A stretch of DNA of 64,000 bases, taken from positions 124,001 to 188,000 of the forward strand of contig JAIXWL010000010.1 of assembly GCA_027491315.1 (NCBI GenBank), written 5' to 3'. Below are positions 1-64,000 of this stretch, piece by piece. The DNA is from Cytophagaceae bacterium. GTDB lineage: Bacteria; Bacteroidota; Bacteroidia; Cytophagales; Spirosomataceae. The stretch's first letter is position 1. Each line of letters starts with the position of its first letter. The notes under the pieces were generated by a model. It made no database searches. It was not told where the DNA came from and saw only the letters and a program-made list of their open reading frames with translations. The translations under genes and the position numbers were made by a program.

Positions 1-129
1 AGCTTTGGTTGCTGTAACTACCCTTCCTAGAAATAAAACCGTCTTATCTTGGCCTTGAGCCATAAGATCTTGACTGAGGCCTGCAACTAAAAAGAAAAGT
101 CCCAATATGACTTGTTTGCAAATTTTCAT
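1..129 (-). CDS. Secreted protein of unknown function (5' end only, partial)
   Basis: Only the first 43 codons are inside the window; the frame is open to base 1. The start ATG is at 127-129. The N-terminus is a standard signal peptide: a short basic start (MKICK), a hydrophobic stretch (VILGLFFLVAGL) and an alanine/glutamine-rich cleavage region near residues 24-26, followed by a mature part beginning about GQDKTVLFLGR. The product is therefore expected to be exported to the periplasm or outer membrane. It lies downstream of cdsA on the same strand, with a 56-bp gap. Too little is visible to name a family. Confidence 0.6.
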   Translation of the reverse strand, partial: MKICKQVILGLFFLVAGLSQDLMAQGQDKTVLFLGRVVTATKA

Positions 130-185
130 TGAGCTGCAAATAATATTTTTATGTTTTAATTGATCCATTCCTAAACGAATGAAGC

Positions 186-1016
186 TTAAAATAATTTCAA
201 AAAAGTAATAATAAATGGTATGGATAATAATAAACCATCAAATCGGTCTAAAAAACCACCATGCCCAGGAATTGTATTTGCAGAATCCTTGATATTAATG
301 CTTCGCTTAAATAAAGATTCTACTAAATCACCATAAGTCCCTGCTACTACAATAATGCCTCCAATGGCAAACCATTCCCATACTTGGTAATTGGTAAAAT
401 ATATGGAAATAAAATATGCTGCCAACATAGCACTCAATAATCCTCCTACCAAACCTTCCCAAGACTTTTTGGGAGAAACCCTTTCAAACAATTTAGTTTT
501 ACCAAAATAAGTTCCAGCAAAATAAGCCCCAGAATCACTCGCCCATAATAAAAACAAACAACCCATAATAATGTTCGCATCATAAGCACCCGATCTCATA
601 AAAGCCAATACGGTCAATAAGGCAAAGGGCAATGCCACATAAATTATTCCCAAAAAGGTAAAAGCAATATTCTGAAAAGGTTTTCCATCATTTGATTTAT
701 ACAACTTGATAAAAAAGATAATGGTTAACAATGGCGATAGAATGTAATAATTATGGTAGCCTATCATCCCTTTTTCGATAAAAAATGTCAGTAAATGGAG
801 AATAACCCCACAAAAGGTTCCATAAAAAGTCAAAGGTAAATTCCCTTCTAAACTTCCCACTAATTTATAAAATTCCAATTGAGCCAAAACACCTATCAAC
901 AGGAATAATCCTAAAAAAGTATAGTCATTAAAATTGATACAAAATAGCAAAAATGGAACGGCAATCACCGCCGCAATAATCCTTTGCCATAAATTACTCA
1001 AATTGGACAAGCCCAT
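186..1016 (-). CDS. cdsA: Phosphatidate cytidylyltransferase
   Basis: Makes CDP-diacylglycerol from phosphatidic acid and CTP at the inner membrane, the branch point for phospholipid synthesis. The 276-residue protein is almost entirely hydrophobic, with about eight membrane segments, the usual size for CdsA. The family signature is near the C-terminus (GHGGFLDRFDG, about residues 250-260), preceded by PKKSWEGLVGG and GDLVESLFKR, which are typical of the CTP/phosphatidate-binding part. It follows the DUF2007 gene with a 9-bp gap and probably shares its transcript with that gene and the CPBP protease gene. The start MGLSNLSNLWQR leaves a short cytoplasmic tail before the first helix. Confidence 0.95.
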   Translation of the reverse strand: MGLSNLSNLWQRIIAAVIAVPFLLFCINFNDYTFLGLFLLIGVLAQLEFYKLVGSLEGNLPLTFYGTFCGVILHLLTFFIEKGMIGYHNYYILSPLLTIIFFIKLYKSNDGKPFQNIAFTFLGIIYVALPFALLTVLAFMRSGAYDANIIMGCLFLLWASDSGAYFAGTYFGKTKLFERVSPKKSWEGLVGGLLSAMLAAYFISIYFTNYQVWEWFAIGGIIVVAGTYGDLVESLFKRSINIKDSANTIPGHGGFLDRFDGLLLSIPFIITFLKLF

Positions 1017-1025
1017 AGGTTGATG

Positions 1026-1232
1026 TTAAATCTTGGTTTCAGCGATGGCTAATTTAGCCTGATCGACATGATCTTGGTGTACGTATAATTCAAATACCCC
1101 TAAATTGTAAGGGCTTATTTTCTTGTTAATTACCACGGCTGGAATTTCATAGCTATCAGCAAGCATCGACTTCAACAATTCCAAATCAATGCCATTTTGA
1201 GAAGAACCCAACAAAACCCAATCCTTGATCAT
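1026..1232 (-). CDS. DUF2007 family small protein
   Basis: A 68-residue cytoplasmic protein starting MIKDWVLLGSS. The pattern (hydrophobic strand, then a helix with LLKSMLADS, then VVINKK, and a C-terminal helix with DQAKLAI) fits the small ferredoxin-like DUF2007 family, called putative signal-transducing or prokaryotic signalling proteins with unproven function. I chose the start at 1232 rather than a longer reading from 1307, because this ATG overlaps the stop of the upstream CPBP gene as ATGA (1229-1232). That arrangement is a typical sign of translational coupling. The longer reading would add 25 residues that overlap the CPBP coding region and do not look like this family. Confidence 0.8.
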   Translation of the reverse strand: MIKDWVLLGSSQNGIDLELLKSMLADSYEIPAVVINKKISPYNLGVFELYVHQDHVDQAKLAIAETKI

Positions 1233-2179
1233 ATTTCCTCTCTTTGTTGATACATTAAACGAATATAATAAATAAGAAACATCAATGAAATGGCCGCAGA
1301 CCACCAAGGAATCACGTCCCCTACTTGTTCAGGATCTAAATCAATCAACTTTTCTTGATGCAGGTATGATAAAGTTAATGTCCAAGCATTATTGAAAAAA
1401 TGCGCAAGAATAGGCAACCAAATATTCCTAAACCAAATGTACAGATAGCCAAAAAAAGCTCCTAAAAGCATCCTAGGAAGGAATCCATAAAATTGAAAAT
1501 GGATGAAACTGAAAATAGCCGCTGAAAGCCACACGGCCACATGAACATTGACTAGATATCGCTCCAAGAGATTTTGTAAAACACCACGAAAAAACAATTC
1601 CTCTCCAATAGCAGCCATACCAGCTATGACAGCAAGTGCTGTCAAAAAATCCATGGGTGTCTCAAAATGTAATAAAAACTTGGTCAAACGAGCCATATTA
1701 TCCTCTGAGGACCGCATCCATGTTTCTAATTCCTCATAACCTGCCGGAAGTATAATCGATTGATTCCATTCAATGATGTACTCCATCATGGGAATAGAAA
1801 CAATTAATGCAATAATCGACCATGAAAATATTCGCCAAGAAGGTGCCTCGAGTGGACTTAATTCATATAATGACTTTTTTTCTATAAATCTCAAATAAGC
1901 CCAAGAGCCTCCTACAAATGTAAATAAGGAAACAAACCATTGTAAGGCCATTATTCCCTTAAATGCACCATCGTATTTCTCGGGACTAGCCATAAAATTC
2001 AATACCAGCTTTTGAAATTCTACCACATTGGTAGTAGGAAATTCCATAATTAAAACTACCGCTACTAAGCCCAAAAACTGCCCCAAAAAGCTTCCAAGCA
2101 GAAAAAATCCCAATAGGCTAAGTAACTTTGAAAATAGACCCAACCAACGTGCTGGCCCAGAAATATAGTTTTCTTCCAT
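1229..2179 (-). CDS. CPBP family intramembrane glutamic endopeptidase
   Basis: A 316-residue polytopic membrane protein of the CPBP (CAAX protease and bacteriocin-processing, ABI) family. The catalytic motif EELFFRG is visible at about residues 192-198, followed by the second motif (FSFIHF) and third motif (LAHFFNNAW), which hold the conserved His and Asn residues. About seven or eight hydrophobic helices are present. Substrates of bacterial members are mostly unknown. It heads a small minus-strand operon with the DUF2007 gene (4-bp overlap) and cdsA. It is divergent from dusB, with only 27 bp between the start codons, so the two promoters must lie in or next to coding sequence. Confidence 0.9.
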   Translation of the reverse strand: MEENYISGPARWLGLFSKLLSLLGFFLLGSFLGQFLGLVAVVLIMEFPTTNVVEFQKLVLNFMASPEKYDGAFKGIMALQWFVSLFTFVGGSWAYLRFIEKKSLYELSPLEAPSWRIFSWSIIALIVSIPMMEYIIEWNQSIILPAGYEELETWMRSSEDNMARLTKFLLHFETPMDFLTALAVIAGMAAIGEELFFRGVLQNLLERYLVNVHVAVWLSAAIFSFIHFQFYGFLPRMLLGAFFGYLYIWFRNIWLPILAHFFNNAWTLTLSYLHQEKLIDLDPEQVGDVIPWWSAAISLMFLIYYIRLMYQQREEI

Positions 2180-2206
2180 AATGGTCGTAAATTTACTGAA
2201 TTTTTA

Positions 2207-3205
2207 ATGAGAATGGTAAAAATAGGCAACATCGAATTAAGCTCTTTCCCGCTACTTTTAGCACCCATGGAGGACGTTTCAGACCCACCGTTTCGAGCTG
2301 TATGTAAGGAAAATGGGGCGGACTTGATGTATACGGAATTTATTTCTTCCGAAGGCCTTATTCGAGATGCTGCAAAAAGCGTACAAAAGCTAGACATCTT
2401 TGAGTATGAGCGGCCTATTGGTATTCAGCTTTTTGGTTCTTCCATTGAAACCATGGCCTCTTGCACAGAAATAGCTACCCAAGCAGGCCCTGATTTAATT
2501 GACATCAATTATGGTTGTCCTGTAAAGCAAGTTGCTTGCAAAGGCGCAGGAGCAGCACTTTTACAAGATATCCCCAAAATGGTCGCTATGACCAAAGCGG
2601 TAGTAAATGCCACCCATTTGCCCGTGACCGTAAAAACCCGATTAGGCTGGGATGAATCAACCAAAAACATTGAGGAAGTAGCTGAAAGACTTCAAGACAT
2701 TGGAATTCAGGCCTTGAGCATTCATGGGCGCACTCGTGTTCAAATGTACAAGGGAGAAGCCAATTGGGAATTAATTGCCAAAGTCAAAAATAATCCTCGC
2801 ATAAAAATTCCCATTTTCGGAAATGGAGATATTGACACTCCCGAAAAAGCATTGGAATATAAAAACAGATATGGCGTTGATGGGGTAATGATTGGTCGAG
2901 CTACCATTGGTTATCCTTGGATTTTTAATGAAATCAAACATTTTATTAAAACCGGTGAACACCTCGCTCCTCCTACCTTAGAAGAGCGAATTAGCGTATG
3001 CCAAAGCCACCTTGATTTTTCCATCAAATGGAAAGGAAATCACGGAGGTATCGTAGAAATGCGTCGCCATTATGCCAATTATTTCCGGGGCATGGACCAT
3101 TTTAAACCGTTTAGAAGTCGATTGGTAACTTCTCATTCTTACGAGGAAATAAGTTTAACACTTCAAGAAATTGCGGAACATTACCAAGCAATTTCACCTG
3201 CATAA
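2207..3205 (+). CDS. dusB: tRNA-dihydrouridine synthase (DusB type)
   Basis: An FMN-dependent enzyme that reduces uridine to dihydrouridine in the D-loop of tRNA. The TIM-barrel part opens with LLLAPMEDVSDPPFR (about residues 16-30). The catalytic cysteine motif NYGCPVKQV is at about 101-109 and the FMN phosphate-binding strands include IHGRTR and FGNGDI, with GVMIGRATIG near residue 226-235. At 332 residues the length is normal. An alternative ATG six bases downstream (MVKIGNIEL) is also plausible. The gene is followed after 3 bp by a DMT transporter, so the two are probably cotranscribed, but no functional link is evident. Confidence 0.93.
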   Translation: MRMVKIGNIELSSFPLLLAPMEDVSDPPFRAVCKENGADLMYTEFISSEGLIRDAAKSVQKLDIFEYERPIGIQLFGSSIETMASCTEIATQAGPDLIDINYGCPVKQVACKGAGAALLQDIPKMVAMTKAVVNATHLPVTVKTRLGWDESTKNIEEVAERLQDIGIQALSIHGRTRVQMYKGEANWELIAKVKNNPRIKIPIFGNGDIDTPEKALEYKNRYGVDGVMIGRATIGYPWIFNEIKHFIKTGEHLAPPTLEERISVCQSHLDFSIKWKGNHGGIVEMRRHYANYFRGMDHFKPFRSRLVTSHSYEEISLTLQEIAEHYQAISPA

Positions 3206-3208
3206 AAC

Positions 3209-4096
3209 ATGACATCAACACAAAAAGTACCTACCCTTTGGGTCATTTTAGCCATCGTGGCTATTTCTTTAATTTGGGGTAGCTCCTTTATTCTAGTAAA
3301 AAAAAGCCTTAGTACTTATACTGCCATGGAGGTAGGTGCATTACGTATTGCCTCCGCAGCATTGTTCTTTTGTCCATTCTTTTTCAAAAGAAGAAAATAC
3401 ATCCAAAAACAGCATTGGCCTTCCTTCTTGCTAGCTGGTCTAACAGGAAATTTATTACCTGCCATCCTCTTTTCCATTGCGGGAGAACACCTTCCAAGTG
3501 CTCTATCAGGCATGTTAAATGCCTTTACACCTTTATTTACCCTAATCATCGGAATCGTTTTGTTCCAACAAAAATTCATCTTAAAACAAACAGGAGGTAT
3601 TATCTTAGGTTTAATTGGATGCATTGGATTATTAGTTGCAGGAAAAAGCTTCTCCTTACAATTTAATTATCATGCCCTTTGGGTCATTTTAGCGACCTTC
3701 TTGTATGGCATCAATTTGCATACTGTCAAATCAAAATTTGCTGATTTACACCCGTTGACTTCTACTGCTGGCGTATTCATGATGATAGGCCCTTTGGCAT
3801 TAGGCTTGCTAGCCTACTCAGGTTTTTTCCAAAGACCCTGGTCTGATCATGCACAAATGTGGCCTCTACTAGCAGCTATCGCACTTGGCTTGTTTGGATC
3901 GGCCATTGCCATGGTGCTGTTTAATCAATTAATCAAATGGACCAGTGCCATCGTGGCGAGTTCGGTTACCTACCTAATTCCAATAGTGGCCGTGGCCTGG
4001 GGACTTTTTGATGGAGAAACCATTTATTGGTCCCAGATAGTGTTTATGTTCATTTTACTTTGGGGAGTATATCAAGTCAATAATTCAAAATCTTGA
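3209..4096 (+). CDS. DMT superfamily (EamA) transporter
   Basis: A 295-residue protein with ten hydrophobic segments in two repeated halves, the normal EamA/RhaT architecture for export of small metabolites. The first half contains IWGSSFILVKKSL (about residues 22-34), a hallmark of the EamA repeat, and the second half repeats the pattern from about residue 155. The substrate cannot be read from sequence. It starts 3 bp after dusB and probably shares its promoter. Confidence 0.9.
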   Translation: MTSTQKVPTLWVILAIVAISLIWGSSFILVKKSLSTYTAMEVGALRIASAALFFCPFFFKRRKYIQKQHWPSFLLAGLTGNLLPAILFSIAGEHLPSALSGMLNAFTPLFTLIIGIVLFQQKFILKQTGGIILGLIGCIGLLVAGKSFSLQFNYHALWVILATFLYGINLHTVKSKFADLHPLTSTAGVFMMIGPLALGLLAYSGFFQRPWSDHAQMWPLLAAIALGLFGSAIAMVLFNQLIKWTSAIVASSVTYLIPIVAVAWGLFDGETIYWSQIVFMFILLWGVYQVNNSKS

Positions 4097-4146
4097 TAAA
4101 ATTTTTCAATTCCCCAAGGCTGATTTGATTATCAAATAACTTTTAG

Positions 4147-4194
4147 GATTGACATGTAGATTGCTCGGACTTATTCATCTGTCCTACATCAATC
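4147..4194 (+). promoter_or_regulatory. Inverted repeat directly upstream of the DUF2851 start codon
   Basis: The stretch can fold into an imperfect hairpin: the arm GATTGACATGTA (4147-4158) pairs with TACATCAATC (4185-4194) apart from a small bulge, and an inner GGAC/GTCC stem (about 4167-4170 and 4181-4184) extends it. The right arm ends one base before the ATG at 4196, so folding would cover the ribosome-binding region. Whether it regulates translation is unproven. Confidence 0.35.
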
Positions 4195-4195
4195 T

Positions 4196-5464
4196 ATGAA
4201 CGAACTTATACTGAGTCAAATCTGGAGTAAACAAATTTTTAATCATAAAAATTTACGAAGCCAACAAGGAGACTACCTTCAAATCATTCATCCAGGATTT
4301 TTGAATAAGCACGCTGGAGCAGATTTCCAAGAAGCACACATCCTATTAAATGATTTTGCCTGGATAGGCTCCGTAGAATTACATGTCAATGCCTCCGATT
4401 GGCTAGCTCATGCGCATGACCAAGATGCATCATTTGAAAATGTCATTCTTCATGTGGTTTGGAAGGCCGACCTGGCCATCTATTACCAAGATGGCCGAGA
4501 AATACCCACCCTGGAATTATGCCATCGTGTACCGGAAACAAGCATGGTAGAATCCTTTATCCATCAACCTGATTCCATTCCCTGCCACAAATTTTTCCCT
4601 GAAATTTCACATGTACAAAAAACCTATATGCTAAACCTTTGTGCTCAAGAACGCATGCAAATTAAGTATGAATCCATTTTGGAACTTTGGCATAAAAATC
4701 AAGAGGATTGGGAAGAAACATTTTATCAATCCTTGGGGAAAAGCTTTGGATTTGGATTAAATGCGGATCCCATGCTTCGACTAACCCAAGCTATACCGCT
4801 AAAACTGATCTTGAGAAATAGGGATCGACCTTTAGGTATTGAGGCGGCCATGATGGGACTCGCAGGACTACTTGAAGAACCAATAAAAGATGAATACCAA
4901 TGGAACTTAAGAAGGGAATTCATTCACCTCAAAAAAAAATACCAATGGGAGAAGGCATATTTGCAAGCATCCGATTGGAAATTCCTACGATTAAGGCCTG
5001 CAAATTTTCCCACCATACGCATGGCTCAATTTGCCGAAATCATTCGAAATAATTGTTCCCTATTATCTATATTATTGGAAATTCAAGATTTGAAAGTCAT
5101 TCAAAACCTTTTTGAAATTAGCCCCTCACCTTATTGGCAAAAACACTATCACTTTGGTAAAGTGAGTAAAAAAGGAAGTATTCAATTAGGAAAATCTGCC
5201 TTTTATTCACTTTGTATCAATGCGCTAATTCCGATATTACTAGCTTATTCCTTTGTCAAGAATGACAAGAAATATACCGATAAGGCTTATCGGTGGTTAT
5301 TTGAAATGGAAGAAGAAAATAATTTGATCACGCGCATGTATGCTCAGCTAGGTTTAGCCATTAACAATGCGCACGACTCTCAAGCCTGCCTTCATTGGCA
5401 CAAACACTATTGCCAAACAAAAAAATGCCTTAGCTGTTCCGTAGGCCAGGAAATTCTACTCTGA
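4196..5464 (+). CDS. DUF2851 family protein
   Basis: A 422-residue cytoplasmic protein of a family found mainly in Bacteroidota and with no known function. Family traits visible here are the N-terminal block around LILSQIWSKQIF, HPGFLNKHAGADFQEA (about residues 32-47), the WIGSVELHVNASDW block (about residues 56-69), and the short cysteine-containing tail CQTKKCLSCSVG. The N-terminal block has the look of a nuclease-like beta sheet (GADFQ, ELHV), but this is only an impression. Its 3' end overlaps the convergent GH43 gene by 9 bp. Confidence 0.85.
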   Translation: MNELILSQIWSKQIFNHKNLRSQQGDYLQIIHPGFLNKHAGADFQEAHILLNDFAWIGSVELHVNASDWLAHAHDQDASFENVILHVVWKADLAIYYQDGREIPTLELCHRVPETSMVESFIHQPDSIPCHKFFPEISHVQKTYMLNLCAQERMQIKYESILELWHKNQEDWEETFYQSLGKSFGFGLNADPMLRLTQAIPLKLILRNRDRPLGIEAAMMGLAGLLEEPIKDEYQWNLRREFIHLKKKYQWEKAYLQASDWKFLRLRPANFPTIRMAQFAEIIRNNCSLLSILLEIQDLKVIQNLFEISPSPYWQKHYHFGKVSKKGSIQLGKSAFYSLCINALIPILLAYSFVKNDKKYTDKAYRWLFEMEEENNLITRMYAQLGLAINNAHDSQACLHWHKHYCQTKKCLSCSVGQEILL

Positions 5465-7210
5465 CTTAATGATAGGTCCACGTTTTCCAATCCCATTTTC
5501 ATTGAATGCCTCGATCTGAAAATAATAGGTTTTGTCTTTATCCATGGATTTAAAATAATATTCATTGGCACCAAATACCTGTACTGAGGTATACAATTTA
5601 TCAGGAGAAATCCCCGAATAAATTACATAACCTGTTGCCTGTGGATCATGTCGCCATTTCAACCAAGCCGACCTTTTATCATGTTCTCCACGTAAAACCA
5701 CAAAATCTTTTACCTCTTTGGCCAAGGCGCCATGCCCTTTACCAAATACCCTCAAACCACTGATAGCAAATTTCCCCGCTGCCATATGTTCATTTACCAA
5801 TTTGACATACCTTGCTTCCAAAGGTTTAGCTAGTTCTACATAATCATGTGGAACATCCGTTTTATTCTTTGATTTGTCAATGATCAATTGCCACGTCTTG
5901 CCATCCTTACTGGTAAAAACACGATACTGATGATATATACCTTGTATTTTCCCCAAAAAACTTGAGTCCACATCTTGATCTGCATAATTAATTTGAATGG
6001 CTCTAATGGTGGATATTTCGCCTAAATCCGACTGAATATATTCTCCTTTGTTGGCTGTTTTGGCAGACCAATATGTCTTCATCTGCTCATCAACGGCATA
6101 ATTGGGTCCATAGCCTGCTAGGCTAGAAGATACCTTAACGGGTTTATTATAATTCAACAGCATCCAGCCTGTAAATAAATCGGAAGGTTTATCAAATGTA
6201 GACTTTGGCATACGATACGGATAATCGCCATATGCTGTTTCCGTATATATAATCCCATCTTGATCAAATTTGCTAGGCCATAGTCCTAACCGACGCTCGA
6301 AGCTATTTTTTACTGCAATGGTAATGGTGGAAACATGCCACCAGTTACCATATTGACCTTCAAAAGTTGCCCCGTGGCCAGCACCTCGGGTAAATCCTCC
6401 TGGTTTAAATGAAAATGGATTATGAGATTGATAAGTAAAAGGTCCCATGGGTTTATCCGATGTATAAACCCCATCACCATAGGCTGAAAACTCTGTACCA
6501 GGTGCTCCATATTGTAGGTAATATTTACCCTTGTATTTATTCATCCAAGCTCCCTCCATAAAGGGTTTCAAAAAGGTATTATCCTGATATTCCCCGAACC
6601 TTTCCCAACCATGTAATTCATCATTCAATCGGATTAAATCTTTTCTTTCTCCAATCGGCTGTAAGGTCTTTCGGTCAATCTCTTGCCCATACATGGGATA
6701 AAAATTACTAGAACCATGGTATAAATAAAGCCGACCATCATCATCTAAAAAAAAGGCTGGATCCCATGCCCCAGCGGTAAAAGCATGCACCGACTCCCGC
6801 CACGTATCTGTTTCGGGTGAATGACTCGACCAAAGTGTAAAATCTTTGGCATAGGTGGACCCAATCACATACAAACTATCACCCATAACAAAGGTGGCTG
6901 GAGCACAAAGCTCATCATATACTTTATGGTAAGGTTGTAGGAAACGCCTTGACACAAAATTCCATTTCAACATGTCTTGACTCCACCAATAACCCCACTG
7001 ATTCGTTGAAAACAAATAATATTTATTCTTAAAATAAGTAATAACTGGATCTGCCGTAGCCCTATGACGGCCGGCTTCCGAAAAATTAGGAATTGGGGTG
7101 AATCCATAATCTAAATTCATCGGATTACAATAGGTACTTTGTGCCAATATTGGATATGAATAATAGGCCAAACAAAAGGCCAATATCAATGTTAAGTATC
7201 TAGATTTCAT
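5456..7210 (-). CDS. Secreted glycoside hydrolase family 43 with discoidin-like and fibronectin type III domains
   Basis: A 584-residue exported enzyme. Order of parts: signal peptide (1-23, ending in ILAQS); five-bladed GH43 beta-propeller (about 25-350); an F5/8 type C (discoidin-like) carbohydrate-binding domain (about 370-500); and an Fn3 module (about 505-584). The three GH43 acidic residues are recognisable: Asp54 in TADPVI (base), Asp150 in AWDPAFF (pKa modulator) and Glu219 in MEGAW (acid). Members act on arabinan, xylan or galactan side chains; the exact substrate cannot be told. I use the ATG at 7210 because it begins the signal peptide directly. No SusC/SusD or other glycosidase is beside it, so it stands alone. 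No T9SS C-terminal sorting domain is apparent. Confidence 0.88.
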   Translation of the reverse strand: MKSRYLTLILAFCLAYYSYPILAQSTYCNPMNLDYGFTPIPNFSEAGRHRATADPVITYFKNKYYLFSTNQWGYWWSQDMLKWNFVSRRFLQPYHKVYDELCAPATFVMGDSLYVIGSTYAKDFTLWSSHSPETDTWRESVHAFTAGAWDPAFFLDDDGRLYLYHGSSNFYPMYGQEIDRKTLQPIGERKDLIRLNDELHGWERFGEYQDNTFLKPFMEGAWMNKYKGKYYLQYGAPGTEFSAYGDGVYTSDKPMGPFTYQSHNPFSFKPGGFTRGAGHGATFEGQYGNWWHVSTITIAVKNSFERRLGLWPSKFDQDGIIYTETAYGDYPYRMPKSTFDKPSDLFTGWMLLNYNKPVKVSSSLAGYGPNYAVDEQMKTYWSAKTANKGEYIQSDLGEISTIRAIQINYADQDVDSSFLGKIQGIYHQYRVFTSKDGKTWQLIIDKSKNKTDVPHDYVELAKPLEARYVKLVNEHMAAGKFAISGLRVFGKGHGALAKEVKDFVVLRGEHDKRSAWLKWRHDPQATGYVIYSGISPDKLYTSVQVFGANEYYFKSMDKDKTYYFQIEAFNENGIGKRGPIIKSE

Positions 7211-7296
7211 GTTTACTTGTAGAAAATATTGACCAAAATACACATTGATCTCGATAAAAATACCAATTTTACATCGACAAAGTCTTTAATGCCCCT

Positions 7297-7995
7297 ATGA
7301 AAAAATATACTGGTCTAATGAGTGCAGGCTTGATCATTCTACTCTGGGGTTTACATCTTGGTTTTTGGATTCAAGATCCATTCGATTTCAAAAACCCTTG
7401 GTTTTACCTGGCTATTTTAATCCAAACTCATTTATATACAGGTCTTTTCATTTGTTCCCATGATGCCATTCATGGGGTTGTTTCTAAAGAACATCCCCGG
7501 CTCAACCATGCTATAGGCCGACTTTGTGCGACTCTTTTTGCCTTCAATAATTATACGATTTTACGCAAAAAACACCACCATCATCATGCTTACGTGAATA
7601 CCAAGGAAGACCCAGATGTACATCAAGGAAACTTTTTTATTTGGTGGTTCAAATTTATGTTTCAATACGTGCATTGGACGCAGATTCTAGCCATGGCAAT
7701 CACCTACAATGTCTTAAAAATTTGGTTTCCCATGAATAATATCATACTTATCTGGGAGGTCCCTGCTATATTAGCCACCTTGCAATTATTCTATTTTGGA
7801 ACTTATTTGCCCCATCGTGGTGAACATGATCCTGGGAATAAACATCAGTCCAGAAGCCAAGCTAAAAATCATATTTGGGCATTCATTTCTTGCTATAACT
7901 TTGGCTACCATTATGAGCATCACGATAAACCCTATTTACCCTGGTGGAAATTAGCAGAAGCAAAGGAGCAAAACAGCCAAATTTCTACTAGATAG
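7297..7995 (+). CDS. crtW: Beta-carotene ketolase-like membrane di-iron oxygenase (CrtW/fatty acid desaturase superfamily)
   Basis: A 232-residue integral membrane protein with the three histidine clusters of membrane di-iron enzymes: HDAIH (about residues 54-58), a run of five histidines in RKKHHHHHAY (about 92-96), and YHYEHH (about 206-211). The block LQLFYFGTYLPHRGEHDPG (about 166-184) closely matches the CrtW ketolase signature, and PWWKL near the end is also typical. CrtW adds 4-keto groups to beta-carotene rings, giving echinenone/canthaxanthin-type pigments. No other carotenoid gene is next to it. A general fatty acid desaturase is a less likely alternative. Confidence 0.75.
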   Translation: MKKYTGLMSAGLIILLWGLHLGFWIQDPFDFKNPWFYLAILIQTHLYTGLFICSHDAIHGVVSKEHPRLNHAIGRLCATLFAFNNYTILRKKHHHHHAYVNTKEDPDVHQGNFFIWWFKFMFQYVHWTQILAMAITYNVLKIWFPMNNIILIWEVPAILATLQLFYFGTYLPHRGEHDPGNKHQSRSQAKNHIWAFISCYNFGYHYEHHDKPYLPWWKLAEAKEQNSQISTR

Positions 7996-8009
7996 ATGAA
8001 TATTTTTTC

Positions 8010-8017
8010 TAAATTTG
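8010..8017 (+). promoter_or_regulatory. Putative -7 box upstream of pyrH
   Basis: TAAATTTG matches the Bacteroidota -7 consensus TAnnTTTG exactly and is followed by CAG. It sits 29 bp before the pyrH start. I see no clear TTG -33 element at the right spacing, so this is a motif match rather than a proven promoter. Confidence 0.45.
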
Positions 8018-8046
8018 CAGCGCACTAAATCGACCCGAATATTCCA

Positions 8047-8757
8047 ATGTCAGAACCCAAATACAAGCGAATTTTATTAAAACTTTCTGGTGAAGCCCTT
8101 TCCACTCCTACGGAAGTCATTGATCCAAGCATTTTAGATCAATACGCAGCAGAAATCAAAAAAGTCCACGATTTGGGAGTTGAAGTAGCCATCGTTATTG
8201 GAGGAGGAAATATTTTCCGTGGTGCTAGTGCCGCTAAAGCAGGTATTGACCGTGTACAAGGTGATTACATGGGAATGCTAGCCACTGTCATCAATGGTAT
8301 GGCTGTCCAAGCCTCTTTAGAAAAACATGGATTGTACACCCGCATGATGACAGCCATTAAGGTGGAAGCTGTGTGCGAACCGTTCATCCGAAGAAGAGCC
8401 ATGCGCCATCTTGAAAAAGGTAGAATCGTTATTTTTGGAGCCGGAACAGGTAATCCTTATTTCACCACAGATTCCACAGCATCCCTTCGTGCTATTGAAA
8501 TTGAAGCAGATGTCGTATTAAAAGGAACGCGCGTCGATGGAGTCTATACAGCGGATCCTGAAAAAGACCCAACAGCCACCAGATATACCCAATTAAGTTT
8601 TTCTGAAGCTATTTCAAAAGGCTTAAAAATCATGGATACTACGGCGTTCACCCTATGCCAAGAAAATAAATTACCGATCATCGTATTTAACATGAACAAA
8701 AACGGGAACTTATGTGACCTCGTTTCTGGAAAAGATGTAGGAACCTTAATCAGTTAA
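8047..8757 (+). CDS. pyrH: UMP kinase
   Basis: Phosphorylates UMP to UDP in pyrimidine nucleotide synthesis; the bacterial enzyme is a hexamer of the amino acid kinase fold. The N-terminus reads [11 protein letters not shown] (residues 8-18), then [11 protein letters not shown] (about 49-59), [15 protein letters not shown] and the nucleotide-binding [13 protein letters not shown] (about 135-147). The length of 236 residues is standard. It is followed 16 bp later by frr, a pairing conserved in most bacteria, so the two are very probably cotranscribed and end at the hairpin after frr. Confidence 0.97.
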
Positions 8758-8773
8758 TAAGCAATCAAATTAA

Positions 8774-9334
8774 ATGGAGGAGTTAGAATTTTATATAGAA
8801 GCTGGACAAGAAACAATGGAAGGTGCAATCAAGCACTTAAACATTGAACTTTCTAAAATTAGAGCCGGTAAAGCGAGTACCAGTATGTTAGATGGATTAA
8901 TGATTGAGTACTATGGTGTGCCTACCCCGATCACAGGAGCTGCATCCATCACTACGCCTGATGCCAGAACCATCGCCATCAAACCATTCGAGAAAGGAAT
9001 TTTTGGGGAAATCGAAAAAGCAATTCGTAACTCAAACCTTGGCTTAAATCCCATGAATGATGGAGAATTGATTCGTTTATCTATCCCGCCATTAACTGAA
9101 GAGCGTAGAAGAGATTTGGTAAAAAGAGTAAAACAAGAAATTGAAACAGCTAAAATCAATATTCGTAATGCTCGCCAAGATGCCAACAATAGCATCAAAA
9201 AATTGAAAGGAGAAGGCGTGGCTGAAGATGATATCAAAGCTTCAGAAGAACGCATCCAAAAGTTAACGGATGCCTTTGTAGCCAAAATTGATCAAATATT
9301 TTTAGATAAAGAGAAAGATATCATGTCGGTATAA
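8774..9334 (+). CDS. frr: Ribosome recycling factor
   Basis: Releases the ribosome from mRNA after termination, together with EF-G. At 186 residues it has the normal length. The conserved family blocks are present: KIRAGKAST (about 29-37), YYGVPTPI (about 47-54), PFEKG, a middle segment with ERRRDLVKRVKQE (about 113-125) and a long C-terminal helix. Position directly after pyrH supports the call. Confidence 0.97.
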   Translation: MEELEFYIEAGQETMEGAIKHLNIELSKIRAGKASTSMLDGLMIEYYGVPTPITGAASITTPDARTIAIKPFEKGIFGEIEKAIRNSNLGLNPMNDGELIRLSIPPLTEERRRDLVKRVKQEIETAKINIRNARQDANNSIKKLKGEGVAEDDIKASEERIQKLTDAFVAKIDQIFLDKEKDIMSV

Positions 9335-9350
9335 TCTCTGAACTATTGCA

Positions 9351-9385
9351 TAAAAAAGCTTAACCTTAGGTTCAGCTTTTTTTAT
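9351..9385 (+). terminator. Rho-independent terminator after frr (probably bidirectional)
   Basis: AAGCTTAACC and GGTTCAGCTT form a stem with one mismatch and a short loop, flanked by an A-run on the left and a T-run on the right. It lies between frr and the 3' end of the convergent patatin gene and could stop both transcripts. Confidence 0.8.
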
Positions 9386-9413
9386 TTCAAGGACTTTACT
9401 GCTTTAAATTTCC

Positions 9414-10301
9414 CTAAAAATACGCTTCTGATTTACCCATGGCATAACCAATCTCCAACATCCGACGAATATCCAATTTATTAAAGTTTTGAATATCAAT
9501 GGCAATGGGTTGAATTGGCCTTATCGAATGAATAGATAAATCACTACGCTGATTTTGAATTAATAATGCTTCCTTCAAATCCGCATTCAAAATTTCATTC
9601 ACCGCAATGTCCATAACTCGGTCCACCAATGCCAATAAATCCCCTGTTTCAAATATGCCTCCTTCGATGGTTTGAGTATGACAACTGATACAAACAATAT
9701 GCTTTCCTCCGTCTTTTATTGCCTTTTGTAATGGTGCCACATCACGTAATCCTCCGTCTAAAAAACTACGACGCTTTTCTTGATTAATTTGGACAACAGG
9801 CATTAGAATTGGTACGGCTGAGGAAGCCAATAAATAATCATAAAAATGCTCGTAACTAGGGTCTACATAATGAATGCCCCCATCAATAATATTAACTGCC
9901 CCAATACGCATTTCGATAGGACTAGCTTTCAAATTACGGATATCCAGAACGGACTCTACTAATTCTCTCAAAGGCTTGGTACTCACTAAACCTCTGAATT
10001 TTTTGGTCAATGCTGTCCATCCCAATTCCCATAAGCTAAAGGGTTTAGATAAACATTCAGGATGAGTGATTCTAGTTTCCCAAAAATCCCATAAATCCTG
10101 GCCAGCTTGAGGAAAATTTAATGGCTCACCATTCAATTTTTGTCGACCTAATTGATTAACCAAATAAGCCGCATTTAAACTTCCCGCTGAAATTCCATAG
10201 ATCAATTCAGGTTTATATCCTCTCTCAAATAATGCCCGAATTACACCCGCCTGAAAAGCACCTTTAACAGAGCCTCCAGATAATGCCAGTATCTTACTCA
10301 T
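9414..10301 (-). CDS. Patatin-like phospholipase
   Basis: A 295-residue predicted lipid acyl hydrolase with a Ser-Asp dyad. The oxyanion glycine loop is GGSVKG (residues 8-13), the nucleophile elbow is GISAGS (Ser in GISAG, about residues 41-45), and the aspartate is in DGGLRD (about residue 183). Most family members have an Arg in GGGxRG; here Lys fills that place, as seen in other patatins. No signal peptide is apparent, so it is probably cytoplasmic or peripherally membrane-bound. I start at 10301 (MSKILALSGG) because the glycine loop must lie near the N-terminus; the 11-codon upstream extension has no family resemblance. Confidence 0.88.
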   Translation of the reverse strand: MSKILALSGGSVKGAFQAGVIRALFERGYKPELIYGISAGSLNAAYLVNQLGRQKLNGEPLNFPQAGQDLWDFWETRITHPECLSKPFSLWELGWTALTKKFRGLVSTKPLRELVESVLDIRNLKASPIEMRIGAVNIIDGGIHYVDPSYEHFYDYLLASSAVPILMPVVQINQEKRRSFLDGGLRDVAPLQKAIKDGGKHIVCISCHTQTIEGGIFETGDLLALVDRVMDIAVNEILNADLKEALLIQNQRSDLSIHSIRPIQPIAIDIQNFNKLDIRRMLEIGYAMGKSEAYF

Positions 10302-10386
10302 AAATTTGAATATTGAAAGGACTATTTGTCCCAAATTGTTATAAATTTACACAATTAATCAGCCTAAAGCTTCTACTATACATAAT

Positions 10387-11361
10387 ATGTCCTATTCGCT
10401 TTCATCCATTCAAGTACCCATTGCGGAACCGATGAAAGCTTTCGAAGGTAAGTTTCGCCAATTCATGCGTTCCAAAGTGATGCTTTTGGATACCATCATG
10501 AATTATATCATCCAACGTAAAGGAAAACAAATGCGACCTATGTTTGTATTTCTTTCGGCGGGAGTTATGGGTGAAATTAATGAAAAAACACATCGAGGAG
10601 CAGCACTAATCGAATTATTACATACAGCCACGCTTGTACACGATGATGTAGTGGATGATTCTAATTACCGCCGTGGTTTTTTTTCCATCAATGCCATTTG
10701 GAAAAATAAAATTGCTGTTTTAGTCGGTGATTATTTACTTTCGAAAGGGTTACTTCTTTCCATTGAAAATGATGATTTTGATCTACTTAAATCTGTTTCA
10801 ACAGCGGTAAGGGAGATGTCTGAAGGGGAATTACTCCAAATAGAAAAAGCTCGAAAACTCGACATTACGGAGGACATTTATTTTGATATTATTCGAAAAA
10901 AAACAGCCACACTTATTTCCGCATGTTGTGCCGTAGGTGTACAATCCGTGGGGGCTAGTGAGGAATATGTTCAAATAGCGCGTGACTTTGGTGATCGTGT
11001 AGGGGTAGCCTTTCAAATTAAGGATGACCTTTTTGATTATGGTGACGCCGAAATAGGTAAACCACTAGGTATTGATATCAAGGAGAAAAAAATGACCTTA
11101 CCATTAATTTATTCTTTACAACACACTACCTCCAGTACCAAAAAGAGGATTATTCATTTAATCAAAAACGATTCTGAAAACCCAAAAAGCATTCGTGAAG
11201 TCATTGAATTTGTCAAAAATACCGGTGGATTAGAATATGCCACCCAACGAATGCACGAGTTTGCTCAAGAAGCCAGAGATATCTTACATAAATTCCCAGA
11301 ATCACCGTATCGGAATTCTCTTCATGATTTATTGGGATATACCATTGAAAGAAATAAGTAA
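10387..11361 (+). CDS. Polyprenyl diphosphate synthase (trans-isoprenyl, long chain)
   Basis: Condenses isopentenyl diphosphate onto an allylic primer to build a prenyl chain, probably the side chain of menaquinone. Both aspartate-rich motifs are present: the first as HDDVVDD (about residues 85-91) and the second as KDDLFDYGD (about 212-220). The N-terminal KGKQMRP block binds the IPP substrate. The 324-residue length fits heptaprenyl/octaprenyl synthases; chain length cannot be fixed by eye. It is divergent from the patatin gene and ends at a hairpin shared with the next gene. Confidence 0.9.
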   Translation: MSYSLSSIQVPIAEPMKAFEGKFRQFMRSKVMLLDTIMNYIIQRKGKQMRPMFVFLSAGVMGEINEKTHRGAALIELLHTATLVHDDVVDDSNYRRGFFSINAIWKNKIAVLVGDYLLSKGLLLSIENDDFDLLKSVSTAVREMSEGELLQIEKARKLDITEDIYFDIIRKKTATLISACCAVGVQSVGASEEYVQIARDFGDRVGVAFQIKDDLFDYGDAEIGKPLGIDIKEKKMTLPLIYSLQHTTSSTKKRIIHLIKNDSENPKSIREVIEFVKNTGGLEYATQRMHEFAQEARDILHKFPESPYRNSLHDLLGYTIERNK

Positions 11362-11397
11362 GCCGAGTATAATAACCTACCTCAATTTATAAAAGCA

Positions 11398-11432
11398 TAA
11401 AAAGCTGGAAACCATCGGTTTCCAGCTTTAAG
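11398..11432 (+). terminator. Bidirectional rho-independent terminator
   Basis: A perfect 13-bp inverted repeat, AAAGCTGGAAACC (11401-11413) and GGTTTCCAGCTTT (11417-11429), with a 3-base loop. It lies between the converging polyprenyl synthase gene and the outer-membrane barrel gene, so it probably serves both. Confidence 0.85.
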
Positions 11433-11457
11433 CACTAAACTACTTTAAAACAAAATC

Positions 11458-14118
11458 TTATCTAGGTCCGCCACCCATTCCGCCGCCTCCGCCGCCGCCC
11501 ATTCTTCCTCCACCTGGCATTCCCATTGGCTGAGCTTGTACTGGCTGTGGTGTAGCATCTCCGCCTCCGTCTTTCTGATCATCATTATTTACGGATTTCT
11601 TTCTTTTGGTTCCTCCAAATGTCATTTTTCCAATTCTATAGGAGAAATTAACTTTGAAGTTCATGTTGCGCATGGTATTATACCCTACTTGTGAAATAAC
11701 TGGGGTATTTGTTTCACTACGAATGACCATTTCTGATGTGAAGAAGTTTTCAGCACCAAATCCTACGCTACCCTTTTTGTTCTTGAAATCCTTTTTGAAG
11801 CTCAAGCTGTAAATTCCAAATCCACCACGCTTACCCTGTAACTGTATTTCATTGGCACGGTAGAAAGAGAACAATTGAGCTCCCCAGCCTCCGCCTAAAT
11901 TATAGTTACCGAAAATACGGAAGTTAGAAACTAAGCCTTCATTTTTAGCATTCAATAATGGATCAGGTACATTGTTAGCCAATTTCAAATAAGAAAAATC
12001 AGCACCTCCACCAATCATCAATCGGTTGGTTAAATTAGCATTGATGTTTAAGTTCAATCCATAAGCATCTTCATTTCCAATATTCACCGAACGTGTCTTC
12101 ACCGTATCTCCAATTACCTGGCGAATTTGGTTAATGGCACCCGTCGTATTTCTTACGAATACTGCAGATGAAATATAAAATGACTTGATATACTTACTAT
12201 AACCTATTTCAAAGTTATTAGTAAACTCCGGAGCCAAATTTGGATTACCTGTTGAAATGTTCAATGGGTTAGTAGAATTCACGTTTGGATTCAAGAATTG
12301 AACCGATGGACGCTGAATTCGTTTATTATAACTAAATCTCCAAGTTCCTGATTTAAAAGTCTTAGACATATTAAAACTTGGTACAAAAACCCCATAAGGA
12401 GGAATAGACAAGTTTTGACCTTCTTTCTTCAAGAAACTAGCCGAAATATCTGTATGCTCATAACGAGCTCCAGCTTTAACACTCCATTTGTTTTTAGTGG
12501 TTAAGGTATAAGAAGCGTAAGTACCCCAAATATTTTGATTATAATCAAAAACGTTGGTTGGTAAAGTAGCCAAATTCACTTGGTTATAACCCGCTAGATT
12601 ATTACCTGTTGGGTTAATAAATGACTTATAATCAGAAGAAGCATTTCTTATGATACCTTTTCCTCCAAATTCAATCATTTGATTTTTAAGGATAGGTGTC
12701 TGATAATCCAATTGGAAAGTAGCCTCTTCATTATATGCCAAGTTCTCATTTTTAATCGAACTCATGATTTGACTCATTGTGGCATTTGGATTCATGATAT
12801 CGTTATAGAAATCACTTGTACGATTACTACGGCTATACATGGACAAAATGCTAAACTCTTTTTGTGGAGTATCATAGGTATGAGAATAGTCAATATTCAA
12901 ATCCACATTTCCTGACATATCCGATGAATTCGTATTTCTCAAACTAGTTAAAACACCATTGCGAATCTGCTGTAAGTTATCCTGGTAGTTATTTCCATTT
13001 CTTACTCCAAATCGGGATGAAGCCGTGATGGAATTGTGCTTATTGATGTCCCAATCAAAACCTATCTGATAATTACCAAATAAATTATTAGTTCTACTTT
13101 CTGCTGTTTGAACATTGATTGTTTCTGCTCCTTGGCTTCTAGTGGTTTGCATATTTTCATACTTTCCTGTCACATTATACTGAGAACGACCAAAGCCTCC
13201 CAATGACATACCCCAAGTCTTATTGCGGAAATTACCGTTCAAAGATAAATTGGAACCACGAACTCCCACGCTACTATCAAAACCCAAGGTTAAACCTTGT
13301 AAGGTATTTTTCTTAGTAACAATATTGATGATACCTGCCGATCCTTCAGCATCATATTTAGCGGAAGGTGAAGTAATAACCTCAACCGTTTTAATCATAT
13401 CGGCCGGAATCTGCTTCAAAGCATCAGCCACATTGGATGCCATGATGGAAGAAGGCTTGTTATTAATTAATACCCTAATATTAGTAGAACCACGGAGCGA
13501 AGGATTTCCGTCTAAGTCGACAGATAACATCGGCACCTTTTTTAATACATCTGTCGCATCACCACCACGATTAGTTTGATCACGCTCGGCATTGTAAACC
13601 GTACGGTCAACTTTTTCTTCAATCATAGCTCTTTGGCCTTCAACAGTTACTTCCTGTAACATCTTAGTAGAAGACTGCATTTTGATTACTCCCAAATCAT
13701 GATCATCTTTTTTGGCGGTTATGTCCATAAAAATGGTCTTGCTTTCATAACCCAAGAAAGAAATCACTATTTTATAGCTGCCTACCGCAACTTTAGTCAA
13801 AGTAAATTTACCCACCTGATCGGCCACCGTACCATCTACTGGTCTATTGGTCGCTTTATTGATTAAAGCCACTGAGGCAAATTCTACAGGTTTGTTGTCT
13901 GTTGAATCTAAGGCATAACCCACAATTTTAGCTGAACCTTTGGGAGTTGCTACCACTGGAGCTGCTGCTGCATCTCTTCGAACTGGTGCGCCTGATGCTC
14001 CTCCAGTTGGAGCTGCTGCTTCTCTTCGAGCTGGTGCACCAGGTCCTCCAGCAGGAACCTGTGCGTTAAGCTGTAAAGCACATACTACTAAGGCAATAAG
14101 GGCGAATAATTTTTTCAT
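11458..14118 (-). CDS. TonB-dependent receptor-like outer-membrane beta-barrel protein
   Basis: An 886-residue outer-membrane protein. Order: signal peptide (1-19); low-complexity Ala/Pro/Gly linker with two related copies of a GAPxRRxAAA motif (about 28-57); carboxypeptidase-regulatory-like beta-sandwich (about 62-155); TonB plug domain (about 165-270, with DVLKKVPMLSVDLDGN and ITSPSAKYDAEGSAGIINI); and a long barrel. The C-terminus does not finish as a typical aromatic barrel strand but runs into a 40-residue tail rich in Gly, Met, Gln and Pro. The architecture matches the outer-membrane beta-barrel family common in Bacteroidota, where function is mostly unknown. It has no SusD or other partner beside it. 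Confidence 0.85.
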   Translation of the reverse strand: MKKLFALIALVVCALQLNAQVPAGGPGAPARREAAAPTGGASGAPVRRDAAAAPVVATPKGSAKIVGYALDSTDNKPVEFASVALINKATNRPVDGTVADQVGKFTLTKVAVGSYKIVISFLGYESKTIFMDITAKKDDHDLGVIKMQSSTKMLQEVTVEGQRAMIEEKVDRTVYNAERDQTNRGGDATDVLKKVPMLSVDLDGNPSLRGSTNIRVLINNKPSSIMASNVADALKQIPADMIKTVEVITSPSAKYDAEGSAGIINIVTKKNTLQGLTLGFDSSVGVRGSNLSLNGNFRNKTWGMSLGGFGRSQYNVTGKYENMQTTRSQGAETINVQTAESRTNNLFGNYQIGFDWDINKHNSITASSRFGVRNGNNYQDNLQQIRNGVLTSLRNTNSSDMSGNVDLNIDYSHTYDTPQKEFSILSMYSRSNRTSDFYNDIMNPNATMSQIMSSIKNENLAYNEEATFQLDYQTPILKNQMIEFGGKGIIRNASSDYKSFINPTGNNLAGYNQVNLATLPTNVFDYNQNIWGTYASYTLTTKNKWSVKAGARYEHTDISASFLKKEGQNLSIPPYGVFVPSFNMSKTFKSGTWRFSYNKRIQRPSVQFLNPNVNSTNPLNISTGNPNLAPEFTNNFEIGYSKYIKSFYISSAVFVRNTTGAINQIRQVIGDTVKTRSVNIGNEDAYGLNLNINANLTNRLMIGGGADFSYLKLANNVPDPLLNAKNEGLVSNFRIFGNYNLGGGWGAQLFSFYRANEIQLQGKRGGFGIYSLSFKKDFKNKKGSVGFGAENFFTSEMVIRSETNTPVISQVGYNTMRNMNFKVNFSYRIGKMTFGGTKRKKSVNNDDQKDGGGDATPQPVQAQPMGMPGGGRMGGGGGGGMGGGPR

Positions 14119-14260
14119 AATTTTTTTACGTATTGGCTTTTGATTTTATACCTGTAAAATCGAATGCAAAACTGAAGTAATTCCATTGAGTAATTTCTTT
14201 TTTGCGACCAATAGTCATAATTTGTAGGTCAATTTCACTGATGCAAAACGTCAATAAAAC

Positions 14261-14821
14261 ATGATTGCTATTAAAACACCACGTTTACAATTAATTCCGC
14301 TTGACCATTCCTTATTGACAATTTGGGCAGACCAGGGCCGTGATGCCCTAGAAATTCAAATAGGTTTACAACATAATACCTGGGAAATAGATGCTTTTTT
14401 TCAAGAAGAAACCCAAATGGCCTTACAAGACTATTGGCTTCCGATGACTAAAAAATTTCCCTTCGATTTTATTTGGTACACAAATTGGGAAATAATCCTA
14501 ACAGAAAAGTCCTGCTCTATAGGGGGAATTGGTATGGCTGGACTTCCTAACGACCAGGGCTTCACTGAGGTTGGATATTGTTTGGATAAAAAATTCAGGG
14601 GTCATGGCTATGCCAGTGAAGCCTTACAATACCTCATACAATGGGCCAGTCAGGATCAAGGACTTATCTATCTCGTAGCCGAGACTCCCATAGATAACCT
14701 AGCTTCTCAATCCGTCCTATTAAAAAATGATTTTGTAAAAACAGGACAAAAGAAATTAATGCAACCTGAGGGGATGGAAGTTTTCACTTGGAAACGGCTC
14801 ATTCAGGTCAATCGAACATAA
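14261..14821 (+). CDS. GNAT family N-acetyltransferase (RimJ/RimL-like)
   Basis: A 186-residue acetyl-CoA-dependent transferase. It begins with the RimL-type opening TPRLQLIPLD (about 5-14), and the acetyl-CoA pyrophosphate loop is visible in LDKKFRGHGYASEALQYL (about 108-125, with RGHGYA). The C-terminal strand/loop TPIDNLASQSVLLKNDF is also typical. The acceptor substrate is unknown. It precedes the arginine genes by 83 bp; given its RimL-like form it is unlikely to be the pathway's N-acyltransferase. Confidence 0.85.
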   Translation: MIAIKTPRLQLIPLDHSLLTIWADQGRDALEIQIGLQHNTWEIDAFFQEETQMALQDYWLPMTKKFPFDFIWYTNWEIILTEKSCSIGGIGMAGLPNDQGFTEVGYCLDKKFRGHGYASEALQYLIQWASQDQGLIYLVAETPIDNLASQSVLLKNDFVKTGQKKLMQPEGMEVFTWKRLIQVNRT

Positions 14822-14904
14822 TTCTCCTATTTTATTTCCTTTCGAGCATTTTTCGGTAATTTTACTTAATTATAAATGCTTAAAGTCCCAAAGGACCCTA
14901 TCAT

Positions 14905-15879
14905 ATGCATCATTTCACCTCCATCCATGACGCTTACAACATTCCTCAATTGGTCAATGAAGCGCTATTAATGAAAAGAGCTCCCCATTCTGATTGTTTC
15001 ATCGGCAAGAATAAAACCATCGGATTGCTGTTCTTTAATTCAAGTTTAAGAACCAGATTATCTACCCAAAAGGCTGCCCAAAATTTAGGAATGAATGTTA
15101 TGGTCATGAACGTAGGAGCTGATTCATGGCAATTAGAAATGAACGAAGGGGTCATCATGAATGGTGATAAAGCAGAACATGTGTCAGAGGCTGCGGCAGT
15201 TATTGGTCAATACTGTGACATCGTAGGTTTGCGAAGCTTCCCTAGCTTGGTAAACCGGGAGGAAGACTACTCTGAATTGGTATTGAATCAATTCATGAAA
15301 TACACAGGTAGACCCATTTTAAGTTTGGAGTCGGCCACCCGACATCCATTACAGTCTTTAACGGATTTAATTACGATTCAAGAACATAAAAAAACAGCAA
15401 GACCAAAAGTTGTCTTAACCTGGGCCCCACATGTGAAAGCCTTACCTCAGTGTGTGCCTAATTCTTTTGCTGAATGGATGAATCATTCAGATGTTGATTT
15501 TACCATCGCACATCCTAAAGGATACGAATTGGCACCCGAATTTAGCGGCAAGGCTCGTATTTGCCATGATCCGAAAGAGGCCTTTGAAGGAGCTGATTTC
15601 ATCTATGCCAAGAACTGGTCATCCTACCAAGAATATGGAAAAATTTTGAACTCGGATCCTGCTTGGATGGTAACGATGGAAAAAATGAAATTGACCAATC
15701 AAGCCAAATTCATGCATTGCTTACCCGTACGCAGAAATGTGGTGGTAGAAGATGCCGTATTAGATTCAGATCATTCAATTGTAATTCAGCAGGCTGGAAA
15801 TCGAGTTTGGGCCGCTCAAACTGTTTTAAAAGAGATGTTATTATCTCTCGCCAAAAAAGAAAGCCCTTATTTATTCTAA
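14905..15879 (+). CDS. argF': N-succinylornithine (or N-acetylornithine) carbamoyltransferase
   Basis: Transfers a carbamoyl group from carbamoyl phosphate to an N2-acylated ornithine, the Bacteroidota variant of arginine synthesis. The 324-residue protein has the carbamoyl-phosphate motif SSLRTRLST (about 46-54, where classical OTCs have STRTR), HPLQSL and the C-terminal MHCLPVRRN. The residue known to separate acetyl from succinyl specificity (Glu92 in the Xanthomonas enzyme, Pro90 in the Bacteroides fragilis enzyme) is Ala90 here, within NGDKAEH. Mutational work on the Xanthomonas enzyme showed Ala at that place gives succinylornithine activity, so I favour the succinyl form. First gene of the argF'-argB-argE-like-argH run. 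Confidence 0.93.
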   Translation: MHHFTSIHDAYNIPQLVNEALLMKRAPHSDCFIGKNKTIGLLFFNSSLRTRLSTQKAAQNLGMNVMVMNVGADSWQLEMNEGVIMNGDKAEHVSEAAAVIGQYCDIVGLRSFPSLVNREEDYSELVLNQFMKYTGRPILSLESATRHPLQSLTDLITIQEHKKTARPKVVLTWAPHVKALPQCVPNSFAEWMNHSDVDFTIAHPKGYELAPEFSGKARICHDPKEAFEGADFIYAKNWSSYQEYGKILNSDPAWMVTMEKMKLTNQAKFMHCLPVRRNVVVEDAVLDSDHSIVIQQAGNRVWAAQTVLKEMLLSLAKKESPYLF

Positions 15880-15883
15880 TGCT

Positions 15884-16669
15884 ATGAGTCATATTTTACC
15901 AAAGCTTCAAGTAATTAAAATTGGGGGTAATGTGATTGATAACCCTAGCCTATTAGAAGCGTTTTTAACGGACATAGCAAGCATTCCAGAAGCAATTGTG
16001 CTTATTCATGGTGGAGGTAAGATTGCGACTGAAATGGCTAAAGAATTGGGTATTAACAGTCAAATGATTGATGGGCGCCGTGTCACAGATTCTGCCAGTT
16101 TACGGGTAGTCACTATGGTGTACGCAGGATGGATTAATAAATCCATGGTAGCCCAATTGCAAGCTAAACATAAGAACGCCATCGGTTTTACAGGACCAGA
16201 TGCTGGATTAGTGATAAGTAAAAAAAGAAATCCTACACCTATTGACTATGGTTGGGTAGGAGATATTGAACATGTCAATGCACAGGCTTTGAGTACTTTT
16301 ATTCATCAAGGCTATTGCCCCGTTTTTGCCCCCATTACAGCAGATAAACAAGGGCATTTATTGAATACCAATGCAGACACCATGGCACAAGCTATTTCCA
16401 TAGCATTAAGCGATTTTTTTGAGGTTACATTAACCTATTGCTTCGAAAAAAATGGGGTTTTAAGTAATCCTGATGATGATAATTCTGTCATCTCCCATAT
16501 TAACCAAAACTCTTTTTTGGAATTAAAAGAGAGTGGAATCGTAACTGCGGGAATGATACCCAAACTAGAAAATGCTTTAAAAGCCATTTCACAAGGTGTC
16601 CATACCGTCAAACTTTGCCATGCCAGTCAAGTATTAAACCCTGGCGGTGGCACTTTAATTAGCGTATAA
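15884..16669 (+). CDS. argB: N-acylglutamate kinase (acetyl- or succinylglutamate kinase)
   Basis: Phosphorylates the gamma-carboxylate of N-acylglutamate, the second step of arginine synthesis. The 261-residue amino acid kinase fold begins VIKIGGNVID (about 10-19), with the glycine loop LIHGGGKIA (about 41-49) and the acylglutamate-binding part MIDGRRVTD (about 61-69), then FTGPDAGL. Gap of 4 bp after argF' and 0 bp before the M20 gene, so clearly one operon. If argF' uses succinylornithine, this kinase should use N-succinylglutamate. Confidence 0.93.
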   Translation: MSHILPKLQVIKIGGNVIDNPSLLEAFLTDIASIPEAIVLIHGGGKIATEMAKELGINSQMIDGRRVTDSASLRVVTMVYAGWINKSMVAQLQAKHKNAIGFTGPDAGLVISKKRNPTPIDYGWVGDIEHVNAQALSTFIHQGYCPVFAPITADKQGHLLNTNADTMAQAISIALSDFFEVTLTYCFEKNGVLSNPDDDNSVISHINQNSFLELKESGIVTAGMIPKLENALKAISQGVHTVKLCHASQVLNPGGGTLISV

Positions 16670-17758
16670 ATGTATAAAGAATCGGATTTTTTAGAAGCTA
16701 AATCGCTACTTTCTCAATTGATTGCTTGTCCATCATTGAGCAAAGAAGAAGCTGGTACGGCTAAAATTATCCAAGATTTTTTCACTCAGAAAGGCATTGA
16801 ATCCCATTTTTATTTAAATAATGTTTGGGCAAAAAATACCCATTTTGACCCAAATAAGCCAACTGTTTTACTAAATTCTCATCACGATACAGTGAAGGCA
16901 AATGCCTCTTGGACATTTGACCCTTGGAAGGCTACAGAAATAGATGGTAAACTAATTGGACTTGGTGCTAATGATGCAGGTGCTAGTTTAGTGTGTTTAA
17001 TTCAAACATTCTGTTCCTTCTATCAAGAGAAAAATTTACCTTTCAACCTTCTAATAGCTGCAACAGCTGAAGAGGAAATTTCAGGTAAAAATGGCATCGA
17101 AGCATTAATCAATTCCCCCGACTTCCCTCAAATTGATTGGGCCGTCGTGGGTGAACCTACGGATTGCCAGCTAGCCATTGCGGAAAAAGGACTTATGGTC
17201 ATTGATGCAGTGGCGCATGGAAAAGCTGGCCATGCGGCTAGAAATGAGGGCATTAATGCCATTTATGTGGCAATGAAAGACATTGAGAAAATTGAAAATT
17301 TTCAATTTGAAAAAGTATCTCCGGTATTAGGACCTGTAAAATCGACGGTTACTATCATTCATGCGGGTAAGCAGCATAATGTAATTCCAGACACCTGTGA
17401 ATTTACCATCGACTGCCGGGTGAATGAATGTTATACCTTAGAGGAAATTTTGAAGATATTACAAAATGAATTAAGCTCCGATTTAACTCCAAGATCCATC
17501 CGATTACAACCTAGTCGAATCGATGAAGATCATGTCGTTTGCCAAGCAGCCAAGAAATTGGGCATGGTAAGCTTTGGCTCTCCTACCCTTTCTGATCAAT
17601 CACTATTGGCATGTCCATCAGTGAAAATCGGACCGGGGCATTCGGGCAGATCACATACGGCTGATGAATTTATTTACTTGGATGAAATCAAACAAGGTAT
17701 CCAAACCTACCAAAATTTATTAGTAGAAACCAGTATTCAATACCAACATAAATCATAA
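16670..17758 (+). CDS. M20 family N-acylornithine/N-acylcitrulline deacylase (ArgE-like)
   Basis: A 362-residue zinc-dependent amidohydrolase. The metal-binding residues of the M20 family are evident: HHDTV (about 67-71, His and Asp), the bridging Asp in GANDAGAS, the catalytic/metal Glu pair in AEEEISG (about 134-140), GEPTD, and the C-terminal GPGHSGRSHTADE (about 321-333). The operon position between argB and argH suggests that it removes the acyl group from N-acylcitrulline to give citrulline. The stop of argB (TAA) is immediately followed by this ATG. Confidence 0.88.
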   Translation: MYKESDFLEAKSLLSQLIACPSLSKEEAGTAKIIQDFFTQKGIESHFYLNNVWAKNTHFDPNKPTVLLNSHHDTVKANASWTFDPWKATEIDGKLIGLGANDAGASLVCLIQTFCSFYQEKNLPFNLLIAATAEEEISGKNGIEALINSPDFPQIDWAVVGEPTDCQLAIAEKGLMVIDAVAHGKAGHAARNEGINAIYVAMKDIEKIENFQFEKVSPVLGPVKSTVTIIHAGKQHNVIPDTCEFTIDCRVNECYTLEEILKILQNELSSDLTPRSIRLQPSRIDEDHVVCQAAKKLGMVSFGSPTLSDQSLLACPSVKIGPGHSGRSHTADEFIYLDEIKQGIQTYQNLLVETSIQYQHKS

Positions 17759-17763
17759 GAAAC

Positions 17764-19107
17764 GTGGCAAAACTTTGGCAAAAAGCAAATCAGACGACAG
17801 ATGCTAAAATTGAAAAATTTACAATAGGGAATGATCCTATTTATGATTTACAATTAGCTCGTTATGATGTATTGGGTTCATTGGCCCATATTACCATGTT
17901 GGCAGAGGTAGGCCTTTTAAAAAAGGAAGAATTAAGTCCCTTATGTCGTGAGTTGAAAGTCATTTTAGCTTCCATTGAGGCTGGCGACTTTGAAATTGAA
18001 CCAGGAATGGAGGATGTTCATTCACAAATTGAATACTTATTGACAAAAAAACTAGGTGATTTAGGTAAGAAAATTCATGCGGGACGTTCCAGAAATGACC
18101 AAGTATTGGTTGACCTGAAATTATTCATGCGTGCTGAAATCCAAGAAATTGCCGAAGCAGTAGAAAAGCTCTTTAATCTTCTACTTCAAAAAAGTGAAGC
18201 GCATAAAAAAGATTTACTTCCAGGCTATACCCATTTGCAAATCGCCATGCCCTCTTCCTTTGGATTATGGTTTGGCGCTTATGCGGAGAGTTTAGTGGAA
18301 GATGTTGAATTGTTAGAAGCCGCCTTCCGCCTAGCCAATAAAAACCCACTTGGTTCTGGCGCTGGATATGGCTCTTCTTTCCCTTTAGATCGCCAATTAA
18401 CAACTGATTTATTAGGTTTTGAAAGCCCGCATGTCAATGTGGTCAATGCCCAATTGTCTAGAGGTAAAACAGAATTTTACCTTCTAACTGCCATCAGCCA
18501 AATAGCCAGTACCTTAAGTAAATTGGCCATGGACGTTTGCCTATACAACTCACAAAATTTTGGATTTATAGAACTACCGGATTCACTTACTACCGGCAGC
18601 TCCATCATGCCGCATAAAAAGAATCCAGATGTAGCTGAGCTTCTAAGAGGAAAAGCCAATAAATTAAAAGCCCTACCTAATCAATTACACTTATTGACAA
18701 GCAACTTACCTTCAGGCTATCACAGGGAGTTTCAATTGACGAAAGAATTATTAATGCCGGCTATCGAAGAAATCTTAGATGGCTTGGAAATTACCCATTA
18801 CTTGGTAGAGCACATGAAGGTGAAATCGGATTTACTAAATCATGATAAATACGATTTACTTTTTAGTGTGGAAGAAGTAAATCGATTGGTGGTACAAGGT
18901 GTTCCTTTCCGGGAAGCTTACCAGCAAATTGGTAAAATGATTGAAGAAAAACAGTTTGATGGTAGCCAACGAAATCTAAACCATACGCATTTAGGAAGTA
19001 TTGGGAATTTAGGCCTTGATTTAATTCAAGCTCAAAAAGATACGGCATATCAACGTTTTGGATTTGATCAAGTCAATCATGCCATAGCTCGATTATTGGC
19101 TAGCTAA
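17764..19107 (+). CDS. argH: Argininosuccinate lyase
   Basis: Cleaves argininosuccinate to arginine and fumarate, the last step of the pathway. The 447-residue protein carries the fumarase/aspartase signature GSSIMPHKKNPD (about 279-290), HAGRSRNDQ (about 105-113) and the catalytic TH pair in PGYTHLQIAMP. The start codon is GTG at 17764, 5 bp after the M20 gene. The 3' end overlaps the convergent ribE by 15 bp. argG, argC and argD are not in the window. Confidence 0.96.
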   Translation: MAKLWQKANQTTDAKIEKFTIGNDPIYDLQLARYDVLGSLAHITMLAEVGLLKKEELSPLCRELKVILASIEAGDFEIEPGMEDVHSQIEYLLTKKLGDLGKKIHAGRSRNDQVLVDLKLFMRAEIQEIAEAVEKLFNLLLQKSEAHKKDLLPGYTHLQIAMPSSFGLWFGAYAESLVEDVELLEAAFRLANKNPLGSGAGYGSSFPLDRQLTTDLLGFESPHVNVVNAQLSRGKTEFYLLTAISQIASTLSKLAMDVCLYNSQNFGFIELPDSLTTGSSIMPHKKNPDVAELLRGKANKLKALPNQLHLLTSNLPSGYHREFQLTKELLMPAIEEILDGLEITHYLVEHMKVKSDLLNHDKYDLLFSVEEVNRLVVQGVPFREAYQQIGKMIEEKQFDGSQRNLNHTHLGSIGNLGLDLIQAQKDTAYQRFGFDQVNHAIARLLAS

Positions 19108-19680
19108 CATTTTTTGAACATATTTTCCGACAATATCAAATTCTAAATTAACGGAATCGCCTACCTTCAATTGATGAAAGACGGTATGTTCATAGGTATA
19201 AGGAATGATGGCAACAGAAAAATCATGTTGGCCTGAATGAACAACCGTTAAACTAGTTCCATTGACACAAATTGAACCTTTGCTAACCGTCATGTGCGCT
19301 GTGGATGAAGGGTAATCAAAATAGTATTCCCAAGAACCTTCTTTGGCAATAATTTGGGTACAAATACCTTTCGTATCTACATGTCCTTGTACGATATGAC
19401 CATCAAATCGGCCTGTAGCAGCAAGACAACGCTCCAAATTAACTTTTTGACCTAAAGTCAAATCTCCTAAATTAGTTTTATTCAAGGTCTCTTCAATGGC
19501 TGTTACTCGATATTGCTTGTCTTTAATTTCAACAACTGTTAGACAAACCCCATTATGGGCCAAGGATTGATCTATTTTCAATTCATGAGTAAAAGGAGAA
19601 CTAAACCAAAAATCAATATTAGTTCCTTGAACGAAGCGATTCTCTAAGGTACCCATGGCCTCCACTATGCCTGTAAACAT
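19093..19680 (-). CDS. ribE: Riboflavin synthase (alpha subunit type)
   Basis: Dismutates two 6,7-dimethyl-8-ribityllumazine molecules to give riboflavin. The 195-residue protein has the two internal lumazine-binding repeats: the first begins MFTGIVEAMG (residues 1-10) and contains HNGVCLTVVEI, and the second begins GHIVQGHVDTKG (about residues 96-107) and contains SICVNGTSLTVV. I start at 19680 because MFTGIVE is the invariant N-terminus of the family; the upstream extension is not homologous. Gene end overlaps argH. Confidence 0.95.
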   Translation of the reverse strand: MFTGIVEAMGTLENRFVQGTNIDFWFSSPFTHELKIDQSLAHNGVCLTVVEIKDKQYRVTAIEETLNKTNLGDLTLGQKVNLERCLAATGRFDGHIVQGHVDTKGICTQIIAKEGSWEYYFDYPSSTAHMTVSKGSICVNGTSLTVVHSGQHDFSVAIIPYTYEHTVFHQLKVGDSVNLEFDIVGKYVQKMLASQ

Positions 19681-19729
19681 CGAATTAATTTTTATATTTT
19701 TGCCTAAATTCAAAATTACACCCAATCTT

Positions 19730-20338
19730 ATGAAATTCAATAAATGGATTTTGATTCTTATACTTGGCGCCATCGTCTTGGTGTTCATCAGTCTTCCAAA
19801 AAATGAAACCAATAAGGTCACTAAGTCTCAAGAGGATTCTTTGGCCCTCGTGAAATATCGAAAAGAAAAAGATATTTCCATGAAAGAACAAGAAGATTCG
19901 CCGATCAAGGATAAAGAATCCTTTCAAGGTTTACATTATTTCCCGTACGAAAGCGCTTGGAAAATTGAATTTGAATTAGAAAAAAATAAGCAGGTTGAAA
20001 AAATTTCCATGCCGATGAGTGACGGTACGAAGGAAGAAATCATATATATCGGAGATATTAAAGCTCAAATAAATGGGCAAAATGTCCGAATGAAATTATA
20101 TCAACATGATAATGGGGACTTTTTTCTTCCGTTTAAAGACAAAACCGCCCCCACAGAAACCTATGGAGGCGGTAGGTACTTAGATATACCCCTAATAAAT
20201 CTAAACGGTAAAATACTTAAGGCGGATTTTAATTTGGCTTACTTTCCGTTTTGTGCGTACAACCCGGAATATGCATGTCCTGTTCCACCAGCGAGCAATC
20301 AACTGAATTTTAGAATACCCGCTGGGGAAAAAAACTAG
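19730..20338 (+). CDS. DUF1684 domain-containing exported/membrane-anchored protein
   Basis: A 202-residue protein with one N-terminal hydrophobic segment (about residues 6-22, WILILILGAIVLVFISL), so it is anchored in the membrane or exported. The rest matches the DUF1684 pattern: YKLYQHDNGDFFLPFKD-like block (visible as KLYQHDNGDFFLPF), ETYGGGRYLDIP (about 144-155) and the C-terminal NLAYFPFCAYNPEYACPVPP (about 173-192). Function is unknown. I start at 19730 (MKFNKW), not at the longer upstream reading, because that extension overlaps the divergent ribE start. It overlaps the convergent GIN-domain gene by 4 bp. Confidence 0.85.
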   Translation: MKFNKWILILILGAIVLVFISLPKNETNKVTKSQEDSLALVKYRKEKDISMKEQEDSPIKDKESFQGLHYFPYESAWKIEFELEKNKQVEKISMPMSDGTKEEIIYIGDIKAQINGQNVRMKLYQHDNGDFFLPFKDKTAPTETYGGGRYLDIPLINLNGKILKADFNLAYFPFCAYNPEYACPVPPASNQLNFRIPAGEKN

Positions 20339-21051
20339 TTTACTTGGTTAATCGAGGCTGCTCCTGACAAATCTTTTGAAATGTTGGGCACACCCCTATA
20401 AGATACTTTGGAAGCACCAGAGGCTTCAACTCGTAAGGTTTTTTGACTTTGAATACTAACGTGACTTGCTCCACTTGCCTCTACATCCGTATCACGAGCC
20501 ATTAAATTGCTACCTTCTAAGTGACTTGCACCAGATGCGTCTACATTTAATTTACCCGCACGACCACTCACATTAAGCTTAGATGCACCGGATAATTCAA
20601 GGTTTAATTTATCGGCATTAATCTGGGTTAATTGACCTTTGGAGGCACCCGTAAATACCAAATTCATTTGTTCTTCATTTGAAAATCCCTCTACATCTAC
20701 TTTACAGGCTCCAGAAAACTCAGCATTAGCTAAACGAGGCATGGTGATTACGATTTTGACTCTCTTACGGTTTTTCCCCCAATTAAATCCCCAATTTCTA
20801 TCCTTATAATATACCTTCAAGGTATTTCCATCGATGTCTACTTCTAAGTCTTCAACGTCTTCCTGGCGACCATATGCGGCCAAGGAATAAGCGCTTCCTT
20901 TGCTTACTTTAATTTCAAAAGCATGACCTAAGTCTAAATTTTGAAAACCCGATACTTTGAATTTTTTTGAAAAATCCTCTGGAGATGCCAATGCCACTAC
21001 CGACATAAATATTGCTCCTAGAAAAATGAATAATTGAAATTTTGTTTTCAT
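20335..21051 (-). CDS. GIN-domain (DUF2807, auto-transporter adhesin head-like) secreted protein
   Basis: A 238-residue exported protein with a signal peptide (1-22, ending VVALAS). The mature part is a DUF2807/GIN repeat beta-solenoid: tandem short repeats with the core SGAS recur at least five times (SGASKLN, SGASHLE, SGASHVS, SGASKVS, and TGASKGQ). The family is often seen beside PspC genes and is thought to act at the cell surface, with no proven role. It is the last gene of the PadR-PspC-GIN operon (66 bp after the PspC gene). Confidence 0.85.
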   Translation of the reverse strand: MKTKFQLFIFLGAIFMSVVALASPEDFSKKFKVSGFQNLDLGHAFEIKVSKGSAYSLAAYGRQEDVEDLEVDIDGNTLKVYYKDRNWGFNWGKNRKRVKIVITMPRLANAEFSGACKVDVEGFSNEEQMNLVFTGASKGQLTQINADKLNLELSGASKLNVSGRAGKLNVDASGASHLEGSNLMARDTDVEASGASHVSIQSQKTLRVEASGASKVSYRGVPNISKDLSGAASINQVN

Positions 21052-21116
21052 GTGTTTATTATTTTGGAATGTAGATAAGATGAACGCTTTAGTAAAAAGG
21101 TTGCATGTACATTATT

Positions 21117-23549
21117 TTATTTTTGTGTTTTTAAGATCACCTTTAGATTATTCATGTTCGGGTAAACCAATTGTGCATCTGCCGATTTACTACCCGTCAA
21201 ATTTTTAATGACATGTAAATCCATTTTAGATTGGTCTTTTAGTGATACCACTGCCTTTTGAACAATTAAATTAGGTGCTATAAGCTCAGCATTTTGGTCC
21301 GTAGATGCCACCAATAAATCCGTAGTCCCATCTACATTCACACTATGAAAGTCATGTAAAACCACTTCTAGTTTAGCTTGATTGAATCCTTTTATTTCTG
21401 TTCGGGCATTGCCTCCTAACTCAACTTTTGAAAGCTTTGGCGACTGTATTTCAATTTGTACTCCTGATTGAACTTTGTCCAATTTCAAAACACCATTGAC
21501 CACTTTGGCTTCCGTTACAAAACTAGGTTTATCATTTCCTTCAAACCGAATAACATATTTATCTCCTGGAACAATTTGAATGCTAGCTCCCTCTGTATTC
21601 AAGGCTTCAATGCTTTGGAAATTTTCCAAATCCTTACTGATAGAAAAATTAGCTCCTAGCTCATCATTTGAGCGATCATCTTGGAATGACTCATTATTAT
21701 CCTCAATAGGCTCACGATTAAGACAAGTCAATCCCTTTTCTGGAGTAAAATTCCACATGGAACCTACAAATAAGTCTCCATTACTTTCGTTGAAATATCC
21801 ACCATCAATTTCGTTTTCAATGTAAGTGGCAAAATCACGGGTCATTCCAAAACTTTGACCAAATGGAATTAATACCTTCACACGAAGTCGTTGATTTCTA
21901 AATCGCTGATTAGTAATTCCGAAATGACTATCGAACAAAATTTTGTCGCCTTGAACAGCATAATCATACTTGATACTTCGAGCATTTTTTTCTGCATCTA
22001 AACGATCTTTTCCGTTGGATTTAGAAAACTCAATGACTTGAATGCTCGTTCCTGAATATCCTTCGATGGTGATTTGTGCCCGAGTAAAACCTTCACGGTT
22101 ATAATCATGCAAATCTTCATCATCCAAAATCTCATCAACCAATTCACGGCTTCCGAGCATCTTTTCCCAAATAGATTCTTGAGATTCTTTTTTCACATCA
22201 AAGACAAATGGTTTTGCTGTAAGGGAAATATCTTTCACCTGATTCACAGAAGCGGTTCTAGAAAAATTTCTTCCTACAGTAGGCAAGGCTACAAATAAGC
22301 CCACCCAACCAATGATGCAAAGAGTAGTAGCAATGTATTTATAGGTTCTATTATAAAATTTACGGTTGGCTAATAATGAAATACCCGAGATAATGATAGA
22401 AACTAAAATAGGCAAAATGGCTGCGATAAAGGCTAAATAAGTCCAGGAAGGCAAATCATTTGCTAATAAGTATAGGGGAATGGCTTCTCCAAAAGCAATT
22501 TGAACTTGTCCATGATCTAAACCAGAAAATCCTACCGACGAAACCGTAATTAAAGCGATTATACTTCCTAAACCAAATACGGTTAAAATGATTCCAAAGG
22601 CTATTTGAACAATCCATCGAATGGCAATAAAAAAACCTTTAAATGCGCCAAAGAAAGCGGCAATTAGTCGGAAAGGCACCAATAAGATACGGGTTAAAGC
22701 ACTTTCTTCTGCCTCACCTTCTTTTTGGAAATTCTTTTTGATGTTGTTTTCAATGTTTTCCAAGGTGATCGGCTCACCGGTCATTTCCATTTTATCTGTC
22801 AGGGTTTTAGCCTCTGGTGATATCACTAATATCACCAGGTAGGCCACAATTCCTGATCCAAAAAACAAGACCGATAGAACAGCGAAAACTCGCAATAATC
22901 CTAAATCCCATCCCGTGTAAGCTGAAAATCCAGCGATTACACCACCGATTACCTTCTTTTCTGGGTCGCGGTAAAACTTGCGAAAGGATTTATCTTCTTC
23001 CAGGTTTATTTCACCTGGAATCGCAATCCAACAAATGATATAGCCCCAGAAAATAACATTTGCTGCATGAAACAATGGGATTAGTCCAAAAAATCCAACG
23101 ATCATACACAAACGTACCCAGATGGGATCAGCATGTAGATAGCGAGCCAAGCCTGAAGCTACACCACCAATCATTTTTCTTGACAAATCTCTTCTAAATA
23201 CTTTTTGCTGAGGAATGGTATTTTCAGTTTGCTTTGAATATGAGCTAGAAGAACTATTCTCTTTTTTGTCCTCTTCGCTTTCCAATGCCTGAAAATCAGC
23301 CACAGTACCCAATGATGCAATTAAGGCATTTACATGATCCAAGGATATAGCCTCCGTTTTTTCATCTTCCCGAATACCCCAGAATTTCTCGGCTATTCTT
23401 GCTTCAATGTCAGCAATAATCTCTTTTGAACCTTCGAAATTCTCGAAGTAAGCATGGATGGACTTGATATATGCATCCAATGTGGCAAACGCATCCTCCT
23501 CAATGTGGAAGATAATCCCTGCGATATTAATTGATAGGGTCTTTTTCAT
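21117..23549 (-). CDS. Large PspC-domain membrane protein with a C-terminal GIN-like extracytoplasmic domain
   Basis: An 810-residue inner-membrane protein. The N-terminus (1-90) is a soluble domain common to Bacteroidota PspC proteins (KKTLSINIAGIIFHIEEDAF). Two PspC domains follow (about 117-180, RRDLSRKMIGGVASGLARY; and about 187-250, FYRDPEKKVIGGVIAGFSAY), each with two hydrophobic helices. More membrane helices occur at about 300-330, 365-390 and 405-425. The remaining 385 residues are predicted extracytoplasmic, and the last 150 resemble the GIN repeat fold (GGNARTEIKGFN). PspC proteins take part in envelope stress responses in proteobacteria; here the role is inferred only. It follows padR with a 12-bp gap. 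Confidence 0.88.
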   Translation of the reverse strand: MKKTLSINIAGIIFHIEEDAFATLDAYIKSIHAYFENFEGSKEIIADIEARIAEKFWGIREDEKTEAISLDHVNALIASLGTVADFQALESEEDKKENSSSSSYSKQTENTIPQQKVFRRDLSRKMIGGVASGLARYLHADPIWVRLCMIVGFFGLIPLFHAANVIFWGYIICWIAIPGEINLEEDKSFRKFYRDPEKKVIGGVIAGFSAYTGWDLGLLRVFAVLSVLFFGSGIVAYLVILVISPEAKTLTDKMEMTGEPITLENIENNIKKNFQKEGEAEESALTRILLVPFRLIAAFFGAFKGFFIAIRWIVQIAFGIILTVFGLGSIIALITVSSVGFSGLDHGQVQIAFGEAIPLYLLANDLPSWTYLAFIAAILPILVSIIISGISLLANRKFYNRTYKYIATTLCIIGWVGLFVALPTVGRNFSRTASVNQVKDISLTAKPFVFDVKKESQESIWEKMLGSRELVDEILDDEDLHDYNREGFTRAQITIEGYSGTSIQVIEFSKSNGKDRLDAEKNARSIKYDYAVQGDKILFDSHFGITNQRFRNQRLRVKVLIPFGQSFGMTRDFATYIENEIDGGYFNESNGDLFVGSMWNFTPEKGLTCLNREPIEDNNESFQDDRSNDELGANFSISKDLENFQSIEALNTEGASIQIVPGDKYVIRFEGNDKPSFVTEAKVVNGVLKLDKVQSGVQIEIQSPKLSKVELGGNARTEIKGFNQAKLEVVLHDFHSVNVDGTTDLLVASTDQNAELIAPNLIVQKAVVSLKDQSKMDLHVIKNLTGSKSADAQLVYPNMNNLKVILKTQK

Positions 23550-23561
23550 ACAATGATAGAT

Positions 23562-23903
23562 TTATGAATTGGGGGTGGCGGGATTGGTTATCTGAAGTAC
23601 AGATCCTTGTAATTCATCCCATGTTAAATGAAGTTCTTCTAAAAATTCTCCTCCTTTTTCTGTTAATACGTAATATTTACGCGGCGGGCCTGAGGAGGAT
23701 TCCACCCATTTGTAGTCTAAAAAACCAGCATTTTTCAAGCGGGTTAACAGAGGATATAAGGTTCCCTCCACGACCATAATTTTTGCAGAGGTTAATTCTT
23801 CCAACATGTTGGATGCGTATACCTCGCCTCGCGAAATAATCTGCAGAATACAGAATTCCAAAATTCCTTTCCTCATCTGCACCTTGGCATTTTCAATATC
23901 CAT
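23562..23903 (-). CDS. PadR family transcriptional regulator
   Basis: A 113-residue winged-helix repressor. The family blocks are clear: MRKGILEFCILQIIS (about 9-23), then VVEGTLYPLLTRLKNAGFLDY (about 44-64, the recognition region and wing) and GPPRKYYVLTEKG (about 72-84). The start at 23903 (MDIENAKVQ) fits the family; the 18-codon extension upstream would run through the predicted operator. It is the first gene of the padR-pspC-gin operon and probably represses it through the palindrome at 23939-23965. Confidence 0.93.
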   Translation of the reverse strand: MDIENAKVQMRKGILEFCILQIISRGEVYASNMLEELTSAKIMVVEGTLYPLLTRLKNAGFLDYKWVESSSGPPRKYYVLTEKGGEFLEELHLTWDELQGSVLQITNPATPNS

Positions 23904-23927
23904 CGGTTTCTGTGTTTTAATGTGATA

Positions 23928-23935
23928 CAAAACTA
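23928..23935 (-). promoter_or_regulatory. Putative -7 box of the padR operon
   Basis: On the minus strand the sequence reads TAGTTTTG, an exact match to TAnnTTTG, 24 bp upstream of the padR ATG. The palindrome at 23939-23965 lies immediately upstream, covering the -10 to -35 interval. No clean TTG -33 element is seen. Confidence 0.55.
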
Positions 23936-23938
23936 CGT

Positions 23939-23965
23939 AAGGTACTTTGTATTGCATAGTACCTT
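23939..23965. promoter_or_regulatory. Probable PadR operator (inverted repeat)
   Basis: A perfect 8-bp inverted repeat, AAGGTACT (23939-23946) and AGTACCTT (23958-23965), separated by 11 bases. It sits between the padR -7 box and the -33 region, where a bound repressor would block polymerase. PadR proteins are known to bind palindromes of about this size and spacing at their own promoters. Confidence 0.6.
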
Positions 23966-23976
23966 AGAAACTTTTT

Positions 23977-24007
23977 TTTGATTTTTGGATAAACGGTGAC
24001 TATTTTG
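23977..24007 (+). promoter_or_regulatory. Candidate promoter of the histidine kinase gene
   Basis: TTTG at 23977-23980 and TATTTTG at 24001-24007 are separated by 20 bp, close to the Bacteroidota -33/-7 layout, but the -7 element is one base short of consensus. It faces away from padR; the PadR palindrome ends 11 bp upstream of it, so one repressor might touch both promoters. Confidence 0.35.
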
Positions 24008-24044
24008 TGATGAATAGCCTTTTTTAGGTTCGAAAAAAAATCCC

Positions 24045-25256
24045 ATGTTCAAAGAAGTCTCCTTACCTCTAGCCTTTTATAACCGCGACACTTGGCTTAA
24101 GGTGGCTTTTTTTGCTGTTTGTGTATTCATGGCTGGATTTTCACTGTACTTTACTGATGGATTAGTTACCAAATTAGAGGAAAGAGAAAAGCAACAAATT
24201 GAATTATATGCAGAGACTATCCGCTATGTCATGACCAGTGATGAGAATGCGGATATTAATTTCTTTTTCGAAAGAATTAAAAAAATTAATGAGAACAATA
24301 CCATTCCCGTGATATGGAAAGATGGATCTGGACATTTAAATTCCATCAATATCTCCATGCCCAACCAGCTTTCCACGGAGGCAAAGCAGCTCATGCTTAA
24401 GCAAAAACTTGCTGAAATTATTGCTGAAAACAATAAACCCATTGAAATGGACATGGGTTTTCAGAAAGAATACATCTATTATGGGAATTCAAAATTGTTA
24501 AAATTATTACGTTACTATCCCCTCTCTCAATTACTTGTTGTCCTGATTATTGGATTCTTAGGCTATATCTTTTTCTCCTATTCAAGAAGAGCGGAACAAA
24601 ACCGGGTATGGGTAGGTTTGGCCAAAGAAACAGCCCATCAATTAGGTACTCCCCTCTCTTCGCTGACAGCCTGGGTCGAAATTTTAAGAAATGAACCCAA
24701 GGTGGATCCCAACATTGTTATTGAATTAAGTAAGGATATTCAACGCCTAGAAACCATTACCACGCGTTTTTCCAATATAGGCTCAGCTCCTATTTTGAAA
24801 GAGGAAAATTTAGAAGAGTTAATTAACACTTTCCTGCAATATTTAAAAAATCGAATATCAAGTAAAGTACATATTGAAGTGATTAGTATGCTGGCGCCGG
24901 ATCAACTAGCAAAGGTCAATCGCTATCTGTTTGAGTGGGTGATAGAGAACATTTGCAAAAATGGAGTGGACGCCATGAGTGGAAGCGGAGATATTCAAAT
25001 TGTACTCTCAGAAGGCAAGAACAACCTAATCTATATCGATATTACAGATAGTGGGAAAGGTATTTCCAATAAAAATATGTCCAAAATATTTTCTCCAGGC
25101 TTTAGTACTAAAAAAAGAGGATGGGGTTTAGGACTCACCCTGGCCAAACGAATTGTGGAAAACTATCATGAGGGAAAACTTATTTTGAAATCAACCGAAA
25201 TTAATAAGGGTAGTACTTTCCGGATATCCTTACCTAAGCCTCCCATTCACGCATGA
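24045..25256 (+). CDS. Sensor histidine kinase (membrane bound)
   Basis: A 403-residue kinase with two membrane helices (about 17-35 and 162-178) flanking a 125-residue extracytoplasmic sensor region with no domain I recognise. The phosphoacceptor is His198 in KETAHQLGTPLSSL. The ATP-binding part has the N box ENICKNGVDAM, the G1 box DSGKGI, and the G2 box WGLGLTLAKRIVE near residue 365. No HAMP domain is seen. There is no response regulator gene beside it. Its stop overlaps the ATG of the AEC transporter gene (ATGA), so the two are translationally coupled. Confidence 0.92.
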   Translation: MFKEVSLPLAFYNRDTWLKVAFFAVCVFMAGFSLYFTDGLVTKLEEREKQQIELYAETIRYVMTSDENADINFFFERIKKINENNTIPVIWKDGSGHLNSINISMPNQLSTEAKQLMLKQKLAEIIAENNKPIEMDMGFQKEYIYYGNSKLLKLLRYYPLSQLLVVLIIGFLGYIFFSYSRRAEQNRVWVGLAKETAHQLGTPLSSLTAWVEILRNEPKVDPNIVIELSKDIQRLETITTRFSNIGSAPILKEENLEELINTFLQYLKNRISSKVHIEVISMLAPDQLAKVNRYLFEWVIENICKNGVDAMSGSGDIQIVLSEGKNNLIYIDITDSGKGISNKNMSKIFSPGFSTKKRGWGLGLTLAKRIVENYHEGKLILKSTEINKGSTFRISLPKPPIHA

Positions 25257-26179
25257 ATTCCCCCAATTTTGTTTTTGGATCAGCATTAGTTGTCATTTCC
25301 ATAGGCTACACCTTAAAAAGTCTAGGATATGTAACTACCCATGATGCTAAAAACATATCAAAGTTTTTAATGCACACCACCTTCCCTGCTTTGGTTTTCA
25401 CCACCATGATCAAAGTAGAATTTACTTCAGAGCTTTTGTGGTTACCACTGATCTGTATATTATTTGCCATACTTTGTTCCTTTGTTGGATTTCATATTTT
25501 CAAAAAAGAAGGTCCCGAATATCGAGGAATCTTAACCATGGGATGCTCGGGTTATAATTTAGGTTTATTCGCTTATCCATTGATTGAGGGAATTTGGGGT
25601 TGGAAAGGCTTAACGTATGCGGCCATGTTTGATATTGGCAATTCATTTATCAATTTCATCCTTACCTATGGCATGGGAAATTATCTTTCTGCCCAAGCAA
25701 AAAAAGGTAATATGTGGAAGCATGTTTTTAAGCGCATTATGTCGCTTTTCCCTTTTCAAGCCATGGTGATAGGTTTAATTGTCAATGTAGCTGAAATCCC
25801 ATTGCCTGTTTTCCTAACCAGCATTGTTGATACAATTGCCCAAGGAAATAAACCCTTGGTACTATTACTGATGGGGATTTATTTCAGTGTGAGACTTCCT
25901 AAAAAATCATTTTTAAAAGTATTCCAAGTTCTAGGAATACGTTATTTATTGGGACTATCGATTGGTTTATTATTATTTTACAGCCTTCCCTTTGATTCCC
26001 ATTTTAGAAATATGATGTTAATATGCATCATATTACCCGTAGGTATGACACTCATTACCTATTCCGATGAATTAAATTTTGACACCTCCATTGCAGGTGC
26101 ATTGGTGAATTTTTCCATGCTGATAAGCTTTGCTCTCATGTGGATATTGGTAGCTGTATTCCAAATGGCTGCCGCCTAA
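25253..26179 (+). CDS. AEC (auxin efflux carrier) family transporter
   Basis: A 308-residue membrane protein with about ten hydrophobic helices in two inverted halves, the bile/arsenite/riboflavin transporter-like fold of AEC permeases. MGCSGYNLGLFAYPLIEGIWG (about 93-113) is the typical broken-helix region of the first half, and the second has LPVGMTLITYSDE. Substrates in bacteria are often organic acids, but none can be assigned. It overlaps the histidine kinase gene by 4 bp, which suggests that the kinase may control or sense its substrate. Confidence 0.88.
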   Translation: MNSPNFVFGSALVVISIGYTLKSLGYVTTHDAKNISKFLMHTTFPALVFTTMIKVEFTSELLWLPLICILFAILCSFVGFHIFKKEGPEYRGILTMGCSGYNLGLFAYPLIEGIWGWKGLTYAAMFDIGNSFINFILTYGMGNYLSAQAKKGNMWKHVFKRIMSLFPFQAMVIGLIVNVAEIPLPVFLTSIVDTIAQGNKPLVLLLMGIYFSVRLPKKSFLKVFQVLGIRYLLGLSIGLLLFYSLPFDSHFRNMMLICIILPVGMTLITYSDELNFDTSIAGALVNFSMLISFALMWILVAVFQMAAA

Positions 26180-26184
26180 CCAAA

Positions 26185-26203
26185 TAATTTTGGTAATTTG
26201 CAG
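26185..26203 (+). promoter_or_regulatory. Putative -7 boxes upstream of ubiE/menG
   Basis: Two overlapping candidates are seen: TAATTTTG (26185-26192), an exact TAnnTTTG, and TAATTTGCAG (26194-26203), which resembles sequences upstream of pyrH, pyk and susC. No -33 TTG is evident. Confidence 0.4.
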
Positions 26204-26251
26204 AAACAAATGGCATTAAATTACGTTTGGAAATAAAGCAATCAATCAAAA

Positions 26252-26977
26252 ATGGTAGTACCCTACAAAAATCAATCGCAAGGAAAAAAGGAACAAGTAG
26301 CAGAAATGTTTAATTCCATTTCGCCAAAGTATGATTTCTTAAATCATTTACTTAGTGGAGGAATCGATATCATTTGGAGGAAAAAAGCGATTAATTTATT
26401 AAAGAATAAGGGTATCAAATCCTTACTCGATATCGCCACTGGAACGGGTGATTTTGCCATTGAAGCCTTAAAAATTCAGCCAGAAAAAATCATTGGGGTG
26501 GATATTTCTCAAGGAATGTTAGACTTTGGAATTGAGAAAATCAAAAAAATGGGTTTGGAGGATAAAATCCACTTACAACTAGGTGATTCAGAAAAATTAC
26601 CTTTCTCTGATCAGAGTTTCGATGCCATAACGGTAAGTTTTGGGGTGCGTAATTATGAAAACCTAGAAAGGGGTTTAAGTGATATGTTGCGTGTCTTAAA
26701 ACCAGGTGGATATTGTTTAATACTAGAATTTTCCAATCCTAGAAAATTCCCTATGAAGCAGTTATATGCCTTTTATTCGAAATTTATCTTGCCTCTATTA
26801 GGGAGAATGATATCCAAAGACCCTGCAGCTTATACTTATTTACCAGAGTCTGTTCAAGCTTTTCCTGATGGTCAAGACTTCCTAGATATTTATAAACGGG
26901 TGGGCTATACCAACACTCAATGGATTCCTATGACGGGCGGTATTTGCTCCATTTATTTAGGCCAAAAATTAAAATAG
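26252..26977 (+). CDS. ubiE: Demethylmenaquinone methyltransferase
   Basis: Transfers a methyl group from S-adenosylmethionine to demethylmenaquinone, the final step of menaquinone synthesis. The 241-residue protein has the UbiE/COQ5 family blocks: MFNSISPKYDFLNHLLSGGID (about 19-39, starting at M19 of the product), the SAM motif DIATGTGDF (about 64-72), DAITVSFGVRN (about 127-137) and the post-motif LRVLKPGG. Bacteroidota use menaquinone, so menG would be an equally good symbol. It is followed 4 bp later by porT. Confidence 0.95.
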   Translation: MVVPYKNQSQGKKEQVAEMFNSISPKYDFLNHLLSGGIDIIWRKKAINLLKNKGIKSLLDIATGTGDFAIEALKIQPEKIIGVDISQGMLDFGIEKIKKMGLEDKIHLQLGDSEKLPFSDQSFDAITVSFGVRNYENLERGLSDMLRVLKPGGYCLILEFSNPRKFPMKQLYAFYSKFILPLLGRMISKDPAAYTYLPESVQAFPDGQDFLDIYKRVGYTNTQWIPMTGGICSIYLGQKLK

Positions 26978-26981
26978 AAAA

Positions 26982-27647
26982 TTGAAAAAACCTTTTCTCC
27001 TCTTCATTTTCAGTATGATTGGCTTTTTTTCCTTAGCCCAAGGGAATAAATACATCCGTATTAATAATGAGTTTTACGACGATAAAAGAGTACACTTTGG
27101 ATTCCTTTTTGGATTAAGCTCAACCAATTTCAGCATGGAGGCTGATCCAAGTCTATCCCCCTCTATTTCCCCTAGAAATTTTGGATTTCAAATTGGAGGC
27201 TTGGCCAATTATTCCTTTAGTCGATTTTTGGAATTAAAATCTGGGGTGAATATTGCACTTTATGACAGAGAAGTTACTTTTATACAGCCTAAAGAAGACC
27301 TGAACATCACAAGAGAATCCACTTGGTTCGAAATACCGGTATTATTAAAATTCAAATCCATCCGACGAATGAATCACCGAATGTATGTTTTGGCTGGATC
27401 AAAGTTTGGAGTTGAGGCTAATGTGAAAAAAAATAGTGCTGCTTTAAGTGCTCAAACCGTAGATTTTGCATTAGAATTTGGTTTTGGCTTCGAAAGTTTT
27501 TTTAAGTATTTCAAATTTACTCCTGAAATTAGATTTTCACATGGATTAGCCAACCTATATTCAGCTCCGTCTGTTTCAACTAATCCTTATTTCAAAGTAA
27601 GTCGACTGAACACCCATAATGTCACCTTGTACATTAATTTCGAGTAG
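26982..27647 (+). CDS. porT: Type IX secretion protein PorT family
   Basis: A 221-residue predicted outer-membrane beta-barrel with a signal peptide (1-19, FFSLAQG). PorT is needed for type IX secretion in Porphyromonas and for gliding motility in relatives. The barrel-like alternating strands and the opening (RINNEFYDDKRVHFGFLFG) fit the family, as does its position after ubiE/menG, which recurs in Bacteroidota. The start codon is TTG at 26982 (the next ATG would remove the basic part of the signal peptide). It fits with gldD, gldM and gldN elsewhere in this window. Confidence 0.82.
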   Translation: MKKPFLLFIFSMIGFFSLAQGNKYIRINNEFYDDKRVHFGFLFGLSSTNFSMEADPSLSPSISPRNFGFQIGGLANYSFSRFLELKSGVNIALYDREVTFIQPKEDLNITRESTWFEIPVLLKFKSIRRMNHRMYVLAGSKFGVEANVKKNSAALSAQTVDFALEFGFGFESFFKYFKFTPEIRFSHGLANLYSAPSVSTNPYFKVSRLNTHNVTLYINFE

Positions 27648-27648
27648 C

Positions 27649-28569
27649 TTATTTCAAACCTTTTCTAGCCTTTTTGGGATCAACTTTAGTGGCAATAACA
27701 CTAACTGCAGAAACTCCGAACCATCCTGCACCTTGAATAGGTGAATTACTTTTTAGATTTTGAATATTCGTAGGAATATTGGCTGCTGGTCGAGAGAATA
27801 ATCCTGCATTATTCAATTCCAATCTAGCTTGAGAATAGAAATTATATTGATCCTGGGAAATCGAATACAACTCCACTTTGATGGAATCATTCTCAACATA
27901 CAACTCAGGGGAGATGGATCTACGAATTGGCAAATTAAACACCAATCCATCGGAAGCTGCTCCTTGTTGAAATGCACCATCATAAATGACAGAAATATTG
28001 GAAGGATCATTAAAAAGCTTTCCATTTTTATAGGTCTTAACCCGGTAGCAGTCACCTAATCCCAAAAAATCTTTGGCAAAAAACTGAGCATCATATCCTT
28101 CTTTAGGCTTATCATCACCACGTTGTCTTCCTGAAGCCTCATCAAACTGATACAACAAAGAATCAATTGGTGGCACTCGTCGCATGGTGGCAGAAGCGGT
28201 AAATTGCTCGTTGGACCAATTGATAACTAATTGATAGGTCATTCCCATTTTACCTAGTATATCCGTAGGAGATTTAGGTTGCCAAACATAAGTCCCTGCC
28301 TGGTCTTTTTGCTCCAGGAATACATATTCTTGACCTGCGTTATCTCTAACTTTAACTTCTGCTCCACTGATTTTTGGACTCACAGAATTATCAAAATAAG
28401 CTTGCGACTTAGATAAAATAATTTTTTGAGGTCCTGGTAGATTAGTCAATGTTGCTTCTACTACCAGGTAATTATTGGACTTTGGACTTTCTAATTGAAC
28501 AACGTCCTCACAAGAACTAAGTAGTACAGTTAATAAAATACTTAAGATATAAATAGCTTTATTTTTCAT
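27649..28569 (-). CDS. DUF4249 family lipoprotein
   Basis: A 306-residue lipoprotein: the N-terminal hydrophobic segment ends in the lipobox LLSSC (Cys20). The mature start VQLESPKSNNYLVVEATLTN (about 23-42) is the typical DUF4249 opening. The family is confined to Bacteroidota and found next to TonB-dependent receptors; its function is unknown. It lies 1 bp after the TonB-dependent receptor gene, so it is almost certainly cotranscribed and probably works with that receptor at the outer membrane, much as SusD works with SusC. Confidence 0.9.
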   Translation of the reverse strand: MKNKAIYILSILLTVLLSSCEDVVQLESPKSNNYLVVEATLTNLPGPQKIILSKSQAYFDNSVSPKISGAEVKVRDNAGQEYVFLEQKDQAGTYVWQPKSPTDILGKMGMTYQLVINWSNEQFTASATMRRVPPIDSLLYQFDEASGRQRGDDKPKEGYDAQFFAKDFLGLGDCYRVKTYKNGKLFNDPSNISVIYDGAFQQGAASDGLVFNLPIRRSISPELYVENDSIKVELYSISQDQYNFYSQARLELNNAGLFSRPAANIPTNIQNLKSNSPIQGAGWFGVSAVSVIATKVDPKKARKGLK

Positions 28570-28570
28570 A

Positions 28571-30946
28571 TTAGAACGAGAAGTTATAAGTTACCGCTGG
28601 AACGAATGAACCAATAATGGATAATTGAACCGCCTCTGTTTGAGCTGCGTTTGTTTCATTTGGACGTGTATAAACAGAAAAAGGATTCTTGCGATTATAT
28701 AAGTTATAAACCGAGAATACCCATTCAGATGTTCCTTTTCCGAATAAGCCCTTTTCATTTTTCTTAGTAGCCGAAATATCTAAACGATGATAATCTGGAA
28801 CTCGGATGTTTCCACGGGTACCGGGTAAAGTCTGTGGATAGGCTATGCCTTCATATATATATTTTTGAACTGGAATGGAATATGGAACACCAGTTATATA
28901 AGCAAAATTTGCCCCAAAGGACCATTTATCACTCAAGGCATATTGCCCTATCAAATTTAAGGTATGGGTACGATCATATCGACTGGTATACCATTCATCG
29001 TTATTTATACCATCAATCTTTCTTTCTGTTCTAGCTAAGGTATAACTCATCCAACCTGTCAGTTTTCCGACGTTCTTTTTCACAAAAAACTCCAATCCAT
29101 AAGCTCTTCCTTCACCAAATAATAAATCTTTTTCAAAATATGGATTCAAAAATAAATTAGCTCTGTCAGCGTAATCGATTTGATTTTGCATTTTCTTGTA
29201 ATATACCTCTACAGATGCTTCGTAATCATTTCCACTTTCTCCGTAGTTCTTAAAAAATCCTAAAGCTACCTGATCCGCAATTTGGGGTTTGATATTATTC
29301 GTTGAACTTGTCCAAACATCCAAAGGCGTAGAAGCAGCAGTGTTGGACATTAAGTGAACATATTGCGACAAACGGTTATAGCTAGCTTTTATGGACGCTG
29401 CTTCATTCAATGTCCAATTCAAGGCCATTCGGGGTTCAAAATTACCATAAGAGGCAATCACCTGTTCCGGATTTACTTTATTGATCTGCAAAACATATCC
29501 TGAAGGATTTTGGGCAGACATGGGAACAGCTATACGATTATAATATTCACCATCTAAACTTTGATAATCATAATGTGAATACCTTAAACCATATTGAGCA
29601 GAAAATTTAGGAGAAAACTTCAATTCATTTCCTACATAAAAAGATGTTTCTAATCCCCTTTTATTAGCTTGCCCAAATTCCCTTTTCTCTCCAATGGAGG
29701 ATGCTACCGCCTGCCCAGGCTTAAATTCATAAGAAAGAATTTGACCACCAAAAGTAAGTGTATTATCTGGAGAGATATAATAAGTAAAATCCGGTTTAAA
29801 ACTTAGATTAACAATATTGGAAGTCCAACGAAAGGAATCATTGGGACGCTTATTCTTTAAGTCGGAATCTAATAAATAATCATAATTACTGTAGAAGCTG
29901 GTCGCATTTAAAAAAAGCTTATTAGAAAAAACGTGATTCCATCTGGCAGACAATGTCCCATTCCCCCAATTAAATCCGAAGCCTGTTCCGAAAACATCCC
30001 TTCCGAAATAACCCGACAAAAAGACGGTATTTTTTGAGTTGATGTTATAATTAACCTTGGCTGTTAAATCATAAAAATTAAATTGAGCATCGGCATTATT
30101 ACCTGTAAGGAATGGCTTAGCCAAAATGTCAATATAAGACCTGCGCGCAGCTACAATAAAGGAAGCTTTATCCTTAATTAGTGGAGCTTCTATGGAAAGT
30201 CTGGAAAAAATAACCCCTATACCACCATTAACTTCTAATTTCTTGGTATTACCTTCTTTCATTTTGACGTCCAAAATGGAAGAAACGCGCCCCCCATATT
30301 GAGCAGGTATTCCACCTTTGAATAATTTGACATCCTTGACAGCGTCAGGATTAAAGACAGAAAAGAATCCAAAAAGGTGCGATGAATTGTAAACAGGCGC
30401 ATCGTCCATTAAAACCAAATTTTGATCTACCCCACCCCCTCGAACATTAAAACCTGAAGCCCCTTCCCCTACCGTACTAACACCCGGTAATAATTGAATG
30501 GCTCTTACTAAATCCACTTCACCCAATAAAGCTGGAATTCTTTTAATGGTCTTTATATCAATTTTGTTGACAGACATTTCAATACTCTTCACGTTTTCGT
30601 CTACCGCTTTGGCCGTAACCCGAACTTCCGCTAATTCACTATCGGCTGGTTTTAATTCAATGGAAAACTGCTGGTTTTGATTAGAGAAAAGAATTTTTTT
30701 CTCCACCCTTTCGTAGCCAGTATAAGAAAAAACCAATGTATACTCTCCTGGTGCTAGCGTTAAACTGTAAAAACCATAGGTATTACTTTGATTTCCTACT
30801 TTAAGTTCCTTCACGTAAACATTGGCTCCAATTAGTCCTTCACCGTTTGAACTATCTTTGATATATCCGCTTAAAGTAGCTTTTTGGGCATAAATAGTAC
30901 TGCAAAACAGACTAAATATGGTAATTAATAGATGTCTAAATTTCAT
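28571..30946 (-). CDS. TonB-dependent receptor with N-terminal carboxypeptidase-regulatory-like domain
   Basis: A 791-residue outer-membrane receptor. Parts: signal peptide (1-20), CarboxypepD_reg-like domain (about 23-110), TonB plug (about 120-225, with GFNVRGGGVDQNLVLMDDAP and FKGGIPAQYGGRVSSILDV), then a 22-strand barrel ending in VTYNFSF, a standard aromatic terminus for outer-membrane insertion. It imports an unknown ligand using TonB energy. With the DUF4249 gene directly downstream it forms the recurrent DUF4249/TonB receptor pair. Confidence 0.92.
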   Translation of the reverse strand: MKFRHLLITIFSLFCSTIYAQKATLSGYIKDSSNGEGLIGANVYVKELKVGNQSNTYGFYSLTLAPGEYTLVFSYTGYERVEKKILFSNQNQQFSIELKPADSELAEVRVTAKAVDENVKSIEMSVNKIDIKTIKRIPALLGEVDLVRAIQLLPGVSTVGEGASGFNVRGGGVDQNLVLMDDAPVYNSSHLFGFFSVFNPDAVKDVKLFKGGIPAQYGGRVSSILDVKMKEGNTKKLEVNGGIGVIFSRLSIEAPLIKDKASFIVAARRSYIDILAKPFLTGNNADAQFNFYDLTAKVNYNINSKNTVFLSGYFGRDVFGTGFGFNWGNGTLSARWNHVFSNKLFLNATSFYSNYDYLLDSDLKNKRPNDSFRWTSNIVNLSFKPDFTYYISPDNTLTFGGQILSYEFKPGQAVASSIGEKREFGQANKRGLETSFYVGNELKFSPKFSAQYGLRYSHYDYQSLDGEYYNRIAVPMSAQNPSGYVLQINKVNPEQVIASYGNFEPRMALNWTLNEAASIKASYNRLSQYVHLMSNTAASTPLDVWTSSTNNIKPQIADQVALGFFKNYGESGNDYEASVEVYYKKMQNQIDYADRANLFLNPYFEKDLLFGEGRAYGLEFFVKKNVGKLTGWMSYTLARTERKIDGINNDEWYTSRYDRTHTLNLIGQYALSDKWSFGANFAYITGVPYSIPVQKYIYEGIAYPQTLPGTRGNIRVPDYHRLDISATKKNEKGLFGKGTSEWVFSVYNLYNRKNPFSVYTRPNETNAAQTEAVQLSIIGSFVPAVTYNFSF

Positions 30947-31022
30947 TGAATTAGATTATTGAACACTTGAGTACGACAGTTGATACAAAGATAAACCCAC
31001 AAAACCGTAATAAAGTTTCAAA

Positions 31023-31050
31023 AACTGATAATCTAAATAAATTATCAGTT
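31023..31050. promoter_or_regulatory. Palindrome 1 upstream of the HTH gene
   Basis: A perfect 10-bp inverted repeat AACTGATAAT (31023-31032) and ATTATCAGTT (31041-31050) with an 8-base spacer. It lies in the divergent intergenic region between the TonB receptor gene and the small XRE regulator, about 95 bp before the latter. Probable protein-binding site; no T-run follows, so it is not a terminator. Confidence 0.5.
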
Positions 31051-31061
31051 TGAATATTTTA

Positions 31062-31095
31062 AAAACAAATCAGTAACATATTACCGATTTGTTTT
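31062..31095. promoter_or_regulatory. Palindrome 2 upstream of the HTH gene
   Basis: A 15-bp inverted repeat with one mismatch: AAAACAAATCAGTAA (31062-31076) and TTACCGATTTGTTTT (31081-31095), spacer CATA. TTTG at 31088-31091 could be the -33 element and TACATTTA at 31114-31121 a near-consensus -7 element, so the palindrome would overlap the promoter. This fits autoregulation by the downstream HTH protein. Confidence 0.5.
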
Positions 31096-31144
31096 TATTT
31101 TAAAATTATGTAGTACATTTACAGCACAATCAAGAGAAAAAGAG

Positions 31145-31351
31145 ATGGACTTGAAAATTTTTGGGGAAATCATCCGAGAAAAAAGAAGTGCACTTCGACT
31201 TAATCAAGATGAATTGAGTGAAAAAAGTGGTGTTGCCATCAAAACCATTCATTCCATTGAATTAGGAAAAGGAAATCCCGCCATTAAAACCATTCTTAGA
31301 TTATTTGATATACTGGGACTAGATTTAATTGTCATAGCCTCTAAACCTTAA
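31145..31351 (+). CDS. Small XRE-family helix-turn-helix regulator (HipB/Y4mF-like)
   Basis: A 68-residue protein consisting of a single Cro/CI-type HTH domain: IIREKRSALRLNQDELSEKS (about 9-28) forms the first helices, VAIKTIHSIELGKGNPAI (about 30-47) the recognition helix and following turn, and the end LDLIVIASKP resembles the tail of HipB-type antitoxins. There is no hipA beside it, so it is an orphan of that type or a plain regulator. It starts 9 bp before the nagB-like gene, so the two may be cotranscribed; possible control of amino sugar use is inference. Confidence 0.85.
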   Translation: MDLKIFGEIIREKRSALRLNQDELSEKSGVAIKTIHSIELGKGNPAIKTILRLFDILGLDLIVIASKP

Positions 31352-31360
31352 ATTTTTACC

Positions 31361-33262
31361 ATGGAACAGGCCATTAGTTTTGAGAGGGTACCCACCCGCA
31401 TTTATTCCGATTCAGAAAAGGCTTCTAAAGCCGTTGCCCAAGAAATTGCGGCTTTGATTCGTGAGAGAGCAAAAGAAAAGAAACCAGCCGTCTTAGGATT
31501 AGCTACTGGTTCTTCACCCAAAAAAGTGTATCAGGAATTAATCCGAATGCACAAGGAGGAAGGATTAAGCTTTAAAAATGTCATTAGCTTTAACTTGGAT
31601 GAATATTATCCAATGCAGCCAGATGCCATTCAAAGTTATGTTCGATTTATGAGAGAACAATTATTTGATCATGTCGACATCCCTATAAATAATATCAACA
31701 TCCCAGATGGTACATTATCCATTGAAAAAATACCTGAATTTTGTAGGGATTATGATGATAAAATTGAAAAACTAGGTGGTTTAGATTTTCAATTATTGGG
31801 AATCGGTCGAAATGGGCACATAGGTTTTAATGAACCTGGTTCTTTAATCAATTCCAAAACGCGTTTAATGACTTTAGACATAAGCACTAAAATTGATGCT
31901 GCTATTGATTTTGGAGGCTTAGAGAAAGTGCATAAAAAAGCCATTACCATGGGCATAGATAAAATCATGCATGCCAAGCGTGTGATTTTATTAGCCTGGG
32001 GTGAACATAAGGCAGAAAGTGTTGCTCGTGCCGTAGAGGGTCCTGTTACTTCCGATATACCGGCCTCTTATTTGCAACAGCATAATAATGCGACCTTCAT
32101 TTTAGATGAAACAGCCGCCGCGGCTTTAACTCGCATTAAAACGCCTTGGGTTGTAGATTCGGTAAATTGGGATCGAAAAATGATCAAAAAAGCCGTTACT
32201 CATTTAGCCCTACAACTAGATAAACCTGTATTAAAACTAACTAGTAAGGATTATAATGAACATGGACTTTCTGAGCTTTTATCTCTCTATGGTCAAGCCT
32301 ATGACATCAATATCGAAGTATTCAATTACTTACAACATACCATAACGGGTTGGCCAGGAGGAAAACCCAATGCTGACGATACGCACCGTCCGGAAAGAGC
32401 ATTTCCTGCTAAAAAGAAGGTCATTATTTTTAGTCCACACCCTGATGATGACATTATTTCCATGGGAGGTACCTTCCAGCGTTTGCATGACCAAGGACAT
32501 GATGTGCATGTGGCTTATCAAACCACTGGAAATATAGCCGTAGCAGACGACGAGGCACTTCGCTTTGCTGAATTTGTGGTTGATTTCAATGAAAAATTCG
32601 AAAGCTCAACCCCGAAGGCAAATAAAATTTATAAAGAAGCCGTTAAGTTTTTGAAAAGCAAACGGGATTCTGAAATTGATATCCCATCCGTTCGCGAAAT
32701 CAAAGGTTTAATTCGTAAAGGGGAAGCTAAAAACACTTGCCGATTCGTAGGTATTAAAAAAGAAAATACCCATTTTCTCGAAATGCCTTTTTATGAAACA
32801 GGAACGGTACGTAAAAACCCGATTGGAGAAGCAGATATTCAAATCATCATGAATTTGATTGAAGAAATTCAACCTCATCAAATTTATGCAGCAGGAGATT
32901 TAGCCGATCCTCATGGAACACATAAAGTGTGTTTGGATGCCATTTTGGAAGCTGTTCAGCGATTAAAGCATCGTGAATACATGAAAAATTGCTGGGTATG
33001 GTTATATAAAGGTGCTTGGGCGGAGTGGGATATTGACCAGATTGAAATGGCAGTACCGATGTCGCCAGACCAGGTATTTCAAAAACGCATGGGTATCTTC
33101 AAACACCAATCACAAAAAGATGGGGTGGTATTTCAAGGAGACGACTCACGTGAATTTTGGCAAAGAGCTGAAGAACGTAACCGTGGAACAGCCAGCATTT
33201 ACAATAAACTAGGCCTAGCCGAATACGAAGCCATGGAAGCCTTCGTTCGCTGGAGATTTTAA
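31361..33262 (+). CDS. nagB: Glucosamine-6-phosphate deaminase fused to a PIG-L/LmbE deacetylase domain
   Basis: A 633-residue two-domain enzyme. Residues 1-265 are NagB: ATGSSP (about 48-53) binds phosphate, FNLDEYY (Asp80) and GRNGHIGFNEPG (His153, Glu158) form the catalytic site; the position of the E. coli catalytic Asp141 is Asn151, as in the NGHIGFNEPG subgroup. NagB converts glucosamine-6-phosphate to fructose-6-phosphate and ammonia. From about residue 352 a PIG-L domain follows with the zinc motif PHPDDD (359-364) and DPHGTH (about 516). PIG-L domains deacetylate GlcNAc-type substrates, so the fusion could join deacetylation to deamination. The double-length form is common in Bacteroidota. 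Confidence 0.92.
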   Translation: MEQAISFERVPTRIYSDSEKASKAVAQEIAALIRERAKEKKPAVLGLATGSSPKKVYQELIRMHKEEGLSFKNVISFNLDEYYPMQPDAIQSYVRFMREQLFDHVDIPINNINIPDGTLSIEKIPEFCRDYDDKIEKLGGLDFQLLGIGRNGHIGFNEPGSLINSKTRLMTLDISTKIDAAIDFGGLEKVHKKAITMGIDKIMHAKRVILLAWGEHKAESVARAVEGPVTSDIPASYLQQHNNATFILDETAAAALTRIKTPWVVDSVNWDRKMIKKAVTHLALQLDKPVLKLTSKDYNEHGLSELLSLYGQAYDINIEVFNYLQHTITGWPGGKPNADDTHRPERAFPAKKKVIIFSPHPDDDIISMGGTFQRLHDQGHDVHVAYQTTGNIAVADDEALRFAEFVVDFNEKFESSTPKANKIYKEAVKFLKSKRDSEIDIPSVREIKGLIRKGEAKNTCRFVGIKKENTHFLEMPFYETGTVRKNPIGEADIQIIMNLIEEIQPHQIYAAGDLADPHGTHKVCLDAILEAVQRLKHREYMKNCWVWLYKGAWAEWDIDQIEMAVPMSPDQVFQKRMGIFKHQSQKDGVVFQGDDSREFWQRAEERNRGTASIYNKLGLAEYEAMEAFVRWRF

Positions 33263-33271
33263 AATAAACCT

Positions 33272-36196
33272 CTAAACCAAAGCATCAAACAAGATTTCGG
33301 CGGTATGCTTCGCTTCGCGTTGTGTACCGTCGTGAATCTGGTGCCGACAACTCGTTCCAGAAGCGGCAATCATCACCTCGGGGCCCTGTGCCCGAACAGT
33401 CGGAAACAGGACTAACTCTCCTATTTGCATCGACAAATCATAATGTTCTTTTTCATATCCAAAAGATCCAGCCATACCACAGCAACCGGATGGAATTAAT
33501 TGAACTTCATAGTTTATAGGAAGTGACAATGCTTTCTTTGCTGGGACTAAAGAGCTGATGGATTTCTGCTGACAGTGCCCGTGTAATTTAATCAAACGTT
33601 TTTCCTGTGTAAATTGATTCGGAGATATTCGCTTAGCATCTAATTCTCTCGCGATAAATTCCTCCAACAATAAGGTATTTTTGGCTAATGATTTTGCACG
33701 ATCTACCCAAGCATCTGACACTAAATCGGGATATTCATCTCTAAAAGTCAATAAAGCTGAAGGCTCAACACCTACCATTGGCACGTCTTGGCTCACCAAA
33801 TCACTCCATAATTCTACGTTTTTTTGTGCTAATTCTTTCGCTTCATCCAACATTCCTTTGGACAAAAATGACCTTCCAGAAATTGGATGCGCTAAGGTAC
33901 GAACCTCATATCCCAAGGCTTCTAATAAAAGTACCGCCTTTCTGCCTACTTCAGCATCATTGAAATTGGTGAATTCATCCACAAACAGAAATACTGCTTT
34001 TGAGGAAGTGATACTTTTCCTATTTTTCAACCAAGCTCTCAATGTCTGGTTCGCCAATAATGGCATAGTTCGATCAGGATGGAAGCCCACGAGTTGATTG
34101 GCCATTCGACGTAAAAATGGGGTACCCATCACCAAGTTATAGGCAAAAGGAATTTTTGAGGCTATAGTAGAGATACTAGAGAAATGACCAACCAACCAAC
34201 TGCGAAGAGGTAAACCCTTTTCTTTTTGGTATTGATATAAAAACTCCATTTTCAATTTGGCTACATCCACATTGGACGGACATTCGGACTTACAGCCTTT
34301 ACAAGCTAGGCATAAATCCATCACCTCTTTGATCTCCTCATGAGCAAATCGATTCTCTTGAGTAGATCGAGTCAAAAACTCACGAAGTATATTAGCTCTA
34401 GCCCTAGTTGTTTCTTTCTCATTTCGAGTTGCCATAAATGATGGACACATAGTTCCACCAGAAACAGGTGTTTTTCGACAATCCCCAGAGCCATTGCATT
34501 GCTCAGCATGCTGCAAAACATCCTGATCTTGATAACGAAACGCGGTTTTAAATTCTGGAGTGATTTGTCCAGCCTCATAGCGTAAAAAACTATCCATGGG
34601 AGGAGTATCCACAATCTTATTGGGATTAAAAATCCCTTTAGGATCCCACCAAGATTTCAAACTGCGCATCAATTGGTAATTGGACTCCCCTACCATCCAA
34701 GGAATAAACTCTCCCCTCAAGCGGCCATCTCCATGTTCACCAGACAATGAACCTTTGTATTTTTTTACTAATCTAGCAATTTCTTCCGCAATATGTCGGA
34801 ACATCTGATGTCCCTCTTTTGTCTTTAAATTAATGATTGGCCTTAAGTGCAATTCACCCGATCCAGCGTGAGCATAATGCACGCAATAAAGGTTATTGGC
34901 CGAAAGAATTTCATTAAACTCAGCAATAAATGCAGGTAAATCATTGACATCCACTGCCGTATCTTCAATGACTGCCACAGCCTTTTCATCTCCGGGTAAA
35001 TTTGATAGTAAACCCAAACCAGCTTTTCGCAAATTCCAAACATTTTTCACCTGATCCCCTGTGATGAATGGAAAATGATAGCCTAAATTCTCAGCCAGCA
35101 TCGCTTTTTCCACTTCTTTAGCTTGAATAGCCAATTCATTCGGGTCATCCGAACGTAGCTCTACCACTAAAATAGCCCCAGGATCCCCTTCCACAAAAAA
35201 ACGATTTTGCCTTTGTTCGGGATTGGCTTTGGTACATTCCAAAATATAATGATCCATCAGCTCGGAGGCGGAAGGATTAAATTTTAGCGCAATTAAATTA
35301 GCACGTAATGCTTCGTCTATGGTATTAAAATGAGCACAAACCAAGCCCAAATGCTTAGGAGGCAGTTTATCAACATGCAATTTAATTTTGGTCGCAAAGC
35401 AAAGTGTCCCCTCTGAACCAGCAAGCAAGGCACAAAAATTAAAAGGCGCTTTCTGGGAATCAAATGCTTCCGAATTCAATAACATATCGACCGCATAACC
35501 CGTATTTCTACGGTGAATACTTGGTTTAGGAAATTCATCCTGAATTTCCTGCTGTATTTTAGGATCTGATAATGCCGCTAAGGTTTGGGAATAGATATGA
35601 TGTAAACGTGTTCCTTCTTTCAAGCTTTTCAAGGTCTCAAAAGGATTTTCAGCACTGAAATTAACGAGGGTTCCGTCTGACAAATATCCTTCAACCTCCA
35701 AAACATGATCACGGGTAGAACCATAAACCACCGAATTTGAACCGCAGGAGTTATTTCCTACCATGCCTCCTATCATAGCTCGATTGGCAGTGGAAGTCTC
35801 CGGTCCAAAAAACAAGCCATGCTTTTTCAATTCTACATTCAACACATCCCGAACTACACCTGGCTCTACCCAAACATAAGATTCCTGTTCATTGACTTCC
35901 AATATTCGATTAAAAAACTTGGAAACATCCACAATCAAAGCCTCACCTACCACTTGTCCAGCTAGTGATGTCCCCGCCGTTCTTGGTATTAATGGTAAGG
36001 CATGCTGGTCCGCAAAACGGATGATGGTTTCTAAATCCTTAGGCGTTTCTGGAATGGCAACTCCCAAAGGCATTTCACGATAGGCCGATGCATCCGTTGC
36101 ATACAAAGTACGCATCACCGTATCGGTAAATAATGATCCTTGAATTTTCTCAGCTAATTCAGCTAAGATGGGTGTTGTTTCAACAGTAGAAAGCAT
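33272..36196 (-). CDS. FAD-binding and iron-sulfur oxidoreductase (D-lactate dehydrogenase/YdiJ-like)
   Basis: A 974-residue fused enzyme. The N-terminal FAD domain (about 38-260) contains PRTAGTSLAGQ and the flavin motif GMVGNNSCGSNS; an FAD-oxidase C-terminal domain follows (about 270-530, with SGEHGDGRLRGEF). Then come two 4Fe-4S clusters (about 575-660, CNGSGDC and CLACKGCKSECP) and a CCG (cysteine-rich) domain at the end (GCCGMAGSFGYE). This order matches YdiJ and D-lactate/D-2-hydroxyacid dehydrogenases that pass electrons to quinone. The substrate is uncertain. It converges with the nagB-like gene with only 9 bp between stops. Confidence 0.9.
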   Translation of the reverse strand: MLSTVETTPILAELAEKIQGSLFTDTVMRTLYATDASAYREMPLGVAIPETPKDLETIIRFADQHALPLIPRTAGTSLAGQVVGEALIVDVSKFFNRILEVNEQESYVWVEPGVVRDVLNVELKKHGLFFGPETSTANRAMIGGMVGNNSCGSNSVVYGSTRDHVLEVEGYLSDGTLVNFSAENPFETLKSLKEGTRLHHIYSQTLAALSDPKIQQEIQDEFPKPSIHRRNTGYAVDMLLNSEAFDSQKAPFNFCALLAGSEGTLCFATKIKLHVDKLPPKHLGLVCAHFNTIDEALRANLIALKFNPSASELMDHYILECTKANPEQRQNRFFVEGDPGAILVVELRSDDPNELAIQAKEVEKAMLAENLGYHFPFITGDQVKNVWNLRKAGLGLLSNLPGDEKAVAVIEDTAVDVNDLPAFIAEFNEILSANNLYCVHYAHAGSGELHLRPIINLKTKEGHQMFRHIAEEIARLVKKYKGSLSGEHGDGRLRGEFIPWMVGESNYQLMRSLKSWWDPKGIFNPNKIVDTPPMDSFLRYEAGQITPEFKTAFRYQDQDVLQHAEQCNGSGDCRKTPVSGGTMCPSFMATRNEKETTRARANILREFLTRSTQENRFAHEEIKEVMDLCLACKGCKSECPSNVDVAKLKMEFLYQYQKEKGLPLRSWLVGHFSSISTIASKIPFAYNLVMGTPFLRRMANQLVGFHPDRTMPLLANQTLRAWLKNRKSITSSKAVFLFVDEFTNFNDAEVGRKAVLLLEALGYEVRTLAHPISGRSFLSKGMLDEAKELAQKNVELWSDLVSQDVPMVGVEPSALLTFRDEYPDLVSDAWVDRAKSLAKNTLLLEEFIARELDAKRISPNQFTQEKRLIKLHGHCQQKSISSLVPAKKALSLPINYEVQLIPSGCCGMAGSFGYEKEHYDLSMQIGELVLFPTVRAQGPEVMIAASGTSCRHQIHDGTQREAKHTAEILFDALV

Positions 36197-36211
36197 GAAA
36201 TCAAAATCTAA

Positions 36212-36880
36212 TTAGGAACGCAATTTAACCAAACCTTGCGTGAGTAACAATTGAGCTAAGATATAAGTCGACATCACCCAAAAAGAATTACCCGGAAATG
36301 AATGATAAAACTTATTTATTGCCAATAAACTATCAGAAAGAACGAAAAGAATAGCTCCTAAAAATATGGTTTGATAGTTCCAAAGGGATACGCTCGACTT
36401 CCTTTGAGATGCGAACCATAACATGGTTCCTAAACTAATGGCATAGATAACAACAGGAATGGCCAATGCCAAGTTCATATTGGGCAAAAGAAGGCTTAAT
36501 AAACCCAGAACATACATACTGAGTATCACCGTCATTCCATTAACAGGACTTAAGACCTTATTGATTTGTTTTCGAAACATGTCAATGTAAATCCACTGCA
36601 TGACCAAGAAACTACCCAAGCCTAATTGAAAGAAAATTGGGTTACTTCCGGGAATCATCAAAAAGACATCGCCTAACCAAGCAAAAAATAAAGCTGATAG
36701 TAAGGTGGGCTTGCGTTCTACATCCTTAGAAAAAAAGACAAAGGCCATCAATAATAGCATGAGGGCAGGTTTGGCAAGGTACCTGATATCAGAAAATGAA
36801 GGAATGAGCATAGGAACTATGACATCCAAGAAGGCGGCAATTCCATATAATAACAAGAACAACCTGGCCCTTTTCATCAT
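36212..36880 (-). CDS. Lysoplasmalogenase family (YhhN) membrane protein
   Basis: A 222-residue polytopic membrane protein with about eight hydrophobic helices. YhhN/TMEM86 proteins cleave the vinyl-ether bond of lysoplasmalogens in animals; bacterial members are less studied. Family features here are the AKPALMLLLMAF segment (about 36-47), FAWLGDVFLMIPG (about 67-79) and FVLSDSLLAINKF (about 181-193), with conserved Asp residues in the membrane. It lies 2 bp after the GT2 gene and 15 bp before the oxidoreductase gene on the same strand. Confidence 0.85.
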   Translation of the reverse strand: MMKRARLFLLLYGIAAFLDVIVPMLIPSFSDIRYLAKPALMLLLMAFVFFSKDVERKPTLLSALFFAWLGDVFLMIPGSNPIFFQLGLGSFLVMQWIYIDMFRKQINKVLSPVNGMTVILSMYVLGLLSLLLPNMNLALAIPVVIYAISLGTMLWFASQRKSSVSLWNYQTIFLGAILFVLSDSLLAINKFYHSFPGNSFWVMSTYILAQLLLTQGLVKLRS

Positions 36881-36882
36881 GC

Positions 36883-37836
36883 TTATTTCAAAAATTTACC
36901 TTCACAAATTTCTTGGTCAATGATAAAATTGGGACGATTTTTCGATTGAAAAAATATACGAAGAATGTATTCCCCCAATATCCCTATAGCCAATAACTGA
37001 ATTCCCCCAAATAGGATGATGACGAACAATAAAGAAGTAAATCCTTCAATTACTTGACCTATAAATAACTTCTTGATCACTACATAAAAGAAATAAATCA
37101 AAGATGAAGCTATGGCCATAAAACCCGCTGAGGATACAAATTTGATAGGAAATTCACTAAAATTAAAAATCCCGTTCAAGGCCAATTGGACTAATTTAGA
37201 GAAGGTATATTTGGAATCCCCAAAAGCGCGCTCTTGTCGATTGTAAGAGATGCCCACTTGTTTAAACCCAATCCAGGTTCTCATTCCACGAATAAACCGA
37301 CTCTCCTCGGGCATTTGGTTTAAAATATCTACGACCTTTCTTCCTATAAATGAGAAATCTCCACTATCTAGCGGAATGTCCACATTGGCAATTTTCTTTA
37401 ATATTCGATAAAAGATAAAATAAGCCATGCGTTTATACCAAGGCTCTTTTCTCTTTTCACGAACGGCATAAACCACTTCATAACCCTCTAAATGTTTGGC
37501 ATAAAATTCTTCCAATAATTCAGGCGGATCTTGTAAATCACCATCCAATACAAAAACACCTTCCGAACCACGAGCTACAGATAAACCTGCGGTAAGTGCT
37601 AATTGGTGACCATGATTACGAGAAAGCAAAACTACATGGAAACGAGGATCAGCTAGAGCTAATTGTTTTAACATGGCTCGAGAATTATCTCGACTTCCAT
37701 CATCAATCAATACAGCTTCTAAACTTATGTTAGATTGATCCATTATCTTCGTCAACCGCTCCACAAGGGTAGGCAAATTACTTTCTTCGTTATAAACTGG
37801 AATCACGAAGGAAACCTGGGGAATTCCATTTGTCAT
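36883..37836 (-). CDS. Polyprenyl-phosphate glycosyltransferase (GT2, DPM1/GtrB-like)
   Basis: A 317-residue membrane-anchored enzyme that probably loads a sugar on undecaprenyl phosphate. The GT-A fold is clear: SFVIPVYNEESNL (about 8-20), IDDGSRDNS (about 44-52) and the metal-binding DGDLQDPP (about 97-104). Two C-terminal membrane helices (about 232-260 and 270-300) match the GtrB/DPM1 group. I start at 37836 (MTNGIPQ), since the longer reading from 37893 overlaps the upstream gene's coding end. It follows the GT39-like gene by 4 bp, which suggests that the lipid-linked sugar it makes is used by that neighbour. Confidence 0.9.
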   Translation of the reverse strand: MTNGIPQVSFVIPVYNEESNLPTLVERLTKIMDQSNISLEAVLIDDGSRDNSRAMLKQLALADPRFHVVLLSRNHGHQLALTAGLSVARGSEGVFVLDGDLQDPPELLEEFYAKHLEGYEVVYAVREKRKEPWYKRMAYFIFYRILKKIANVDIPLDSGDFSFIGRKVVDILNQMPEESRFIRGMRTWIGFKQVGISYNRQERAFGDSKYTFSKLVQLALNGIFNFSEFPIKFVSSAGFMAIASSLIYFFYVVIKKLFIGQVIEGFTSLLFVIILFGGIQLLAIGILGEYILRIFFQSKNRPNFIIDQEICEGKFLK

Positions 37837-37840
37837 GCGT

Positions 37841-39433
37841 CTAATATCTATATTTCCCTTTTTTGAAATCAAAAATAAGCAATCTTCTGCCATTTTTTTT
37901 CTTTAAAAGAACGGAATCTTGAATTAAGGTATCTATTTTCTGAACGTATAAATCAATAGGCTCAAAGTACACATTGGTTAGTTGGGCATCACTTACATCA
38001 GCACTACGAACCTGAAGGTGGGCTGAATTCAAAAAATTATTCATTTTAGAAGGATAAATCACCGTATCACCAAGTTGATATTGTTCCTTGATTTTTTGAG
38101 CTATCTCAGGGTAAGGATTTGATCTTCGGTCATGTGCAAAGGTATATTTTTGAGCTTTATCGGAATAGAGCGGTAAAAATATTTGAACTAAGTAATTTAC
38201 CTGAATGAATAAAAAGATGCTCGTCACGATTTTAATCCAAATGGTTTGCTGAAAGGCATATTCCGCCAAACCAACAGAAATAAAGATCCCGAAAGGTAAA
38301 CCAAAGCTGGCGTATCGAAGGAAGAACCCTGTAGTAGTTCCTGCATTGATAGCTGACAGAATCAAGACAATGATGGGAAATACAATCTGTATGATTCCAA
38401 AAATATAAAAGGATCTAGCCTCTTTACTTAAACTTTTCAACCATGAGATGACACCTGCGCCAAATAATAGCAAACAGATAGCTCCTATTTTGAATCCGTG
38501 ACGAACGTATAAATCATTCGTCCATAAAAACTGATCAGATAAAATCGAAACCGATTTTTTAAATAAATTGATGGCATTAGCTGGTTCTATCCATCCGACA
38601 ATCGGGCCGCTTTGTGCTAAGAATTCTCTGTATTGTCGAGCAGCATCTGCTTGATAGGCCAAAAAATATTGTCCAGGACCTATTAGCATCCATAATCCGA
38701 AAGGTATCAAGACCACTATGCCCCAAAGGATGTGCTTTTGCCAAAACTTCCAAGTATTTCTTTGTTGCAATGAAAAGATTAATTGTCCAATAAACACCAA
38801 GGCCGTTAAATAGGTACTAAATAAAGCAGCCACACTACTTATCATCCACATCATCCAGTTCCTGTTGGAATTTTTATGCTGATTTTCAGCTTGCATAGCT
38901 GACCAGAAATAAAAATTGGAAGCGGTAGTAAAGAAGATACTGGTGGTATAATTTCTAGCTTGCTGGCTATAAATGACAAAAAATGGCTCAATGACCGCAA
39001 GGGCCAAAATGATGATGGGGAAGATTTGAGATTGAGGACGAATTTTTCTAGCCCAATAAAAAAGGAGCCAAAGAGTTAAGATGTTAAAAAAGACCGACAC
39101 GGCTCGCAATACTCCATCCTCCTTGCCAAATAAAAAGGCAAAAAGCTTTAACATCATATCATGCACTAGGCTATTTCCGCTGACATCCCCTCGGGCATCT
39201 GCATCTAACCAGGCTTTGATTCCTCTGGACTTCCAAAAATCTTCCGGAGTAAATGTATTTGGAGGGGCAAGCTGATCTGTCATGCCACCAAAATTGGTAT
39301 TCCCTACGGCTAGCAGCAGACTTTGTTTTTCATCACCAAATAAACCAAAGTGGCCAATATGGTAAGTTCTTAGTCCCAATGCAAGGAGCATGAGAGCAAA
39401 AAAACTCAACACAAACAGACCTTTATTTTTCAT
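37841..39433 (-). CDS. GT39/ArnT-like membrane glycosyltransferase
   Basis: A 530-residue protein with about 12 membrane helices and a C-terminal soluble part (about 430-530). The first large loop contains FGLFGDEKQS (about 30-39), whose Asp-Glu pair is the catalytic signature of PMT/ArnT-type enzymes that use lipid-linked sugar donors. The acceptor (protein or envelope glycan) is unknown. It lies just upstream of the GT2 polyprenyl-phosphate transferase, a plausible donor-maker. Confidence 0.85.
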   Translation of the reverse strand: MKNKGLFVLSFFALMLLALGLRTYHIGHFGLFGDEKQSLLLAVGNTNFGGMTDQLAPPNTFTPEDFWKSRGIKAWLDADARGDVSGNSLVHDMMLKLFAFLFGKEDGVLRAVSVFFNILTLWLLFYWARKIRPQSQIFPIIILALAVIEPFFVIYSQQARNYTTSIFFTTASNFYFWSAMQAENQHKNSNRNWMMWMISSVAALFSTYLTALVFIGQLIFSLQQRNTWKFWQKHILWGIVVLIPFGLWMLIGPGQYFLAYQADAARQYREFLAQSGPIVGWIEPANAINLFKKSVSILSDQFLWTNDLYVRHGFKIGAICLLLFGAGVISWLKSLSKEARSFYIFGIIQIVFPIIVLILSAINAGTTTGFFLRYASFGLPFGIFISVGLAEYAFQQTIWIKIVTSIFLFIQVNYLVQIFLPLYSDKAQKYTFAHDRRSNPYPEIAQKIKEQYQLGDTVIYPSKMNNFLNSAHLQVRSADVSDAQLTNVYFEPIDLYVQKIDTLIQDSVLLKKKNGRRLLIFDFKKGKYRY

Positions 39434-39457
39434 TCAACTCACTTAGCTAGAAAACAT

Positions 39458-39491
39458 AAAAATCACTTGATGTTGCCATCAAGTGATTTTT
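39458..39491 (-). terminator. Rho-independent terminator after nrdA
   Basis: A perfect 15-bp inverted repeat, AAAAATCACTTGATG and CATCAAGTGATTTTT, with loop TTGC. On the minus strand the stem is preceded by the nrdA stop (34 bp away) and followed by the T-run of its own arm. Confidence 0.85.
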
Positions 39492-39524
39492 AAACACATT
39501 TTGAAACTGAATAACAGCTTTTGA

Positions 39525-41972
39525 TTAAGAACCACAGGCCTCACAAGCTTCAGGATTATCTAAAGAACATGTCATATCGGCTCTGTTTTGCGACTCTGCC
39601 TCAGTGAATGAAGCAGCGGATGCGGCTTGCTGTCTGGCATATTGCATTTCAGATTCATGCACGTTATTCGTTTGTTCAATAGCCACCTCTGCCTGTTTTT
39701 CAATGGTAAATTTAATGGCATCTGCAGCGGCTTTGGTACGCAAGTAATACATACCCGTTTTCAAACCTAGCTTCCAAGCGTGGAAGTGCATGGATGTTAA
39801 TTTACCAAAGTTGACATCTTGGATGTGGATGTTCAAACTTTGTGATTGACAGATATAAGCTCCGCGATCTGCAGCCATTTCTAAAATGGTTTTTTGCTTA
39901 ATCTCCCAAACCGTTTTGTAAAGATCTTTCAGGTCTTGAGGAATTTCTGGAATATTTTGAACGGAGCCATTCGCTGAGATTAGCTTGTTCTTCATGCTCT
40001 CATTCCACAATCCTAATTTGATTAAATCCTTTAATAAGTGCTTGTTAACAACCGCAAACTCACCTGACAACACACGACGTGCGTAAATGTTGGAAGTATA
40101 TGGTTCAAAACACTCATTATTACCTAAAATCTGGCTAGTAGATGCCGTTGGCATTGGAGCCACTAACAAGGAATTACGTACTCCGTTTTCTACAACTAGA
40201 CGACGAAGTGTTTCCCAGTCCCAACGACCTGATTCTGGAGTTACACCCCACATATCGAATTGGAAAATACCTTTCGAAATAGGTGAACCTTCCCAAGTAG
40301 AATATGGTCCTTCTACTTTCGCTAGTTCCATAGATGCTTCCATGGATGCGTAGTAAATGGTCTCAAAAATATCTTTATTTAATTGCTTCGCTGCTTCTGA
40401 CTCAAATGGCATACGCAACATGATGAAAACGTCAGCCAATCCTTGTACTCCTAATCCTATTGGACGATGGCGCAAGTTAGAATTTCTTGCTTCTGGAACT
40501 GGATAATAGTTAACATCAATAATCTTATTCAAATTGCGGGTAGCCGCTTTGGTTACTTCGTATAATTTATCGTGATCAAATGCCAAGATACCTTGCTCGT
40601 TCATGCGCACGTACTTAGGCAATGCCAATGAAGCCAAGTTACATACAGCTACTTCGTCTTTGGAAGTATACTCCATGATTTCAGTACATAAGTTGGACGA
40701 CTTAATGGTACCTAAATTCTTTTGGTTCGATTTTTTGTTGGCATGGTCTTTGTACAACATATAAGGTGTACCAGTCTCTGTTTGTGATTCTAATACTTTA
40801 AACCACAATTCTTGTGCTTTTACCACTTGACGGGCTTTGCCTGCTAATTCATATTTTTCATACAATGCCTCGAACTCCTCACCGTAAGCATCTGAAAGAC
40901 CTGGACACTCATGAGGGCAGAACAATGACCATTCGGCATTTTCTTCCACACGCTTCATGAATAAATCTGGAATCCATAGTGCGTAGAATAAATCCCTAGC
41001 ACGCATCTCCTCTTTACCGTGATTTTTCTTTAATTCTAAGAAATCAAATACATCAGCATGCCATGGCTCTAAGTACACAGCAAATGAACCTTTACGTTTT
41101 CCTCCTCCTTGATCTACATAACGTGCGGTATCGTTGAATACACGCAACATCGGGATGATACCATTGGAAGTACCGTTGGTACCTTTGATGTAGGAACCCG
41201 TAGCACGAATATTGTGAATGCTCAAACCAATACCGCCGGCAGATTGAGATATCTTAGCCGTTTGTTTCAATGTATCATAAATACCTTCGATGGAATCATC
41301 TTGCATAGTCAATAAGAAGCAAGATGACATCTGAGGCTTAGGAGTACCCGCATTGAATAGGGTTGGTGTGGCATGTGTGAACCAACGCTCCGATAATAAA
41401 TTATAGGTATCAATAGCTGCAGCGATATCTGCTCCATGAATACCTACCGCCACACGCATCAACATGTGTTGCGGACGTTCAGCGATTTGTCCCTCTAATT
41501 TTAAAAGATAGGATTTCTCTAATGTTTTGAATCCAAAATAATCATAACCAAAATCACGGTCATAGATGATAGCTTCATCTAGCTCGACAGCATTCTTTTT
41601 AATGATATCATAGATTTCTTTAGAAAGAAGGGCTGCATTTTGACCGGTTTTAGGATCAACATACGTATACAAGCGTTTCATCGTAGCCGAAAACGACTTC
41701 AATGTGTTCTTGTGTAAGTTAGAGATCGCGATGCGTGCTGCCAGCACAGCATAGTCTGGATGCTTGGTGGTTAATGAAGCCGCTGTCTCAGCTGCTAGAT
41801 TATCCAACTCGGTGGTCTTAACACCGTCGTAAAGCCCTGTAATCACTTTTCTAGCAACCTCTAGGGGTTGAACAAAAAATGGATCCAAGCTGTAGCAAAG
41901 CTTCTCAATTCTTGCTGTGATTTTATCGAACTTGACAGATTCGCGTCGACCGTCTCTTTTAATTACGTACAT
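39525..41972 (-). CDS. nrdA: Ribonucleoside-diphosphate reductase, alpha subunit (class I)
   Basis: Reduces ribonucleotides to deoxyribonucleotides. The 815-residue protein has an N-terminal ATP-cone regulatory domain (1-90, beginning [11 protein letters not shown]). The conserved cysteine region is intact: MSSCFLLT (about 214-221) and [12 protein letters not shown] with VCNLASLAL (about 430-455), which correspond to E. coli Cys225, Cys439/Glu441 and Cys462. The C-terminal redox pair is in EACEACGS. No intein is seen. nrdB is not adjacent and must lie outside the window. The leader (41973-42160) has inverted repeats and a small ORF. Confidence 0.97.
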
Positions 41973-42008
41973 ACTTTATATATTAGAAAATTAGCGTCTC
42001 AATTATTC

Positions 42009-42118
42009 AGCTTACAACCCTTTTAAAGCACAAAAGATTCCCGCTCTAGAAAATTTCTCATCTAAAATATTCAAGTTTTTATGACTTGAAAAACGGTTGG
42101 CGGTTTTGTTTGTAAGCT
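42009..42118 (-). other. Possible structured nrdA leader (nested inverted repeats)
   Basis: AGCTTACAA (42009-42017) and TTGTAAGCT (42110-42118) are a perfect 9-bp inverted repeat 92 bases apart. Inside it TTCAAGT (42070-42076) and ACTTGAA (42084-42090) form a 7-bp hairpin. If transcribed toward nrdA this would be a stem with a nested hairpin in the 5' UTR. I do not recognise any described RNA family. Confidence 0.35.
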
Positions 42119-42141
42119 TTAACTTCATCCAAGGATTGCAT
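42079..42141 (-). CDS. Possible small ORF in the nrdA leader (20 codons)
   Basis: An ATG at 42139-42141 opens a 20-codon frame beginning MQSLDEVKAYK and ending FFKS. Its codons look like ordinary coding sequence rather than the surrounding AT-rich DNA, and a purine-rich AAGGAG lies just before the ATG, although closer than usual. A second protein-like frame (…HKNLNILDEKFSRAG…, stop at 42012-42014) begins in the overlapping +1 frame, so the two halves together would read as about 43 residues if one base were lost in the T-run at about 42090-42094. It could be a leader peptide, a frameshifted small gene, a decayed remnant, or chance. Confidence 0.3.
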   Translation of the reverse strand: MQSLDEVKAYKQNRQPFFKS

Positions 42142-42372
42142 ACTCCTTGGGGGGTTGGGCACTACGTAAAATTAGAAAAAAAGAACCCCGCTTGCAAACT
42201 ATTTTTTCATCAAAAAAAATAAAAAAAATAGGCTTATTTGAAATGCAACATTCAATTAACCTAATGTCAATTCGTTACGACATTTGCGTCTTTGAAAAGT
42301 ACCAGAAAATATTTTTTAAGATTTTTTTAAGCCTCAAAATATTGGCAAAACACCTAAAAAATTGTTATGCAT
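42142..42372. other. AT-rich non-coding part of the nrdA/rpmE2 divergent region
   Basis: The gap between nrdA and rpmE2 is 517 bp, the only gene-free stretch over 300 bp. Besides the nrdA leader and the rpmE2 promoter, this middle part is very AT-rich with A- and T-runs. The one visible structure is AATGTC/GACATT, a 6-bp inverted repeat around 42263-42284. I see no tRNA, no clear NrdR box and no convincing gene here. Confidence 0.5.
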
Positions 42373-42375
42373 TTT

Positions 42376-42406
42376 TTTGGATTTACTTATTAAATCTGTA
42401 ATTTTG
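42376..42406 (+). promoter_or_regulatory. Promoter of rpmE2
   Basis: TTTG (42376-42379), 19 bp spacer, then TAATTTTG (42399-42406), a full match to the Bacteroidota consensus TTTG-N19-TAnnTTTG. The start site would be near 42410, giving a leader of about 80 bases before rpmE2. It is the best promoter match in the window. Confidence 0.75.
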
Positions 42407-42489
42407 CATCCCGAATTGATGGAACTACATCCCACAGATCCATTTACAAAATAACGAGACGGCAGGGAATCGTCATTATACTACCCAAC

Positions 42490-42735
42490 ATGAAAAAAGA
42501 CATTCATCCGGAATACAAAGAAGTTGTATTTCACGATTTATCAGCAGATTACAAGTTTTTGACTCGTTCTTGCGTTAATACAACTGAAACAACAGAATTC
42601 GAAGGAGCTACTTATCCTGTATTTAAAATTGAGGTTTCATCTCAATCACACCCTTTTTACACAGGTAAAAACGTGTTATTGGATACTACAGGTCGTGTGG
42701 ATAAATTCAACAAGCGTTACGCTCAGAAAAACTAA
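42490..42735 (+). CDS. rpmE2: 50S ribosomal protein L31, type B
   Basis: An 81-residue ribosomal protein. It begins [16 protein letters not shown] and has the type B features ([35 protein letters not shown]) with no CxxC zinc pair, which marks it as the zinc-independent paralogue. Zinc-free L31 replaces the zinc form under zinc limitation in some bacteria; whether the genome also has a zinc form cannot be seen here. It is followed by its own terminator. Confidence 0.96.
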
Positions 42736-42757
42736 TCCAAACAAAATCATTACCTTG

Positions 42758-42790
42758 GCCTCCTCGAACTTATTTCTTGGAGGCTTTTTT
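42758..42790 (+). terminator. Rho-independent terminator after rpmE2
   Basis: GCCTCC (42758-42763) and GGAGGC (42779-42784) form a 6-bp GC-rich stem with a 15-base loop, followed by TTTTTT. It overlaps the region just before the GlmU-like gene. Confidence 0.7.
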
Positions 42791-42794
42791 ATTG

Positions 42795-42802
42795 TATTTT
42801 TG
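42795..42802 (+). promoter_or_regulatory. -7 box immediately before the GlmU-like gene
   Basis: TATTTTTG matches TAnnTTTG exactly, just 4 bp before the ATG at 42807. If used, transcription would begin at or beside the start codon, so the mRNA would be leaderless or nearly so. The -33 element is weak (TTG at 42777-42779, spacing too short). Confidence 0.4.
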
Positions 42803-42806
42803 TCGC

Positions 42807-43943
42807 ATGTTGGAAAACATCAACTTCTTTAATGACCCTCTCTTGGTGCAATCCATGCGGCCATTAAGTTATTACCGCCCCCTCCATCAATTATGGTTTG
42901 GAACAAGCGCCATACAAGATAAATGGGGCAAATTTAATCAGCTATCATCTACATCAGCCACCCATGTGACCATTCTCGGTTCACTACTGCCTGATAATCA
43001 AATAGCTGAAGCTATTTCGCAATTACCCGATAATGTCCAGCTGGTTCAAGGTCAACAGGTTTTAGCCTTTACTAGTTCAAGCGCCAAAAATGATTTTGCC
43101 CCCTCATCCTCCCGCAAATCCATCGAATATTCTGGAAAAGCGCGTTGGATACAGCATCCAGAGGATTTATTGCTGCATCAACAGCTGAGCCTTGTCCAAG
43201 AAATAGAACCTGCGCCTTTTGATATTGAAAAATACCAGTCTTTAGGTAATATCATTCTATCTCCTGAGAATTGTTTCATTCATGCCAGCGCCCAACTTAA
43301 GGGATGCATGATAGATGCCAGCTCGGGGCCTATTTATATCGGTGAAGATGTTAATCTACAAATGGGGACGATCATTCAAGGACCTGCAGCCATTTTAAAA
43401 GGGGCAACTAGTAACCTAGGAGCCAAAATAAGACCAAATACCACCATTGGCCCTGGTTGCAAAGTAGGAGGAGAAATCAACCACTCCATTTTCTTTCCTT
43501 ATAGTAACAAAGCCCATGAAGGATATATAGGAAGTTCTGTGATTGGATCCCACAGCAACTTGGGAGCTCTCACCAGTAATTCCAATATAAAAAATGATTT
43601 AAAGCCTGTTTCAATTTTTGATTACCCAACATCGTCACACAGAAATACAGGATTGTCGGCCCTAGGCCTCATCATGGGCGATTTTGTCACAACAGGAATC
43701 CATAGTAAGTTCAATACAGGTAGCATGATTGGTTGCCATTGTAACATCAGTAGCCAAAGCTTTTTACCGAAATTCATCCCATCCTTTACTTGGGGAGAAT
43801 ACCCCAATATTCATACCTATAAAATGGAAAAGGCCAGGGAAGTGGCTCAACAATGGATACATTTAAAACATCAAACCATTCCGGAAAATCTCGCCGCGGT
43901 GATGGAAGAAATTTGGAAAGAGGAGGCTTCTTTCCGAACTTAG
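42807..43943 (+). CDS. GlmU-like putative sugar nucleotidyltransferase with left-handed beta-helix
   Basis: A 378-residue protein with a degenerate N-terminal nucleotidyltransferase-like domain (about 1-150) and a hexapeptide-repeat left-handed beta-helix (about 155-330, e.g. GPIYIGEDVNLQMGTIIQGP, about 181-200) typical of acyltransferases. It belongs to the Bacteroidota GlmU-family group of uncertain activity (the RxxRxxP and GxGTR nucleotide-binding motifs of true GlmU are not clear). I start at 42807 (MLENINFF), because the upstream reading begins within the rpmE2 terminator. It probably leads an operon with holB, hemC and the SDR gene. Confidence 0.82.
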   Translation: MLENINFFNDPLLVQSMRPLSYYRPLHQLWFGTSAIQDKWGKFNQLSSTSATHVTILGSLLPDNQIAEAISQLPDNVQLVQGQQVLAFTSSSAKNDFAPSSSRKSIEYSGKARWIQHPEDLLLHQQLSLVQEIEPAPFDIEKYQSLGNIILSPENCFIHASAQLKGCMIDASSGPIYIGEDVNLQMGTIIQGPAAILKGATSNLGAKIRPNTTIGPGCKVGGEINHSIFFPYSNKAHEGYIGSSVIGSHSNLGALTSNSNIKNDLKPVSIFDYPTSSHRNTGLSALGLIMGDFVTTGIHSKFNTGSMIGCHCNISSQSFLPKFIPSFTWGEYPNIHTYKMEKAREVAQQWIHLKHQTIPENLAAVMEEIWKEEASFRT

Positions 43944-43970
43944 CCTTTTCGTTTACTCATTTCCAAAGGC

Positions 43971-45104
43971 ATGCTTTTTAAGGATATTCCAGGCTTATCT
44001 GAAATCAAAAAAACTTTGAGTTCAGCCGTGCAAAATCAGCACATTGCCCATGCTCAATTGTTTCACGGCCCCTATGGTGGCCCACAATTAGCCATGGCCC
44101 TGGCATTTACCACGTATTTATTCTGCACCAACAAACAAGGAGATGATGCCTGTGGCGTTTGTGCAAGTTGCCAAAAAATGAAAAGAGCCGTTCACCCCGA
44201 CTTGGTCTTTCTTTTCCCTACCATAGTAACTAAAAAATTTAAAGAGCCTGAATCAGACTTATTTTTACCTGAATGGAGAAATTTCATTGCAGAATCCTGC
44301 TATCGTACATTACCGGAATGGTTGGGATTTTTAGGAGTTGAGGGAAATAAACAAGGAAATTTCCCTGTGGAGGAAACGCGTAAATTAATCCCTAAAATAA
44401 GTCTCAAGCCTTTTGAAGCTCCTTTCAAGGTGGTGATTTTATGGAACCCTGAATCATTAAATGCTTCATCGGGCAATGCCTTATTAAAAACCTTAGAGGA
44501 GCCCCCTTCTACCACCTTATTCCTATTAGTATGTTCAGAGCCTCAGAAACTATTGGCCACCATACTTTCTAGAACGCAACGTATTAAAATCCCGATGGTG
44601 GAGGAGCAAGCTTTGGCCGATTTTTTAGTTGAACAATCTGCCATTGACCCTGAAAATGCCCTGCAATTGGCCCAAAGCTCTGAAGGAAATATTTCTTGGG
44701 CTCTGGAAAAATCCAAAACAGAAAATTTAAGTACATCCACCTGGTTTGCGGAATGGATGAGAGCCATCTATTCAAAAAATTTAAGTAAGTTGGTTATTCT
44801 GGCAGATCAGTTTGATGGTTTTGCTAAAGAAGAGCAAAAAGGCCTTTTGGAATATGGCTTGCATATTTTAAGGCAGTGTTTATATCAAATTTCTGGAACT
44901 CCAGAACTGATTAAATCATTGGAAAAAGAAAAAAAATTCATTGATAATTTTTCAAAAACCTTAAGCCAAGAGAAAATAGAAAAGATGTCCAACAATGTCT
45001 CTGATGTACATTACCATTTGGAAAGGAACGCCAGAGCAAAAATGGTTCATTTGGATTTATCCTTACAATTTGTCCGCATATATCATGCACCCAAAAACGC
45101 CTAG
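43971..45104 (+). CDS. holB: DNA polymerase III subunit delta'
   Basis: Part of the clamp loader that places the sliding clamp on DNA. The 377-residue protein has the AAA+ layout, a zinc-binding region with CGVCASC (about 62-68), HPDLVFLFP, and the SRC-like region around LSRTQRIKIP (about 198-207). The Walker A region is altered (GPYGGPQLAM in place of GxxGxGKT), which is normal, since delta' does not bind ATP. Gap of 27 bp after the GlmU-like gene and 2 bp before hemC. Confidence 0.9.
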   Translation: MLFKDIPGLSEIKKTLSSAVQNQHIAHAQLFHGPYGGPQLAMALAFTTYLFCTNKQGDDACGVCASCQKMKRAVHPDLVFLFPTIVTKKFKEPESDLFLPEWRNFIAESCYRTLPEWLGFLGVEGNKQGNFPVEETRKLIPKISLKPFEAPFKVVILWNPESLNASSGNALLKTLEEPPSTTLFLLVCSEPQKLLATILSRTQRIKIPMVEEQALADFLVEQSAIDPENALQLAQSSEGNISWALEKSKTENLSTSTWFAEWMRAIYSKNLSKLVILADQFDGFAKEEQKGLLEYGLHILRQCLYQISGTPELIKSLEKEKKFIDNFSKTLSQEKIEKMSNNVSDVHYHLERNARAKMVHLDLSLQFVRIYHAPKNA

Positions 45105-45106
45105 TC

Positions 45107-46033
45107 ATGCAACATATAAGAATAGGAACTAGAAATTCAGCATTAGCGCTTTGGCAAGCGCATCACATTGGTCATCTGTTGGAAAAAGTAGGCTTTAGCT
45201 ATGAACTCATGGCAATAAGTACGAAAGGAGATCAAGTGCTGGACCGATCCCTTTCCAAAATAGGCTCAAAAGGTGTTTTTACGGAAGAATTGGAAACCAT
45301 GCTGCGTGAGGGCGAAATTGATATCGCTCAACATTCCGCCAAAGATTTACCTTCTCGTTTACCTGAAGATTTAGAATTAATCGCATTTACGGAAAGGGAA
45401 GCAGCGCATGATGTGGTACTTAGTTTAGACCCGAGTCTGCAATTACAAAGCCCCAAAAAATTACGTATAGGAACCTCCTCTACTAGGAGAAGGGCCTTTC
45501 TACAACATTTTTACCCTCAACATGAATTGGTAGAAATGCGCGGCAACCTTCAAACGCGTCTTGAAAAACTAAAGCAAGGAACTTGTGATGCCATGTTATT
45601 AGCCTATGCTGGGGTTCATCGCATGGATATGGGTGCTTACATCACGGAGCATTTATCCATTGGCCAATTTGTTCCAGCGGTTGGCCAAGGTTCTGTGGCG
45701 ATTCAATGTTCTATCCATTTGGATCCTAGCCTAAAAGAACAAATTAGGTTGGCTTGTAACCATACTACCACAGAGACATGTTTATTGGCAGAGCGAAGTT
45801 TATTGTATCAACTTGAAGGCGGATGCAGCGTTCCTGTATATGGACATGCCATCGCCACAGGAGAGACGATAGCCTTGACGGCTGGTGTATTAAGTTTAAA
45901 TGGACAAGAAAAGTTGGAATTCACCCAAATTGGAACGAATCCTCAAATTTTAGGTGAACAATTAGCAGGAGATTTGGTAAATTCGGGTGCTAGAAAAATC
46001 CTTCAAGCTATTAGGGCGGAGTTAAATCCATAA
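45107..46033 (+). CDS. hemC: Porphobilinogen deaminase (hydroxymethylbilane synthase)
   Basis: Joins four porphobilinogen units into hydroxymethylbilane in heme synthesis. The 308-residue protein begins RIGTRNSALALWQA (about 5-18), carries the KDLP loop (QHSAKDLPS, about 80-88), RIGTSSTRRRA (about 121-131) and the dipyrromethane-cofactor cysteine in LEGGCSVPV (about 235-243). Other heme genes are not adjacent. Confidence 0.96.
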   Translation: MQHIRIGTRNSALALWQAHHIGHLLEKVGFSYELMAISTKGDQVLDRSLSKIGSKGVFTEELETMLREGEIDIAQHSAKDLPSRLPEDLELIAFTEREAAHDVVLSLDPSLQLQSPKKLRIGTSSTRRRAFLQHFYPQHELVEMRGNLQTRLEKLKQGTCDAMLLAYAGVHRMDMGAYITEHLSIGQFVPAVGQGSVAIQCSIHLDPSLKEQIRLACNHTTTETCLLAERSLLYQLEGGCSVPVYGHAIATGETIALTAGVLSLNGQEKLEFTQIGTNPQILGEQLAGDLVNSGARKILQAIRAELNP

Positions 46034-46050
46034 TCTTGTTGAAATTTCGC

Positions 46051-46956
46051 ATGAAAAAAAGAATATTAATTACTGGTTCCAATGGCTTATTAGGTCAAAA
46101 GTTAGTCCAATTGCTCATCAAGCAGTCGGATGTTGACTTAATAGCAACTGCCAAGGGGCCAAATCGACTTGCGTCTACTACAGGGTATACTTACGTATCC
46201 TTGGATATAACGCAAGAAAGCGAAGTAATGGATGTTTTTCAGACCTATCGACCAGATGTATTGATTCATACAGCAGCCATGACCAATGTGGATACTTGTG
46301 AAGTTGACCCTGCTGGTTGCGAATTACTGAATGTGACTGCCGTTAGGTATTTAATACAAGCTTGTGAGGCGCAGGGCACTTTTATGTGTCATTTATCCAC
46401 GGATTTCATTTTTGATGGAGCAAATGGCCCCTATGATGAGGAGGCTCAACCAAATCCTATTTCCATTTATGGAGAGAGTAAATTAGCTGCAGAAAAATTA
46501 CTTCAATCTTCTTCAATTCGTTGGGCCATCGCCAGAACTGTGCTTGTATTTGGCATTGTTCAAGATATGAGCCGCACGAATATTATTTTATGGGTAAAAA
46601 AATCTTTGGAGGAAGGTAAAACCATTCAAGTCGTAACCGATCAATTCCGTACACCTACCCTAGCCGAGGATTTGGCCATTGGCTGCTGGTTGATTGCACA
46701 AAAAGAAGCAGAAGGAATTTTTAATATTTCGGGTTCAGATTTTTTAACACCTTATGAAATGGCCATCAAAACGGCCAATTTCTTTTCATTGCCATTGGAA
46801 TTAATCAAAAAGGCTGATTCCTCTACTTTCCAACAAGCTGCCAAGCGACCACCGCGAACCGGTTTTATTTTAGAAAAGGCAAAAAAAATCCTAGGGTATC
46901 AGCCTAGGAGTTTCGATGAGGGAATTGCTTTGGTTGCAGAACAAATACGTACTTAG
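46051..46956 (+). CDS. NAD(P)-dependent SDR, dTDP-4-dehydrorhamnose reductase-like (RmlD)
   Basis: A 301-residue extended short-chain dehydrogenase. The Rossmann motif is [13 protein letters not shown] (about 6-18), [11 protein letters not shown] (about 71-81) is typical of RmlD, and the active-site [10 protein letters not shown] (about 144-153, Tyr and Lys) is intact. The sugar-nucleotide substrate is not certain without rmlABC neighbours. I start at 46051 (MKKRILITG), the first ATG that begins the Rossmann strand; an upstream TTG at 46036 would also be possible. The 3' end overlaps the convergent obgE by 4 bp. Confidence 0.85.
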
Positions 46957-48038
46957 TCCTCAGAAGATGAAACTTCTTCATCTGTATAAGTAGTGGCTTC
47001 TTCCTCGGAAGATTTAGCTAATAAGGTATCTGCTTGAAATTTGGCATTTTCTTCTTGTAAGGTTTTCCAAAGTACATCTTTTAATTCTTGTATACCTTCT
47101 TGAGTAATAGAAGAGATGAACACTACCGGTAAATCTGATGGAAGGCTAGCTCGAATTTCTTCTTGCATTTCTGGAATAGAAATATCCATTTTAGAAACCA
47201 CTAATACACGTTGTTTCTGTAATAATTCAGGATTAAATTTCTCTAGTTCTCCTAAAAGAATTTCGTATTCTTTTCCCCAATCTTTGGCATCCGACGGAAT
47301 CAAAAAACAAAGAATGGAGTTCCGTTCAATGTGACGTAAAAAGCGAAGACCTAAACCTTTTCCTTCGGAAGCCCCTTCAATAATTCCTGGAATATCTGCT
47401 ACTACAAAAGATTTATAATCACGATAGGCCACCACACCTAAATGCGGTACCAAGGTGGTGAAAGGATAATCAGCAATTTCAGGCTTGGCAGCAGAAAGCA
47501 CGGAAAGCAGTGTGGATTTCCCTGCATTTGGGAAACCTACTAAACCTACATCAGCTAATACTTTTAACTCCATGATAACCCATCGATCTTGCCCTTCTTC
47601 ACCCGGTTGAGCATGTCGAGGAGATTGATTGGTGGAAGATTTAAAGTGGGTATTCCCCATACCCCCTCTTCCACCTGGGAGCAATAATATCTTTTGACCT
47701 TCTTCGGTAACCTCCGCTAAAAACTCATTGCTTTCTGCATCTTTGACGATGGTTCCCAAAGGAACTTCGATATAAATATCTTCACCTTCAGCACCTGATC
47801 TTCTACCTCCTTCGCCACCTTTACCATTATCGGCAATGATGTGTTTTTGGTATTTTAAATGAAGTAAAGTCCAGAGTTGAGAATTCCCAACCAAATAGAT
47901 ATGTCCTCCTCGACCGCCATCACCACCATCGGGTCCACCTTTAGGCACGTGTTTTTCACGGCGGAAATGGGAAGATCCGAACCCTCCTCTACCAGAGCGG
48001 ACATTTATCTTGACGTAATCTATAAAATTGGATGTCAT
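46953..48038 (-). CDS. obgE: GTPase Obg
   Basis: An essential GTPase in late 50S ribosome assembly and stress response. The 361-residue protein has the glycine-rich Obg fold (1-158, with [16 protein letters not shown] and [12 protein letters not shown]) followed by the G domain: G1 [10 protein letters not shown] (about 166-175), the switch region [15 protein letters not shown]3 DIPGIIEGA (about 213-221) and G4 VVSKMD. The C-terminal acidic tail ([19 protein letters not shown]) replaces the OCT domain of some homologues. It follows adk by 19 bp. Confidence 0.96.
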
Positions 48039-48057
48039 AAGGTATTATACCAGGCTA

Positions 48058-48627
48058 TTAACCTTCAATGATGCGGACAATTTGTCCAAATATTTCTTCA
48101 ATTTCGCCGATACCATTGATTCCTTGGAATTTTCCTTGGGAGGCATAGTATCCTGCTACTGGAGCTGTCTTTTCTCCATATTCTTGTACTCGCTTACGAA
48201 TTAAGTCTTCGTTTTGATCGTCAGGTCTTCCTGAAGTTTTGCCGCGTTCTAATAAACGCTGGGTTAACTCCTCCTGATTTACTTCCAAGGAAATCATGTG
48301 TTTAATGGAAAGCTGATGACCTGCTAATAGCGTATCCAATGCCTCAGCTTGGGCTACAGTTCTAGGAAAACCATCAAAAATAAATCCAGAAGCACCTTTA
48401 TTTTCATTCAATTTATTCTCAATCATCCCAATAACTACTGAATCAGGAACAAGAATACCTTGATCCATTAATTTCTTAGCTTCTAGACCTAAAGTGGTCC
48501 CTGCCGTAATTTCGGCACGCAACAAATCTCCTGTAGATAAATGAATTAAACCATATTTATCAATCAATTTAGCTGATTGAGTTCCTTTTCCAGCCCCTGG
48601 AGGCCCAAATAGTACAAGATTTAACAT
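48058..48627 (-). CDS. adk: Adenylate kinase
   Basis: Interconverts 2 ADP with ATP and AMP. The 189-residue form lacks the long LID insertion, typical of the short-type kinases. Walker A is FGPPGAGKGTQ (about 6-16), the AMP-binding part is LSTGDLLRAEI (about 33-43), and FIFDGFPRTVAQAE (about 82-95) is the family signature. I start at 48627 (MLNLVLFGPP), the only ATG that places the P-loop at the N-terminus. A TACCTTTG box on the minus strand (48675-48682) could be its promoter. Confidence 0.95.
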   Translation of the reverse strand: MLNLVLFGPPGAGKGTQSAKLIDKYGLIHLSTGDLLRAEITAGTTLGLEAKKLMDQGILVPDSVVIGMIENKLNENKGASGFIFDGFPRTVAQAEALDTLLAGHQLSIKHMISLEVNQEELTQRLLERGKTSGRPDDQNEDLIRKRVQEYGEKTAPVAGYYASQGKFQGINGIGEIEEIFGQIVRIIEG

Positions 48628-48674
48628 AAAGTATGAAAATGGTTGACTGTTAAACAAGATTAAAAATAGAAGAA

Positions 48675-48682
48675 CAAAGGTA
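48675..48682 (-). promoter_or_regulatory. Putative -7 box of adk
   Basis: Minus-strand TACCTTTG is an exact TAnnTTTG match 47 bp before the adk ATG. No convincing -33 element. Confidence 0.4.
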
Positions 48683-48716
48683 ATCAATGCCAAAGGATAA
48701 AACCACCTTTATCTAA

Positions 48717-48818
48717 AATATACCTTGTTAGCCTAAGTTGCTGATAGTAAGAAAGGTATATTAAATAAGTGTAATTTTTTTACGCTTATGTGCAATACTT
48801 TAGGCTGAAAAGGCTAAC
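48717..48818. promoter_or_regulatory. Cluster of inverted repeats upstream of susC
   Basis: Three repeat pairs occupy the adk/susC divergent region. AATATACCTT (48717-48726) with AAGGTATATT (48753-48762), perfect, 26-base spacer. GTTAGCCT (48727-48734) with AGGCTAAC (48811-48818), perfect, so the right arm overlaps a TAACTTGCAGG box (48815-48825) that may be the susC promoter. A 10-bp hairpin ATAAGTGTAA/TTACGCTTAT (48765-48789) with one mismatch. They could be operators or alternative RNA folds. Confidence 0.45.
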
Positions 48819-48825
48819 TTGCAGG
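48815..48825 (+). promoter_or_regulatory. Putative -7 region of susC
   Basis: TAACTTGCAGG is identical to the sequence upstream of pyk (minus strand 61200-61210) and close to the Bacteroidota -7 box followed by GCA. It lies 67 bp before the susC ATG. No clear -33 TTG element. Confidence 0.4.
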
Positions 48826-48891
48826 CGATTGAGTAGATAAAAGAACATTTTTTATCGACAAAATCAAATTTTCACTCAAATCTTATACTAA

Positions 48892-51800
48892 ATGAAAACA
48901 AATTTCTACGTAAGCAGAGTGGTCTTCTTAATGGCTTTAATGCTATCCCTTTCTTGGGTAGCTTGGGGTCAGGACCGAAAAGTATCTGGTACTGTACAGG
49001 ACGCTAAAGGCGACGGTATTCCAGGAGTATCCGTCTTAGTTAAAGGTACAACCACCGGAACTACAACCGATGGTAATGGAGCATTCTCCATTAATGTAAA
49101 AACAGCCAATGCTGAATTAACATTTAGTTCAGTGGGTTATGTGGCAAAGACTGTTGCAGTAGGTAACAGATCAAGCATCAGCGTTTCTTTGGATGAAGAT
49201 GTTAGCCAATTAAGCGAAATCGTTGTGACAGGTTATGCCTCGCAACGTAAAAAAGACATCACTGGTGCGGTAGCAGTAGTTGGTTCGAAAGAATTAACGG
49301 CTGTTCCTTCTGCTTCAGTTACCCAAATGTTACAAGGCCGTGCGGCTGGTGTAACTGTAGGTAATGATAACTCTCCAGGTGGTGGTACTATGGTGCGTGT
49401 ACGTGGTTTTGGATCCATCAATAATAACAGTCCACTGTATGTTATTGACGGCGTTCCAACGCAAGGTACTTTGAACCAAATCAACCCAAATGATATTGAG
49501 TCCATGCAAGTATTGAAAGATGCCTCTGCGGCTTCTATCTATGGTGCTCGTGCTGCAAACGGTGTTGTGATTATCACAACTAAACGTGGTGGTGAAGGTG
49601 AGCCAAAAATCAACTTTGACATGTACACTGGTACACAAGATGTTGGTAAAACATTGGACTTATTGAACACGAAAGAATTAGGTCAGTACTACTATGAGTC
49701 TGAAATCGGTGCAGGTAAGCCAGCTGGAACTTCTCCATCTGTTCAATACCGTTTTGGTGCTGATGGTACACAAACAATTGCTGATTATATTTATCCAAAC
49801 GTGTATGGAGCTTTACCAGCTAACTATACTTACACCAACGATATTACTGATCCAAACTTAGGTAAAACTGCTTGGAACATTACAAAGGCAAATAAAGAAG
49901 GTACTGATTGGCAAAAAGTTATTTTTGGACCTGCTAAAATCTCTAATTATCAAATTGGTGCAACAGGTGGATCTAAAAATGGTAAATATGCTATCTCTGG
50001 TTCATATTTTAGCCAAGATGGTATTATGAAATATACTAGTTACCAACGTTACTCTGTTCGTGCGAACACAGAATTCAAAAAAGGTAACTTGACTTTCGGT
50101 GAGAACTTTACTGTTTCTTATGATGAAAGAGTAGGTGTTCCTTCAGGAAACAACAACGAATCCAACCCAATCATGTTTGCTATTCGTATCCAACCTATCA
50201 TTCCAGTATACGATATCACAGGTGGTCCAGTTGCCTTAGGAGGCACGAACTCATCTGACTTGAATGGATTTGCAGGTTCTCGTGGTTCTAACTTAGGTAA
50301 TGCTCCTAACCCATTTGCTCGTCAGTGGAGAGAAAAAGATAACCCAGTAAAAGGTAGCCACATTTTTGGTAACGTATTCTTAGAATATGAAATCATCAAA
50401 GATTTGAAAGCTCGTACAAGTTTAGGTTTTGAATACAACAACTTCAACCAATCGGCATATTTTAACCGTGATATTGAGGCTGCTGAAGCTAGAAATGCTA
50501 ACAGTTTAACGGTTTCTAATTCTTATGATCGTGCCATTACTTGGTACAATACCTTGAACTACAACAAAACGATTGGAGATCATACCTTCAACGTATTGGT
50601 AGGAACTGAGGCTGTTTCAACTTATGCATTTGGTTTTAATGCTGCTCGTTCAAACTTTGCTTTTGATGATTTGTCATACCGTTATTTGAATAATGGTTCT
50701 GCAGCAGGTTTATCGAATGCTGGAGCGGGTGCAACTCAAACGGCATTGTTCTCTCAATTCGGAAAAGTAAACTACTCATATAAGGACTTCTTATTAGCAG
50801 ACTTTACTTTACGTCGTGACGGTTCATCTCGTTTCTCTTCTGCATACCGTTATGGTACATTCCCAGCATTCTCAGTGGGTGCTCGTTTGACAGAATTGGC
50901 TTTCATGAAAGATTTAACTTTCATCAACGACTTGAAAGTACGTGCAGGTTGGGGTAAAACTGGTAACCAGTTAATTCCAAACGTATACAACGCATATACT
51001 TTGTTTACTCCAGATCCTAACAATAACGCATACGATATCTCAGGTTCTAGTAATTCAATCGCGTCAGGTTTCGACATCGCTCAATTTGGTAACTCATTTG
51101 GTCGTTGGGAAACAAATACATCCACCAACATTGGTTTTGATGGTAGTTTGTTCAACAACAAATTGGATATTGCTTTTGACTGGTACTCACGTACTACTTC
51201 AGACATGTTAACTCAAGTACCAATTCCAAGAACTGCTGGTACTGCTTCTATTCCTTATGTTAACATTGGTGAGGTAAACAACACAGGTATTGATATCAAC
51301 GTAACTTACCGTAACCAAATTGGTGATGTAAGATATTCGATCTCTGGTCAATATAGCCAATACAAAAACAACGTAGTGAAATTGAACGATGATCCTAAAG
51401 CTTCTATCTTTGGATTCTCAACACGTCTTCCTGCCATCTCAGTAACAAGAGCTGGTTTGCCAATTGCTTCTTTCTTCGGATATGTAGTAGATGGTGTTAT
51501 CAAGGATGATGCTGAAGCTGCTTCTGCTGTTCAAATTCCTGGTTATACTCGTGCGGGTGTATTCAAATTCAGAGATGTAAATGGAGATGGTAAAATTAAT
51601 GCTGATGACAGAACAATCATTGGTAACCCTCACCCAGACTTCACTTATGGTTTGAACTTAAACGTAGGTTACAAAAACTTTGACTTGACTGTATTTGCTC
51701 AAGGTGTTCAAGGAAATGAAATTTTCAACTACTTGAAATACTGGACAGATTTCAACACATTCCAAGGAAACCGTTCTAAGGATATGTTATACAACTCTTG

Positions 51801-52146
51801 GAAGAAGCAAGGTGACGTAGCTCAATTGCCACGTTTGAACTCAAATGACACTTTCAGTCAGCAGATTTCTACTTACTTCGTTGAAGATGGATCTTATACT
51901 CGTATCAAGAACATCCAATTGACTTATACTGTACCTTCTAGTGTTACTAAGAAGTTAAAGTTAAGCTCTTTACAAGTGTATGTTCAAGGTCAAAACTTGT
52001 TCACATTTAGTAAGTATAAAGGCTTAGATCCAGATATCAACTTGAGAACCTCAGGTAATGACAACCAAGATATCCACATGGGTATTGATGAAGGTGCATT
52101 CCCTGTGGCTAAATCATACAATGTTGGTTTAAGAGTAGGATTTTAA
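48892..52146 (+). CDS. SusC/RagA family TonB-linked outer-membrane protein
   Basis: A 1,084-residue outer-membrane transporter that works with its SusD partner to import oligosaccharides or peptides. Parts: signal peptide (1-26), CarboxypepD_reg domain (about 29-105, GTVQDAKGDGIPGVSVLVKG), TonB plug (about 115-230, SQLSEIVVTGYASQRKKDIT, VRVRGFGSINNNSPLYVIDG, KDASAASIYGARAANGVVII), then a 22-strand barrel ending GLRVGF. It is followed directly by susD. Its codons (GGT, CGT, GCT, AAC strongly preferred) differ from most neighbours and point to high expression. No enzyme of a polysaccharide locus is adjacent. Confidence 0.97.
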   Translation: MKTNFYVSRVVFLMALMLSLSWVAWGQDRKVSGTVQDAKGDGIPGVSVLVKGTTTGTTTDGNGAFSINVKTANAELTFSSVGYVAKTVAVGNRSSISVSLDEDVSQLSEIVVTGYASQRKKDITGAVAVVGSKELTAVPSASVTQMLQGRAAGVTVGNDNSPGGGTMVRVRGFGSINNNSPLYVIDGVPTQGTLNQINPNDIESMQVLKDASAASIYGARAANGVVIITTKRGGEGEPKINFDMYTGTQDVGKTLDLLNTKELGQYYYESEIGAGKPAGTSPSVQYRFGADGTQTIADYIYPNVYGALPANYTYTNDITDPNLGKTAWNITKANKEGTDWQKVIFGPAKISNYQIGATGGSKNGKYAISGSYFSQDGIMKYTSYQRYSVRANTEFKKGNLTFGENFTVSYDERVGVPSGNNNESNPIMFAIRIQPIIPVYDITGGPVALGGTNSSDLNGFAGSRGSNLGNAPNPFARQWREKDNPVKGSHIFGNVFLEYEIIKDLKARTSLGFEYNNFNQSAYFNRDIEAAEARNANSLTVSNSYDRAITWYNTLNYNKTIGDHTFNVLVGTEAVSTYAFGFNAARSNFAFDDLSYRYLNNGSAAGLSNAGAGATQTALFSQFGKVNYSYKDFLLADFTLRRDGSSRFSSAYRYGTFPAFSVGARLTELAFMKDLTFINDLKVRAGWGKTGNQLIPNVYNAYTLFTPDPNNNAYDISGSSNSIASGFDIAQFGNSFGRWETNTSTNIGFDGSLFNNKLDIAFDWYSRTTSDMLTQVPIPRTAGTASIPYVNIGEVNNTGIDINVTYRNQIGDVRYSISGQYSQYKNNVVKLNDDPKASIFGFSTRLPAISVTRAGLPIASFFGYVVDGVIKDDAEAASAVQIPGYTRAGVFKFRDVNGDGKINADDRTIIGNPHPDFTYGLNLNVGYKNFDLTVFAQGVQGNEIFNYLKYWTDFNTFQGNRSKDMLYNSWKKQGDVAQLPRLNSNDTFSQQISTYFVEDGSYTRIKNIQLTYTVPSSVTKKLKLSSLQVYVQGQNLFTFSKYKGLDPDINLRTSGNDNQDIHMGIDEGAFPVAKSYNVGLRVGF

Positions 52147-52179
52147 TCTAGATATCATTTGAAAATAAATCATAAAAAA

Positions 52180-53955
52180 ATGAAAAAGTTAATCATATTC
52201 GCATTAGTAGCGACCGTCGGACTGAGCACTTCATGCTCAGATAGTTTCTTCGACATTCAGCCACAAGGAGCGGCTTCATTAACCTCCTTGAGCAACAAGA
52301 ATGGAGTGAATGCATTATTGATTGGAGCGTACTCATTATTAGACGGAGTTGGTGCCGGTAATACAGGTCGTCAATCAACTATCTCCAATTACGTATTTGG
52401 TGGAATCACTTCTGGTGATGCCGTTAAAGGAACAGATGCTGGTGACCAGCCAGAACAAAGTTTCATTGAGCAATTTAACTGGTTGTCAGATAATACCTAT
52501 TTCCTAGGTAAATGGCAGCATACATACGATGGTGTTGCTCGTGCTAACGAGGCTATCCTTTTAGCAAAAAGTACTGACGTAAAGGATATGACTGATGCTG
52601 AAAGAAATCAAGTAGTTGCTGAAGCTCGTTTCTTACGTGGTCACTATCACTTTGAAGGTAAAAAGATGTGGAACATGATTCCTTACATCGACGAGACTGT
52701 TTACAAGCGTGATGATCCTAACTCAACTAAAATTCCAAATGACAAGGACATTTGGCCAAACATTGAGGCGGATTTCAAATTTGCTATGGAAAACCTTCCA
52801 GCTGTTCAAGCTCAAAAAGGTCGTGCTACAAAATGGGCTGCCATGACATATTTAGCTAAAGCTTATATTTTCCAAAAGAAATGGGCTGCTGCTAAAACAT
52901 TGTTAGAAGATGTTTACAAAAACTCAGGCAAGAAGTTAGTTACTAACTACCATGATAACTACAGAAATACAACGAACAACAACATTGAGTCAATCTTTGA
53001 AGTTCAATTCTCTGTAAACGACGGTTCTACTGGTAACAACGGTAACGCAGGTGATAACCTAAACTGGCCATATTCAGCTAATGCTCCAGGTCGTGGATGT
53101 TGCGGATTCTATTTACCATCTCAAAACTTGGTAAATGCATTCAAAACTTCATCTGATGGTTTACCATTAATTGGAGATAAAGCGGACGGTACAGCAGATA
53201 CTTACAACATGGTTGACCTTCCTAACGATCAAGGTATTCGTTCTTCTACCATTGAATTCAACTTGAATAAATCTATTCCTGTTGACCCTCGTTTAGACTG
53301 GACAGTAGGTCGTCGTGGTGTTCAATTCTTAGATTGGGGTGTAATGCCAGGTTTCCCTTGGATTCGTGACCAAAACTACTCTGGTCCATATACAGGTAAA
53401 AAATGGATGTACTATTTAGCTGACGAAGGTAGTTCAACTCACTCTACTTCCAAGCGTGCAGTTAATAACAACTACCGTTTGTTGAAGATGTCTTCTGTTA
53501 TCCTTTGGTTAGCTGAGTGTGAGGCTGAATTAGGTAACTTAAGTGGTGCTGAAACTTACGTTAACATCATCCGTAACCGTGCTAAAAATGGTTCTGTACA
53601 AGATCCAACTGTAAATTATGTTGTTAACCCTTATCCAACAGGTACATTCGTTGCTAAAGGAAAAGATTATGCATTAAACGCAGTTCGCATGGAAAGCCGT
53701 TTAGAATTTGCCATGGAAGGTCACCGTTTCTTCGACTTAGTTCGTTGGGGAATTGCAGGTCCTTACTTGAACAAGTACATGGCTGAAGAAGCTAAAAACG
53801 GTACTGATATGTCAGGAAGAACCTACAACAAGAGAGGTTACTTAGCTGGTAAAACATTTACTACTGGTAAAAACGAATATTTCCCTCTTCCAAATGATGA
53901 GATCTTAAACTCACAGAAAGATGGAAAGCCAACATTGAAACAAAACAACTACTAG
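52180..53955 (+). CDS. RagB/SusD family nutrient-binding lipoprotein
   Basis: A 591-residue surface lipoprotein that caps the SusC barrel and binds the nutrient. The signal ends in a lipobox (LSTSC, Cys19). The N-terminal SusD-like part and the TPR helices contain EARFLRGHYHFE (about 148-159), and the C-terminal domain has the signature ESRLEFAMEGHRFFDLVRWG (about 503-522). I begin at the ATG at 52180 (MKKLIIFALV), which heads the signal peptide; a TTG seven codons earlier is less likely. Same biased codons as susC, 33 bp downstream of it, and ends at a strong terminator. Confidence 0.97.
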   Translation: MKKLIIFALVATVGLSTSCSDSFFDIQPQGAASLTSLSNKNGVNALLIGAYSLLDGVGAGNTGRQSTISNYVFGGITSGDAVKGTDAGDQPEQSFIEQFNWLSDNTYFLGKWQHTYDGVARANEAILLAKSTDVKDMTDAERNQVVAEARFLRGHYHFEGKKMWNMIPYIDETVYKRDDPNSTKIPNDKDIWPNIEADFKFAMENLPAVQAQKGRATKWAAMTYLAKAYIFQKKWAAAKTLLEDVYKNSGKKLVTNYHDNYRNTTNNNIESIFEVQFSVNDGSTGNNGNAGDNLNWPYSANAPGRGCCGFYLPSQNLVNAFKTSSDGLPLIGDKADGTADTYNMVDLPNDQGIRSSTIEFNLNKSIPVDPRLDWTVGRRGVQFLDWGVMPGFPWIRDQNYSGPYTGKKWMYYLADEGSSTHSTSKRAVNNNYRLLKMSSVILWLAECEAELGNLSGAETYVNIIRNRAKNGSVQDPTVNYVVNPYPTGTFVAKGKDYALNAVRMESRLEFAMEGHRFFDLVRWGIAGPYLNKYMAEEAKNGTDMSGRTYNKRGYLAGKTFTTGKNEYFPLPNDEILNSQKDGKPTLKQNNY

Positions 53956-53975
53956 TCGTTTATTTCATGTTAATT

Positions 53976-54010
53976 AAAAAAGTCAGGACAGCCGTCCTGA
54001 CTTTTTTTTT
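53976..54010 (+). terminator. Rho-independent terminator after susD
   Basis: GTCAGGAC (53982-53989) and GTCCTGAC (53994-54001), 4-base loop, flanked by an A-run and a nine-base T-run. A very strong terminator that closes the susC-susD transcript. Confidence 0.92.
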
Positions 54011-54038
54011 GTACATTTTACTCATCAAAATATAGACC

Positions 54039-54965
54039 ATGAAATATCTACCCATTTTCGCAATTATGGTATGTAATCTTACTGCCTATTCCCAAATCCC
54101 AGCTGGAAAAAGTGTCATCAGTTCTTTGCATATTTTTGATATGAAAACAAAAAAAAGCCAAGAGATTCTGAAAGAACATCGTCACTTTGAAGCGCCCAAT
54201 TGGTCCGTAGATGGTTCTCATTTACTTATCAATAGTGCCGGTTTACTTGAAAAAATTAGTCCATCAGGTGATAAACTTGGGATTTTGCCTACGGGAAGCA
54301 TCCAAAAGTGCAATAATGATCATGGTTATAGTTTTGATGGGAAAACACTTTACATTTCCAGTTCAGACCCGAGCTCAGGCATAAGTGGTTCCCTTATATA
54401 TAAGGTAGGAAGTCAAGGAGGTCAACCTATTCGATTAACGAATCAAGCTCCCTCCTATTGGCACGGCATCTCACCAGATGGAAAGACCATGGTCTATTGT
54501 GCCGAGAGAAATAAAAACTATGATGTATATGCCATGGATACACAAGGAGGAGCAGAAATTAGACTAACTACAGAAGAGGGTTTAGACGATGGGCCGGAGT
54601 ATAGTCCGGATGGAAAATACATCTACTTTAATTCTTTTCGTACCGGTAAAATGCAAATCTGGCGAATGCGTCCAGATGGCAGTCAAGCAGAGCAAATGAC
54701 ATTTGATGATTATTCTACCTGGTTCGCACACATCAGGCCAAATGGAAAAGAGGCTGTCGTGATAAGCTACATAGAGGATCAGAAACAAAGCCATCCATTT
54801 GGCCATCAAGTAAAACTCCGATTGCTACATTTGAAATCTAAAAAAATCCAAGATTTAACCGAGGAATTTTATGGAGGTCAAGGTAGTATCAATGTTCCAT
54901 CCTGGTCTCCTGATGGTTCTAAATTTGCTTATGTTCGTTACGAACTCGAAGACAAAAAACCTTAA
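54039..54965 (+). CDS. TolB-like WD40-type (PD40) beta-propeller exported protein
   Basis: A 308-residue exported protein with a signal peptide (1-18) and repeated PD40 blades, each with a SPDGK/WSPDGS-type turn (visible as WSVDGS, SFDGK, SPDGK, SPDGK, RPDGS and WSPDGS). Such propellers occur in TolB and in unrelated periplasmic proteins; a true TolB role is unlikely because the N-terminal TolB domain is missing. It starts 84 bp after susD, beyond a terminator. Confidence 0.85.
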   Translation: MKYLPIFAIMVCNLTAYSQIPAGKSVISSLHIFDMKTKKSQEILKEHRHFEAPNWSVDGSHLLINSAGLLEKISPSGDKLGILPTGSIQKCNNDHGYSFDGKTLYISSSDPSSGISGSLIYKVGSQGGQPIRLTNQAPSYWHGISPDGKTMVYCAERNKNYDVYAMDTQGGAEIRLTTEEGLDDGPEYSPDGKYIYFNSFRTGKMQIWRMRPDGSQAEQMTFDDYSTWFAHIRPNGKEAVVISYIEDQKQSHPFGHQVKLRLLHLKSKKIQDLTEEFYGGQGSINVPSWSPDGSKFAYVRYELEDKKP

Positions 54966-55000
54966 TCATCAGCTAATTCCGTATATTTACGACTAAATAT

Positions 55001-55732
55001 ATGTCGATGAATCTAGCACAAGCTTTTGATGAAATAGTACAAAGAAGAAGATCAAACAGGAGGTTTGATACGGATATTCAAGTCCCAAATGAGGTCATTC
55101 AAAAAAGTCTTGAACGTGCCATACTTGCACCCAACAGTAGCAATATGCAACTTTGGGAATTTTACTGGATCAACAGTCCTGAAGAAAAAGCAAAATATGA
55201 GCAACTTTGTTTAGGTCAGTCAGCCGCAAGAACGGCTTCCCATCTGATGGTATTTGTTACTAGGCAAGACCATTGGAAAAAACATGCTCAATGGAACATC
55301 GACAAGATAAAAGCATCGATACAAGGTGAGCCCTCTAAATCAGAAAAAAGAGCATTGGATTATTATGGCATACTAATGCCAATTTTGTATCGAACAGATA
55401 TCTTAGGTCTAAGTACCCTTGTTAGACGTGCCATCACCTTTGTTAAAGGTTTCAATAACCCCTTCATGCGATTTGCTGGCCTAGCAGATCAGCGGGTCAT
55501 GGTGCACAAGTCCTGTGCACTGGCTGCCCAAACTTTTATGCTTTCTATTGCTGCTGAGGGTTATGATACTTGCCCGATGGAAGGATTTGACGCCAAGCTG
55601 GTTAAAAGAGCTTTAAATCTCCCAAATGAAGCCGAAATCAATATGATTGTGGCAGTAGGTAAAGGAACAGAAGAAGGAATTTATGGACTTAGGCATCGTT
55701 TACTGCTTGATGAAGTTGTATTCAAGCGTTGA
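55001..55732 (+). CDS. Nitroreductase family protein
   Basis: A 243-residue FMN-dependent oxidoreductase. It starts with the family opening RRRSNRRFD (about 15-23), followed by APNSSNMQLWEFY (about 43-55), QTFMLSIAAEGYDTCPMEGFD (about 186-206) and VAVGKG (about 220-225), which together match the nitroreductase fold and FMN site. Substrate unknown. The 3' end abuts the 3' end of priA (55732/55733). Confidence 0.88.
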   Translation: MSMNLAQAFDEIVQRRRSNRRFDTDIQVPNEVIQKSLERAILAPNSSNMQLWEFYWINSPEEKAKYEQLCLGQSAARTASHLMVFVTRQDHWKKHAQWNIDKIKASIQGEPSKSEKRALDYYGILMPILYRTDILGLSTLVRRAITFVKGFNNPFMRFAGLADQRVMVHKSCALAAQTFMLSIAAEGYDTCPMEGFDAKLVKRALNLPNEAEINMIVAVGKGTEEGIYGLRHRLLLDEVVFKR

Positions 55733-58234
55733 TCATAAACAATCCACATCAATGATAAGCTGAACACCTTTACAAGCTGGATTAGATGATTGTATCTCTA
55801 ATTCTTTCCTTAAGGCTTCTTTAAACTTGGCTAAGGCTAAACCTTTCTCAATTTTTATTAAAATCTCCATGGCGTATTGGTTCCTAATGCGCTCAATCAA
55901 GGGTTTTTCTGGCCCCAATACACGGCCATGACCAAACTTCTCTTTTAAAGCCATCCCCAAATGCCTAGCAGCCGTTTCGACACGGGCTGCTTCCATATTT
56001 CGAAGAGTCAATTTAATCAAGCGACTAAAAGGAGGATAATGATAACCTTCTCTTTCTATGATTTCCTCAGCATACATGGCCTCAAAATTATTCTGCAAAA
56101 TATGATCAAATAAGGGATGGGTAGGTTGATTAGTTTGAATATAGACTTGCCCTTGTTCTTCTCTCCTACCTGCTCTTCCTGCCACCTGACAAATCAACTG
56201 AAAGGCCCGTTCATGTGCCCTAAAGTCAGGGAAGTTGATGGCCTTATCTGCATCGAAAATTGCCACCATGGATAAACCTTCAAAATCCAAACCCTTGGCA
56301 ACCATTTGAGTTCCCACCAACACATCTATATTTCCAGACGTAATTTCTGCTAAAAGTGAACTAAAAGCCGTTTTAGAGCGAGTGGTATCTAAATCCATTC
56401 GCCCAATTCTAGCATCCGGCATATGAAGTTGCAATTCTTCTTCCAACTTCTCCGTTCCATAGCCCATGGTTTTCAATTGTGTACTACCACAAGCGGCACA
56501 ACGCCGTAATAAACCTTCCCGATAGCCACAATAATGACAACGAAGCTCTTGATCACGTGCGTGAAAGGTTAAGCTCACATCGCATTGATTGCAACTAGCT
56601 ATCCAATCACAATCTTGGCATTGAATATATGGGGAATATCCTCGCCTATTTTGAAACAATAAACTTTGCTTTCCCCGGTTAAAATTATCCTCTAAAGCAG
56701 CAATCAAATCCACCGAAAAGCCCCCTTTCATTTGCTTCATTTTTTGAGCATACTTAGTATCTAATAAGGTGATTTGGGGTAACTGAGCCTTACCATAACG
56801 CTCCTTCAAGGCAACTAATCCATATTTGCCTTCCTTTGCCTGGTAATAGGATTCTATGGAAGGTGTTGCAGAACCTAAAAGTACTTTAGCCCCTTGTTGC
56901 TTAGCTAATACAACCGCCACATCACGGGCATGGTAACGAGGGGCTGGATCAACCTGCTTAAAGGAGGACTCATGTTCTTCATCCACGATAACTAAACCTA
57001 AATTGGAGAAAGGTAAAAAGACCGAAGACCGAACACCCACGACAAATGGATATTTTCCCTCAACAATGGACTTCCAAACTTCCACCCGTTCATTATCAGA
57101 AAACTTGGAATGATAAATTCCAACTTGCTCACCAAAAATTCGTTTAAGTCGTAATACAATTTGGGTAGTAAGGGCAATTTCTGGCAATAAATAAAGTACT
57201 TGATTGCCATTAGCTAGCGCTTCTTGAATTAATTTAATATATATCTCTGTTTTACCACTTCCGGTAATTCCATGCAACAATACCACGTCCTTTTCTTGAA
57301 ATTGCTTTAAAATGGAATGGTAAGCCAAATTTTGTGCATGATTTAAATCAAAAGCCGCAGGGATGAAATCCTCCGAGTCTTGTCCAAAGCGAGAAACTAC
57401 TACCTCAAAACTCTCAAAAATCTGATTTTTTAGCAGGGTTTGTAGTGAACTCTCCGATAATTCGGCTTGCGTAAAACTCGATTTTTCCAGTCCTTTTTGA
57501 TTGATTTCTGGATTCCGTAAAACTGGAATAAATTGAAGATAATGCAAGAGTATACCCAATTGCTTAGGCTTAGATTCCAATTGCTGAATAAGCTCCACCA
57601 ACTTTTCCTTATTTTCAAAAGGTTCTGCCAAGCGAATTTTCCGCAACACTTTTGGTGTGTACCGATCTTTCAATTCATCAAATATCAAAACAGCTTGTTT
57701 GGCTACTAGGGATTTTATTAGATGATACGGACTTTTTAATTCGGCAATTTGAGCTACCTCATCGTAGGATAAAGAACCTTTTTCTTGAATCGCCTTAAAA
57801 ACAATCTGTTCCTTTTCATTTAATTGGGTTTCTTCTGAATAGGCCGGATTAATTTGAACTTTCGATTGACTAGAAATCTTCAATCCTGCAGGTAAAGCTA
57901 TTTGAAAAACCTCTCCTGGATAACACATATAATAATCTGCAACCCAATGAAATAGCTTGATTTGAGAAGTAGTCACCAATGGACTATCATCTAAAATTTC
58001 TAAAATATACTTAGCCTGATATTGCTTGGGAGGTTGATGATGCACCTGTACAATCACGGCAGTTAGCACTTTAGAGGAACCAAAAGGAACTACAATTCGA
58101 ATTCCTTCTTGCACCAAATCAGCCCATTGCCGAGGAACACGGTAGGTAAAATACCGTGGAATAGGTAAGGGAAGCAGTGCATCCACAAATACCGTTAATT
58201 CCTCTGAAGACGACAATGCTGTTGACTCGATCAT
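55733..58234 (-). CDS. priA: Primosomal protein N' (replication restart helicase PriA)
   Basis: An 833-residue helicase that restarts stalled replication forks. The N-terminal DNA-binding domain (1-110) is followed by the helicase core: Walker A HGITGSGKTE (about 323-332), Walker B VIVDEEHESS (DEEH, about 419), GSATPS, and motif VI QVAGRAGR. The zinc region with eight cysteines (CQDCDWIASCNQCDV, then CHYCGYREGLLRRCAACGS) is intact. I start at 58234 (MIESTALSSS); the 13-codon extension is possible but not conserved-looking. Confidence 0.95.
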   Translation of the reverse strand: MIESTALSSSEELTVFVDALLPLPIPRYFTYRVPRQWADLVQEGIRIVVPFGSSKVLTAVIVQVHHQPPKQYQAKYILEILDDSPLVTTSQIKLFHWVADYYMCYPGEVFQIALPAGLKISSQSKVQINPAYSEETQLNEKEQIVFKAIQEKGSLSYDEVAQIAELKSPYHLIKSLVAKQAVLIFDELKDRYTPKVLRKIRLAEPFENKEKLVELIQQLESKPKQLGILLHYLQFIPVLRNPEINQKGLEKSSFTQAELSESSLQTLLKNQIFESFEVVVSRFGQDSEDFIPAAFDLNHAQNLAYHSILKQFQEKDVVLLHGITGSGKTEIYIKLIQEALANGNQVLYLLPEIALTTQIVLRLKRIFGEQVGIYHSKFSDNERVEVWKSIVEGKYPFVVGVRSSVFLPFSNLGLVIVDEEHESSFKQVDPAPRYHARDVAVVLAKQQGAKVLLGSATPSIESYYQAKEGKYGLVALKERYGKAQLPQITLLDTKYAQKMKQMKGGFSVDLIAALEDNFNRGKQSLLFQNRRGYSPYIQCQDCDWIASCNQCDVSLTFHARDQELRCHYCGYREGLLRRCAACGSTQLKTMGYGTEKLEEELQLHMPDARIGRMDLDTTRSKTAFSSLLAEITSGNIDVLVGTQMVAKGLDFEGLSMVAIFDADKAINFPDFRAHERAFQLICQVAGRAGRREEQGQVYIQTNQPTHPLFDHILQNNFEAMYAEEIIEREGYHYPPFSRLIKLTLRNMEAARVETAARHLGMALKEKFGHGRVLGPEKPLIERIRNQYAMEILIKIEKGLALAKFKEALRKELEIQSSNPACKGVQLIIDVDCL

Positions 58235-58293
58235 GTTAACTACAAAGAAAAGGAAAGATTCGGGTACTGGCAAGCTTGGCTATTTAGCCAAGT

Positions 58294-58887
58294 CTAAGGT
58301 TTCCATTGCAGGGTTTGAATTAAATGAATGGCATCTTTTTTCAAAAACTGAATGACTGGAGCTAAAGAGTCATTTTGCGTTGCGGTTTTTACATAAACAG
58401 CTCCACGTAAATAATGATGTATACTATCGGTAGTAAAAAATTGAAAGGAGGTAGCCACTTCCCCATCCAATTCAATGATTCCAGCTTTTCTTCCAGATCG
58501 AGTAGTCATAACATACTCTTGAATTCCTCTTGCCTTACCTTGGTGTTTAGAGGCCAAAGTATAGGCATCATTGATGAGATTAGCCAATTTCTTTTGATCC
58601 TTATTCAAAGGTTTATAAGTAAGCTGAATAAAAGCATGCCATTGAGGATAATAAATATATAACCAATGAGGCTCCGCCCAAGAAACCGTATCAGGCATCA
58701 CTCGGGCATATTGGGAAACTTGAAAACTAAATGGATGACCTTTTTCTAGATCTTGATACTTAGCCTTGGGTAAGATGATTCGGTTGTAGCCTTTTGGACG
58801 TGGTAAATCTGCTTTATCCTCTTTATTCTGTTGAGAGCAAGAAAAGCAAAAACCCATAACAACAAACATATAAATCCAGTGGCGCAT
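58294..58887 (-). CDS. gldD: Gliding motility lipoprotein GldD
   Basis: A 197-residue lipoprotein: signal ends in FCFSC (lipobox Cys17). The block PRPKGYNRIILPKAKY (about 29-44) is the GldD hallmark. GldD is required for gliding and for type IX secretion in Flavobacterium, although its precise task is unknown. It lies between priA (59 bp downstream) and plsC (9 bp upstream) on the same strand, far from gldMN. Confidence 0.9.
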   Translation of the reverse strand: MRHWIYMFVVMGFCFSCSQQNKEDKADLPRPKGYNRIILPKAKYQDLEKGHPFSFQVSQYARVMPDTVSWAEPHWLYIYYPQWHAFIQLTYKPLNKDQKKLANLINDAYTLASKHQGKARGIQEYVMTTRSGRKAGIIELDGEVATSFQFFTTDSIHHYLRGAVYVKTATQNDSLAPVIQFLKKDAIHLIQTLQWKP

Positions 58888-58896
58888 AAGACCCGA

Positions 58897-59667
58897 TTAT
58901 TGAGGTTCGTCTAATTGATAGTATTTCAAAATGGGATCTTGAATAATATGGTATAATTTCTCCCGTAACATGGGAACATCTTCCATACTTAGCCCTTTGG
59001 TGATGATGGGAGGATGTATTTCTGCCCGAATAACACCGGGACGAATCATCAAAGGCTTATCTGAAAATATTTGATAATTATTAAATAAACTAATAGGGAC
59101 TAAGGGAACTTGTTGCTGAATAGCCATAATTAAAGCCCCATCTTTCAATGGTTTAGCCATGTATGGATATTTTTTGGAGACAATGCCGCCTTCAGGAAAG
59201 ATGGCAATACTTCTCCCGGTTTGCAAGGCTCGAAGGGCTTTGGATAAAGAACCCGCTCGACTGGCATTGTCAGAACGATTGACTAATATATTCAATCGAG
59301 CGTACATGTAACCAAAAAGAGGTAGTTTCCCCAATGAACTTTTCCCGACAAAAGCGGTATAATGTTGCAACAAATAAACGATGACAGGAATATCCAAAAA
59401 TGAAAAATGATTGGCACAAAAAACATAATTCTGCTTCTTATCAGGAACAAAATGATGTTTTACCTCAAAACGGATAAAGCTGAAAAAGAAAAAACACTTG
59501 GACCATACACGCACCAATTTGGCAGCGTATTTACGGTAACTGATTTTCTGAAGTAAAATGAATATGAATGGATAAAAAAGCAAGAAAATGGCTATGAACC
59601 AAAACATGGACCATAAGGTAAAAAGCCCTATGAATGGACTAGCAAGAAATGCATTCTTTTTTTTCAT
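58897..59667 (-). CDS. plsC: 1-acyl-sn-glycerol-3-phosphate acyltransferase (PlsC family)
   Basis: A 256-residue membrane-bound acyltransferase that makes phosphatidic acid. The catalytic HX4D motif is in ANHFSFLD (about 85-92) and the glycerolphosphate-binding FPEGG (about 157-161) follows. Two hydrophobic segments lie near the N-terminus. It sits between pyk (separated by a terminator) and gldD. Confidence 0.93.
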   Translation of the reverse strand: MKKKNAFLASPFIGLFTLWSMFWFIAIFLLFYPFIFILLQKISYRKYAAKLVRVWSKCFFFFSFIRFEVKHHFVPDKKQNYVFCANHFSFLDIPVIVYLLQHYTAFVGKSSLGKLPLFGYMYARLNILVNRSDNASRAGSLSKALRALQTGRSIAIFPEGGIVSKKYPYMAKPLKDGALIMAIQQQVPLVPISLFNNYQIFSDKPLMIRPGVIRAEIHPPIITKGLSMEDVPMLREKLYHIIQDPILKYYQLDEPQ

Positions 59668-59689
59668 GCTTAATGAACCAAAATATAAA

Positions 59690-59724
59690 CAATTAGGGGT
59701 TGATTATTCAACCACCCCTAATTG
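59690..59724 (-). terminator. Rho-independent terminator overlapping the pyk stop codon
   Basis: CAATTAGGGG (59690-59699) and CCCCTAATTG (59715-59724) form a perfect 10-bp stem, extended by TTGA/TCAA. On the minus strand the left arm (from 59724) covers the last codons of pyk (LGVVE, stop at 59704-59706), and the stem is followed by TTTATATTTT. The coding end itself is thus part of the hairpin. Confidence 0.7.
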
Positions 59725-61176
59725 CACTGTATTGGTCTTCTTACCCGAATGGGCAGGAATTGACAAGGTTGTCACAAAAACATCCCCGGCAGATAATAAT
59801 TGATCTTGCTTTAATTTATCCACCATGGCAGCTACCGTCTTTTCAGCACTATCAGCCGATGGATCATAAAAGAAAACTTTCACTCCCCAAAGTAAGCCCA
59901 TGGTAGACATTAATTGCTTATCGGAAGTAAAGACGTATAAATCCGCTTTGGGGCGGTGAGCTGATAAACGGAAAGCCGTATGACCAGAATTAGTAATACA
60001 AAGAATCGCTTTGGCTTTGGAGTCACGAGCTAAACGGCATGCACCGGCAATCAAACGATCGGTTAATGCAACCTCTTTTGAACCTTGAGCCAAGGCATGG
60101 TTTTTAAAATAAATGGCTACCTCATCTCCTTTAACTACAGAAATTGCATTTTGCTGTTGCTCCACTATTTCGTGAATATGAGCCATGGTTTCCACCGCTT
60201 TAATCGGATATGAACCAGAAGCTGATTCTCCACTTAACATGGTGGCTGATGCTCCCTGAAGTACGGCATTAGCTACGTCAGAAGTCTCTGCACGAGTAGG
60301 AACCGGGTTTTGAATCATGGATTCCAACATTTGAGTTGCCACAATAACCGGCTTTCCAGCTGCTGTACATTTCTCAACCATTACTTTTTGTAAGTATGGA
60401 ACTACGGCTCCATCCATCTCCACACCCAAATCACCACGAGCTACCATGATACCATCCGTAGCTTCAATAATTTCATCTAAATGATCAATAGCCTCCGGCT
60501 TTTCAATCTTAGCAATAACCCGTGTATTTTTACCGTAGGCTTTAATTTTTTCTTTAATATCCCAAATGTCTGAAGCCTTACGAACAAAAGATAAAGCAAC
60601 CCAATCAACACCATGGTCTAAACCAAAATATAAATCTGCTTCATCCTTGGGAGTTAAACAAGGCAAAGAAACCTTCGTACCAGGTAAGTTAATACCTTTC
60701 TTTGATTTCAAAATACCTCCATAAACCACTTCAGTAAGTACTTCTTTCTTTTCTTTATCGATGGCAAGCACTTTCACCTCTAAATTTCCATCATCCATCA
60801 AAATGCGCTCACCTACATTGACATCTAAATACATAGAAGTATAGGTCGTTCCTACTTTCTCGGATGTTCCTAGCAGGTTTTCATCCATCGCAAAGATGAG
60901 TTGTTTACCTGCTTCTAAAACCACACCATTATTTTCCACCATTTGCGTCCTAATTTTAGGACCTTGCAAATCTTGAAGAATACATAAATTCATTCCCAAT
61001 TCTTCGCTAATGGAACGAATGGTTTTTAAGCGCTCTAAATGATCTTCATGAGTTCCGTGAGAGAAATTAAGACGGAATACATTTACTCCAGCTTTGGCTA
61101 ATTGAATTAAGGATTCTCTTGATTCAGATACTGGACCTACAGTGGCTACTATTTTTGTCTTGCGTTGATACGACAT
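59704..61176 (-). CDS. pyk: Pyruvate kinase
   Basis: Converts phosphoenolpyruvate and ADP to pyruvate and ATP. The 490-residue protein begins KIVATVGPVS (about 8-17), has the FRLNFSHG substrate motif (about 34-41), the PK signature IAKIEKPEAID (about 217-227), and VARGDLGVEM (about 242-251), MLESM. Normal length. A hairpin overlaps its stop codon; upstream (61200-61210, minus strand) lies TAACTTGCAGG, the same sequence as upstream of susC. Confidence 0.97.
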   Translation of the reverse strand: MSYQRKTKIVATVGPVSESRESLIQLAKAGVNVFRLNFSHGTHEDHLERLKTIRSISEELGMNLCILQDLQGPKIRTQMVENNGVVLEAGKQLIFAMDENLLGTSEKVGTTYTSMYLDVNVGERILMDDGNLEVKVLAIDKEKKEVLTEVVYGGILKSKKGINLPGTKVSLPCLTPKDEADLYFGLDHGVDWVALSFVRKASDIWDIKEKIKAYGKNTRVIAKIEKPEAIDHLDEIIEATDGIMVARGDLGVEMDGAVVPYLQKVMVEKCTAAGKPVIVATQMLESMIQNPVPTRAETSDVANAVLQGASATMLSGESASGSYPIKAVETMAHIHEIVEQQQNAISVVKGDEVAIYFKNHALAQGSKEVALTDRLIAGACRLARDSKAKAILCITNSGHTAFRLSAHRPKADLYVFTSDKQLMSTMGLLWGVKVFFYDPSADSAEKTVAAMVDKLKQDQLLSAGDVFVTTLSIPAHSGKKTNTVQLGVVE

Positions 61177-61199
61177 ATATACTTAATTATTCAATTTAC

Positions 61200-61210
61200 C
61201 CTGCAAGTTA
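61200..61210 (-). promoter_or_regulatory. Putative -7 region of pyk
   Basis: Minus strand TAACTTGCAGG, identical to the box upstream of susC, 24 bp before the pyk ATG. Similar to boxes before pyrH and ubiE. No clear -33 element. Confidence 0.4.
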
Positions 61211-61277
61211 CAGTTTAGTCATCAAAAAATTGAATAATTGTATTAAATCATACCCAAAAAACACGGTAAACTCACTT

Positions 61278-61538
61278 TTATAAAGAATAAACCAATTTTT
61301 CCGAGACAAAAAGCCTTAATTCAAAATCAAACTTGACAGGTGAACTATATTTATAGCTTTTACTAAAAGCACAAAAGGTAATGGGGGCACCCATATCTTT
61401 CAAAACTTCAAGATAAGAGTTTAACTGACGGGGTGACATCTGTAAATGCTCTGCTAAAGAGGCAGCGGAACCTGTAGATTCATGTTGAATTAATCGATGA
61501 ATTCGATGAAGTCTTTCTAATTGTTTAAGGCATTGCAT
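61278..61538 (-). CDS. Small HTH (DeoR/HTH_11-like) DNA-binding protein
   Basis: An 86-residue protein whose first half is a winged-helix/HTH_11-type domain: RLHRIHRLIQ (about 9-18), SAASLAEHLQMSPRQLNSYL (about 24-43) is the helix-turn-helix, and DMGAPI (about 48-53) the wing. The C-terminus (FDFELRLFVSEKLVYSL) has no recognisable partner domain, so it looks like the HTH part of a longer regulator on its own. It lies between gldN and pyk with its own spacers; role unknown. Confidence 0.7.
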   Translation of the reverse strand: MQCLKQLERLHRIHRLIQHESTGSAASLAEHLQMSPRQLNSYLEVLKDMGAPITFCAFSKSYKYSSPVKFDFELRLFVSEKLVYSL

Positions 61539-61628
61539 GGTTAGGTATTTAATGCCACAATTTCGGTTTTAAAAGTTGATTTGGATATAAAAAAATTGGT
61601 AAAAAAATAGAAATATCAACTTCTTGAA

Positions 61629-61654
61629 CAAAAAAAGGAGGCCTTAGCCTCCTT
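61629..61654 (-). terminator. Rho-independent terminator after gldN
   Basis: AAGGAGGC (61635-61642) and GCCTCCTT (61647-61654) form a perfect 8-bp stem with loop CTTA; the A-run on its left is a T-run on the minus strand. It lies 23 bp after the gldN stop. Confidence 0.85.
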
Positions 61655-61676
61655 CCTTTTAGATATGTTCTATTAA

Positions 61677-62579
61677 TTAATTCTCCCACATGTCGTGCTC
61701 CAATTCCAACAATTTATACTCTAATTGTTGAGACATCAAAAGGCCCTCACGATCTGAACTATAGATATCAGTCAAGAACTTATTTTCTGGGTTACCTTTC
61801 TTAATAATTCTTGCTTGAAACATCCTTAAATCAAAGGCATCCGCCATATTTTTATGTTGAGTTTCATTTTCAGAATTATACCAAATACAATTTGGGTTAC
61901 TTCTAAACAATTTATAAACATCTTTATAACGGAAGGAAGCTACAGGTTTATCAAAGCCTGCCTTGGTTTTAGAAGCCGGAATAATCAAGGTTAATGCTTG
62001 GATATCAAAATATAACCTAGAGCGCTGACGGTCAATAATGGCATCTTCCTTAATCTCGATGATGGACAATTCCTTTGGAAAGAAATACGAATCTAAATTT
62101 GCCACAGGTTTAGTATCAAAATCATCTGTTTTTTTAGCTGCATCGCCAGGTTTGGTTGTGGTTCCCCAGCCATCATCTACTGCAGTTTTCTTATCTCCTC
62201 CTTCAGCTCCAAAGCCGGCAGCTTTTTCAGCTTCTGAAAGACTACCTTCACCTATGGAATCATCCATACGAAGTTTTTCTTTAAACTGGGCGGCTGTAAG
62301 TTTAGTCACTAAGGAATCATTCACATAAGGAATCAAAATACCTGCTTCAACCCATTCAACTAAGAATTTAGAAATCTCATTATTCACTGAGAAAAATGGT
62401 TGGTTGATTTTTTCATTCAAATCCATGCGACGCCATAGGCGAGCCTTATAATGAATATTAGCTGGATCAATGGGACGCACTGAATTCAACTTTGATTCAT
62501 CTAAAGGTTTCTCCTGAGCTAGGGCACTAAATCCACAGATCAGAGAAATTAACAACAAAAACTGATTAACTGATTTCAT
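61677..62579 (-). CDS. gldN: Gliding motility / type IX secretion protein GldN
   Basis: A 300-residue periplasmic component of the type IX secretion machine (PorN in Porphyromonas), which forms rings with GldK. A signal peptide (1-22, ending in FSALAQE) precedes the family regions: RLWRRMDLNEKINQPFF (about 48-64) and a C-terminal RSNPNCIWYNSEN. A glycine/acid-rich insertion (about 126-160, including GWGTTTKPGD) separates them. I start at 62579 (MKSVNQF), 13 bp after the gldM stop; a start at 62600 would overlap gldM. Confidence 0.92.
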   Translation of the reverse strand: MKSVNQFLLLISLICGFSALAQEKPLDESKLNSVRPIDPANIHYKARLWRRMDLNEKINQPFFSVNNEISKFLVEWVEAGILIPYVNDSLVTKLTAAQFKEKLRMDDSIGEGSLSEAEKAAGFGAEGGDKKTAVDDGWGTTTKPGDAAKKTDDFDTKPVANLDSYFFPKELSIIEIKEDAIIDRQRSRLYFDIQALTLIIPASKTKAGFDKPVASFRYKDVYKLFRSNPNCIWYNSENETQHKNMADAFDLRMFQARIIKKGNPENKFLTDIYSSDREGLLMSQQLEYKLLELEHDMWEN

Positions 62580-62592
62580 ATACAGGGTTTTC

Positions 62593-64000
62593 CTAATCAC
62601 TCAAAGGTATATTTTTAACCATGGAAATAGGTATGGTCTCAATAGCTCCTTTGAAATTCTTTCTTTGAACTTCTTTCACTTCAATATAATAGCGATCCCC
62701 TGGCTGTGCCTGAGAGGCTAACTTAGCTATTGACCCAGAACCAGGTAAATTAGCTATCTCGTCAATTTTTCTTTGACCACGCACTAAAGCAACATAAACT
62801 GAAGCGACACGGTAATTCGCATCATCTGGATTCGTATTTTTAAATGATTCATCAGCAATGGCGCGGGCATCTAAGGTTCTTAAACCAGATGCACTTGTAC
62901 CTCTCTTCTCATTTAATTCACCACCATTTCCAAAGATTCGTACTTCTGGTCTAGGAACACGACGCACTTTAAAAGTCTCTTTTCCTAGTAAGGTACCTCC
63001 ATTATTCACATTTAAGGTAATTGTAGCTGAAGAAGGAACAATGGTTACTTTGCCTCTGTTTTGACCAGGAATTACCTCTCCACCTTCGGCAGAGAATTGT
63101 GGATTCCACAATGCACCTAAACCTGGACTAACAACACTTAAACGATTAGCACATCCCAAATAAAGCGCTGGTAGTGTTGCTGTTTCAATGTTGTAGGTTG
63201 GTTTCAAAACAAAATATTCTTTTTGAATGGATTCAGTTTTAGGACCAGCAGGACTCATGTAAGCCACTGTAGCCGTGTATGTCTTTTTGGATAATCCATT
63301 GGCATCATACCCTCCACCTGATGTTTTGAATTTAATCTGGCCACGTCCATCCACTACTGGAATAGATGCCCCATTGAAACTCATACGAGGGGTAAAACCT
63401 GAAGAGGTAGCAGCTATAAATACTTCAGCTTGATATTCCATACCTGCAACAACCGTGTTGGCATTGGCAGAAACTTGGGCAAAAACCTTATCAAACTTAA
63501 TTTCTTTGGCCCCTACTTTAGAAGCTAACTGACTCAGTACTTCCGTCTCATATCTTCTAATCTCCGCCTGCTTCTGACTAAGTGTAGCTAAAGCAGCTGG
63601 AACTGGAGTATGTTCAAAATTCAATTCTGCAAAATCTTTATTGGATTGTGCAGCATCACGACTAGCCACAGGATCGTCTTTAGCAGCTAAAGCTAAGGAT
63701 GGGAATTTGGTTCCTGGATCTGCAATCGTTTGTAATTTCGTTACATACTGATCAAACATAGGAACTAATTGGTAAGCCTCTCCTTTGGAATTGGCCCCAA
63801 CCATTAATTCAAATACCTTTTCTTCTTCCTTTGGATTTTTGATAGTACCCGTTTCTGGATCAATGCCTCCTCCTGTTTCAATTACCTTTGCTTTTAATCC
63901 ATCAATGTGATTGACTAATTCATCCGCTAGTTTACGAACCTCATTCGCTTTTCTAAGGATATCTGCATATGCAGCCGGATTAGGAAGATCTTTGATTCGC
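62593..64000 (-). CDS. gldM: Gliding motility / type IX secretion protein GldM (5' end missing)
   Basis: The frame stays open to the end of the window; 468 codons are visible, and about 40-60 N-terminal residues (including the membrane anchor) should lie outside. GldM spans the inner membrane with GldL to form the motor that powers type IX secretion and gliding. The visible part has the helical region (VRKLADELVNHIDGLKA) and then periplasmic Ig-like beta domains, ending with IPISMVKNIPLSD. gldL and gldK are expected just beyond the window. Followed by gldN. Confidence 0.93.
   Translation of the reverse strand, partial: RIKDLPNPAAYADILRKANEVRKLADELVNHIDGLKAKVIETGGGIDPETGTIKNPKEEEKVFELMVGANSKGEAYQLVPMFDQYVTKLQTIADPGTKFPSLALAAKDDPVASRDAAQSNKDFAELNFEHTPVPAALATLSQKQAEIRRYETEVLSQLASKVGAKEIKFDKVFAQVSANANTVVAGMEYQAEVFIAATSSGFTPRMSFNGASIPVVDGRGQIKFKTSGGGYDANGLSKKTYTATVAYMSPAGPKTESIQKEYFVLKPTYNIETATLPALYLGCANRLSVVSPGLGALWNPQFSAEGGEVIPGQNRGKVTIVPSSATITLNVNNGGTLLGKETFKVRRVPRPEVRIFGNGGELNEKRGTSASGLRTLDARAIADESFKNTNPDDANYRVASVYVALVRGQRKIDEIANLPGSGSIAKLASQAQPGDRYYIEVKEVQRKNFKGAIETIPISMVKNIPLSD

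Follow-up and report, generated by a model that had tools for sequence, protein, structure and literature searches.

The nrdA locus and its upstream region

The window, that is, the whole stretch of 64,000 nucleotides that was analyzed, contains nrdA on its minus strand, preceded by a conserved leader and a predicted promoter:

39525–41972, minus strand: nrdA, ribonucleotide reductase large subunit with an ATP-cone (gene searches)
42015–42162, minus strand: structured leader RNA element of about 150 nt (conservation and covariance model)
42162, minus strand: putative transcription start, the G of GTGCCC (position derived from the numbering of the −7 box in PMC6847099)
42167–42198, minus strand: predicted promoter, with a −33-like TTTG (from 42198), 20 bases and a −7-like TAATTTTA (42174–42167) (sequence)

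The promoter predicted upstream of the leader follows the consensus TTTG/TANNTTTG with a T at −12, as given in part of PMC6847099, except that the last G of the consensus is replaced by A. The TAATTTTAC box is present in leaders of the genus with and without the element, and also in L139. The nrdA message would thus begin at about 42162, and a stretch of 190 nt leads from this position to the nrdA ATG.

A small divergent gene, which by eye resembles that of ribosomal protein L31 (rpmE), is located upstream of the nrdA promoter (window positions 42490–42735, plus strand). In the genus, the large and the small subunit are each encoded by a single gene, and the two genes are at separate loci (the small subunit was found in 36 of the 38 genomes). 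In this genome, the nrdB gene (G000:C14:288942-289742) is about 123 kb from nrdA and has its own leader, in contrast to those members of the order that have nrdB directly upstream of nrdA. In the six genomes looked at, a core like that of the nrdA leader was absent from the separate nrdB leaders.

Predicted structure of the leader RNA

The following parts were recognized within the element, all on the minus strand:

42152–42157: 5′ arm of helix P1, CAACCC, pairing with 42015–42020 (covariation and fold probability)
42129–42150: P2 hairpin, CCAAGGAGTATGCAATCCTTGG (covariation and RNAalifold)
42098–42120: core, AAAGCTTACAAACAAAACCGCCA, the most conserved block, within which the 5′ arms of P3 and P4 are proposed (identity between clades)
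42070–42090: P5 hairpin (compensatory changes)
42045–42066: P6 hairpin (84.0% of cells paired in 24 leaders)
42028–42044: 3′ core, GCGGGAATCTTTTGTGC, where the 3′ arms of P4 and P3 are proposed (58–80% mean identity between clades)
42015–42020: 3′ arm of helix P1, GGGTTG (covariation and fold probability)
42118–42110 and 42017–42009: arms AGCTTACAA and TTGTAAGCT of a 9-bp inverted repeat (sequence)

The letters, repeats and open reading frames (ORFs) described in an earlier note on this DNA are all present on the minus strand. The 9-bp inverted repeat is perfect here, as that note had stated, but is perfect in just one of the six closest species compared. The 7-bp hairpin that it encloses (TTCAAGT at 42090–42084 and ACTTGAA at 42076–42070, with a loop of 7 nt) corresponds to P5 and keeps seven of seven pairs in all six of the closest species; in the six clade-A species this pairing is accompanied by changes from T-A to C-G and from A-T to G-T. 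Across 24 leaders, 71.7% of the P5 cells are paired, and a different hairpin occupies this position in the other clades.

The leader folds at −43 kcal/mol, compared to a mean of −33.2 kcal/mol for 200 dinucleotide shuffles, none of which was as good (z −2.5). RNAalifold, when unaided, predicted P2 as the sole helix, and among 24 leaders 96.3% of the P2 cells are paired, with changes on both sides in four of the eight pairs. In P1, 71.4% of the cells are paired and two pairs show changes on both sides; its middle pair occurs as five pair types among the 24 leaders and is unpaired in six of them. Of ten leaders folded, eight gave P1 probabilities of 0.74–0.98 and two, both of clade D, a probability of 0.02. 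Single-sequence folds showed a common layout in several leaders of clades A, B, and C; P1 was absent from the clade D folds. For P4 and P3, 79.2 and 65.9% of the cells, respectively, are paired in the 24 leaders, and their pairs are mostly either invariant or broken. Pairing in the core is therefore weakly supported, and P3 and P4 are drawn here as proposed helices. The pairs of a candidate pseudoknot between a loop and the 3′ core are, by eye, nearly invariant.

The covariance model R1 was trained on 13 leaders, with the 10 leaders of clade D excluded, and its structure was drawn from the fold of L009; taking the structure from the fold of a single sequence favors this structure. R1 scored 150.4 bits at the locus described here, whose own sequence belonged to the training set, and recovered 11 leaders outside that set at 57–121 bits. 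Cells changed on both sides numbered 60, a value that none of 500 shuffles (27.1) attained and that compares with 8–23 in slid structures; the score was 0.267 versus 0.172. As many pairs with double changes were, however, obtained in 73 of 500 shuffles, and as many pair types in 136 of 500.

Further analyses revealed that the core, AAAGC...AACAAAACCGCC (columns 47–71), has a mean identity between clades of 85–95%, compared with 36–45% in the P5 region and 21–48% in the tail, and that fourfold sites of nrdA are 39–54% identical between the same clades (22 genomes). L031 and L032 were too short and were omitted from the comparison of the core with fourfold sites; L035, a short leader picked by a loose pattern, was omitted from all alignments, and L013 and L015 from A4/R2. 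Given that the core is so highly conserved, while the letters of P5 vary with pairing kept, selection acts on the core and on pairing rather than on the letters of P5. The suggestion of regulatory RNA structure in the earlier note is supported in that the leader is conserved and its hairpins stay paired through compensatory changes.

Open reading frames and alternative readings

Two ORFs overlap the element on the minus strand:

42079–42141: ORF of 20 codons whose start lies in the P2 loop (frame listing)
42012–42128: 38-codon ORF without a frameshift (frame listing)

The 20-codon ORF is present as the earlier note described it. Of the six clade-A species, four have a version with 9 codons, and in L006 it is 46 codons long. 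In L006, two one-base insertions yield this 46-codon frame, which runs uninterrupted from the ATG in the P2 loop almost to the end of the element. The 20-codon ORF is probably not a conserved peptide, although the position of its start is kept: of 25 leaders, that of the sister genus among them, 24 have an in-frame ATG (17) or GTG (7) that precedes the CAR codon of the P2 loop by one or two codons. In 20 of 24 leaders an A occupies −3 of this start codon, a base that favors initiation in Flavobacterium johnsoniae according to part of PMC6847099. The leader peptide suggested earlier is not supported as a conserved peptide, the peptides themselves ranging from 6 to 46 codons with differing sequences, but this start-like codon could belong to a very short upstream ORF. 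Of the features of a leader-peptide attenuator, the kept start position was found, whereas a conserved peptide and a terminator after the ORF were not.

The conserved start codon in the P2 loop may reflect either conservation of the RNA or a mini-ORF. In the latter case, ribosomes would start in the P2 loop and, by translating a very short ORF, open or hold the RNA and so couple nrdA to the state of translation. In addition to the recurrent start codon and the A at −3, the clade-A start has moved by one codon yet stayed in frame, and 18 of 24 leaders have a stop close to the core (−2 to +10). However, the peptides are dissimilar, L016 has no start, seven starts are GTG, and the loop bases were possibly kept for RNA reasons, so that we regard such a sensor of translation as rather unlikely.

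Somewhat more doubtful is a purely stabilizing role, in which the hairpins at the 5′ end would shield the message from degradation and have no sensing function. The element does lie at the putative 5′ end, and the letters of P5 change freely as its pairing stays, both of which would suit a stabilizer; the best-conserved part, however, is the unpaired core, which a plain stabilizer would not need.

It is very unlikely that the region is a small protein gene, either intact or decayed. The 38-codon frame of this genome has counterparts of 38–41 codons in three more species, and L006 has its 46-codon frame, but the 38-codon frame is broken in L004 and stopped in L006, and the other clades, by inspection, have no equivalent frame. 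Among the four clade-A species in which it is intact, the counts of variable sites at codon positions 1, 2, and 3 are 6, 7, and 5, and pairs of species differ by 0–2 synonymous versus 6–15 non-synonymous changes. The 38-codon ORF is thus probably not a gene. The earlier note had read a protein-like sequence running to a stop at 42012, which is indeed there, as a +1 continuation of the 20-codon ORF. Because this second reading has its own ATG (42128) and is complete, neither a frameshift nor a sequencing error at the T-run is needed. A small gene with a frameshift is not supported, given this unshifted frame and substitutions that carry no coding signature, and neither is a decayed gene, given the lack of any longer, intact version among the 24 leaders and the sister genus, in a region constrained as RNA. 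Comparison of relatives for conservation of peptide versus stems thus revealed compensatory changes in the P2 and P5 stems and no coding signature, and the interpretation offered in the earlier note is, as a whole, partly supported.

A DNA-level regulatory site downstream of the promoter would fit the sequence conservation taken alone, but is equally improbable given the compensatory pair changes in P2 and P5.

Distribution of the element

The element was found in 24 of the 38 genomes of the genus, probably Aquirufa or the equivalent genus in GTDB, and is present in six named Aquirufa species (A. beregesia, A. antheringensis, A. nivalisilvae, A. ecclesiirivi, A. aurantiipilula, and A. rosea). 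Thirteen others have a short leader without it, and one (G009) gave no large-subunit match. All 18 matches of the core pattern in a collection of named genomes were directly upstream of nrdA, and every copy found is associated with nrdA. The element is nevertheless dispensable, as 13 of the 37 genomes of the genus with nrdA are without it.

When 30 genera of the family were represented by one genome each, only that of the sister genus had a credible match near nrdA. This copy has diverged (24.9 bits, E 0.0023 over 96.5 kb) and occupies the corresponding position, immediately following the TAATTTTAC box. In a tree of nrdA from 31 genomes, the element-less ones (9 of the 13 were included) form one group with a support of 0.993. 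Although the tree is unrooted, loss in this group would be the simplest history given the sister-genus copy. The short-leader members are L019, L021, L023–L028, L030, and L033–L036; some of them contain a GC-poor AAGCAAAAACGCC stretch, which could be a relic of the core.

No credible match outside the two genera was found with R1 in 200 genomes of the family and 291 of the order, or with R2 in 390 genomes of the order and 395 of the phylum; it should be noted that these searches are insensitive to diverged copies, as R1 missed the sister-genus copy in one of them. Five weak model matches elsewhere were rejected as chance-like: none is at nrdA, and their number fits E ≤ 0.01–0.1 over 200–395 genomes. 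They lie beside a GC-rich hairpin between converging frames (L069), within an open frame (L070), at a site without an overlying frame of 80 aa or more (L171), antisense within a gene (L172), and across the junction of two frames (L173). In the 9 of the 13 element-less loci searched, weak matches upstream of the promoter in L027 (16.5 bits) and L019 (10.6 bits) were likewise rejected.

Comparison with known systems

No match to Rfam 15 was found at the gathering threshold, and up to E 5 the only match was snoU61, far below the cut-off; neither the cobalamin nor the purine/2′-dG riboswitch models of Rfam matched. No such nrdA element was found in the open-licence literature on reductase leaders, structured RNA candidates, and NrdR in Bacteroidetes, nor in passages of PMC8040213 and PMC7247131.

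Reductase genes with leader RNAs are already known, as described in parts of PMC12268651 and PMC4991794. Like the 2′-deoxyguanosine riboswitch, which is the leader of a Mesoplasma florum ribonucleotide reductase gene (passages of PMC12268651), the element described here is a structured RNA in the 5′ leader of a gene for ribonucleotide reductase. In the M. florum riboswitch, however, a terminator ends transcription (same passages), whereas here neither a terminator nor an Rfam match was seen. The coenzyme B12 riboswitch of Streptomyces nrdABS (PMC4991794, in part) is also a leader RNA at a class Ia reductase, for which control is proposed here, but our Rfam scans gave no cobalamin match. Nor was a B12-dependent alternative enzyme seen, because the genus has just one large-subunit gene. 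The element further resembles leaders of ribosomal-protein genes in Bacteroidota, for example that of L13 (passages of PMC7247131), in being a lineage-restricted structured leader that may bind a protein. It differs from them in that its gene is nrdA, and the words nrd and ribonucleotide are absent from the main-text part of that source.

The supply of deoxynucleotides must stay balanced, and many bacteria use the repressor NrdR. NrdR was not seen in the genus, where NrdA was the only ATP-cone match in 37 of the 38 genomes and the remaining one had none. The reductase was also the only ATP-cone protein in 31 of 33 order genomes tested; in the other two, a frame of 285 aa gave an additional weak match. 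The missing NrdR therefore does not explain the element, as order genomes without the element share this lack.

Proposed function

The best reading is that the element is a lineage-specific cis-acting leader RNA for nrdA. We consider it likely that the nrdA mRNA carries at its 5′ end a conserved, structured RNA of about 150 nt with a cis-acting effect on nrdA. Its A-rich core may, together with the U-rich 3′ core, provide a center to which a metabolite, protein, or small RNA binds; the translation of nrdA or the stability of its message would then change with the state of this center. The trigger might be a deoxynucleotide-related signal, a guess made from the gene alone. No intrinsic terminator was seen in 41850–42350, which makes transcription attenuation of the terminator type less likely. 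The start region of nrdA is about half unpaired (0.50–0.63) in ten leaders, with no clear sequestration.

As expected of a riboswitch, the leader is conserved and structured and precedes a metabolic gene. A more specific proposal, which we put forward with much reserve, is an orphan riboswitch class that is confined to Aquirufa and its sister genus and that would sense a deoxynucleotide-related metabolite and set nrdA, in a family in which most of the genomes analyzed showed no NrdR.

The stretch before nrdA thus appears to be less a broken small gene than a conserved folded RNA that probably controls the enzyme; as cultured freshwater species carry this compact RNA at nrdA, control of the reductase gene can be tested.
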